A stretch of 34,815 nt of DNA, from the NCBI RefSeq assembly GCF_016722925.1, contig NZ_JAEQNC010000026.1, positions 1 to 34,815 of the forward strand, given 5' to 3'. The notes under the pieces were generated by a model. It worked only from the letters and a program-made list of their open reading frames with translations. It was not told the origin of the DNA and did not search any database. The position numbers and the translations under genes are program-made. The stretch's first letter is position 1. Each line of letters starts with the position of its first letter. Source of the stretch: Phytoamicus setariae. Lineage in GTDB: Bacteria; Pseudomonadota; Alphaproteobacteria; Rhizobiales; Rhizobiaceae. Of the stretch, positions 1 through 34,815 are shown piece after piece.

Positions 1-149
1 CTTTTGCTGTCGGTCAGTACATGCATTATCATCCCTTTCGGGACGAAAATGACATCTCGCCAATGTTGCGTCAAGGAGAAGAACCGATCGGGATGATTTT
101 AATGTTTGGCCGCGATTTGATCGACGTTTCATCCCGATCGGGGCGCTGA
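1..149 (+). CDS. C-terminal fragment of an unidentified protein (5' end outside window)
   Basis: An open frame enters from the left edge and is read from base 3 to a TGA at 147-149, giving 48 residues. The residues look protein-like: HYHPFRDENDISPMLRQ, followed by a hydrophobic EPIGMILMFGRDLIDV stretch. I do not recognise the family. A perfect 10-base palindrome (CCCGATCGGG, 133-142) lies just before the stop. The upstream part is missing, so the real frame cannot be proven; the evidence is only the continuous frame and its composition. Confidence 0.4.
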   Translation, partial: FAVGQYMHYHPFRDENDISPMLRQGEEPIGMILMFGRDLIDVSSRSGR

Positions 150-448
150 ATATGAGCATAGCTGGGGTAGCGATCTTGGCTTTACTCAGCCGGATGCAGC
201 TATGTCGTGTGCAGAAATGCGGAAATTATTTCCGCATTCGACTTGTAGCCGGGACGGTCTTGAACGGAATCGAACCGTCGAACTTGCTGGAGCGCAGATA
301 GGCTTCAATGCTTGAAGCAGTTTTCGCCGAACCAGTCGCGAGTTAATCGGCCCGGCACAGCCGCAGGCGATGGTGTGGATGCGCCTGCTTCTTGACCGTA
401 GAGGCTGTGGCACAGTGGATTGAAATCCATGGAGAGGATCCACAAGCC
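150..448. other. Intergenic stretch without a convincing gene
   Basis: Open frames on the minus strand here are arginine/serine-rich and have no recognisable motif, so they are probably not coding. The right end (about 400-448) resembles the short leader found before IS110-type transposase genes, with GGAGAGGATCCAC before the ATG at 449. Nothing else is recognised. Confidence 0.5.
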
Positions 449-553
449 ATGAATCCCACAACCATCGGCGTCGACCGCGCAAAGCGCCGGCTATGCGTGA
501 GAAAGGATTTGTTATCAGTATTGTTGATACGTTTGCGTAAATCCAAATATTAA
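449..553 (+). pseudogene. IS110-type transposase, N-terminal remnant
   Basis: The frame starting at ATG 449 begins MNPTTIGVDRAKRRLCV. This matches the typical opening of IS110-family transposases, M-x-x-T-T-I-G-[IV]-D-x-A-K, the start of the RuvC-like DEDD domain. After about 18 residues the resemblance ends and the frame closes at 551-553, whereas full transposases have over 300 residues. It is preceded by GGAGAGGATCCAC, a typical leader and ribosome binding site for this family. The arginine at residue 10, where most members have leucine, also suggests decay. It is best read as an insertion-sequence scar; the motif is short, so confidence is moderate. Confidence 0.5.
524..553 (+). promoter_or_regulatory. 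Candidate sigma-70 promoter for the 2080-residue RTX gene
   Basis: TTGATA (524-529) and TATTAA (548-553) are separated by 18 bases, in an AT-rich patch 55 bases before the start codon at 609. The predicted transcript start is near 560. The boxes overlap the end of the IS110 remnant frame. Pattern match only. Confidence 0.4.
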
Positions 554-608
554 TTCAATGACAATCTAATATTACATCCCTGTTGCATCCGAAAAGGATC
601 GAATAGAC

Positions 609-3600
609 ATGAATATCGTCGCTGGCAGCACTGAAGTCGTGAATTCCACCACCGCAGGAAACCAGCGCGCGGTTAACGGAATCTCGCTCCCTGGCGGCGG
701 TTGGATCACGGCATGGCAGTCGTTTTATCAGGACGGCAGCGACTATGGCGTCTATTTCCAGCGATACAGCGAGAATGGCACAAAACTCGGCGGCGAAATC
801 CGGATCAACACCCAGGCCTATTACGACCAGGCCGAAGTCTCCCTTGCAGCCCTTCCCGATGGCGGATGGATGGCGACATGGATGTCGTACAATCAGGGCA
901 CTTCGGGCTGGAGCGTTTTCATGCAACGCTTCAACGACCAGGGTCAACCGGACGGGGTGGAAACGCGTATCAACTACGCTGGTGCCGAGCCGAGCATCAC
1001 CGCCCTCGCCGATGGCGGTTGGGTCATTGTCTCGCATGCGGGCACAACCGTGAACCAAAGTGTCTACGGGGCGGACGGAACACTAGAGAAAACGAGCTCA
1101 TTGGGCGTTGGCACGAACACCAAGATTGCGGCGCTGCCGGACGGCGGCTGGGTTGTCGTCTGGCATTCTACGGCAGCGGATAACAGCGGAGCCGGCATCT
1201 TCCAGCAACGTTTCGACGCGGAAGGTGTTGCCAAGGGTTCACCGCAGCTCGTCAACGAGAGGACCTGGGACGATCAGTGCTATCCCTCGATCGCGGTACA
1301 GACCGATGGCAGTTGGGTTGTGACCTGGCAGAGTTCGGGCCTGCAGTCCGCCGAGATCTATCAGCGCCACTACAATGCTGACGGCAGCTCCACGCCGGAG
1401 GGCGAAACGCTGGTCAACACCGTCACGTCCAACACCCAGCACCGGCCCGAGATCACTGCGCTGACCGAAGGCGGTTGGGTCGTGGTCTGGGAGGGGATCG
1501 GAGCCGAGAACAAATGGGGCGTCTATCAACAGGTCTTCAACGCGGACGGAAAGCCCGTCGGGGTTGAGACACTTGTGGCCACCACCAATGGCCAGTCGAC
1601 GACCTCCCCTTACGCGGTGGCGCTGCAAAACGGCGGCTGGACCGTGATGTGGGAAGCCCCTTCCAATGGCAACGGCGACATCTTTCAGCGAAGCTTCTCG
1701 CTTGAAGGCAACCAGGCGCCTGACGGAATGGACGCGACCTGCACGGTCGAAATGAACGGCACCTATGTGTTCCAGCTCAGTGACTTCCGGATCACCGATG
1801 CCGATGGCAACAGCCTCAGGAACATCGCTATCGACACGCTCCCCCATACCGGGACTTTGACCCTCAACGGAATTGAGGTGCAGGCCGGGGATGTGATCAC
1901 GAGAGGGGAATTGCTTGCGGGAGAGCTTGTCTGGCACCCAGCCGCCGACACCAAGGGCAGTGCGCTCGACACCCTCACCTTTTTCGTCGTGGATGACGGC
2001 GGTACGCGGGCGGGCGGTCAGAACCGGGATGTGACGGCAAACACCATCACATTCGACGTGCTTCAAACTCTGCCGATCGATGCCGTGGCTGACCAGACCG
2101 CGAATGAGGCCCATACCTATTCCCTGGCCATCCCCTCGTCGTCGTTCACCAGTGCGTTTCCGAGTGAAACGCCCGTTTTCACCGCAACGCTTCCCGATGG
2201 ATCGCCTCTTCCCCAGTGGCTTACCTTCGATGCAGCAGCTTTGACCCTGACCGGCACGCCGGGGCATGGCGACATCGGAACACTTGCCATCCGGATCGTC
2301 GCGACCGGCACCACACACAGAATTGTCGAAACATTCGATCTCGCGATCGGTGACGAAGACGGCGGCCCGATCGTACCGGACCAGATGGCCTACAAGGACA
2401 GGCCGTATTCTTTCGTCGTTCCGGCCGGTCTGTTCGATGGATACGGCCTCGGCGACGACAGATCCTATTCGGCGACCCTCAAAAACGGAGATCCACTGCC
2501 CGGCTGGCTGCATATTGATCCCGCCACCGGCACGTTTTCCGGCACGCCGACACAGGGCGACATGGCAACATTGTCCATCGTGGTGACTGTCAGCGGCAAT
2601 GGAAACCAGGTTTCGGACGCATTCCAGCTAGATGCCAGAATGGGAGAATTTGCTGCAACGCATACAGGCACCGCGTTCGGGGACGACTATACTGGCACAG
2701 AAAGCCCGGACGTCATTCATGGTCTCGCAGGCGACGACTGGCTGTCCGGCGGCATCGGCGGCGACATCCTGTATGGCGACGACGGCAACGACTTACTGTC
2801 GGGCGAGGACGGCGACGACATTCTTTACGGCGGCAACGGAAACGACACTCTTTACGGCGGCTCTGGCAATGACAGGCTCTATGGCGGCGCAGGAAACGAC
2901 ACACTTTACAGCGGTGATGGCAACAACACACTCTATGGTGGCGCAGGAAACGACACACTTGTCGGTGGGTATGGCGCCGATACCTTTTTCGGCGAGGACG
3001 GCGACGACCTCTTCCAGCAGATTGGATACTATGGCTTTTCCGGCAAGGACACGGCCGTTGGCGGCCGCGGAAATGATGTCTTCCAGCTCTCGTGGTATTA
3101 TGCCACCGCAGTCCTCACGCTCGGCGAAGGGGTGGATACGATAAGCTGGGAGGCTTCCTCCTACTATTATCCAGACACGGTAACCGTCACCGATTTCGAG
3201 GTCGGCGCTGGCGGCGACCGCATCGATTTGTCGGGCCTTTTTCTCGCGTTGAGCAACGCGGGATGGGACGGCGACCAGAATCCGTTCCTCGGCTCGGTCG
3301 GTTGCTTCCGCGTGGTTCAAAGCAATGCCGACACGCTTATACAGATAAATCCGAATGGCTCTGCCTATCCATCCTGGCAAACGGTGTTGCGACTGGAAAA
3401 TGTGAGCGCAGCACAGCTCACCATCGAAAACATTGGCCCCTATTCGATCGATGGTTCGCAACCGGCCGGCCAGACGATTACCGGCACATCCGCCAGCGAC
3501 ACGCTTACCGGCGGCGTGGGCAATGACGAAATACACGGCCTTGAAGGCAACGACACCATCAGAGGTGGCAGTGGCAGGGATGTGATCCACGGCGACCAGG

Positions 3601-6600
3601 GAACGGACACCTTGTACGGAGATCGGGGAAACGACACGCTGTATGGCGACGATGGCGATGACGCGCTGTACGGTGGCGCGGGCAACGACGTCTTGTACGG
3701 CGGCGACGGTAACGATCGACTGTGGGGCGATGGCGGCACGAACAGCCTTTATGGCGGAGCTGGAAATGATGTATTTTACAACAGCATTTCTGATGGCACC
3801 GACTACATGGATGGCGGCGGCGGAGACGATGTATTCTTGGACGTAGGATACGGCGGCGGCACCCATACCGTGCTGGGCGGAGCGGGCAATGACACCGTCT
3901 ACTTGACTGGCTACAGCGACTCCGCGGTTATCACGCTCGGCAGCGGTACCGATACGATCGGCTGGAACTACAATTACTGGTACGCGTCGAGTTCCCGTGT
4001 GGTCACGGTCACCGATTTCGCCACGGGCGCCGGAGGGGACCGCATCGACGTTGGCGGACTATCTTACTACTACACGAACAATGCCTTCAGCCCGTCGGCC
4101 GGTTACCTCAGGCTTGCCCAAAGCGGCACCGACACCCTGCTGCAGATCGACACGACCGGAGCGTCTGATGGAGCCCAGTGGCAAACGGTGCTGGTGTTGC
4201 AGAATGTCGACAAGAGCACGATGGCGGAAGGGAACCTGCGGCTTAATTCAAGCTCTATCTTCCACATGCCGGCGCTTGCAAATCCGATTGTGGATTTCAC
4301 CTCGGCTGAAGATCAGCCACTCTCTTATCAGATTCCCTCCAACACCTTCTCTGATCAGGATGGCGACACGCTGATCTACTCGGCCACGCTGGGCGACGGA
4401 AGTCCCTTGCCGTCGTGGTTGAGTTTCAATGTCACGACCCGCACTTTTTCGGGCACACCGCCACTCAACTTCAATGGAAGCCTTGAACTAAAGGTCATCG
4501 CGGAAGACAACGCCTTCGCAAAGTTTGACACGTTCACACTGACGATTGCCAACGTCAACGATGCCCCAGTCATCGCCCACACCATACCAAACCAGGCGGC
4601 CACGCAGGACGCCGCGTTCAACTTCCAGTTCGCCACCAACACATTCGCCGATGTCGATCTCGGCGACACCCTGACCTATTCAGCAACGCTTGGAAGCGGC
4701 GGCACATTGCCCGCTTGGCTCAGCTTCGATCCGACCACCCGTACCTTTTCCGGCACGCCCGTGAATGCCGACGTCGGCACCCTCACCGTCTCGGTCACGG
4801 CTTCTGACGGCAATGGCGGAACCGTGCTCGAGACCTTCGACATCGTCATCGCCAACGTCAACGACGCGCCCGGAGTCGATAAGGGCATTGCCGACCGGAC
4901 GATTAATGAGGACGCGCCCTTCAGCTTCACCATTCCGTCTGATGCCTTCAAGGACATCGATGTGGGCGACACACTGAGCTATACGGCAACGCTTGTTGGC
5001 GGCGGCACTTTGCCCGGCTGGCTGAGTTTCGATCCGGCCACAGGAACCTTTTCCGGAACCCCACTTGATGGTGACGTCGGCACCTTCACCGTCTCGGTGG
5101 TAGCGAGCGACGGCAATGGCGGGTTCGCCACTGAAACTTTTACTCTGACGATTGCCAACGTCAACGACGCACCCGCCGGCAACCCCACAGCGGTTCTTGT
5201 GGGCGGTCTAGAGGATATAAGCTACAACCTCGCCGCTTCCGACCTGCTGGCCGGATACCACGACGAGGAAGGCGATACGCTCTCAATCCGGGGCCTCGCA
5301 GCCTCCGGCGGCGCCACGGTTACGGACAATGGCGACGGCACATATACGATTACACCCGGCGCAAATGCCAATGGCACGGTGACGCTCAGCTACCAGGTCA
5401 TCGACGGCAATGGCGGCAGCACGGCAGCCACCCAGAGCCTGAATTTCATTGCGGTCAACGACGCCCCTGTGGTTGACAAGGCCATCGCCGACCGGTCGAC
5501 CAACGAGGACGCGCTCTTTACCTTCACCATTCCGGCGGATGCCTTCAGGGATATCGATGCGGGCGATGCGCTGACCTATACCGTAGCGCTTACGGGTGGC
5601 GGCAGCCTACCCGGCTGGCTGACGTTCAATGCGGCGACGCGCACCTTCTCCGGCACACCGGCTAACGGCGACGTCGGCACCATTTCCGTGACAGTTACCG
5701 CCAGGGACGGATCGAACCTCTCCGTGTCCGACACCTTCAATCTGACGATTGCCAACGTCAACGACGCGCCCGCCGGCAGCCCGACCGCAGTGCTTGCGGA
5801 CGGCCTGGAGGATGCGAGCTACAGCCTCGCCGCGGCAGACTTGCTGGCAGGGTTCCACGACGAGGAAGGCGATACGCTGTCGGTCCGAAATCTCACGGCT
5901 TCCGGTGGAGCCTCGGTTGTCGACAATGGCGACGGCACCTTCACGATCACGCCCGCCGCCAATGCCAATGGCATGGTGACGCTCAACTATCAGGTCACCG
6001 ATGGTAACGGCGGCAGCATGGCGGCCACCCAGAGCCTGAATTTCGCTGCGGTCAACGATGCGCCGACCGCTGCCAACCTCAGCATCATCGTCAATCAGGG
6101 AGCGGCTTACTCTTTCAGGGGAACCACCTTCGGCTTTCAGGATATCGATACCGACGGGTTCGCCGGAATCCGCATCGCCAGCATCGAAGGCAGCGGCCGG
6201 CTCATGCTGAATGGTGCCCGGGTCAGATCGGGTGAATTCATCGATGAGGCCGACATGGCAAAACTTAGCTGGACACCAGACAAAGACGCAGTCGGCAAAT
6301 CCGTCGGATCGTTCTCATTCACCGTGGCTGACGATGCGGGTGCAGAAAGCGCTCCCGTCTATAGCGTAAACTTCGGCGTCAGCGCCGAGAAGGCATCTTT
6401 CGTCGGCGAAAAGACCGACGACATTGTTCTTGGCAGCGCCCGCGCCGACGTCATCAGGGGCAAAGGTGGCAACGACACACTTCTGGCCGGGCGCGGCCTG
6501 GACATAGTGGATGGTGGCGCCGGCAACGACGTCATCAAGGGCGGCTCGGGCGCAGACCGCCTCATCGGTGGCCGCGGCGACGACACTCTGAGCGGAGGTG

Positions 6601-6851
6601 CAGGCAGCGATACCTTCGTCTTCCGCACCGGCGACGGTGACGACACGATAACCGACTTCAAGGCATCAGGGTCTGCGCACGATTTCCTTGATCTTTCCGG
6701 CCTGAAATCGATCACCGGCATCAAGGACCTGATGAAAAATCATGCAGAGCAGGTCGACGCACATGTGATCATCGACGGGCTGTTTGGCGATCGCATCGTC
6801 CTGATGAATGTTAGGCTAGAGGATCTCGATGCCGGCAACGTCCTGTTCTGA
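609..6851 (+). CDS. Giant secreted RTX multidomain adhesin-like protein
   Basis: The product has 2080 residues and no Sec signal peptide, as expected for type I secretion through a C-terminal signal. Residues 25-375 hold seven repeats built on a G-G/S-W-x-x-x-W/S core (GGWITAWQS, GGWVVVWHS and so on), spaced about 50 residues, suggesting a seven-bladed propeller. Next come a cadherin-like region (376-480), two He_PIG/Ig-like domains (495-680), and nonapeptide GGxGxDxLx calcium-binding blocks at about 695-800 and 960-1065, each followed by a similar DTIxW...VTDF..GAGGDRID spacer. Further He_PIG domains (about 1215-1515 and 1620-1720) alternate with tandem-95/cadherin-like domains (1520-1617, 1717-1817). 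A third RTX block (1930-2010) and a 70-residue tail end the protein. The start at 609 follows AAGGATCGAATAGAC, a weakly spaced ribosome site. Likely role: calcium-stabilised adhesion or biofilm protein. Secretion genes are not nearby. Confidence 0.9.
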   Translation: MNIVAGSTEVVNSTTAGNQRAVNGISLPGGGWITAWQSFYQDGSDYGVYFQRYSENGTKLGGEIRINTQAYYDQAEVSLAALPDGGWMATWMSYNQGTSGWSVFMQRFNDQGQPDGVETRINYAGAEPSITALADGGWVIVSHAGTTVNQSVYGADGTLEKTSSLGVGTNTKIAALPDGGWVVVWHSTAADNSGAGIFQQRFDAEGVAKGSPQLVNERTWDDQCYPSIAVQTDGSWVVTWQSSGLQSAEIYQRHYNADGSSTPEGETLVNTVTSNTQHRPEITALTEGGWVVVWEGIGAENKWGVYQQVFNADGKPVGVETLVATTNGQSTTSPYAVALQNGGWTVMWEAPSNGNGDIFQRSFSLEGNQAPDGMDATCTVEMNGTYVFQLSDFRITDADGNSLRNIAIDTLPHTGTLTLNGIEVQAGDVITRGELLAGELVWHPAADTKGSALDTLTFFVVDDGGTRAGGQNRDVTANTITFDVLQTLPIDAVADQTANEAHTYSLAIPSSSFTSAFPSETPVFTATLPDGSPLPQWLTFDAAALTLTGTPGHGDIGTLAIRIVATGTTHRIVETFDLAIGDEDGGPIVPDQMAYKDRPYSFVVPAGLFDGYGLGDDRSYSATLKNGDPLPGWLHIDPATGTFSGTPTQGDMATLSIVVTVSGNGNQVSDAFQLDARMGEFAATHTGTAFGDDYTGTESPDVIHGLAGDDWLSGGIGGDILYGDDGNDLLSGEDGDDILYGGNGNDTLYGGSGNDRLYGGAGNDTLYSGDGNNTLYGGAGNDTLVGGYGADTFFGEDGDDLFQQIGYYGFSGKDTAVGGRGNDVFQLSWYYATAVLTLGEGVDTISWEASSYYYPDTVTVTDFEVGAGGDRIDLSGLFLALSNAGWDGDQNPFLGSVGCFRVVQSNADTLIQINPNGSAYPSWQTVLRLENVSAAQLTIENIGPYSIDGSQPAGQTITGTSASDTLTGGVGNDEIHGLEGNDTIRGGSGRDVIHGDQGTDTLYGDRGNDTLYGDDGDDALYGGAGNDVLYGGDGNDRLWGDGGTNSLYGGAGNDVFYNSISDGTDYMDGGGGDDVFLDVGYGGGTHTVLGGAGNDTVYLTGYSDSAVITLGSGTDTIGWNYNYWYASSSRVVTVTDFATGAGGDRIDVGGLSYYYTNNAFSPSAGYLRLAQSGTDTLLQIDTTGASDGAQWQTVLVLQNVDKSTMAEGNLRLNSSSIFHMPALANPIVDFTSAEDQPLSYQIPSNTFSDQDGDTLIYSATLGDGSPLPSWLSFNVTTRTFSGTPPLNFNGSLELKVIAEDNAFAKFDTFTLTIANVNDAPVIAHTIPNQAATQDAAFNFQFATNTFADVDLGDTLTYSATLGSGGTLPAWLSFDPTTRTFSGTPVNADVGTLTVSVTASDGNGGTVLETFDIVIANVNDAPGVDKGIADRTINEDAPFSFTIPSDAFKDIDVGDTLSYTATLVGGGTLPGWLSFDPATGTFSGTPLDGDVGTFTVSVVASDGNGGFATETFTLTIANVNDAPAGNPTAVLVGGLEDISYNLAASDLLAGYHDEEGDTLSIRGLAASGGATVTDNGDGTYTITPGANANGTVTLSYQVIDGNGGSTAATQSLNFIAVNDAPVVDKAIADRSTNEDALFTFTIPADAFRDIDAGDALTYTVALTGGGSLPGWLTFNAATRTFSGTPANGDVGTISVTVTARDGSNLSVSDTFNLTIANVNDAPAGSPTAVLADGLEDASYSLAAADLLAGFHDEEGDTLSVRNLTASGGASVVDNGDGTFTITPAANANGMVTLNYQVTDGNGGSMAATQSLNFAAVNDAPTAANLSIIVNQGAAYSFRGTTFGFQDIDTDGFAGIRIASIEGSGRLMLNGARVRSGEFIDEADMAKLSWTPDKDAVGKSVGSFSFTVADDAGAESAPVYSVNFGVSAEKASFVGEKTDDIVLGSARADVIRGKGGNDTLLAGRGLDIVDGGAGNDVIKGGSGADRLIGGRGDDTLSGGAGSDTFVFRTGDGDDTITDFKASGSAHDFLDLSGLKSITGIKDLMKNHAEQVDAHVIIDGLFGDRIVLMNVRLEDLDAGNVLF

Positions 6852-7002
6852 AGGCCTTCGCTAAAGACAAGAAAGTGGCGTTTGACACAATCAAGGCGAA
6901 AAGACACTGGCTGACGGAAAGGTATAGTCGAACGGGGTGTTGTCACGTAAACGATGCCTCAGTTAATAGGGCACAGAGACGGTGAGATGAAAAGTTCTGC
7001 CG

Positions 7003-7200
7003 TCAGCTACAAGCGCCACCGTAGCTTGCCTGTTTGAATGAACCCATCTGCTTCATAATCGTGTTGGCGAGTACATCGCGAACGTAATACGGTCCGCGCT
7101 GCAAGAGGCCCTTGATGGCGCCCCGGCCGGTAGAAGGGTTGTAAATACAGTCGTTGGCAAAACACCCATCCGACGAAGCCGAATGGGTGAAGGCAATCAT
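7003..7200 (-). CDS. Possible small hypothetical protein or gene remnant
   Basis: A 65-residue frame starts at ATG 7200 on the minus strand. Its composition is balanced, with the segments CIYNPSTGRGAIKGLLQR and YYVRDVLANTIMKQMG, unlike the arginine/proline-rich shadow frames around it. There is no obvious Shine-Dalgarno sequence and no recognised domain. It could equally be the tail of a decayed gene. Low confidence. Confidence 0.25.
   Translation of the reverse strand: MIAFTHSASSDGCFANDCIYNPSTGRGAIKGLLQRGPYYVRDVLANTIMKQMGSFKQASYGGACS
7163..7189. terminator. Inverted repeat between convergent RTX genes
   Basis: CACCCAT (7163-7169) pairs with ATGGGTG (7183-7189), with two further inner pairs possible. 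There is no T-run on either side. It lies between two convergent genes but also inside the weak 7003-7200 frame, so a terminator role is only a guess. Confidence 0.3.
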
Positions 7201-7288
7201 ACGTCAACTGCGTATTGCTACATGGCAGCGGATGGCCCCCGGCATCGAGACGTTCACAGTCTCGCTGACCATGCCGCGACCCTTGCGC

Positions 7289-9304
7289 TTAAAGCAGGAA
7301 GTAATCGGCCTTGAGGGTCATGGCACCATCAAGGTGGATGGCGAAATCCGCCTTGCCGTCGCCATCGGTGTCGCCATAGATGTAGGTGTCGCTGGCGGCC
7401 TTTTCATAGCGCAACTCTCCCGCATGGCCGGAGAACTTGTCGGTGCCGATGAAGCTGAATGCCTGGTTGCCGCCCTTGCCCTCATTGGCGTCGATCAGAT
7501 GGAGATCGATCAGGTCACCCTTGCTGGCCTGCAGATCGTAGATCGTATCGGCCTTGGTTTTAGACGCAGATGTGTCGCCAAATGCGAAGACGAACCGGTC
7601 AGCGCCCGCACCGCCCCACAGCGAATCTGCGCCGGTTCCGCCCCGGAGTATGTCGTTGCCGGCGAGTCCGGCGAGTGTATTGGCGCCCGCGTTGCCTGTC
7701 AGCATATTGGCAAGATTATTGCCTGTGCCGTTGAGATCGCCTGTTCCCGTCAGTGTCAGGTTTTCGACATTGTCGCCCAGCGTATAGCTGAGTGAAGCCT
7801 TGACCGTATCGGTCCCACGATTCTTCAGTTCGATCACGACGTCGCCGGAATCGGCGACAAAATAAGTATCGTCACCCTGTCCGCCGACCATGGTATCGTC
7901 GCCGGCGCCGCCGAGGAGCGTGTCGTTGCCGGCATCGCCAAAGAGGATGTCATTGCCGCGCAGGCCGAGGATGATGTCGCCGCCGGCACCGCCGTGGATG
8001 ACGTCAATGCTCTTCGTTCCGGTCAGGACGTCATCGCCCTCCGTCTGCAGGTCCGTCGTCGCGCCGTTGGTGAACACCAGCGTTGCGCCATCATCGGCAA
8101 TAAGACTGCCGTCGCCTGCTTCGCTGTTTGTCACCACGAGCCCATTCAGGATGGCCTTGCCGCCGGTGACATGAAATACCGGTGACGTGCCACCGCCTGC
8201 AATTTTGATATCGCCCTTGCCATCGCCGTCGAGGTCGCCTTCTATAGTGATGTCCTTCGACAGGGCGAGTTCGACGTCGCCAAGCGTGATCGTCTTGCCC
8301 TTCAGCGAGGCATCGAAGGTGATTGTGTCACCGGCATTCGCCTTGGCGATCGCTTCGCGCAGCGTGAGGGACATGTCGTCGGGATTGGTGTTGTCATCTT
8401 CAGCGGTGACGAACCAAGTATGCGCCAGCGACACTTCGCCGGGCGTCTCCTTGCCGATGACATAATGGTACATGCGGGTGTAGTCGTCGGCATAGTTGTC
8501 GCCCCTGGGCGCATGGATCATCTCGACGAAAATCTCGATGCCGCCGTTGGGCAGGGCGCGCACTGCAATGCCCTCGGTCTCGTTGAAGGAATTGGGAGCC
8601 TGCGGGATGTCGAATAGATTCTCGACATGGCCGGTCTGGAGATCGACGGTATAGACGCCCTTTGTGTTGTCATGAGCGCTGAAATAGAGCTTTCCTTCAA
8701 ACACCTTGGCGCCCTGGATGTTCTTCAGGCTCTGGTCCATCTCCAGCGTGCCCTTGAAACTCCAATCCTCGAGATTGTAGACGTTGATGGTCGTGCCGTT
8801 CTGCCATTCCTTGCCGTAGCCGAGGCCGTTTGCGCCATCGACGGCAACCCAGCTAGCAACGTCGTCATGCGGGTTGGAGGGCGCGCCAACCAGTTCGTAG
8901 AGCTCTCCGGTATAGCTGAGGTCGCTGGCATTGAGGACGGCGACATGGCCGTTCTGATAGTCGCCTGCTTCGCTGTCGAGCGAGATGTACAGCTTGCCAT
9001 TGTAGTAATCGATGTCGCCGACATGGTCGAAGCCCATGTCGGCCAAGGCCTTCGGAATGCCCGTGGTGATTTCCATCTTGCTCAGATCGGCAGTCCCGGT
9101 GGTCTGCAGGAACTTGAAATCCTCGGTCTCGCGGGCAAGGCCGAATTGCCAGGCGGTGATCCATTCACCGGCATCGGGGTTCCAGACGATGCCCTGGGTA
9201 CGACGCAGGCCGGACAGGTTTTCATCGACATACCGAAAGTCCTCGACGCTGTCCAAATGCCAGGCCGATGCGTTGGAAACGGTTGGGGCGGGAGAGGTGG
9301 TCAT
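7289..9304 (-). CDS. Secreted RTX protein with propeller-like and CSLREA domains
   Basis: The product has 671 residues when started at ATG 9304, chosen because AAGGAG lies 7 bases upstream; the frame is open to 9466 but that extension is arginine/proline-rich. Residues 1-290 form a propeller-like region with repeated GKLYISLDSEAG- and GKLYFSAHDN-type strands. Residues 295-400 carry a CSLREA-type module (MSLTLREAIAKANAGDTITF) leading into a short right-handed-helix-like stretch. Classical RTX nonapeptides follow at about 430-510 and 540-590. The end resembles the serralysin-type C-terminal domain (GADRFVFAFGD, then DTIYDLQASKGDLIDL), the usual type I secretion region. No catalytic motif was recognised. 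Transcription converges on the other RTX gene. It is likely an extracellular calcium-binding protein of unknown activity. Confidence 0.85.
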   Translation of the reverse strand: MTTSPAPTVSNASAWHLDSVEDFRYVDENLSGLRRTQGIVWNPDAGEWITAWQFGLARETEDFKFLQTTGTADLSKMEITTGIPKALADMGFDHVGDIDYYNGKLYISLDSEAGDYQNGHVAVLNASDLSYTGELYELVGAPSNPHDDVASWVAVDGANGLGYGKEWQNGTTINVYNLEDWSFKGTLEMDQSLKNIQGAKVFEGKLYFSAHDNTKGVYTVDLQTGHVENLFDIPQAPNSFNETEGIAVRALPNGGIEIFVEMIHAPRGDNYADDYTRMYHYVIGKETPGEVSLAHTWFVTAEDDNTNPDDMSLTLREAIAKANAGDTITFDASLKGKTITLGDVELALSKDITIEGDLDGDGKGDIKIAGGGTSPVFHVTGGKAILNGLVVTNSEAGDGSLIADDGATLVFTNGATTDLQTEGDDVLTGTKSIDVIHGGAGGDIILGLRGNDILFGDAGNDTLLGGAGDDTMVGGQGDDTYFVADSGDVVIELKNRGTDTVKASLSYTLGDNVENLTLTGTGDLNGTGNNLANMLTGNAGANTLAGLAGNDILRGGTGADSLWGGAGADRFVFAFGDTSASKTKADTIYDLQASKGDLIDLHLIDANEGKGGNQAFSFIGTDKFSGHAGELRYEKAASDTYIYGDTDGDGKADFAIHLDGAMTLKADYFLL

Positions 9305-9762
9305 GTAACGCTCCTTACTGAAGAGAAGATAAAGGGGGGTATGAATATCGGCCGTGTCGGGCCAGGTGGCGAAACGTCCGGCGTAAAAGGGGATCTCTTC
9401 CAGGTGGGTATTTCCCGGAGACCGGCGTTGGCCGAGCGGCTGCCGGCGCGCCGCCGCAGACGCCATGGATCTTGCCGGTGTTGGCGATAGCCACGTCCAG
9501 CAGCCGTGCGTCGCTCGTTGCTCGCCTGTAGCCCGCCTTTGACATCCGGTTCCATTCCACGTCTTGAATACACGGGCGATAAACCACGCGAGAATGACAG
9601 TGGAATGACAATATTCATATTATTCATACTATATGGATGTGCCTGCTGTGGCTTGGGAGTGCTGCGCACGTTCCGGCACCGGTCGATATGGCTGCAAGCG
9701 ACAGAATAACTGTCAAACACCGCGGGTAAGAACCGGACGGCATCGCAACAAGGACCACGGAA
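9305..9762. other. Intergenic region between the second RTX gene and the SDR gene
   Basis: This 458-base divergent region must hold promoters for both neighbours. An AT-rich patch at about 9598-9642 is the likeliest core, but no convincing paired -35/-10 boxes were found. Frames crossing it are rich in arginine and proline and are not supported as genes. Confidence 0.4.
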
Positions 9763-10542
9763 ATGAATACAGATCCCCGTAATTACGCCACCTATCCCAG
9801 CCTCGCCGAGCGGAGCATCTTCGTCACGGGAGGCGGCAGTGGAATTGGCGAAAGCCTCGTCCGCCATTTCGCCTTGCAAGGCAGCCGGGTTGCTTTTGTC
9901 GATGTCGCTGAGGAGACCTCGCGGGCGCTTGTCGAGGCGGTCAGATCAGCGGGTGCTGCGCCGCCGCTGTTTATTTCCTGCGATGTGCGCGATGTGGCCG
10001 CGCTGGCATCTGCGATCTCGGACGCCTGCCGGTTAAACGGTCCGGTCGAAGTCCTGTGCAACAATGCCGGCAACGACGATCGCCATAAAACTGAGAATGT
10101 CGACGTGAGCTACTGGGATGACCGCATAGCCGTGAACCTGCGCCACCAGTTCTTTGCCGCCCAGGCCGTGCTTCCATACATGAAGACCGCGGGTGGCGGC
10201 TCCATTATCAATTTCGGCTCGATCACTTGGATGGTCGGTGACGCCGATTGCCCTGCCTATGTCACCGCCAAAGCGGCCATCTACGGCATGACCCGAGCCC
10301 TCGCCAGAGAGTTCGGCCCGCACGATATCCGCGTCAATTGCCTGGTTCCCGGCTGGGTGATGACCGAACGGCAGATGCGGCTCTGGCTGACGCCCGCCAG
10401 CGAGCGCCAGATCGAAGACCGGCAGTGCTTGCGGCAACGCCTGCAACCGTCCGACATTGCCCGCATGGCCCTGTTTCTTGCCGCCGATGACAGCCGCATG
10501 TGCACGAGCCAGCAATTCATTGTCGACGGGGGTTGGGTTTGA
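9763..10542 (+). CDS. SDR-family oxidoreductase, probable sugar dehydrogenase
   Basis: The product has 259 residues, normal for a classical short-chain dehydrogenase. The cofactor motif TGGGSGIG is at 22-29, the NNAG motif at 100-103, and the catalytic set N125, S153, Y166 and K170 (YVTAK) is complete. An acidic residue after the second strand (VDVAE, D47) favours NAD over NADP. The C-terminal part has the usual VNCLVPGWV. It would oxidise a hydroxyl, plausibly of a sugar, using NAD(P). It converges with the phosphatase gene, the two stop codons being 9 bases apart, and lies near a DgoR-like regulator. A sugar 1-dehydrogenase (galactose, arabinose or rhamnose type) is therefore plausible, but the substrate cannot be read from sequence. 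Confidence 0.85.
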   Translation: MNTDPRNYATYPSLAERSIFVTGGGSGIGESLVRHFALQGSRVAFVDVAEETSRALVEAVRSAGAAPPLFISCDVRDVAALASAISDACRLNGPVEVLCNNAGNDDRHKTENVDVSYWDDRIAVNLRHQFFAAQAVLPYMKTAGGGSIINFGSITWMVGDADCPAYVTAKAAIYGMTRALAREFGPHDIRVNCLVPGWVMTERQMRLWLTPASERQIEDRQCLRQRLQPSDIARMALFLAADDSRMCTSQQFIVDGGWV

Positions 10543-10551
10543 ACGGTTCGC

Positions 10552-11376
10552 TCAGGGAGACCCGGCCGCTGCAATCGTTTCCGGCTGGTCCGTCCGGCCA
10601 ATCTCCGTCACGGCCTGCAACGATCCACGCAGCAAAGGTGCGCAGGCCAGAATGGCGTTGCCGCGAAGCAAGCCGTCATCGGCGGTAAAATCGCTTGTCC
10701 ATCCTCCCGCCTCCTGCACAAGCAGCACGCCGGCCAGCACGTCCCAACTGTTGAGGAAAAGTTCGCAGTATCCATCGATGCGGCCGCTGGCGACATGCGC
10801 AAGCCCCATCGCCGCCGAGCCGTTCTGGAGGAAACCGTAGGAGGCGCCGGTCAGCCGCGACAGCAGGGCGAGGTAATCGCCGACCGGCCACTGGGTGGAA
10901 TAGCCTGCATCGATGACCGCCTCGCGCGGCAGGGCGGTCTGGCGCACGGCGATGGGTTCATCGTTGCAATAGGCACCGAAACCGCGGCGTGCCGCAAACA
11001 TCTCACCGGAAACCGGATTGTAGACGACACCGACTTCCGTCCTGCCCGCATGGTGAAAGGCGATCGAGACGGCAAAATGGCCTATTCCACGGGCGAAATT
11101 CTGTGTGCCGTCCAGCGGATCGATCACCCAGACGCTATCCGTCCACTCGCCGCCCGACTCTTCGGTGACAATGCTATCGCAGGGAAAAGCGCGTCTAAGC
11201 TCGTCGGTCAGATAGCGATCGATCCCGAGGTCGGCCTCCGTGACCAGATCATGAAGCCCCTTCTCCTGCACATTCAACGCTGTCGGCTTGCGAAAGAAAA
11301 CGCCTGCAATCTCGCCTGCGCCGCGAGCCAGTTTTTGAGCAAGATCGTATCTTGAGGCGATTTCGTCCTGTGTCAT
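10552..11376 (-). CDS. Inositol monophosphatase family protein
   Basis: The product has 274 residues from ATG 11376, preceded by GGGAG at a spacing of 6; an upstream in-frame start at 11403 lacks such support. The metal and catalytic motifs of the family are intact: TEESGG (E72), IDPLDGTQNF (D86, D89) and SWDVLAG (D212) followed by EAGG. These enzymes are Mg2+-dependent phosphomonoesterases acting on inositol phosphate, histidinol phosphate or similar sugar phosphates. It lies 44 bases downstream of the GntR regulator in the same direction, so the two may be cotranscribed. The context suggests carbohydrate metabolism rather than histidine synthesis. The exact substrate is unknown. Confidence 0.85.
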   Translation of the reverse strand: MTQDEIASRYDLAQKLARGAGEIAGVFFRKPTALNVQEKGLHDLVTEADLGIDRYLTDELRRAFPCDSIVTEESGGEWTDSVWVIDPLDGTQNFARGIGHFAVSIAFHHAGRTEVGVVYNPVSGEMFAARRGFGAYCNDEPIAVRQTALPREAVIDAGYSTQWPVGDYLALLSRLTGASYGFLQNGSAAMGLAHVASGRIDGYCELFLNSWDVLAGVLLVQEAGGWTSDFTADDGLLRGNAILACAPLLRGSLQAVTEIGRTDQPETIAAAGSP

Positions 11377-11420
11377 TGGCAACTCCCGAACCTGTGCTCG
11401 CAAAATAGGATGAAATCGGT

Positions 11421-12176
11421 CTATTCGCGAGGTTTGCTTCGGGCGGCGAGGGAGCGATGGACATCTGCTTCCGCCAGATCCAGCAACTCGATCAGGGCGT
11501 TTCTCGTGCCATCAGGGTCACGGCGCGCAATGCAGTCGCAGACGCGTCGATGCAGCGGCAGGGAGGGGCGCTGGCCATAGGGATTGTCGTCGGACAATCT
11601 GAAACTTATCAACATGGCCGTCTCGGTCAGTGCGGCCAACGATCCGAAGAGTTCGTTACCAGTCATGCGCAAAATCGCTTGATGAAAGGCGAGATCCGCT
11701 TCCGCAAAACGATCGTTGTCGTCGACATAGAGCTCCATTTTTTCGTAAAGCTGTTCCAGCTTGGCGATCTCGGCTTTGTTGGCGCGTTCCGCTGCAAGGC
11801 TACCTGCCATCGGCTCGATCGCACGCCTCAGCTCGAACAGCGAACGCGCGTCGCCCGCATGGGTGGTGGTGCCGTAGCGCCACGCCAGGACATCCGGATC
11901 GAGGAAATTCCAGTCGCTGCGGTCGCGAATGCGCGTGCCGATCTTGGGGCGTGACTCGACCATGCCCTTGCCTGCGAGAACCTTGATGACTTCACGCAAG
12001 ACTGTGCGGCTGACGCCATGAGCGGCACTCCAGTCATCCGCATTCGGCAGTGGATCTCCGGGCGCGAGCTCTCCCCTGACAATGGCTTGTCCCAGCTGGT
12101 CCAGCAGCTTGGCGTGTAGGCTGATTCCTGCGGAGCCTTTTGCACGTGGGTTTTGTAAAAGCATGCCGTTTGCCAC
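11421..12176 (-). CDS. GntR-family (FadR/DgoR-like) transcriptional regulator
   Basis: The product has 251 residues with an N-terminal winged helix-turn-helix (LLDQLGQAIVRGELAPGD, then HGVSRTVLREVIKVLAGKG) and a helical FCD ligand domain from about residue 100. The linker WNFLDPDVLAW resembles DgoR-type regulators of sugar-acid catabolism. FCD proteins usually bind a carboxylate through metal-coordinating histidines. The start is GTG at 12176 with AGAGG close upstream; ATG at 12164 is an alternative. A good sigma-70 promoter and an inverted repeat lie just upstream, consistent with autoregulation. It is likely the repressor of the neighbouring phosphatase and dehydrogenase genes; the ligand is unknown. 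Confidence 0.85.
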   Translation of the reverse strand: MANGMLLQNPRAKGSAGISLHAKLLDQLGQAIVRGELAPGDPLPNADDWSAAHGVSRTVLREVIKVLAGKGMVESRPKIGTRIRDRSDWNFLDPDVLAWRYGTTTHAGDARSLFELRRAIEPMAGSLAAERANKAEIAKLEQLYEKMELYVDDNDRFAEADLAFHQAILRMTGNELFGSLAALTETAMLISFRLSDDNPYGQRPSLPLHRRVCDCIARRDPDGTRNALIELLDLAEADVHRSLAARSKPRE

Positions 12177-12194
12177 TCGCCTCTGGAGCTATTT

Positions 12195-12222
12195 CTTAGT
12201 ATTAATATGATGAATGACTAAG
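12195..12222. promoter_or_regulatory. Candidate GntR operator (inverted repeat)
   Basis: CTTAGT (12195-12200) and ACTAAG (12217-12222) form a perfect inverted repeat with a 16-base spacer. It covers the -10 box and most of the promoter spacer of the GntR gene. The position fits autorepression. The half-sites do not show the usual FadR-family TGGT/ACCA core, so this is a candidate only. Confidence 0.4.
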
Positions 12223-12231
12223 GCTTGTCAA
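12202..12231 (-). promoter_or_regulatory. Sigma-70 promoter of the GntR gene
   Basis: On the minus strand, TTGACA (12231-12226) and TATTAA (12207-12202) are separated by 18 bases. The predicted transcript start is near 12195, about 20 bases before the GTG start. The -35 box is a perfect consensus. Confidence 0.6.
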
Positions 12232-12301
12232 TTGGATGACCTTCGAGACGCGCCGTCGCTTGGTAGGCCCTTGAGAGGGCATGAGCTGCGGGGGGGTGTC
12301 G

Positions 12302-12577
12302 TCACATATCCGCGCCCCTTACGTTAATAGAAGCTGCCAGGCACGCCGCTACAAATGCCTCGCGCGCGGCCTCAGACGAAACCAGGGTAAGAGACGCAGA
12401 TCTGCATAACAATATTGCCCGCTCGTGATGTTCTGAAGGATTATCGGGCCAATCTCGCTCCAAAAAGTCGCATGCGTCACTGGCGCTACTGAAGATCCGC
12501 GCCGCTCCGGAGGGCAGTTCCGCAATCACGGGGATTGCCATCGCGATTCGAGCGGGCGCTACATCGGATTCCCCCAT
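12302..12577 (-). CDS. DUF982 family protein
   Basis: The product has 91 residues from ATG 12577; the frame also allows a GTG start at 12637 (111 residues) and neither start has a good ribosome site. The pattern IPVIAELPSG, then SASDACDFLERDWP, then a central CRSA and REAFVAACLAA, is the DUF982 arrangement common in rhizobia. The function of DUF982 is unknown. A sigma-EcfG-type promoter (12681-12705) points at it, which places it in the stress group. A decayed relative of its C-terminal part lies at about 21733-21865. Confidence 0.7.
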   Translation of the reverse strand: MGESDVAPARIAMAIPVIAELPSGAARIFSSASDACDFLERDWPDNPSEHHERAILLCRSASLTLVSSEAAREAFVAACLAASINVRGADM

Positions 12578-12680
12578 TGCAGAGCTGTATTGCCTGTCGA
12601 AAAAGCGCTTCCAGCGGCAATTCCCACACCGTCCCACCTAGATGTTGATGGCATTCCATAGAGCGGCCTCCTGGGACTGT

Positions 12681-12705
12681 AACCACCCCACGAGCCAAGT
12701 GTTCC
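12681..12705 (-). promoter_or_regulatory. Candidate sigma-EcfG promoter for the DUF982 gene
   Basis: On the minus strand GGAAC (12705-12701), 16 bases, then GGTT (12684-12681). It differs from the CGTT -10 consensus at one base. It is divergent from the DUF892 promoter 25 bases away. Confidence 0.55.
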
Positions 12706-12730
12706 ACTATTTCTAAATCTGGCTGGCGAT

Positions 12731-12755
12731 TGAACCATTCATGCCGCAACGCGTT
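12731..12755 (+). promoter_or_regulatory. Candidate sigma-EcfG promoter for the first DUF892 gene
   Basis: TGAAC (12731-12735), 16 bases, CGTT (12752-12755). The -35 box has one mismatch to GGAAC and the -10 is perfect. The gene starts about 40 bases after the predicted transcript start. Confidence 0.5.
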
Positions 12756-12803
12756 GCTGATTACATCGCAATGGTGCGTAATTCCACATAAAGGACGAAT
12801 GTT

Positions 12804-13304
12804 ATGCAGACGAAGACCCTGGACGACATGTTTCTCGACGGCGTCAAAGACATCTACTACGCCGAGAAAAAGATCCTCAGAACCCTGCCGAAGATGGCGC
12901 GTGCATCGCACGACCCCACACTCCAGGCTGCTTTCGAAAAGCATAAGATGGAGACCGAAGCACAGGTTGAACGACTTGATCAGATCTTTGAGATTTTGAA
13001 CAAGCCTGCGCGCGGCAAGACCTGCCCAGCAATCGACGGCATCCTCGAAGAAGGAGCCGAGATACTTGAAGATTTCAAGGGGTCGCAGGCGCTGGATGCT
13101 GGCTTGCTAGCCGCTGCCCAGGCTGTTGAGCACTATGAAATCGCACGTTACGGCACTTTAAAGGCATGGGCGGTCCAACTGGGCAAAAAGGATGTTGCAG
13201 CATTGCTTAATGCGACATTGCTAGAGGAAACAAAGACCGACGAAGCACTCTCCGGACTTGCAAACAAATCTGTGAATGCAGCAGCAATGCGTGCCGCAGC
13301 CTAG
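12804..13304 (+). CDS. DUF892 ferritin-like stress protein (YciE/YciF type)
   Basis: The product has 166 residues and starts MQTKTLDDMFLDGVKDIYYAE, followed by the family's four-helix ferritin-like pattern. Likely di-metal ligands lie in YYAEKKI, FEKHKMET, AAQAVEHYEIARYG and LLEETKTDE. The family is induced by stress in enterobacteria and rhizobia; the biochemical role is not settled but metal binding is expected. The upstream region carries a sigma-EcfG-like promoter. A paralog lies at 31023-31493 in another arrangement. A perfect hairpin follows the stop codon, so this may be a single-gene transcript with some read-through into the iron permease-like gene. Confidence 0.88.
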   Translation: MQTKTLDDMFLDGVKDIYYAEKKILRTLPKMARASHDPTLQAAFEKHKMETEAQVERLDQIFEILNKPARGKTCPAIDGILEEGAEILEDFKGSQALDAGLLAAAQAVEHYEIARYGTLKAWAVQLGKKDVAALLNATLLEETKTDEALSGLANKSVNAAAMRAAA

Positions 13305-13317
13305 TCCTGACAAACAC

Positions 13318-13342
13318 GGAGAGGCGTAAATCACGCCTCTCC
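13318..13342 (+). terminator. Hairpin after the first DUF892 gene
   Basis: GGAGAGGCG (13318-13326) pairs perfectly with CGCCTCTCC (13334-13342), with a 7-base loop. No strong T-run follows. It may be an attenuating terminator or an mRNA-stabilising end. Confidence 0.6.
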
Positions 13343-13356
13343 TTAGGAGCTTCAAC

Positions 13357-13785
13357 ATGGGCCCACTTTTCACCCGCTTTGCAACTGCTGTTTCAGGCTT
13401 GATCGGGCACCCCGCTACTTTCGTTGCCGCGGCTTTCGCAGTCTGTGTCTGGGGCCTCTCCGGGCCCCTGTTTGACTACGGGGAAACCTGGCAACTGGTG
13501 ATCAATACCAGCACCACGATCGTCACCTTCCTGATGATCTTTATCCTCCAGAACTCTCAGAATCGCGACGGGCGCGCACTTCAGGCAAAGCTTGATGAAC
13601 TCATCCTATCCGGTAGCGCCGAAAACAAATTCATCGGCATTGAAAAACTCGATGAAAAGGAAATCAGTCGACTTAAGGACCACCTCGAAAACCAGTGTGA
13701 TGACCGGGACGATGAGAAATCGATCGGGAACGTCGTCCTTAGAAACGGAACGAAAGAGCAAGATGATGAACAATCTTTCACGTGA
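13357..13785 (+). CDS. Low-affinity iron permease-like membrane protein
   Basis: The product has 142 residues with two hydrophobic segments (about 17-38 and 46-64). The signature FVAAAFAVCVWGLSGPLF, then TWQLVINTSTTIVTFLMIF and QNSQNRD, is typical of the bacterial low-affinity iron permease (Fet4-like) family. The bacterial proteins are short and transport has not generally been shown for them. The C-terminal half is charged and cytosolic (AKLDELI, then EKLDEKEISRLKDHLE). The start has AGGAG at a good spacing. The last codons overlap the next gene, so the two are probably coupled. Its neighbours suggest a role in iron or envelope stress. Confidence 0.8.
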   Translation: MGPLFTRFATAVSGLIGHPATFVAAAFAVCVWGLSGPLFDYGETWQLVINTSTTIVTFLMIFILQNSQNRDGRALQAKLDELILSGSAENKFIGIEKLDEKEISRLKDHLENQCDDRDDEKSIGNVVLRNGTKEQDDEQSFT

Positions 13786-14176
13786 CGAAATTCAGAACCA
13801 AGGGTCCGACGCAGATTCACCTGCCCGCAGAAGTGGTGGCACTGCAAATGATCCTCATGGTGGCTACGAACGGATTCAAACGAAGGACACTCAACATCCA
13901 GATCGAACCAAAGAGTCGCTGACCGATGCAGCACACGCGAACGTTCCCAAGCTTCCCGATGACGTGGCGCCTGAGACATTTCACATTACCCGAGATCAGC
14001 CTGGATTTGGGCCAACCGAATTCGACAAGCCGACGTTACAAGAGGGTAATCCAGAACTCGGGCCGGATCCCGCAAATCTCCCGTCAACCGGACCGTCGCC
14101 GGCAAATACCGCCCCCACACGCGAAGGTATGTATGAGACTGGCATCAGAAAAGACGATGACATGTCCAAGAAGTAG
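13763..14176 (+). CDS. Hypothetical hydrophilic protein
   Basis: The product has 137 residues from ATG 13763, with a second ATG at 13766. It is very hydrophilic, proline/aspartate-rich and likely disordered, with segments such as DDVAPETFHITRDQPGFGP and a tail GMYETGIRKDDDMSKK. There is no signal peptide or membrane segment. It overlaps the end of the iron permease-like gene by 23 bases, pointing to translational coupling. I do not recognise a family. The composition resembles small stress-induced disordered proteins, but that is only an impression. Confidence 0.65.
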   Translation: MMNNLSRDEIQNQGSDADSPARRSGGTANDPHGGYERIQTKDTQHPDRTKESLTDAAHANVPKLPDDVAPETFHITRDQPGFGPTEFDKPTLQEGNPELGPDPANLPSTGPSPANTAPTREGMYETGIRKDDDMSKK

Positions 14177-14192
14177 CTAATCCACCTTCGAC

Positions 14193-14217
14193 GGAACAGA
14201 CCGCCGCGGCTGACGTT
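14193..14217 (+). promoter_or_regulatory. Sigma-EcfG promoter for the PepSY-GSP pair
   Basis: GGAAC (14193-14197), 16 bases, CGTT (14214-14217): an exact consensus match. The gene starts about 37 bases after the predicted transcript start near 14224. Confidence 0.75.
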
Positions 14218-14260
14218 TAACCTTCAGAGGCCCCTCAGGTCACAATCAGAGGATAAAGAA

Positions 14261-14569
14261 ATGAAAATGCTTATTTTGGCTACCGCTCTGTTCGCGGTGG
14301 CAACGCTCCCTGCTGCCGCCCAGTCAGCCAATGAAAGCGGCGAAACACCCGCAATCGCTACGCCCGATTCCACCAACCCCACTGCCCCTATCGCCGGCGA
14401 AAACAGTTTCACCGAAGATCAGGCCAAGAAGCGCATCACCGATGCTGGTTACGCCGAAGTGAGCACCCTAGTGCTTGACGGCAAGGGCGTCTGGCGCGGC
14501 ACGGCGATGAAAGGCGGGCAATCCGTAAAGGTAGGTCTCGATTATCAAGGAAACATCGTTTCCGACTAA
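14261..14569 (+). CDS. Small periplasmic PepSY-type protein
   Basis: The product has 102 residues. A clear signal peptide (MKMLILATALFAVATLPAAA, cleavage near residue 20-21) is followed by a disordered linker and a PepSY-like domain: SFTEDQAKKRITDAGYAEVS, then GVWRGTAMKGG and VGLDYQGNIV. These short proteins are probably periplasmic regulators or binding proteins; the function is unknown. An exact sigma-EcfG promoter lies upstream and the GSP-like gene begins 27 bases downstream. The paralog at 30052-30357 keeps the same neighbour and the same order. Confidence 0.8.
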   Translation: MKMLILATALFAVATLPAAAQSANESGETPAIATPDSTNPTAPIAGENSFTEDQAKKRITDAGYAEVSTLVLDGKGVWRGTAMKGGQSVKVGLDYQGNIVSD

Positions 14570-14596
14570 CGAAATACACATCTAGGAGTTATCACC

Positions 14597-15193
14597 ATGA
14601 AAACTGTCACTGGACTTTTTGACTACTATGACGACGCGCGACGTGCGGCCTCCAAACTCGAAGGCATTGGCATCCCCAAGGATAATATCAGCGTACTTGC
14701 AAACAACGCCGACGGAACCTTTGATGCGGACTCGAATGCGGCGGAAGGCGCCGGAACCGGAGCCGGATTAGGAGCCGTAGCCGGCGGCGCCGGTGGATTG
14801 CTGGCTGGTCTTGGCCTACTTGCGATACCCGGCATTGGACCGGTTGTAGCCGCTGGTTGGCTTGCAGCAACGGCCGCCGGGGCTGCAGCTGGCGCAGTAG
14901 TCGGCGGCGCGACGGGCGGCATAATTGGAGCCATGACGTCGGCTGGGGTTCCTGAGCGAGATGCTCATTTGTATGCGGAAGGGATGAGACGCGGCGGCAC
15001 CTTGGTGACTGCCCGAGTAGTGGATGATCGTTTCCCCGAAGCTCAGGCCATCCTGCGGGATTCAAACTGGGTGGACACCGACGAGCGCCGTCGTTCTTAT
15101 GAAGCGGAAGGTTGGCAGGAATTTAACCCGTCGCTTGATGCCCTCACCGCCGACCAGATCCGCCGTGAACGGGAGCGACTTTCCCGGCTCTAA
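14597..15193 (+). CDS. YflT/GSP17M-like general stress protein with glycine zipper
   Basis: The product has 198 residues. The N-terminal MKTVTGLFDYYDDARRAASKL and NISVLANNADG form the YflT/general stress protein 17M-type fold. The centre (about 52-115) is a long Gly/Ala glycine-zipper-like hydrophobic stretch (LLAGLGLLAIPGIGPVVAAG) that probably sits in a membrane. The C-terminal part has GTLVTARVVDDRFPEAQAIL and a charged tail. AGGAG precedes the start. It follows the PepSY gene and shares its sigma-EcfG promoter. The paralog at 30384-30986 is closely similar along its whole length. The molecular role is unknown. Confidence 0.82.
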   Translation: MKTVTGLFDYYDDARRAASKLEGIGIPKDNISVLANNADGTFDADSNAAEGAGTGAGLGAVAGGAGGLLAGLGLLAIPGIGPVVAAGWLAATAAGAAAGAVVGGATGGIIGAMTSAGVPERDAHLYAEGMRRGGTLVTARVVDDRFPEAQAILRDSNWVDTDERRRSYEAEGWQEFNPSLDALTADQIRRERERLSRL

Positions 15194-15352
15194 CACGCAA
15201 CGCAACACCGGAGCACGGCGAACGCGACGGGCTCCGATAGGGTCCGCGTCGGTAAGAATTGCGCACTGAGCCGGCCCGGCCAATATGTGTTCCGGTCCGC
15301 TCTCGAAGTGAAAAAACGGGCCGAGACATGCGCCAAACTTAAGGAGACCAAC

Positions 15353-15616
15353 ATGGCCAGCACGATTGATCTGTCCCAGCTCTCAGAAGAAGAGCTGGTC
15401 GCTCTCATATATGAGGCGACTAGGCTAAAAAACAGTAGGCACGATAGAAATCACTCTGAAGTACTAACCGCTGCCGATGGCTCGAAAAGCCAGGTTGGTG
15501 CGGCCGCGGAACATGGGGTTATCCCCACCCCAACGCCGCAAGAGGTCAAGGACGTAGGCCCCGAGCACGGTGTCCCGAAGGAAGGCGTCCAAGCCACAAC
15601 AAATGGCAGGCCTTGA
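15353..15616 (+). CDS. Small hypothetical protein
   Basis: The product has 87 residues from ATG 15353, chosen because AAGGAG lies 7 bases upstream; a longer frame from 15287 has no such signal. The N-terminal half has a helical segment DLSQLSEEELVALIYEATRLK and the rest is hydrophilic and Pro/Gly-rich. There is no membrane segment. No family is recognised, and no sigma-EcfG box was found directly upstream. A GC-rich inverted repeat (CGGAGC/GCTCCG) between about 15209 and 15236 separates it from the GSP-like gene. Confidence 0.6.
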   Translation: MASTIDLSQLSEEELVALIYEATRLKNSRHDRNHSEVLTAADGSKSQVGAAAEHGVIPTPTPQEVKDVGPEHGVPKEGVQATTNGRP

Positions 15617-15935
15617 GACATGCACCAGCCTGCTCGCGAGATGTGCGATTCAAGCACTCGTGGGCCTTCCATGCAATGCGCCACGATGTTGTGTGCTTCT
15701 GCACTGTACTTCACGTGCAGAATTGAATTAGCCTGAGTATGGACATCGTGAAAAGCACTATGCCAAGCGGATAAGAATAGTGCTGCAGCAATGCCCTCGG
15801 CCCGAATCGGCCCCGGAACGTTGTTTGCTTCCAGGCCCGGAGATTGATCTTTCGGATCCCGCCGTCCCGGCAAGGAACAGGCAAGCTGTCAGCACAACAT
15901 AAGCGGACACTTACAGGAATTCACTTTCCCAGCTT
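15617..15935. other. Intergenic stretch without a convincing gene
   Basis: A minus-strand frame (about 15873 to 15451) contains a protein-like piece, AAALFLSAWHSAFHDVHTQA, but it runs through the 15353-15616 gene and has no start signal. It may be a remnant. GGAAC occurs at about 15822 and 15873 but without a -10 box at the right distance. Confidence 0.4.
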
Positions 15936-16088
15936 TCAAAAAGAGCGGAGGGCAATGGGGCGCTCATTAGATACTCGCGCAGGCCCATTCTTTGCAAGGC
16001 CACAGATGGCCATGCCGACCGTAACTGCTGTTGCAAGCAGCAGCACGATCGTAAGAGAACGTTCCTCGCAAAACGAAACCTCGGTCAC
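15936..16088 (-). CDS. Possible small membrane protein downstream of katE
   Basis: A 50-residue frame with a GTG start at 16088, 9 bases after the katE stop codon and on the same strand. It has one clear transmembrane segment (LTIVLLLATAVTVGMAICGL, about 12-31) and a short charged tail. No ribosome binding site is visible, so it would depend on coupling to katE. The hydrophobic pattern supports a real gene, but conservation cannot be judged here. Confidence 0.35.
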   Translation of the reverse strand: MTEVSFCEERSLTIVLLLATAVTVGMAICGLAKNGPARVSNERPIALRSF

Positions 16089-16097
16089 GCTATCAAA

Positions 16098-18227
16098 CTA
16101 TTTTGTCGGAATGGAAGCTTTTTCGCCTTTTAACGATAGCTCGCGCTCCCATAACCTAAGTCTGCCAAGTTGCGAGACGAAAGCCGAAAGGCCATGCTCG
16201 CCCGCCAACTGAATGACGCCTTCGTCGATCCGTTCACCGATCCCTACCGCCTGTAGCAATGGAAGAGCAGCTTGTGTGTAACCGATGAACTTGCAATGCT
16301 GGAACGCGTCGGAAACAAAATCGCGGGCGGCGGCGTCGTTTGCTAGATGCTCAGCTGCCTCCATCGAGGGAAGTATCGCAATCGCGTCGAACAGAACGGA
16401 CGGACCGCCACCAATCATGTGATTTGCCGCGACAAACTCGCCGTCAGACGCTGTCACGCCCCCGACGGTTGGCGCGATCAATTCGACATCGCCTTTCTCA
16501 GCGACTATGGCGTCCTTGAGGCCTTTGAGGAGATTGCTGTCGACCCCGTCTGTGATTAGAATACCAAGCTTTCGACCTTCAAAGCGCTTGGGACCACGCT
16601 CGACAATGCTGAGAGAGGGCGACGGATCGAGGTCCTGGCGTGTCGGCAACGCCGCGCTAGCAGGCCCCGGCATGGATCGGAGGCCGAGGTTTTGCGCCAC
16701 TGCGGTGGCCAAAGATTTGTCGATATTCATCAAATGCGACACAAGCCGCTCTCGGATGACGGACGTCTCAACTTTACTAAGTTCAAATGTCAGTGCCGCT
16801 GCAATGTGTCGTTGTTCCGGCGGTGTTTGGCTAATGTAGAACTGGCGCGCCTGGCTGTAGTGGTCGGCAAAGCTTTCCGACCGCAGGCGTGCCTTCTGGC
16901 CCTGCTCTTCCGCGGGGAAATGCGTGAATCCCTTCACTGGAGATTCGCGAGGACCTTCGCCCCACGAGTTCGGCTGGTAATTCACACGGCCAACCGGGTT
17001 GCGCATGGCCATATGGCCGTCCTGCTGGAAATGATGGAACGGACACTTAGGCGCGTTTATGGGAAGATGCGTGAAGTTCGTGCTGCCCAGCCGCTTTAGC
17101 TGAGTGTCAAGATAGGAAAAATTACGACCTTGCAGGAGTGGATCGTTTGAGAAGTCGATACCCGGCGGTACGTTTTGCGTCATAAATGCGACCTGCTCGG
17201 TCTCCGCAAAAAAGTTGTCTGGCATCCTGTCGAGAACTAGCCTCCCCACAGGTTTCGGGGGAAGCACTTCTTCCGGAATGATCTTCGTGGGATCCAAGAC
17301 GTCAAAGTCGAAATTGTCGGCGAATTCCTGGTTGAACAGCTGAAGGCAGAGTTCCCATTCCGGGAAATTGCCGGATTTGATCGCGTTCCAGAGATCGCGG
17401 CGGTGATAGTCGGGATCGGCACCATTGATTTTCACCGCCTCGTTCCAGACGACGGATTGCAGGCCGAGCTTCGGTTTCCAGTGGAATTTAACGAAAGTGG
17501 ATTCACCCTTTGCATTAATCATACGGAACGTGTGGACACCAAAGCCTTCCATGAAGCGAAACGAGCGGGGAATGGCGCGATCTGACATCACCCACATGAT
17601 CATATGCATACTTTCGGGGGTGAGACTGATGAAGTCCCAGAAATTGTCATGGGCGCTCTGCGCCTGTGGGAAACCGCGATCCGGTTCTTGCTTTACGGCG
17701 TGGACCATGTCGGGGAATTTGATGGCGTCTTGAATAAAAAAGACAGGGATGTTGTTGCCGACGATGTCCCAGTTGCCTTCCTGAGTATAAAGCTTGACGG
17801 CAAAGCCGCGTACGTCCCGGGCGAGGTCGGATGAACCCCTGTTCCCGGCGACAGTTGAGAACCGCACGAAGGCGGGAGTCCTCTCTCTCGCCCTCTGAAA
17901 GAGGTCGGCCTTTGTATAGGCCGCTAACGATTCATAAGTCTCAAAGAAACCATGGGCGCCGTAGCCGCGCGCGTGAACGACTCGCTCCGGAATGCGCTCA
18001 TGGTCGAAGTGGAAAATCTTCTCCCGAAAATGGAAGTCGTCCACAACAAGTGGGCCGCGAGGTCCGACGCGCAAAGAGTTCTGGTCGTCGGAGACTGGCC
18101 CCCCTTGGGCTGTGGTCAACACGGTATCGCCATCTTCGGCTGTTTGGTGAAGCTCACCACCGTGGCCGCATGAGAGCTTTTGATCGTGAATGGTGGCGTT
18201 GGTGAACTTTGCAGGTTTTCTAGCCAT
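16098..18227 (-). CDS. katE: Large-subunit catalase (HPII/KatE type)
   Basis: The product has 709 residues from ATG 18227, which has GGGAG 7 bases upstream; the open frame extends to 18368 without support. It disproportionates hydrogen peroxide to water and oxygen in the cytoplasm. The catalytic histidine is in [12 protein letters not shown] (H85), the catalytic Asn in [15 protein letters not shown], and the haem-ligand Tyr in [14 protein letters not shown]. From about residue 555 there is a DJ-1/GATase-like C-terminal domain ([16 protein letters not shown], then [18 protein letters not shown]), typical of clade-2 large catalases. A sigma-EcfG-type promoter lies directly upstream, as expected for a general-stress catalase. 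Confidence 0.95.
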
Positions 18228-18254
18228 GATTTGCTCCCGGAGGTGACTTTCACC

Positions 18255-18279
18255 AACATGTGAGGGCGCGCAAAGTTCC
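18255..18279 (-). promoter_or_regulatory. Candidate sigma-EcfG promoter of katE
   Basis: On the minus strand GGAAC (18279-18275), 16 bases, TGTT (18258-18255). One mismatch in the -10 box. The predicted transcript start is about 20 bases before the katE ATG. Confidence 0.6.
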
Positions 18280-18329
18280 TTCCCTGACTTTTTAGTTTTC
18301 TGTCTGGCCAATATTTCGTGCCCGCTGCC

Positions 18330-18354
18330 GGAACCATCGGGGCTCCATCCGGTT
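18330..18354 (+). promoter_or_regulatory. Candidate sigma-EcfG promoter for the YqjD-like gene
   Basis: GGAAC (18330-18334), 16 bases, GGTT (18351-18354). One mismatch in the -10 box. It is divergent from the katE promoter 50 bases away. Confidence 0.55.
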
Positions 18355-18419
18355 GGGGTACAGGGCATCCGCTGTGAGCAGCCTGGAGCCTTCTTGATAG
18401 TTCGTGAAGGAGATTGAAC

Positions 18420-18734
18420 ATGGTCGACAAGTTGAGCAGCAATGGCGAAGAAAACAGGGAAGAAAATACGGCCCCGAAACAGACCGATTCAACCTCCAAC
18501 CAAACTGTTCTTTCTCCGACTTCGATTGATCAGCTTCATGCGCTGAGGGCCGAAATCGATCAACTGAATGAATCGCTGAACCTGATTGCGGTGGGTTCAG
18601 CCCGTTTCGCCACCAGTCAAGTCCGACAGGCCGCGACGGAGATTGAGGATATGTTCAAGCGGAACATTATTTTGTCGATTACGACTGCTGCCATCGTCGG
18701 CTTCTTGTGGGGGCGTAGTAGGACGAGAGAATAA
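18420..18734 (+). CDS. YqjD/ElaB-like membrane-anchored stress protein
   Basis: The product has 104 residues from ATG 18420, with AAGGAG 8 bases upstream. The N-terminus is hydrophilic (about 1-35). A helical, probably coiled segment ([19 protein letters not shown]) follows, then a C-terminal membrane anchor ([19 protein letters not shown]). This is the arrangement of DUF883/YqjD/ElaB-type inner-membrane proteins, some of which bind ribosomes in E. coli, although sequence similarity here is weak. A sigma-EcfG-type promoter and the divergent katE gene suggest stress induction. Confidence 0.7.
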
Positions 18735-18812
18735 GAGGAGCTCTATTTGAAATTGGCATCACGTTTGCGTAGATATGCGACGAAGGCTCGCGGTAGAACG
18801 GCTCTAGCAGTT

Positions 18813-18840
18813 CCAGGATGCAGGTAATCGCCCTGCCTGG
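18813..18840 (+). terminator. Possible hairpin after the YqjD-like gene
   Basis: CCAG-GAT-GCAGG (18813-18824) can pair with CCTGC-CTGG (18832-18840) around a short loop and a bulge. No T-run follows. The 18735-19010 stretch holds no other convincing gene; a 26-codon frame from TTG 18747 (MKLASRLRRYATKARGRT) is probably a remnant or chance. Confidence 0.35.
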
Positions 18841-18936
18841 TATCCATCGAGCAATTTCTATCCCTCATCCAGGCGACTTCCAACTTACTATTGGGGCCTC
18901 ATTACTTTGACACCCATTGGTGCAGTAGCTTTTGCA

Positions 18937-18961
18937 GGAACAAAATATTCTCTCATACATT
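18937..18961 (+). promoter_or_regulatory. Weak sigma-EcfG-like promoter for the 19011 microprotein
   Basis: GGAAC (18937-18941), 16 bases, CATT (18958-18961). The -10 box has one mismatch at a usually conserved position. The next start codon is about 42 bases after the predicted transcript start. Confidence 0.35.
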
Positions 18962-19010
18962 CCACCTGCACCAGAAACTAACGCCGGCACTAACTGGCAG
19001 GAGGTGTGAA

Positions 19011-19088
19011 ATGGGTCGCGGTATTTTGCTCTGGCTTCTTGGGATTCCGATTCCCATTATAATCATCTTGCTTCTTTTGTTTCGATAG
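19011..19088 (+). CDS. 25-residue membrane microprotein
   Basis: The peptide begins MGRGILLWLLGIPIPIIIIL and ends in FR. It is one hydrophobic helix with a Pro-Ile-Pro kink. A near-perfect AGGAGG ribosome site precedes the ATG. Similar short peptides of the MGRGILLWLLG-I-P type occur in Rhizobiales, but the role is unknown. The next gene starts 9 bases after its stop, so the two are probably one transcript. It is too short for most gene finders. Confidence 0.7.
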   Translation: MGRGILLWLLGIPIPIIIILLLLFR

Positions 19089-19097
19089 GAGGCCGAG

Positions 19098-20000
19098 ATG
19101 ATTTCCACAACCGAGGTTTTAGAGAATTCAACACTGGTCGAAGGCTCCGTGGAATCATCGGCATCCGCTGTAAGCTGGGGCGCGATCCTCGCAGGCGCAT
19201 TCGCGGCTGCCGCGTTGACACTTATGTTGTTACTGGTGGGTGCGGGGCTTGGTCTTACCTTGGTGTCGCCTTGGCCTTCCGAAAGTGCCTCTCTCACCAC
19301 TGTCAGCATCTTCGGCTTTGCATGGCTGGTGTTCGTCCAGTGGATCTCAGCAGGAGCCGGCGGATACATTGCAGGACGGTTGAGGACCAAATGGGTGGGC
19401 GTTCATTCGGATGAAATCTATTTCCGCGACACCGCCCACGGGTTTATGGCCTGGGCAGCAGCAACATTGTTAATGGCAGCGTTACTGGGATCAACGGTCT
19501 CATCAATCGTTAGCGCCGGCACACAAGCGACCACGGCAGTCGCCGGTGCTGCTGCATCCGCTGCAGCAACCGATACGGCAACTGACGTGGCCACTACCTA
19601 TTTCAGCAATGCCTTCCTAAGACCGGCTAACCCAACAACGCCAGTCGCAAACGTTGGCACCAATGAAGCGGCGGCAGCAGAAATCACAAACATTTTGGTG
19701 AGTAGCGCAGCGAAAGGCGACATGACAGCAGATGACCGCGACTACTTGAATCGCCTGGTTGCAGCGCGTACCGGTTTGTCAGAAGCAGATGCCAAGGCCA
19801 GGGTTGATGCAGTAATGACGCAGATTGATGATGCACGCAAGGCAGCTGCAAAGGCGGCTGAGAAAGCTCGTAAGGCGTCTGCAACATCTGCTTTACTTGG
19901 CGCCCTATCACTATTCATTGGTGCACTCATAGCGTCAGCATCGGCAGCTCTCGGCGGAATGCGTCGCGACGCTTATGATGCATTGATGTTGAAGTCTTGA
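19098..20000 (+). CDS. Conserved hypothetical polytopic membrane protein
   Basis: The product has 300 residues. Hydrophobic segments are at about 28-55 (ILAGAFAAAALTLMLLLVGAGLGL), 70-95, 115-140 and 265-290. Between the last two lies an Ala-rich, probably periplasmic or cytosolic coiled segment (about 140-260, including DARKAAAKAAEKARKAS). The end MRRDAYDALMLKS is charged. AGGAGG precedes the start. I recognise no family with a known function. It appears cotranscribed with the upstream microprotein and sits among stress genes. Confidence 0.75.
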   Translation: MISTTEVLENSTLVEGSVESSASAVSWGAILAGAFAAAALTLMLLLVGAGLGLTLVSPWPSESASLTTVSIFGFAWLVFVQWISAGAGGYIAGRLRTKWVGVHSDEIYFRDTAHGFMAWAAATLLMAALLGSTVSSIVSAGTQATTAVAGAAASAAATDTATDVATTYFSNAFLRPANPTTPVANVGTNEAAAAEITNILVSSAAKGDMTADDRDYLNRLVAARTGLSEADAKARVDAVMTQIDDARKAAAKAAEKARKASATSALLGALSLFIGALIASASAALGGMRRDAYDALMLKS

Positions 20001-20057
20001 CGGTATTCACACACTAGCTTTCTCGCCCGTTTTTGAAAGGCTGCCGCTCCCCCCACA

Positions 20058-20092
20058 CATCTGCGACTGGCGCAAATGCGTTTGCGCAGATG
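20058..20092. repeat. Overlapping inverted repeats upstream of the first HWE kinase
   Basis: CATCTGCG (20058-20065) pairs with CGCAGATG (20085-20092). Inside, GCGCAAA (20070-20076) pairs with TTTGCGC (20081-20087) around TGCG. The two stems share bases 20085-20087, so the full forms are mutually exclusive. It could be a terminator of the membrane-protein gene, an operator, or an RNA switch. The rest of the 20001-20270 stretch holds no gene. Confidence 0.4.
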
Positions 20093-20270
20093 GAGCAAGC
20101 GGCGGCCCGCGACATTGTACTCCGACGCTTTGCTCCCTCGCGGCCTAGCAGGCCCCGTTGAGGTACGCATGAGTGCTAGACACGTACTTTCCTGCGGCGT
20201 ATCATTCTGTGTTCTACGAATGCTTTTCCGGCGGCAGAATGCCGATCCCCAGACACTTTCGGAGAGACGA

Positions 20271-21737
20271 ATGAGCTTCCAACCGGTTGCCGCAAGAGTC
20301 GATGATGCACGCGACATTAAAACAACCCTACCCAGTGATAAACGGAGCCAACTGTCGACAACCGATGTAGACGCTTATCACATAATCGAAGCCCTCCCCG
20401 AGCCGATCTACATGACGGACGCCAACGGTCGAATTACATTCTATAACAGTGCGGCTGTCAAAATGTGGGGCGTGCGGCCAGAGATTGGCAAGAGCGAGTT
20501 TTGTGGTTCATGGAAGCTTTATTGGCCCGACGGCACGCCCCTACCACACGATGAGTGCCCAATGGCCATGGCACTCAGGAACAGGCAGGCAATTAGAGGG
20601 TTGGAAGCGCTCGCCGAGCGTCCTGACGGTACGCGCATTCCCTTCCTTGCATTCCCGACACCTCTCTTTGACGCAGATGGCAAACTCACTGGCGCCGTTA
20701 ATATGCTCGTCGACATCACCGACCGGGCAATCGCCGATGAAACTGCGCAGCGGTATTCGGCCATCGTTGAATCCTCTGACGATGCGATCTTGGCTAAAGA
20801 TCTCAATGGCACAATTACGAGCTGGAATCGGGGCGCGGAAAGACTGTTCGGCTATACCGCGGATGAAGTCATCGGCAAGCATATAACCATTCTGATACCG
20901 CTGGATCGGCATGACGAAGAGACCCACATACTCAGCCGCATTCGTCGCGGCGAACCTATCGACCACTATGAGACTATCCGGCGGCGCAAGGATGGCACTC
21001 TTGTCGAGATTTCTCTCTCAGTGTCTCCGATCAGAAGTCGCGATGGCAGAGTTATCGGCGCTTCGAAGATCGCACGCGATATCACCGAGCGCAGACGCGC
21101 CGAGGAGCAGCAGCACCTGTTAATTCGGGAGATGAACCACCGCGTCAAGAACCTCTTCACCGTTGCGAGCAGCGTCGTCAACCTCAGCGCACGTTCGACA
21201 AGCACGCCAGCCGAGCTTGCCTCGACAGTACGAGACCGGCTGAACGCTTTGGCGCAAGCCCACGAGTTGACGGTGCCATCAAACTCTGAAGCGCAGGAGA
21301 GAACCGAGCAGGTCACGACGCTGCATAGGTTGATCGCTACGATCCTGGCCCCCTATGTCAACCTTTCGGACAACTGCCAGCCTAGAGTTACCATCGTTGG
21401 TCCGGACGCTCCAATCGGCGGCGGCGCAGTGACAAGCTTCGCGCTGCTTTTGCACGAATTTGCAACGAACGCCGCCAAATATGGGGCACTATCCGTTCCC
21501 GAAGGCGAGGTGAACATTTCCTGCGACGAGGACGCTGACCAACTTATTCTGACTTGGACTGAGCGAGGTGGGCCGCGGGTCGATCAGAAGGTCGATGGAG
21601 AGGGATTCGGGACTTTGCTCGGTAGGGCGACAGTGCGGAGCCAACTGGGCGGTGAGATCGTCCGCGAATGGAAGCCCGAAGGCCTGTCAATAAGACTCGC
21701 CGTGGCCCGGGATCGCTTGGCTGGTCAACAGTCATAG
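20271..21737 (+). CDS. PAS-PAS HWE-family sensor histidine kinase
   Basis: The product has 488 residues from ATG 20271, which follows GGAGAG; the frame is open to 20076 but the extension is arginine/cysteine-rich and unsupported. Two PAS domains (about 35-152, and 158-277 with SWNRGAERLFGYTADEVIGK) precede the kinase core. The phosphoacceptor is H290 in REMNHRVKN. The HWE signature is present: H395 in LLHEFATNAAKYGALS and the W429-x-E431 of LTWTERGGP. There is no membrane segment, so it is a soluble sensor. In alphaproteobacteria such kinases commonly feed the PhyR general-stress relay or single-domain regulators. No sigma-EcfG box was found upstream. The signal is unknown. Confidence 0.88.
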   Translation: MSFQPVAARVDDARDIKTTLPSDKRSQLSTTDVDAYHIIEALPEPIYMTDANGRITFYNSAAVKMWGVRPEIGKSEFCGSWKLYWPDGTPLPHDECPMAMALRNRQAIRGLEALAERPDGTRIPFLAFPTPLFDADGKLTGAVNMLVDITDRAIADETAQRYSAIVESSDDAILAKDLNGTITSWNRGAERLFGYTADEVIGKHITILIPLDRHDEETHILSRIRRGEPIDHYETIRRRKDGTLVEISLSVSPIRSRDGRVIGASKIARDITERRRAEEQQHLLIREMNHRVKNLFTVASSVVNLSARSTSTPAELASTVRDRLNALAQAHELTVPSNSEAQERTEQVTTLHRLIATILAPYVNLSDNCQPRVTIVGPDAPIGGGAVTSFALLLHEFATNAAKYGALSVPEGEVNISCDEDADQLILTWTERGGPRVDQKVDGEGFGTLLGRATVRSQLGGEIVREWKPEGLSIRLAVARDRLAGQQS

Positions 21738-21865
21738 ACATGCCGCCGATGCGCCTTGCAGAGATATTCATCCTCATCAAGGCACTCCGCCATAAAAGCC
21801 CCGCGCGCCCTCTGACGAAAGCAGGCTAGGCGACGCTGATCTGCACAACAATATTGCCCGCTTTT
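21733..21865 (-). pseudogene. DUF982 gene remnant (C-terminal part only)
   Basis: Read on the minus strand, about 21865 to 21770 gives CRQ-like degenerate residues then RARGAFMAECL, matching REAFVAACL and the preceding region of the intact DUF982 protein at 12302-12577. At the DNA level ATCTGCA-AACAATATTGCCCGCT is shared by both. The N-terminal half is missing and no start codon is available. The remnant ends right beside the sigma-EcfG promoter at 21871, suggesting that a deletion joined the two. Confidence 0.6.
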
Positions 21866-21870
21866 CAGAT

Positions 21871-21896
21871 GGAACCAAAAAACTGCGTCAGACGTT
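21871..21896 (+). promoter_or_regulatory. Sigma-EcfG promoter for microprotein, kinase and response regulator
   Basis: GGAAC (21871-21875), 17 bases, CGTT (21893-21896): an exact consensus match. The surrounding sequence is closely similar to the promoter at 29634-29658. The predicted transcript would include the 21972 microprotein and, if not terminated, the kinase and response regulator. Confidence 0.75.
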
Positions 21897-21971
21897 ACTT
21901 CACTCTGGAGTAATCACGAGCGGCGTACCACCCAGGTAAGCATCATGCCAGGTACTCCTCGGAGCCTCACC

Positions 21972-22055
21972 ATGGATATGTTAACGCTTCTCATCATCCT
22001 CTTCATAATTTTGGTTCTTGGCAGCGGCTGGTATGGCCGAGGTCGCTGGTATTGA
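21972..22055 (+). CDS. 27-residue membrane microprotein (copy 1)
   Basis: The peptide starts MDMLTLLIILFIILVLGSGW and ends YGRGRWY: one hydrophobic helix followed by a Gly/Arg/Trp tail. GGAG lies 8 bases upstream of the ATG. It is nearly the same as the 28-residue peptide at 29742-29828, including the tail G-R-G-R-W-Y, and both lie behind matching sigma-EcfG promoters. Conservation of the two copies supports translation. The role is unknown; it resembles very short DUF3309-like stress peptides. Confidence 0.65.
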   Translation: MDMLTLLIILFIILVLGSGWYGRGRWY

Positions 22056-22160
22056 TCAATGCATCGGACAGCCGCACAGTTCAGCATTGGGCTGATAACC
22101 CCGTGTAGAATAAAAGCGAAGATCTCACTGCGGCCATCCATCAACCGGACAAGGTTCGGC

Positions 22161-23216
22161 ATGGCAAAAATTGGAACCAAGAATAAAACGCAACGGGCTG
22201 CCGAAGCGGCAGTTGAAGGCTTTCGGCAAGATCTTGGCCCATTCGTCGTGGCGGCTGAAACAACACGTATGGCGATGTTGTTTACAGACTCTACACAACC
22301 CGGCAACCCCATCATATTTGCCAACGATGCGTTTCTCGAGTTGACCGGATACGCGCGAGAAGAGGTGCTCGGCCAGAATTTCAACTTCTTGATGTCGCAC
22401 GGCACTGACGGTGATGCACTAGCTCGCCTCGACGCTGCATTTTCGAGCGCCTCGAGAGGTGGTTCTGAGATCTGCTATCGCCGCAAGGATGGCAGCGAGT
22501 TCTGGTCGGCCATCCAGATCAACCCCGTGCGTGACCACAGCGGTAGTGTGGTCCAGCATTTCGCATCTTTCGTCGACCTTACCTACCACAAGCAGGAGCA
22601 GTCTCAGTCACGGATGCTTATCGAGGAACTGAACCATCGCGTGAAAAATACTCTCGCTACGGTTCAGTCGATTGTATGGCAGGCGTTGCGGAACAACTCC
22701 GATCCCGCGGTGATCAGGGACGCCATTGAGTCACGCCTCTTTGCTCTTTCTCGATCGCACGATTTGTTAACCCGCAAAAACTGGGAAGGTGTGAGACTCT
22801 GCGATCTGATCAAGAATGCCTTGGAGGCGTTCGGGGTTGCGAATGGAAGGTCTGAGCACTTTGCCATCGCTGGCAAGGATATCCGCGTTTCGCCAAGGAT
22901 CGCTCTGGCGCTGGGCGTCGCGTTCCATGAACTCGCGACCAATGCCGTAAAATATGGGGCATTTTCCAATGCTGCCGGGGCAGTACAGATTTCTTGGACA
23001 ATTGAGCCGTTGCCGAATGGCAAGGAGATTCGCCTGTGCTGGGAGGAAAAGGGTGGGCCTACCGTAACGTTACCGTCCCGGAAAGGGTTCGGTTCGCGTG
23101 TAATTGAACATGGCCTGGCTCACGAGTTGGATGGCACGGTAGTCCTCGACTATCGGACAGCTGGCCTAATCTGCAGGATCAACTTTCCTCTAACCAGCGG
23201 TGCTTATGATGGATAG
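22161..23216 (+). CDS. LOV-like PAS HWE histidine kinase lacking the photoactive cysteine
   Basis: The product has 351 residues from ATG 22161 (AAGG at a spacing of 6; an upstream ATG at 22059 is possible). Residues 36-145 form a LOV-type PAS domain (NDAFLELTGYAREEVLG, then YRRKDGSEFWSA). The usual GxNCRFLQ motif reads GQNFNFLM, with F74 in place of the flavin-bonding Cys, and the glutamine expected in the last strand is F137. The kinase part has H159 (EELNHRVKN), H256 (FHELATNAVKYGAFS) and W294-x-E296. It is soluble. It overlaps the response regulator gene, its probable partner. The pairing resembles S. meliloti Sma0113/Sma0114. A sigma-EcfG promoter lies upstream. Confidence 0.88.
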   Translation: MAKIGTKNKTQRAAEAAVEGFRQDLGPFVVAAETTRMAMLFTDSTQPGNPIIFANDAFLELTGYAREEVLGQNFNFLMSHGTDGDALARLDAAFSSASRGGSEICYRRKDGSEFWSAIQINPVRDHSGSVVQHFASFVDLTYHKQEQSQSRMLIEELNHRVKNTLATVQSIVWQALRNNSDPAVIRDAIESRLFALSRSHDLLTRKNWEGVRLCDLIKNALEAFGVANGRSEHFAIAGKDIRVSPRIALALGVAFHELATNAVKYGAFSNAAGAVQISWTIEPLPNGKEIRLCWEEKGGPTVTLPSRKGFGSRVIEHGLAHELDGTVVLDYRTAGLICRINFPLTSGAYDG

Positions 23217-23610
23217 ATTGCTTTCCGGCAAACGGGCACTCGTAGTAGAGGATGAGATGTTAATACTCATGATGATCGAGGACATGCTGCGCGATCTCGG
23301 CTGTGAATCGGTTAAGGCCGCAGCCACAGTAAGTCAGGCCTTAGCCCTACTTGAAACTCAAAACTTTGACGTTGCGACGCTGGATATGAATCTGGAGGGT
23401 AATGATAGTTATTTGGTGGCTGAAGCGCTGCGAACACGAGGTGTCCCGTTTGTCTTCGCGACAGGCTACGGCAGCCCCAAAATCAGGGATGGCTTCAGCG
23501 ACCGACCTGTTTTGAAAAAGCCGTTCATGGACAGGGAATTGGGCGAGGCTCTTGCGCGTATACTGGCCCCCCAGACCGAAGTGAATTCGGGCCGAATCAT
23601 CGGCGTCTAA
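23206..23610 (+). CDS. FATGY-motif single-domain response regulator
   Basis: The product has 134 residues from ATG 23206 (a second ATG at 23209) and is a receiver domain with no output domain. The acidic pocket is E15/D16, the phosphoacceptor D60 (TLDMNL), the conserved Thr T86 and the Lys K104/K105 (LKKPF). The motif FATGY (84-88) places it with the FATGUY class of alphaproteobacterial single-domain regulators such as Sma0114. The gene overlaps the kinase gene by 11 bases, so translation is probably coupled. It likely acts by protein contact or as a phosphate shuttle or sink with HWE kinases. Confidence 0.88.
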   Translation: MMDRLLSGKRALVVEDEMLILMMIEDMLRDLGCESVKAAATVSQALALLETQNFDVATLDMNLEGNDSYLVAEALRTRGVPFVFATGYGSPKIRDGFSDRPVLKKPFMDRELGEALARILAPQTEVNSGRIIGV

Positions 23611-23876
23611 TCGGAAGATGATCCATAAACGTTTCGCTGTATCCGTTGCGGCTAGACTGCAAGAGACGGAGCCTCAGACATGACCGTCCCCCGGCGGGCT
23701 TGTTCTGTCAGGGGAATGCACCGGAGAACGGTCAAGTAGGCATTGACACTGGCATTCGCCATAAGGGCGCGGGGGGCACCAGTGTCTTAGCATCATCATA
23801 ACTCCCCATGAGCAATATGGTTCCAACGGTGTTAGTTCTTGCAGGGTCCAGCGCCATGTCGGCTACGCGGTTAGCC
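23611..23876. other. Intergenic stretch after the response regulator
   Basis: No convincing gene. GACCGT (about 23683-23688) and ACGGTC (about 23727-23732) could form a long-range stem around CCCC/GGGG pairs, possibly a terminator. A GGAAC-16-AGTT arrangement on the minus strand at about 23801-23825 has no gene after it and is probably chance. Confidence 0.4.
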
Positions 23877-24093
23877 CTAGCCGAGTGGCATTATAGTCTG
23901 GGGTTCCTCTGCAGGATCAGGATCTTCCCGGTATGCACCGCCTGTTCGCCAGGACAGTGTCAAAAGCATTCAACACCTCGCTCGTGCTGAAACCCGCCTC
24001 GGTTAACTTGTCCGTTGTAAGGGCTATCATGCTGTCGAGCTATTCCTCGAGCTCGGTGTCGCGATCCGGGTCATTTATCGATCGAACTTTCAT
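23877..24093 (-). pseudogene. Broken small rhizobial stress gene (in-frame stop plus frameshift)
   Basis: The minus-strand frame starts at ATG 24093 with AAGGAGG 6 bases upstream and reads MKVRSINDPDRDTELEE, then a TAG at 24042-24040. It continues in the same frame as LDSMIALTTDKLTEAGFSTS and EVLNAFDTVLANRR. After this a single extra T breaks the frame; one frame over, it reads AYREDPDPAEEPQ before a TAG at 23879-23877. The pieces together fit a short rhizobial family of about 70 residues ending in a DPDPA-rich tail. A perfect sigma-EcfG promoter remains upstream. A sequencing error could explain one lesion, less easily both. Confidence 0.65.
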
Positions 24094-24139
24094 CATCTGC
24101 CTCCTTCAATACAGAAGCGCTTTTCACAGCTGCGCATTA

Positions 24140-24164
24140 AACGGACGACAGCTACCGAGGTTCC
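24140..24164 (-). promoter_or_regulatory. Perfect sigma-EcfG promoter upstream of the broken gene
   Basis: On the minus strand GGAAC (24164-24160), 16 bases, CGTT (24143-24140). The predicted transcript start is near 24133, about 40 bases before the pseudogene ATG. Confidence 0.75.
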
Positions 24165-24267
24165 GCAAAAAGCGCGGAGCTAAAACCGCTTGGCTCGGTT
24201 GTGCCAAAGGTGCTTGGAAGAGGTTGTCAGTCGAACAGAGCCGAGCGGATTCTCAGGGAAAACTGCC

Positions 24268-24459
24268 ATGATCACTAGCGCTGAATTCGATGCGCTCATC
24301 ACGCCAAAGCCCGACGTACCCCGTGCCGAAACGCAAAAGGGTTTTCGGCTAATCGCCGACAACGAAAAAGCTGTGCGAGATGCGAAAACTCGACGTTTGC
24401 GAAACGCAGAAGATCGACGCCCATCCGCGCTGACTGGTAACGCCGGTCGGCGTTCCTAG
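24268..24459 (+). CDS. Small hypothetical basic protein
   Basis: The product has 63 residues from ATG 24268, with AGGG about 9 bases upstream; the longer frame from 24190 lacks support. The N-terminus is MITSAEFDALITPKPDVPRA and the rest is a charged helix-like stretch (FRLIADNEKAVRDAKTRRLR). There is no signal peptide. It resembles small rhizobial proteins of unknown role, and its basic C-terminal part could contact nucleic acid, but this is only an impression. The 24460-24631 stretch after it holds no gene. Confidence 0.5.
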   Translation: MITSAEFDALITPKPDVPRAETQKGFRLIADNEKAVRDAKTRRLRNAEDRRPSALTGNAGRRS

Positions 24460-24631
24460 GATCACTGCACGCCGCAGAAGCGCGAAAGAGTCGAACACCG
24501 GCCCGAGTGCGAGACATTGCTATTGCGGCCGTGACAAATCAGGACTTCGGGAACAAATCGGGGATTGATGCACTTATCCTTCACCGGCCCAGTTCGGCCG
24601 GAACATAAGATTGTATGGAAGGATTGAGACA

Positions 24632-25456
24632 ATGAAAAAACTGATCGCGACGACAGCCATTTCCATCCTGCTGGCAGGTGGTGCAGCTTACGGCGCCTCA
24701 GTCGCCCCCCTCACCACTTACCAGTACAGCGCGACCGATATACGCGCATCTCAGTTGATTGGGCAAACCGTATACGCGGCCGAAACTCCGGTTGATCTGA
24801 ACATGCCCCTCAACGACCCCGACAAGAACTGGGCAAATATCGGCGAGATTAACGATGTCGTGTTGGGAAGTGACCAGTCCATTCGGGCAGCGGTCATCGG
24901 AGTCGGCGGCTTCCTTGGCATGGGCGAAAAAGACGTTGCGGTGTCCATACGCGATGTGAAGTTCATCAAAGATGGCGACTCACCGGAAAGCTACTTCCTC
25001 GTCGTAAACGCGACCAAGGATGCACTCGATAATGCCCCCGCCTATGTCTTGCCAACTGATCCGAACACCACGGCCGCCACTATCCCCGATAGCGGGGTGC
25101 AGGCCACAATCGATGAAAACCGCACGAAGCTTATTCGGCCAGACGTGATGCGTGAGGGTTATCAGACAGCCCAAATGACGGAAGTGACGGCCGACAAGCT
25201 AACCGGCGCACGCGTATATGGCGCTAAGGACGAGGACGTTGGCGAAATCAATCGTCTGGTCATGGCCGACAATGGGCAGGTGCAGTTGGTGGTGCTCGAT
25301 ATCGGCGGCTTCCTCGGCATTGGCGAGCATGAAATTGCGGTGACCCCCGATGAGCTCACTATTGTGCGAAACAAGGAAGGCGATGATTTCCGGGTCTACA
25401 TCGATGCCAACAAAGATGCGCTGAAAGCCCAGCCGGATTATAAGCCTATCCAGTAG
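24632..25456 (+). CDS. Periplasmic protein with two PRC-barrel domains
   Basis: The product has 274 residues from ATG 24632 (AAGGA about 10 bases upstream). A signal peptide (KKLIATTAISILLAGGAAYG, cleavage near 22) is followed by two PRC-barrel domains, about 42-135 and 182-265. They share the pattern IGEINDVVLG...AAVIGVGGFLGMGEKDVAV and VGEINRLVMA...LVVLDIGGFLGIGEHEIAV. A hydrophilic linker separates them. PRC barrels bind proteins, RNA or small molecules. Exported double-PRC proteins are common in rhizobia and often stress-linked, function unknown. No sigma-EcfG box of good quality was found upstream. A terminator follows. Confidence 0.88.
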   Translation: MKKLIATTAISILLAGGAAYGASVAPLTTYQYSATDIRASQLIGQTVYAAETPVDLNMPLNDPDKNWANIGEINDVVLGSDQSIRAAVIGVGGFLGMGEKDVAVSIRDVKFIKDGDSPESYFLVVNATKDALDNAPAYVLPTDPNTTAATIPDSGVQATIDENRTKLIRPDVMREGYQTAQMTEVTADKLTGARVYGAKDEDVGEINRLVMADNGQVQLVVLDIGGFLGIGEHEIAVTPDELTIVRNKEGDDFRVYIDANKDALKAQPDYKPIQ

Positions 25457-25478
25457 CAAAGCGACCCAAACGTCGAGT

Positions 25479-25509
25479 GAGGGCGGCTTCCCAGCCGCTC
25501 TTGCTTTTC
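25479..25509 (+). terminator. Rho-independent terminator after the PRC-barrel gene
   Basis: GAGGGCGGCT (25479-25488) pairs with AGCCGCTCTT (25493-25502), including G:T pairs, around loop TCCC, followed by GCTTTT. Confidence 0.65.
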
Positions 25510-25566
25510 CCGGCAGATTCTTTTCGTGCTGAGACTGAATTCGACACGATTGCAAGGAGCGAGACA

Positions 25567-26046
25567 ATGGACCGCCCGACACGCCTGATTTTGTGGAACC
25601 AGCTGGAACTTCTCAAGACACACAATCCGGGCAACGTAGCCGATTTGCAAGCACAACAAGAGATTTTGGCCTCCGGGGACACCTCCCGGTATTCCGAATT
25701 GTTTCATATGTTTAGTGATGAGGAGGCATCCGCTGAAATGCAAAAGGAGGTCTACGACGTCCTGGAGATGTTTCGCGCGCTGGGAAGCGCAAAGCAAAAT
25801 GGATGGACGCCATCCAATGAGAAGGCATCCAAGTTCGAGGGCTTCGATGCCAACAACGATCCGCATTTTGCGTTCGCGCAATACCTCATTGATCGATGCA
25901 GGCTCTACCCGGAATCGGCTCCCAACAGGAATTCGCACAGCATAAGTACACTATCAAGCTATCGACGCATGCTGAGGATTTGGCGGAAAGCTGGGAACAA
26001 ATATGAACTGAGCGAAGCCGAAGCCGAGGCGATCATTCACGCCTAG
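25567..26046 (+). CDS. YfbU family protein
   Basis: The product has 159 residues from ATG 25567, chosen because AAGGAG lies 9 bases upstream; this matches the family length of about 160. The family pattern is clear: PTRLILWNQLELLKTHNP at the N-terminus, the central KEVYDVLEMFRAL, KFEGFDANNDPHFAFAQYLI, and SSYRRMLRIWRK...YELSEAEAEAIIHA at the end, aligning with E. coli YfbU. The function of YfbU is poorly understood. It follows the PRC-barrel gene, separated by a terminator. No specific regulator site was seen. Confidence 0.88.
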   Translation: MDRPTRLILWNQLELLKTHNPGNVADLQAQQEILASGDTSRYSELFHMFSDEEASAEMQKEVYDVLEMFRALGSAKQNGWTPSNEKASKFEGFDANNDPHFAFAQYLIDRCRLYPESAPNRNSHSISTLSSYRRMLRIWRKAGNKYELSEAEAEAIIHA

Positions 26047-26075
26047 TAGCCGGATTGCAGTAGGGAGTCGATGAC

Positions 26076-26207
26076 GTGAAGGCTGACAAAGCCGATCGCT
26101 CAATTTTTGCTATGCGAGAAAGGGCACAGCCTCAGAAGGCCGAAACTGTCTTAGCACCAGCGACGAGCACAATCTGCGACAATGGCAGTGATCATCGATG
26201 GGTATGA
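26076..26207 (+). CDS. Possible 43-residue hypothetical protein
   Basis: The frame starts at GTG 26076 with AGGGAG about 10 bases upstream and ends at a TGA at 26205-26207. It reads MKADKADRSIFAMRERAQPQ and continues hydrophilic. No family is recognised and the start is weak. It lies between the YfbU gene and the convergent topoisomerase gene. Confidence 0.25.
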   Translation: MKADKADRSIFAMRERAQPQKAETVLAPATSTICDNGSDHRWV

Positions 26208-26235
26208 CCAACAACGGACAGCGGTTCATCTGACC

Positions 26236-27288
26236 TCAATTCGCAGCCGCCTCCAGCCAACGCAGCACGCAAATTTCATCCTCGTTCATCCAATCGAGCA
26301 GGCGGGTACTTCTTGTTTTTCCCATACGAATCAACGCCGGGAGCCGTCCCGCTTCGAATTCCTCAAAGACTTTGGGATGAATGTAGGAAGACCGACACAC
26401 AGACCGGGTGTTGACGAGCTTCGCCGCCACGGCGTCTACTACGGCATTGATTTGCCGCGCACGGTCCCGTTTGCTCGCCGCGGCTTCGATTTCCGCAAGC
26501 GAGAAGGCCGCCATACATGTCGCGCCCCAAGTGCGGAACTGCCGAGAAGTGAAGTCGCTGCCGGACGCAGTCCGGATATACTCGTTGACATCCTGCGACT
26601 TGATCTGATGATGAGCGCCGTCCTCATCCAGATACTGGAAGAGGTTCTGACCGGGCAGCTCCTGGATTCGCTTGATCGCGCCTGCAAGCCTCCGGTCGGT
26701 ATGCGACACCCGCCACTCTTTGCCGGATTTGCCCTTGAAACGGAAATGCATCACTGAACCTTCGATCTTCAAATGCCTGTTTCGCAGCGTCGTCAGACCG
26801 AACGACCCATTGGCGGCTGCATACGTAGAATTGCCCACGCGGATATATAAGTTGTCGAGAAGATGCACGACGGTTGCTAACGCCTTTTCATAAGTCGGCA
26901 TTCTGGACCTCAGATCGTTGTCTACCCGCTCCCTTATCTCAGGAAGTCTCTCCGCGAATTGCACGAGCTTCTCGAATTTCGCTCGTCCGCGCTCTGATGA
27001 CCAATCGGGATGGTACCGATACTGCTTCCTGCCACGAGCATCGACCCCGACCGCCTGTAAATGCGAGTTCGGGTTCGACGAAATCACGACATCCGAGTAG
27101 GCTGGCGGAACGGCCAAGGCCGCAAAACGCTTAAGTTCGGCCGGATCCGTGATGCGGCGGCCGTCGGCGGCGTAATAGAGAAAACCCCGCTTACCGAGCC
27201 TGCGGCTCACGCCACCCTCAAGTGAAGACACGTAAACAAGCCCGGAGCCGCCTAACAATGCGCTACTGCTTGAGTACATCTTATCCAT
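26236..27288 (-). CDS. DNA topoisomerase IB (poxvirus-like)
   Basis: The product has 350 residues from ATG 27288; the frame is open to 27330 with another ATG at 27309. The later start is preferred because the predicted sigma-EcfG transcript begins near 27310. The N-terminal part has the bacterial TopIB opening (GKRGFLYYAADGRRITDPAE) and HPDWSSERGRAKF. The catalytic core has VGNSTYAAANGSFGLTTLRNRH, FKGKSGKEWRV, FTSRQFRTWGATC and the active-site tyrosine in CRSSYIHPKVF (Y302). It relaxes supercoils by forming a 3'-phosphotyrosine nick. Topoisomerase IB is often part of the rhizobial general stress response. Confidence 0.9.
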   Translation of the reverse strand: MDKMYSSSSALLGGSGLVYVSSLEGGVSRRLGKRGFLYYAADGRRITDPAELKRFAALAVPPAYSDVVISSNPNSHLQAVGVDARGRKQYRYHPDWSSERGRAKFEKLVQFAERLPEIRERVDNDLRSRMPTYEKALATVVHLLDNLYIRVGNSTYAAANGSFGLTTLRNRHLKIEGSVMHFRFKGKSGKEWRVSHTDRRLAGAIKRIQELPGQNLFQYLDEDGAHHQIKSQDVNEYIRTASGSDFTSRQFRTWGATCMAAFSLAEIEAAASKRDRARQINAVVDAVAAKLVNTRSVCRSSYIHPKVFEEFEAGRLPALIRMGKTRSTRLLDWMNEDEICVLRWLEAAAN

Positions 27289-27317
27289 TTCGGAAACTAA
27301 CTGAACCATGCCGGTTA

Positions 27318-27342
27318 AACTGCGATGCAAACGTTCTGTTCC
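27318..27342 (-). promoter_or_regulatory. Candidate sigma-EcfG promoter of the topoisomerase IB gene
   Basis: On the minus strand GGAAC (27342-27338), 16 bases, AGTT (27321-27318). One mismatch in the -10 box. Confidence 0.5.
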
Positions 27343-28096
27343 CTTCTCCTAACATCCCGGATGTCCGGAACACAGCAGAAATGGGTCTGGATCGCCGGGA
27401 ACGGACTGAAGGCATCAGTCAAAAGGAAAAGCCGACCACGGCGGACTGAAGCCTGCCGGGCTCTTCATTCTCAAACTGCCGGCGTGACCAGCGGGCCGGC
27501 TCCTCCTGACGCAAGGCGTTGGCAGCTATCAACCCGTGAAAAGCGCGCGCAACCGCGCAAAGAGGCTGGTTCGCCCGCCTAATATCTCGCGAACGCGTCG
27601 CGCTGCATCGGCGCCACTAACGGTGTTGCCGAAATGGCAAAAACACACAATCCGATGCAGTTGCTCATCGTTGATTATCCCACCGCGCGAAGACGCCTGA
27701 GGGCAGGCGCGCATTCCAACCGGCACTGTCAAATTTCGATGCGCGGATATTGACGGACGACTGCGCGGACCCTAAATTTAATCGGTCTGTTTCTTTCACC
27801 AGAATTGGTGAGGCTGTCGCGGAAGTTCCTGCCTGTTGCGTTGCTAAATGCGCATTGAGCCTGAGGGCCGTGGGACCCCGCAAGTCAATTTCAATGAGGC
27901 AGCGGCCGAGAGCAGTTTCGCTCTCTAACTCGAGCGGCGACAAGTATTTGCAGCTCAGATGTTCGATCCTAACCGCCCCTATGACTTCACGGTCGTTCGC
28001 TGCGGAAGGCTGGCACTGAGATCGCCATTTTAGGTTTATCGGAACACGAAGCGGTCAAAAGTAAGCGGTGGGCAGCGCTTCATCAGGAGGTGTGGC
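27343..28096. other. 754-base stretch without a convincing gene
   Basis: Frames are short, lack ribosome sites and have unnatural composition. The best is on the minus strand at about 28000-27665, containing LSPLELESETALGRCLIEID, which could be the remnant of a small protein, but no start codon with a signal is present. GGAAC occurs at about 27374, 27396 and 28041, but no -10 box follows at 16-17 bases. It may be a decayed region. Confidence 0.4.
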
Positions 28097-28438
28097 ATGC
28101 CTGTATATTTTTTCAACATGCGCGACGGCAAACACGTAACTAGGGACCCCGCCGGAGTTGAACTGGAGAATGACAATGAAGCACGCATGGCAGGGTTGGC
28201 GGCAGCTCGACGATACCTTGCGGATGGCTTGCTCCTTGACAACGCGCTTTATGGGAAAGCATTCGAGGTTTCGGATTGCCATGGCACAACCGTTGTGACG
28301 ATTTCCTTCATTGAAGCGCGGCAAAGTGACTGCTGGACAGTTGCAGAACTCTCGAGTCTGCCCGTACGATCTGGTTATCGGAATGTCTCCGAAACTCTTT
28401 GGACAGTCGTTCCTTCGATTCATCGAGGTAAAGTGTAG
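28097..28438 (+). CDS. DUF6894 family small protein
   Basis: The product has 113 residues. It opens MPVYFFNMRDGKHVTRDPAG and continues with VELENDNEARMAGLAAARRYLAD, the usual pattern of DUF6894 proteins in Rhizobiales (MPxYFFxxRDG, then an acidic loop and an alanine-rich helix). The family part covers about residues 1-75; the C-terminal 35 residues look unrelated. AGGAGG lies at a perfect distance before the ATG. The function is unknown. Confidence 0.8.
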   Translation: MPVYFFNMRDGKHVTRDPAGVELENDNEARMAGLAAARRYLADGLLLDNALYGKAFEVSDCHGTTVVTISFIEARQSDCWTVAELSSLPVRSGYRNVSETLWTVVPSIHRGKV

Positions 28439-28570
28439 CGCAGCAGCCGGACCTGACACTCCGTGCCCATGGCCTTGCCCATCTTCGTGTCAATCATCTT
28501 GCCCGGATCAGCAGCGTAAGTTGACACGGCTGTAACTCATTCACACTTGGCACCTAGGCGTCCTGATGGC

Positions 28571-29008
28571 CTACTGCGGCGTTGCTTCGCGTCCTGTCAT
28601 CTCGTTTATGCTGATGGTGAAATAGATCGGCGCTTGTTGCATGTGCTCGGTGTTGGAAATCGCTTCGAACCCCCCTTGTTCCCACCAATCGTTGTAAACC
28701 TTGAGTATTTCCCAGGCTTGCTGTCGTTCCGCTTTTTGCGTGAGTTCGGTGAATGTGCCCGATATAATCACAGATTTCCATCGCCGATTTTGATGGAAAC
28801 GCTCGATCTCCAGACAAACATTCGGGTTGGTTCGCATGTAGTCGATCTTCTGTCCTGCCATGGAAAAGCTGAAGAACTGGCTCTCTGCAAAAATATAGTA
28901 GATGGGAACTATATATGGCTGATTGTCTCTGCTGCACCCCAATCGGGCCAGTCTCTCTCTGGCGATGAGCGCACGGCATTCTCGTGTTGGCATCTCTCGA
29001 ATTAACAT
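28571..29008 (-). CDS. Pyridoxamine 5'-phosphate oxidase-like flavoprotein
   Basis: The product has 145 residues from ATG 29008 (another ATG at 28993); neither start has a strong ribosome site. The pattern REMPTRECRALIARERLARL, then QPYIVPIYYIFAESQFFSFS and a central KIDYMRTNPNVCLEIE, is the split-barrel FMN-binding fold of the PNPOx-like/NimA-like group. These bind FMN or a related flavin and reduce or bind various small molecules. The length is typical. It stands alone on the minus strand among stress genes. The substrate is unknown. Confidence 0.82.
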   Translation of the reverse strand: MLIREMPTRECRALIARERLARLGCSRDNQPYIVPIYYIFAESQFFSFSMAGQKIDYMRTNPNVCLEIERFHQNRRWKSVIISGTFTELTQKAERQQAWEILKVYNDWWEQGGFEAISNTEHMQQAPIYFTISINEMTGREATPQ

Positions 29009-29161
29009 TGCAACAACACCACAAAGCAGTCGTCTTCCCGCTATGCGCTTTGCAACAAGTAGGAACAGGCGAGCGTGTCAATGTTTACTGGTGGCGAGAT
29101 TATGCGCTGCACCAGATTCGAATACAAGCTCAGTCAAGTGCCTTGCTAGTCCAGTTCAAGA

Positions 29162-29213
29162 GGCGCATGGTTGGTTGTCGGCAGCAATTGAAGCGGGCGC
29201 TGCTTTTATAGGG
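29162..29213 (+). repeat. 52-base leader repeat, copy 1
   Basis: Identical at 50 of 52 positions to 32539-32590. Both copies lie just before start codons of related genes (29247 and 32627). A 14-codon mini-frame (M-V-G-C-R-Q-Q-L-K-R-A-L-L-L) ends at the TAG inside the repeat. The rest of 29009-29246 holds no gene. Confidence 0.7.
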
Positions 29214-29246
29214 ATACCAGCCCTAGCCCCAACAAAGGAGGACGGC

Positions 29247-29537
29247 ATGTCTTCCGACAATCGCCATGAGTTCCTAACGTCTACCGATTTGCAGATGCTC
29301 GAACGTGTCCTAAAGCGGGCCGGGTTTCGAGGGACGGAGGCGACGGTTGATCCTAATAAAATGGGAAAGGCTGCGCGTTTTCTTATCGACCATTTTCGGA
29401 ACGGCAACGACTCCGAGGATTCGTTGACTGATGTGCTTGAAAAACGCGGATTCGAAACAGGCTCGGGTAAGCATCGGACCCCGAAGCAGGAAAAATCCGA
29501 GGCAATTGATCGGTGGGTCGACGAGGGTGGCTCCTAG
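29247..29537 (+). CDS. Small hypothetical protein, short paralog of the 32627 gene
   Basis: The product has 96 residues from ATG 29247, with AAAGGAGG about 5 bases upstream. The frame stays open to 28923, through the leader repeat, so a longer form is formally possible. The N-terminal half, MSSDNRHEFLTSTDLQMLER and ARFLIDHFRNGNDSEDSLTD, aligns with the first half of the 161-residue protein at 32627-33112. It ends RWVDEGGS, exactly where the longer paralog continues. RW-x-[DN]-EGG-type tails are common in small rhizobial proteins. The function is unknown. Confidence 0.7.
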   Translation: MSSDNRHEFLTSTDLQMLERVLKRAGFRGTEATVDPNKMGKAARFLIDHFRNGNDSEDSLTDVLEKRGFETGSGKHRTPKQEKSEAIDRWVDEGGS

Positions 29538-29552
29538 TTGCAAGGACCCTAC

Positions 29553-29578
29553 ATTTCCCGCTTCGACTGCGGGGAAAT
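29553..29578 (+). terminator. Hairpin after the 29247 gene
   Basis: ATTTCCCGC (29553-29561) pairs with GCGGGGAAAT (29569-29578) with one bulged base. No strong T-run follows. Confidence 0.5.
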
Positions 29579-29633
29579 CCTTGGTTCCAGCAACGCTATT
29601 ATGCTGAAAATTTGCAGCAAGCTTGTTTCGAAT

Positions 29634-29658
29634 GGAACCAAACCCTGCGTCAAACGTT
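29634..29658 (+). promoter_or_regulatory. Sigma-EcfG promoter for microprotein copy 2
   Basis: GGAAC (29634-29638), 16 bases, CGTT (29655-29658): an exact consensus match. Closely similar in flanks to 21871-21896. Confidence 0.75.
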
Positions 29659-29741
29659 ACTTCATACCGGAGTAATCACGAACAGCGCACCGCGCAAAAT
29701 ACCGCGATGGAGATGACCAGACTACTCCCAGGAGAGTCAAC

Positions 29742-29828
29742 ATGGATATCACCACGCTTCTCATCATAGTTCTCATAATCTTGCTGCTCGGCGGCGGCGG
29801 CTGGTTCGGCCGAGGTCGCTGGTATTGA
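29742..29828 (+). CDS. 28-residue membrane microprotein (copy 2)
   Basis: The peptide starts MDITTLLIIVLIILLLGGGG and ends WFGRGRWY. AGGAG lies about 7 bases before the ATG. It is nearly the same as the peptide at 21972-22055, with the same tail and one extra glycine. A sigma-EcfG promoter precedes it and a strong hairpin follows at 29861-29888, so this copy appears to be a single-gene transcript. One membrane helix with a positively charged tail is predicted; the role is unknown. Confidence 0.65.
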   Translation: MDITTLLIIVLIILLLGGGGWFGRGRWY

Positions 29829-29860
29829 TCAATGCCTCGCATAGCGAGGAACCCTGTACA

Positions 29861-29888
29861 ATGCTGGCCGAGTAACCCCGGCCAGCAT
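29861..29888 (+). terminator. Terminator hairpin after microprotein copy 2
   Basis: ATGCTGGCC (29861-29869) pairs perfectly with GGCCAGCAT (29880-29888). The related stretch after copy 1 (about 22085-22115) keeps TAACCCCG from the loop but has lost the stem. A smaller hairpin CCTCGC/GCGAGG is at about 29835-29849. Confidence 0.6.
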
Positions 29889-29987
29889 ATAAGATCCCCA
29901 TCCTCCCGAATGAAATTGCGCCTCGGCAGAAAGTACAACTAAAGCCTGCGCATCACGCTGCGCCGACAACTTTGGCACTATTTTTTA

Positions 29988-30012
29988 GGAACGATCCTCC
30001 TTCGAATGAGTT
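29988..30012 (+). promoter_or_regulatory. Candidate sigma-EcfG promoter for the second PepSY-GSP-DUF892 operon
   Basis: GGAAC (29988-29992), 16 bases, AGTT (30009-30012). One mismatch in the -10 box. The PepSY gene starts about 33 bases after the predicted transcript start. Confidence 0.5.
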
Positions 30013-30051
30013 TGGAACATAGATCCATGTGATCGAACGAGAGGAAACATC

Positions 30052-30357
30052 ATGAACCCGATGGTATTTGCCGCCGCACTCTTCAGTGCGATCTCCCCGC
30101 ACGCTTTTGCGCAGACGAACTCTGACAGCGAGACTCCGGCGATTGCGACACCCGATTCCAAGAACGCCAACGCCCCAGTTGAAGGCAAGAACAGTTTTAC
30201 CGAAGCTCAGGCCACGAAGCGTTTCGCCGCCGCCGGGTATTCTGCAGTTGGTGCGCTATCGCTCGATGACAAAGGCGTTTGGCATGGAATGGCCATGAAG
30301 GATGGAAAGTCCGTCCGCGTCGGGCTCGATTACCAGGGCAATGTCGTCGCTCAATAA
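30052..30357 (+). CDS. Small periplasmic PepSY-type protein (paralog)
   Basis: The product has 101 residues. A short signal peptide (MNPMVFAAALFSAISPHAFA, cleavage near 20) is followed by the same linker (SETPAIATPDSKN) and PepSY-like domain (SFTEAQATKRFAAAGYSAVG, then GVWHGMAMKDG, VGLDYQGNVV) as the protein at 14261-14569. AGAGG precedes the start. It opens a three-gene operon with the GSP-like and DUF892 genes. The function is unknown. Confidence 0.8.
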   Translation: MNPMVFAAALFSAISPHAFAQTNSDSETPAIATPDSKNANAPVEGKNSFTEAQATKRFAAAGYSAVGALSLDDKGVWHGMAMKDGKSVRVGLDYQGNVVAQ

Positions 30358-30383
30358 TCTCAAGCAGACAAGAGGAACACGCT

Positions 30384-30986
30384 ATGAAAACCGTTACTGG
30401 ACTTTTTGACTCTTACGATGACGCAAGCACTGCGGTGATTGCGCTCGAAAATGCAGGCATCTACGCCAAAGACATCAGCATTGTTTCGAACAACGCAGAC
30501 GGTCGACACGAGCACGCGTCGAACGCTGCGGAAGGTGCCAGCGCCGGTGCTGGACTTGGTGTCCTTGCAGGCGGGGTAAGCGGTCTTCTCGCCGGCCTTG
30601 GCATGCTGGCAATTCCGGGCGTAGGCCCAGTCGTCGCAGCTGGTTGGCTTGCGGCCACTGCGGCAGGTGCGGCTGCTGGTGCGGCGGTGGGTGGCGCGGC
30701 TGGTGGGATCATCGGCGCCCTGACTGACTCCGGTGTGTCCGAGACCGACGCGCATGTCTATGCTGAAGGCGTTCGTAGGGGCGGCACACTTGTGACCGCA
30801 AAGGTCGATGAAAGTCGCGCCGCAGATGCGGAGACGATTCTGAGCGGATCCAACGGTGTCGATCCTGCGTCCCGCCGCCAAGCTTATGAGCAAAGCGGCT
30901 GGACAGGTTTTGATCCCAAGCTGGGTCCTTATACGGCTGATGAAATCAAGCGCGAACGCGAGCGAAATCTGTACCCCATTGGCTAA
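30384..30986 (+). CDS. YflT/GSP17M-like general stress protein (paralog)
   Basis: The product has 200 residues from ATG 30384, with AGAGG upstream. It shares with the 14597 protein the opening MKTVTGLFD-x-YDDA, the NNADG motif, the long glycine-zipper region (LLAGLGMLAIPGVGPVVAAG) and the C-terminal HVYAEGVRRGGTLVTAKVDE and YTADEIKRERE. It lies 26 bases after the PepSY gene and 36 bases before the DUF892 gene, so the three are probably one operon. Probably membrane-associated; molecular role unknown. Confidence 0.82.
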   Translation: MKTVTGLFDSYDDASTAVIALENAGIYAKDISIVSNNADGRHEHASNAAEGASAGAGLGVLAGGVSGLLAGLGMLAIPGVGPVVAAGWLAATAAGAAAGAAVGGAAGGIIGALTDSGVSETDAHVYAEGVRRGGTLVTAKVDESRAADAETILSGSNGVDPASRRQAYEQSGWTGFDPKLGPYTADEIKRERERNLYPIG

Positions 30987-31022
30987 GGAATACGAGCACG
31001 CTGAAAGCAAAGGAGAATTGAG

Positions 31023-31493
31023 TTGGAAAAGCTAGCACAACTATTCGAGCACACCCTCCGGGACGTGTACTATGCCGAGAATGCGATTGTGAAGGCATTG
31101 CCAGAGGTCGCGAAGGCTGTGAAAAATTCTCAGCTGAAGCAGACAGTCGAGAGCCATCTGGAGGAGACCAAGGGGCAGATTGCAACGCTCAATAAAGTCT
31201 TCGCAACAATTGATAAGAAGCCGGAAGGCACAAAATGCGACGCAATCGAAGGCCTCATCAAGGAAGCCGATGGACTTATGAAAGAAGCCAAGGGCCCAGC
31301 GCTCGACGCCGGTTTGCTTGCCGCAGCTCAAGCTGTCGAGCATTACGAGATCGCTCGTTACGGTTCTCTGCGTGAATGGGCCAAGGTTCTCGGAAATGAG
31401 AAGGCGCATGTTCTACTGACTGAAATCCTCGATCAGGAGAAGGCGGCGAATGCAAAATTGACGACACTTGCTGTCACGGTCGTAAACAAGTAA
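31023..31493 (+). CDS. DUF892 ferritin-like stress protein (paralog, TTG start)
   Basis: The product has 156 residues, starting at TTG 31023, preceded by AAGGAG at a spacing of 8. The opening MEKLAQLFEHTLRDVYYAEN aligns with the paralog at 12804, and the helices carry the same probable metal ligands (YYAENAI, VESHLEETKG, AAQAVEHYEIARYG, LDQEKAANAK). It is the third gene of the second PepSY-GSP-DUF892 operon and is followed by a strong hairpin. The rare start codon may lower its output relative to the upstream genes. A ferritin-like metal-binding role is inferred from family. Confidence 0.85.
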   Translation: MEKLAQLFEHTLRDVYYAENAIVKALPEVAKAVKNSQLKQTVESHLEETKGQIATLNKVFATIDKKPEGTKCDAIEGLIKEADGLMKEAKGPALDAGLLAAAQAVEHYEIARYGSLREWAKVLGNEKAHVLLTEILDQEKAANAKLTTLAVTVVNK

Positions 31494-31506
31494 CGATATA
31501 GCCACC

Positions 31507-31542
31507 GGATGAGCCGCTCACCAGACAAAGAGCTGCTCATCC
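31507..31542 (+). terminator. Terminator after the second DUF892 gene
   Basis: GGATGAGC (31507-31514) pairs perfectly with GCTCATCC (31535-31542), with four further inner pairs after one mismatch. CTTTTC follows about 10 bases later. Confidence 0.65.
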
Positions 31543-31657
31543 AACGATCCTTTTCAAACGAAGTGCGCATCCGGCAGTAACGGGTGCCTGCCCTAGCGTC
31601 AGGGGCTTGTCCAACCCCTCAAATCCCGAGCTTCGCGGCCCCGGTTCCAGAACTAAT

Positions 31658-31789
31658 ATGCAACGGCACCAAGCAGGAAGCCGCCATCTTCGCGCGGCCG
31701 AAACAAGTGCAAAGGCTTTAAAGGACAATCTGCTGATCTACCTGATCGGCCTAGCGCTTGATGAAGCACTCACCAGTCGGAAATCATGA
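31658..31789 (+). CDS. Small hypothetical protein
   Basis: The frame from ATG 31658 gives 43 residues: a basic N-terminus (MQRHQAGSRHLRAAETSAKA), then LKDNLLIYLIGLALDEALTS, an amphipathic helix-like segment. Short rhizobial proteins with a D-x-L-IYLI-x-x-A motif are known to me as hypothetical. No clear ribosome site was found. Moderate to low confidence. Confidence 0.4.
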   Translation: MQRHQAGSRHLRAAETSAKALKDNLLIYLIGLALDEALTSRKS

Positions 31790-32388
31790 ACAGCTTCACA
31801 CTGCCAGCTTCACCAACATGTCATCCGGCAATGGCCGCTGCAGTGCCGCAATGCAAGCAATAATTGATTTCTCTGCGCTTGTTGCAATTTAGACTTTAAT
31901 CTCGTTGTAATCGTGCTGAATGTGGAACATGGTGCGTTTTGTCGGTAGCCAATTGTTCTGGCACGGCCTTGAGGGGTGCCAGGGATCCTGTCTCGACAGA
32001 CTAGCGGCGCTTGACCGAACGCTGGGGCGGGTGGGCATGCACAATTACGTCGTCCTTGCCAAGCAAGTCATTCCCATGGATATCGCGCACTATCTGATCG
32101 CCTGCTGAATTCGCCTCCAACAGAAACTGATGGGATCTTTTTATGGATTCGTTCCTCTATCGCGGCATCAAGCTGACGGCGACCAAATCGATTGCCGGCA
32201 AGACTGCCTGCAATCGCAGTGCCTCTCGTGACCACTCGACACCTCGAACCGTCATTTCAATGATACTTGCGCTGCCGGTTGTGTGGTTGCAGCCGCGGCC
32301 GTAATGTTTCTCGCACTCATCCGTATCTCCGCCTCGCTCGCTGGAAACGATATGCGGTCCACCAATCCGGCGACATGAGGATGTTAGA
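31790..32388. other. About 600-base stretch with only weak small frames
   Basis: Frames at 31920-32108 (62 residues, MWNMVRFVGSQLFWHGLEGC onward) and 32143-32304 (53 residues, MDSFLYRGIKLTATKSIAGK onward) lack good ribosome sites and recognised motifs. The second may be a decayed gene: in the next frame about 32267-32378 reads VVAAAAVMFLALIRISASLA, a membrane-helix-like piece ending at TGA. No sigma-EcfG promoter was found. Confidence 0.35.
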
Positions 32389-32568
32389 ATGCACTTTGAA
32401 CTGAAGCCTATGATTGCAGCGAACGCTGCAGTATTGATCTTGGGACTCTGCGCGATAGCGATTTCCGATAAGCTCGTCACCACAAGCGTGACTGTCTCGC
32501 ACGATCCTCCAGTTCAGCCTTGCTTGCGACCTAGTTGTGGCGCATGGTCGATTGTCGGCAGCAATTGA
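32389..32568 (+). CDS. Possible small membrane protein overlapping the leader repeat
   Basis: The frame from ATG 32389 gives 59 residues, with GAGG 8 bases upstream. One hydrophobic segment (MIAANAAVLILGLCAIAISD, about 8-27) is followed by a short polar tail. Its last ten codons run into the 52-base leader repeat at 32539, which suggests that either the tail or the leader is secondary. No family is recognised. Confidence 0.4.
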   Translation: MHFELKPMIAANAAVLILGLCAIAISDKLVTTSVTVSHDPPVQPCLRPSCGAWSIVGSN

Positions 32569-32590
32569 AGCGGGCGCTGCTTTTATAGGG
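32539..32590 (+). repeat. 52-base leader repeat, copy 2
   Basis: Differs from 29162-29213 at two positions. In the 14-codon mini-frame (from ATG 32543), one difference is silent (Val) and the other changes Gly to Asp. It ends 36 bases before the start of the 32627 gene. Confidence 0.7.
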
Positions 32591-32626
32591 TTGAAAACCT
32601 TAGCCCCAAGCGAAAAGGAGGACGAA

Positions 32627-33112
32627 ATGTCTTCCGTCGTGAATCAACAACATCTCACATCAATGAATCTTAAAATGCTCGGAAGCGTACTCGATACGGC
32701 GGGTATCTTTGATATCGACACCAAGTGGCATCTCGAAAGGCGAATGCGGTTCGGCCGTGTTCTCGTCGGCGCGTTTCAGGATGGAGTTACCTCCGAAGCA
32801 GAACTTGCTAGCAACCTACTGGGAGAATTCGAGGTCCTGCATGCATCGTGTATTCCCAACAGCAAGAGCCCAGCTAACGAAGGTGATTTGGCCCGTTGGG
32901 AGAATGAGGGCGGCAGCCTTCGTTGTGCAGCCACGCGAGGTTCGTATCTATTTGGCAAGAGGATAGAACGAGACGGTACGTGGACGATCCACCACGTCTT
33001 TTCGGGGGTCCCGGCACAGTACGGGACTTGGAACATGCAAGGCCTGACCGAGCAGGTGGCAAAGCGTGCTTTGCGAACGATCAACACACCGTCAATCAGT
33101 GGAGAACATTAA
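32627..33112 (+). CDS. Hypothetical two-part protein, long paralog of the 29247 gene
   Basis: The product has 161 residues from ATG 32627, with AAAAGGAGG about 5 bases upstream. The N-terminal part (about 1-92: HLTSMNLKMLGSVLDTAGIF and RFGRVLVGAFQDGVTSEAEL, up to RWENEGGS) aligns with the 96-residue protein at 29247-29537. A further 69 residues follow (GSYLFGKRIERDGTWTIHHV, then GTWNMQGLTEQVAKRALRTI), which look like a small separate domain. Its stop codon overlaps the start of the next gene (TAATG). The function is unknown. Confidence 0.7.
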   Translation: MSSVVNQQHLTSMNLKMLGSVLDTAGIFDIDTKWHLERRMRFGRVLVGAFQDGVTSEAELASNLLGEFEVLHASCIPNSKSPANEGDLARWENEGGSLRCAATRGSYLFGKRIERDGTWTIHHVFSGVPAQYGTWNMQGLTEQVAKRALRTINTPSISGEH

Positions 33113-33246
33113 TGTCCAAGGAAAAGAACAAAGGAAGCAAGGAAGCCCGAAAGCCGAAAGCGGCAAAGCCTGCAAAGCAGCCGCCTGTTTCGACTTTCGT
33201 CAAACCCGTACCTTCGTATAAAAAATCCACCTCGAACTCATCGTGA
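33112..33246 (+). CDS. Lysine-rich 44-residue microprotein
   Basis: The frame from ATG 33112 overlaps the previous stop (TAATG) and has GGAG 7 bases upstream. The sequence opens MSKEKNKGSKEARKPKAAKP and stays basic and probably disordered. Very similar short MSKEKNKGxKEARKPK-type proteins occur in many rhizobia. It may bind nucleic acid or ribosomes because of its charge, but no role is known. Coupled to the gene before it. Confidence 0.7.
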   Translation: MSKEKNKGSKEARKPKAAKPAKQPPVSTFVKPVPSYKKSTSNSS

Positions 33247-33252
33247 GCTATC

Positions 33253-33516
33253 ATGTCCGACCGCACCACAGAGACACAGATCACCTTTAGCCACCCGTTT
33301 CAGCTTTCTCCACTGGTTAAGCCACTTGCGCCTGGCACCTATCGCATCATCACAGACGAGGAGGTAATTCCGGGTATCCCTTTCATCGCCTATCGACGCT
33401 CATCGACGATGCTACATATCCCGGCGATAGGCGTCTTGGGAAACACTGAGCAGTATATCAGCGTCGATCCAAAAGAACTGGAGGCGGTGCGATTGAAAGA
33501 CGTGGAAACACACTAG
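33253..33516 (+). CDS. Conserved hypothetical small protein
   Basis: The product has 87 residues from ATG 33253, 6 bases after the previous stop. The pattern ITFSHPFQLSPLVKPLAPGT, then YRIITDEEVIPGIPFIAYRR and TMLHIPAIG, fits a short beta-rich rhizobial family of unknown function (FxHPFxL...P-G-TYR-x-x-TDEE). There is no signal peptide or membrane segment. It is probably cotranscribed with the lysine-rich microprotein. Confidence 0.7.
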   Translation: MSDRTTETQITFSHPFQLSPLVKPLAPGTYRIITDEEVIPGIPFIAYRRSSTMLHIPAIGVLGNTEQYISVDPKELEAVRLKDVETH

Positions 33517-33537
33517 CCGAGATCGGTCGTTATCCCC

Positions 33538-33654
33538 ATGACCTTTCAGCTCCCCACAACAACAGCCACAGTCAAGTCCGCGATTTCCACGATCGTACTT
33601 TTGGCATGCTTCGCTTTGGTCGCCTACATGCTGATGGGCCATCCAGGGGTCTGA
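33538..33654 (+). CDS. Possible 38-residue membrane microprotein
   Basis: The frame from ATG 33538 starts MTFQLPTTTATVKSAISTIV and continues as one membrane helix (VLLACFALVAYML) to the tail MGHPGV. No clear ribosome site is visible. It lies 21 bases after the preceding gene in the same direction, so it could be the last member of that group. Confidence 0.4.
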   Translation: MTFQLPTTTATVKSAISTIVLLACFALVAYMLMGHPGV

Positions 33655-33728
33655 TGCCCAACTGTGAAAGCGGCCTTCATCAACTGGACGCGGCATGCCT
33701 CAAACCAAGCAAACCGCGTCCGAGGAAA

Positions 33729-34815
33729 TTAGCAGAGCTGACCAACGAAAGCCCGGATATCGTCAGCAAGGAGTTTCGGAACTTCGAGGCTTGGGAAATG
33801 CCCCCCTCGTTCCATCACTGTCCATTGACGGATATCAAGCCACCGCTCGCCCCAGGCTTGGGGTGCCGGTAGGATGTCCTTTGGGAAAATCGCAACAGCC
33901 ACAGGTGCCCCCTGTTTAGGTGGCGGTGACATTGCGCCGATGTCGCCGAATGCCTCACGGTAGAGCCATTGAGACGATCCAATGGTTTGTGTGGCCCAAT
34001 AGATAGTCAGGATCGTGCAGATAACGTCGAGCGAAACCTTGCTCTCGTCGGTCCAGGCTTGGAACTTCTCTGCGATCCACGAGGCCAGCCCAGCAGGTGA
34101 ATCGTTGAGCGCGGCGGCAATGGTGTGGGGTTTCGTGGCGTGTAGCATAGCGTATGCGCCTTCGAGCATGCGCCATTGCGATGCGGCTTCCAGGAAGGCG
34201 TGCTCTTCTGCCGTCGGGTCTGAGGGAGTGGGATATCCCGAAAAGACGTTCACCATGTGGACGCCAATGACACGAGCGCCATGATTGGCACGTAACCGCT
34301 CCACCACACCCGCTCCCATGTCGCTTCCGTGAGCAACAAACCGCTCGTATCCCAACCGACGCATGAGTTCGGCCCAGAGGCTAGCGATATGTGTGATGTT
34401 TGTTCCCGGCACTGAAGGTTTGTCCGAGAAGCCGTACCCAGGCAGTGAGGGAATGACGACGTCGAATGACCAGCCGTTCCGCTCTTCCGTCAGAAGCGGA
34501 ATGAGCGGCAGGAATTCAACGAAGCAACTCGGCCAACCATTGGTAAGAATGATCGGCACTCTGCGCTCACCCTTTCCGCGAATGTGGAGGAAGTGTATCC
34601 CAGTGCCATCGATGTCGGTGCTATAGGAGGGGAAGGCGTTCAGTTGCTTCTCTGCCAAGCGCCAGTCGAACTGACGCCAATGGCCAAGCAGAGTCTTCAG
34701 TTCGGATTGCGGGATGCCCGCGGCCCAGGTCACGTCATCAAATCCATCGGAGAAGCGGGTCTCGTCTATTCTTCGGTGCAGATCAGAGATGATAGCGTCG
34801 GAGATATTGATCCTG
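33729..34815 (-). CDS. Epoxide hydrolase-like alpha/beta hydrolase (5' end outside window)
   Basis: The minus-strand frame is open to the window edge, so the start is missing; about 361 residues are visible. The family opening is seen (ISDLHRRIDETRFSDGF, then FDWRLAEKQLNAFPSYSTDI and GIHFLHIRGKG). The nucleophile is the Asp in HGSDMGAGV and the catalytic His is in GGHFPSLEVP near the end. The usual HGWP oxyanion-hole motif reads NGWPSCF. SLPGYGFSDKP is a further family motif. Such enzymes open epoxides with water via an ester intermediate; the substrate is unknown. The Asn replacement may alter activity. Confidence 0.85.
   Translation of the reverse strand, partial: RINISDAIISDLHRRIDETRFSDGFDDVTWAAGIPQSELKTLLGHWRQFDWRLAEKQLNAFPSYSTDIDGTGIHFLHIRGKGERRVPIILTNGWPSCFVEFLPLIPLLTEERNGWSFDVVIPSLPGYGFSDKPSVPGTNITHIASLWAELMRRLGYERFVAHGSDMGAGVVERLRANHGARVIGVHMVNVFSGYPTPSDPTAEEHAFLEAASQWRMLEGAYAMLHATKPHTIAAALNDSPAGLASWIAEKFQAWTDESKVSLDVICTILTIYWATQTIGSSQWLYREAFGDIGAMSPPPKQGAPVAVAIFPKDILPAPQAWGERWLDIRQWTVMERGGHFPSLEVPKLLADDIRAFVGQLC

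Follow-up and report, generated by a model that had tools for sequence, protein, structure and literature searches.

A LOV-related PAS-HWE kinase without the canonical flavin site, in a candidate stress-induced unit with a micropeptide gene and a single-domain regulator

The locus described here raises the question of what a histidine kinase with the kinship of a blue-light receptor may still sense when the residues that should hold its flavin have all been exchanged. It lies within the window, i.e. the whole stretch of DNA that was analysed (34,815 nucleotides), which is an entire 34.8-kb contig of a 5.6 Mb genome; the nearest plasmid matches of this contig are Pararhizobium and Rhizobium records. 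At the level of the sequence, a predicted promoter, a micropeptide gene, an intact HWE kinase gene and the gene of a single-receiver regulator follow one another in the same direction, and this set recurs in the nearest relatives (Table 1). The kinase frame opens with the ATG at 22161, a start position that agrees with four relatives, and its stop codon (23214-23216) falls in an 8-base overlap with the regulator gene. This overlap and the FATGY motif of the regulator had been noticed in an earlier, sequence-only reading of the same DNA, the coordinates of which hold on re-reading. We consider it reasonably probable that the locus is a stress-induced, light-blind unit resembling LovK-LovR, in which a re-purposed sensor probably works free of flavin.

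Table 1. Features of the locus and of the second promoter-micropeptide unit, as positions in the window
Feature	Position	Strand	Basis or remark
Sigma-EcfG-type promoter GGAAC-N17-CGTT	21871..21896	+	strict motif
27-aa hydrophobic micropeptide MDMLTLLIILFIILVLGSGWYGRGRWY	21972..22055	+	C-terminal GRGRWY also in 6 relatives
PAS-HWE histidine kinase with LOV kinship, without canonical flavin site, 351 aa	22161..23216	+	domain matches
GQNFNFLM: F74, N75 and M78 replacing LOV Cys, Arg and Gln	22371..22394	+	alignment
Y106 replacing LOV Asn	22476..22478	+	alignment
S116 (Ala or Ser in the clade) replacing LOV Asn	22506..22508	+	alignment
F137 replacing LOV Gln	22569..22571	+	alignment
H159, presumed phospho-acceptor His in ELNHRVKN	22635..22637	+	HWE_HK match; invariant in alignments
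Single-domain response regulator, FATGYG, 133 aa	23209..23610	+	single receiver
Second EcfG-type promoter, ahead of second micropeptide copy	29634..29658	+	exact motif
Second micropeptide copy MDITTLLIIVLIILLLGGGGWFGRGRWY	29742..29828	+	sequence likeness

For comparison, we have tabulated 25 loci, namely the window, L035 (Microvirga alba), L036 and L037 (metagenome bins), L006, L007, L039, L057, L060, L061, L062 and 14 plasmid records, the last being the best 13 of 1,027 matching records plus H25. L038, a fourth match beside L035-L037, is not counted as a member, and a 26th locus recovered later (L115) is in none of the counts. With L054 and L060 excluded, 23 rows were aligned. Whole-protein searches, which are independent of the motif, gave 15 of them (L006, L007 and the plasmid rows L041-L053), while searches based on GQNFNFLM gave L035-L037, L039, L057, L061 and L062, making 8 of the 23 together with the window.

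The alignment of these 23 clade rows took in 24 LOV rows of the family and 7 distant ones. Since a GxNC or Cys-Arg-x-Leu-Gln motif served to select the LOV rows of the family, their Cys, Arg and first Gln are canonical by construction, and both Asn and the second Gln lie outside this selection. The alignment makes plain that all six flavin-site positions compared are changed in the window kinase, from C/R/Q/N/N/Q to F/N/M/Y/S/F. Phe74 aligns with the LOV adduct Cys and Phe137 with the flavin-contacting Gln, just as the sequence-only reading had placed them, and that reading understated the change, because four more flavin-site residues (N75, M78, Y106 and S116) are also replaced. Throughout the clade, the Cys, first Asn and second Gln positions hold Phe74, Tyr106 and Phe137, respectively, in 23/23 rows; the Arg position holds Asn75 in 22 rows and Asp in one, the first Gln position holds Met78 in 18 (Thr in 3, Leu in 1, Val in 1), and the second Asn position holds Ala116 in 16 and Ser116 in 7. 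The canonical Arg, Gln, Asn, Asn and Gln are thus retained at none of their positions (0/23 rows). Phe74, Tyr106 and Phe137 occur in all 15 rows retrieved by whole-protein searches; a single-genome mutation or a sequencing error was ruled out, as the residues recur in 23/23 rows, 15 of them motif-independent.

In the available text of Yee et al. 2015 (PMC4682037), R63, Q66, N94, N104 and Q123 in YtvA numbering are given as conserved LOV residues, and among the nine LOV residues named in that survey the window PAS domain retains G71, N73, F76 and L77. The earlier claim that canonical adduct chemistry should be impossible stands, the Cys being absent and Phe being found in its place in 23/23 clade rows. 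With the flavin contacts absent, neither adduct nor semiquinone chemistry would be expected. The replaced site also agrees with the suggestion that the domain has been re-purposed, whereas redox sensing through a bound flavin, one of the signals then proposed, becomes unlikely because the whole flavin site is replaced; for the same reason, flavin-free sensing is likely. A predicted structure made from 4 sequences (pLDDT 53.2, pTM 0.38) was too poor for judging the cavity.

The output half of the protein looks intact. Its HWE_HK domain match scores 88.7 bits against a cut-off of 22.8. The His, Asn-box and WxE residues define the HWE family, and H159, N261, W294, E296 and G309-G311 are invariant in alignments of 5 and 15 sequences. 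Selection was gauged on 22 rows of at least 345 aa (231 pairs), using the pairs with dS between 0 and 1.5; the median dN/dS was 0.146 for the PAS domain (85 pairs; range 0.05-0.61) and 0.160 for the kinase (116 pairs; range 0.09-0.44). Such low values indicate purifying selection and rule out a decaying gene for the clade. Some individual copies do look broken or cut, namely L060 in the kinase frame, L042 in the regulator frame, and L054 and L037 with short kinase ORFs.

These data bear on the possibility that the PAS domain is locked and that the kinase works constitutively, as a phosphotransfer or phosphatase module that only transcription regulates, a proposal that overlaps with the reading we favour and that we regard as rather unlikely. 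It would suit the damping by LovK-LovR, which in the excerpts available from PMC5964349 is proposed to act through SigT-controlled expression. Yet the pocket is more conserved than the domain average, with an entropy of 0.37 at the pocket positions versus 0.82 for the rest of the PAS domain (23 rows) and with 3/6 invariant positions versus 33/109 elsewhere, and the dN/dS of the PAS domain is as low as that of the kinase, which together suggest a function for the pocket; part of this conservation would be accounted for by a structural core or by the use of the motif in finding 7 of the rows.

A single-domain regulator lies downstream of the kinase in 23 of the 25 loci, the window included. It is missing after the short kinase ORF of L054, and the contig of L037 ends 625 bases past the kinase start. 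Of the 22 readable partners, 10 have TGY, 3 of these with the exact FATGY, and the other 12 have TGN or TGS, so that the FATGY regulator of the sequence-only reading holds good for the window and is not conserved in the orthologues (TGY 10/22). The solved chains nearest to the window regulator are SdrG and 2lpm, the latter presumably Sma0114.

The next question is where the domain came from. Among solved structures, the one that best matches PAS plus kinase belongs to a blue-light-activated histidine kinase (E 1.1e-66). A tree with a PAS outgroup (L058, identical to L007, as well as L054 and L060 excluded) joins the 23 Cys-less and 27 LOV rows against 12 ordinary PAS rows with a support of 90/86. 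The alignment and tree that had been proposed as a check thus place the domain with LOV and not with ordinary PAS domains; together with the solved match, the trees bear out its LOV-family surroundings, and ordinary PAS domains as the nearest kin were ruled out by this tree. The join of Cys-less and LOV rows is flagged with a long-branch warning, and the Cys-less rows form one group in just 63% of the bootstrap trees.

In addition to this tree, we have built trees with distant LOV domains, from which L012, L017 and L018 (ordinary PAS) and L066, L090 and L095 (LOV) were also excluded, mostly as long branches. With L105 (Microvirga ossetica) present, the Cys-less clade (100/99) lies inside the alphaproteobacterial LOV kinases (90/99), and L105 is its sister (98/97). 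The AU test for all canonical LOV domains as one clade apart from the Cys-less rows gave a p of 0.056 on this set. When the six pocket columns were removed, the clade still nested, and p for a single LOV clade was 0.031; without L105 and five long rows (L015, L019, L026, L103 and L086), p was 0.341, and the best tree nested the clade with weak support. Two more AU tests on the distant-LOV set (p 0.034 and 0.040) say little, because their constrained groups omitted L105. Loss from a LOV ancestor appears to be the better-supported reading and is the one we favour, being statistically fragile in that the nesting leans on L105.

That the clade never bound flavin and is a sister of the LOV domains, not a former LOV, is in our view unlikely. 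All 27 sampled LOV rows do fall on one side (98/100) in the PAS-outgroup tree, and the AU test leaves LOV as one clade standing in two of the three set-ups (p 0.056 and 0.341); against this stands the nesting among LOV kinases with distant LOVs and L105, seen again without the pocket columns. In a tree of the kinase core, the clade forms one group (96/88) and is not placed with the LOV kinases. The distance between the conserved Asp that follows the PAS domain and the phospho-acceptor His, readable in all tabulated loci except L037 and L060, measures 20 residues in the 23 readable clade rows; the LOV-HWE kinases L055, L078, L085, L088 and L092 have the same length, and eight others have 45 residues. 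The L105 gene itself (plasmid positions 811-1971) has Pro where LOV domains carry the Cys and Tyr where they carry the Gln, and may represent a second or intermediate case of flavin-site loss.

As to the control of the unit, the consensus of sigma-EcfG promoters is GGAAC-N16/17-CGTT. The window contains 4 matches versus 0.47 expected from shuffles. The motif is not enriched genome-wide (99 matches versus 142 for a reversed control pattern), and the motif count alone was therefore dropped as evidence; the weight of the promoter comes from its conserved position in relatives. A strict motif lies within 400 bp upstream of the kinase in 8 of the 25 loci (window, L039, L041, L042, L044, L051, L061 and L062) and is missing from that interval in the other 17. 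In 2000 shuffles, the mean was 0.076 loci and the maximum 2, and the background density of the flanks (20 in 330,064 base-strands) would give about 0.6 loci; as related loci are not independent, these counts are not probabilities. Among the six nearest sub-clade relatives, five have the strict motif similarly placed and the sixth, L043, has one mismatch, so the exact promoter reported earlier is present and is shared by the nearest relatives in conserved form. The genome to which the window belongs encodes NepR.

Between promoter and kinase lies the gene of a hydrophobic peptide of 27-28 aa, conserved in the sub-clade of the window and absent from the earlier reading. Seven loci (window, L039, L041-L043, L061 and L062) have an ORF ending in GRGRWY in the 400 bp ahead of the kinase, and the micropeptide stop is about 105 bp from the kinase start. 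Since the promoter meets the micropeptide gene first, the kinase would come second on the transcript. The micropeptide occurs in 4 of 101 family genomes, three of which (G000, G487 and G496) also carry the kinase, and the strict motif stands ahead of 4 of 6 micropeptide copies, both G487 copies being without it. It is thus present in 3 of 5 kinase carriers versus 1 of 96 others (Fisher 2.4e-4, assuming that the 101 genomes of this search are the 101 of the canonical LOV pattern search described below). Two relatives' copies resemble DUF3309; the best, a relative's copy, scored 17.0 bits and missed the cut-off of 22.3, and among the matches listed there was none for the window micropeptide. A tblastn search of the micropeptide against the plasmids gave no match, though L041-L043 carry it, and this miss is uninformative.

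The EcfG promoter might serve the micropeptide alone, with kinase and regulator under a promoter of their own and no tie to the stress response. The gap of about 105 bp, the 17 loci without the motif and a weak sigma-70-like site at 21981-22009 (9/12) would agree with such an arrangement; however, sigma-70-like sites are at chance level (two in the scan versus 1.2 expected), the sequence scan found no terminator-like site between micropeptide and kinase, and in L044 the motif stands directly before the kinase with this micropeptide absent. An arrangement of this kind therefore seems improbable to us. In L051, a CsbD gene takes the place of the micropeptide between motif and kinase.

The contig around the unit also has a stress-type character. 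Between 14000 and 34800 lie a large catalase (16098-18368, minus strand), two YflT-domain proteins, DUF892, topoisomerase IB and PRC-barrel proteins, and besides these a YfbU and an epoxide-hydrolase-like protein. Downstream of the second micropeptide unit (29634-29828) come a YflT-domain gene and a DUF892 gene. The stress-type genes of the contig, together with the second EcfG-type promoter and micropeptide, fit a general-stress accessory cluster. Another HWE kinase, which has two PAS domains (20076-21737), ends about 130 bp ahead of the EcfG promoter, and two of the four HWE_HK matches in the genome search are on this contig. Farther away are a giant RTX/Ig/cadherin-repeat protein of 2080 aa (609-6851) and, on the opposite strand, an RTX protein with a serralysin C-terminal match (7289-9466). 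The plasmid relatives L042, L044, L046-L049 and L051 are located near CsbD, 'general stress protein', AI-2E transporter or DUF982 genes.

Of 297 family genomes, at least 6 have the clade kinase (10 pattern matches, 4 by chance); the corresponding minimum is 2 of 397 genomes for the order, where the pattern was stricter, and 2 of 385 for the class (6 pattern matches, 4 by chance). The matches L059, L063, L064 and L065 in the family and L111-L114 in the class were read and dropped as chance. These frequencies are lower bounds, because the patterns miss variants like L052 (GQGFNTLM), and the distribution within the family is patchy. The canonical GxNCRFLQ-type pattern occurs in 25 of 101 family genomes and is absent, in that pattern search, from the genome of the window. 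A nodule is named as the source in 12 of the 14 plasmid records, a collection that is uneven and carries no ecological claim. Among the titles and abstract starts listed from an open-licence library, none describes the clade, and those matching FNFLM are unrelated.

Continued flavin binding in a changed manner, with light or redox sensing through the neutral semiquinone as in archaeal BAT LOV*, strikes us as quite unlikely: the available text of PMC4682037 reports Cys-less LOV variants able to signal by photoreduction and the existence of natural Cys-less LOV-like domains, but those natural cases were selected for at least nine other conserved LOV residues, a filter failed by the present clade with five such residues replaced in 23/23 rows.

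Taken together, the light-blind, LovK-LovR-like reading would work as follows. Sigma-EcfG, released under stress, would transcribe the unit, and the resulting kinase could form no flavin adduct and would most likely bind no flavin, its sensor being either tuned by another ligand or locked. The sensor would act through the retained 20-residue linker on the HWE kinase, which would exchange phosphate both with its own regulator and with SdrG/MrrA- and PhyR-type proteins of the stress relay, as LovK-LovR do. By analogy with LovK-LovR, LOVHK and SdrG, the unit would be a stress-induced side branch of the general stress relay. In outline this agrees with the light-blind feedback unit proposed in the sequence-only reading, the feedback itself being putative. 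Damping is our tentative first guess for its sign, because the promoter would close a loop and LovK-LovR damp; the guess is kept modest because Brucella LOV-HK activates. It is a long shot that former blue-light receptors swapped their input, with a cavity rebuilt from F74, Y106 and F137 and, in the sub-clade, a tie to the membrane state through the co-transcribed GRGRWY micropeptide, to give an envelope-stress-tuned LovK-LovR.

If the favoured reading is true, a light-sensor domain would have been kept under selection after the loss of its whole cofactor site. A kinship of LOV photoreceptors with flavin redox sensors has been suggested (PMC4682037, available text), and the clade may be a further step beyond it. 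It would offer natural material on chromophore-free signalling by PAS-HWE kinases. Apparently light-blind forms of LovK-LovR are thus present in rhizobial genomes and on plasmids, and a conserved micropeptide gene is added to what lies behind stress-type promoters.

Among known systems, the closest solved sequence over PAS plus kinase is the blue-light-activated histidine kinase of PDB 6ph4 and 5epv, which we take to be Brucella LOV-HK; its LOV site is canonical, whereas the one here is replaced. The Microvirga ossetica kinase likewise has a LOV-like PAS domain without the Cys and an aromatic residue at the Gln position, and is the sister of the clade in two trees, but differs in the Pro at the Cys position and in other pocket residues. 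BAT-LOV*, as described in the available text of Yee et al. 2015 (PMC4682037), is also LOV-like and lacks the adduct cysteine, but keeps the other conserved residues that this clade has lost. With the FATGUY regulators SdrG, MrrA and Sma0114, the window regulator shares a single receiver and the FATGY motif, and SdrG is among its nearest solved chains, whereas 12 of the 22 readable orthologous partners have TGN or TGS. Excerpts of PMC5898713 describe SdrG as a FAT GUY protein that relays phosphate to PhyR via PhyT.

In Brucella, according to the available part of PMC4438053, LOVHK transfers phosphate to both LovR and PhyR and contributes to activation of the stress response; LovR has been proposed as its phosphate sink, and deletion of lovR left the tested regulon genes unchanged. 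There, lovhk is outside the control of the stress response and lovR is located elsewhere. LovK and LovR of Caulobacter crescentus are SigT-controlled and drain phosphate from MrrA, thereby damping the response (PMC5964349, in excerpt), and form one operon tied to the general stress response (PMC5964349 and PMC4438053, in excerpt). By its sequence, the unit described here resembles them in that an EcfG-type promoter precedes a LOV-type HWE kinase and the single-domain regulator next to it. In vitro, LovK is responsive to blue light (PMC5964349, same excerpt), whereas here the flavin site is replaced, to judge by its residues, and a micropeptide gene stands ahead of the pair.
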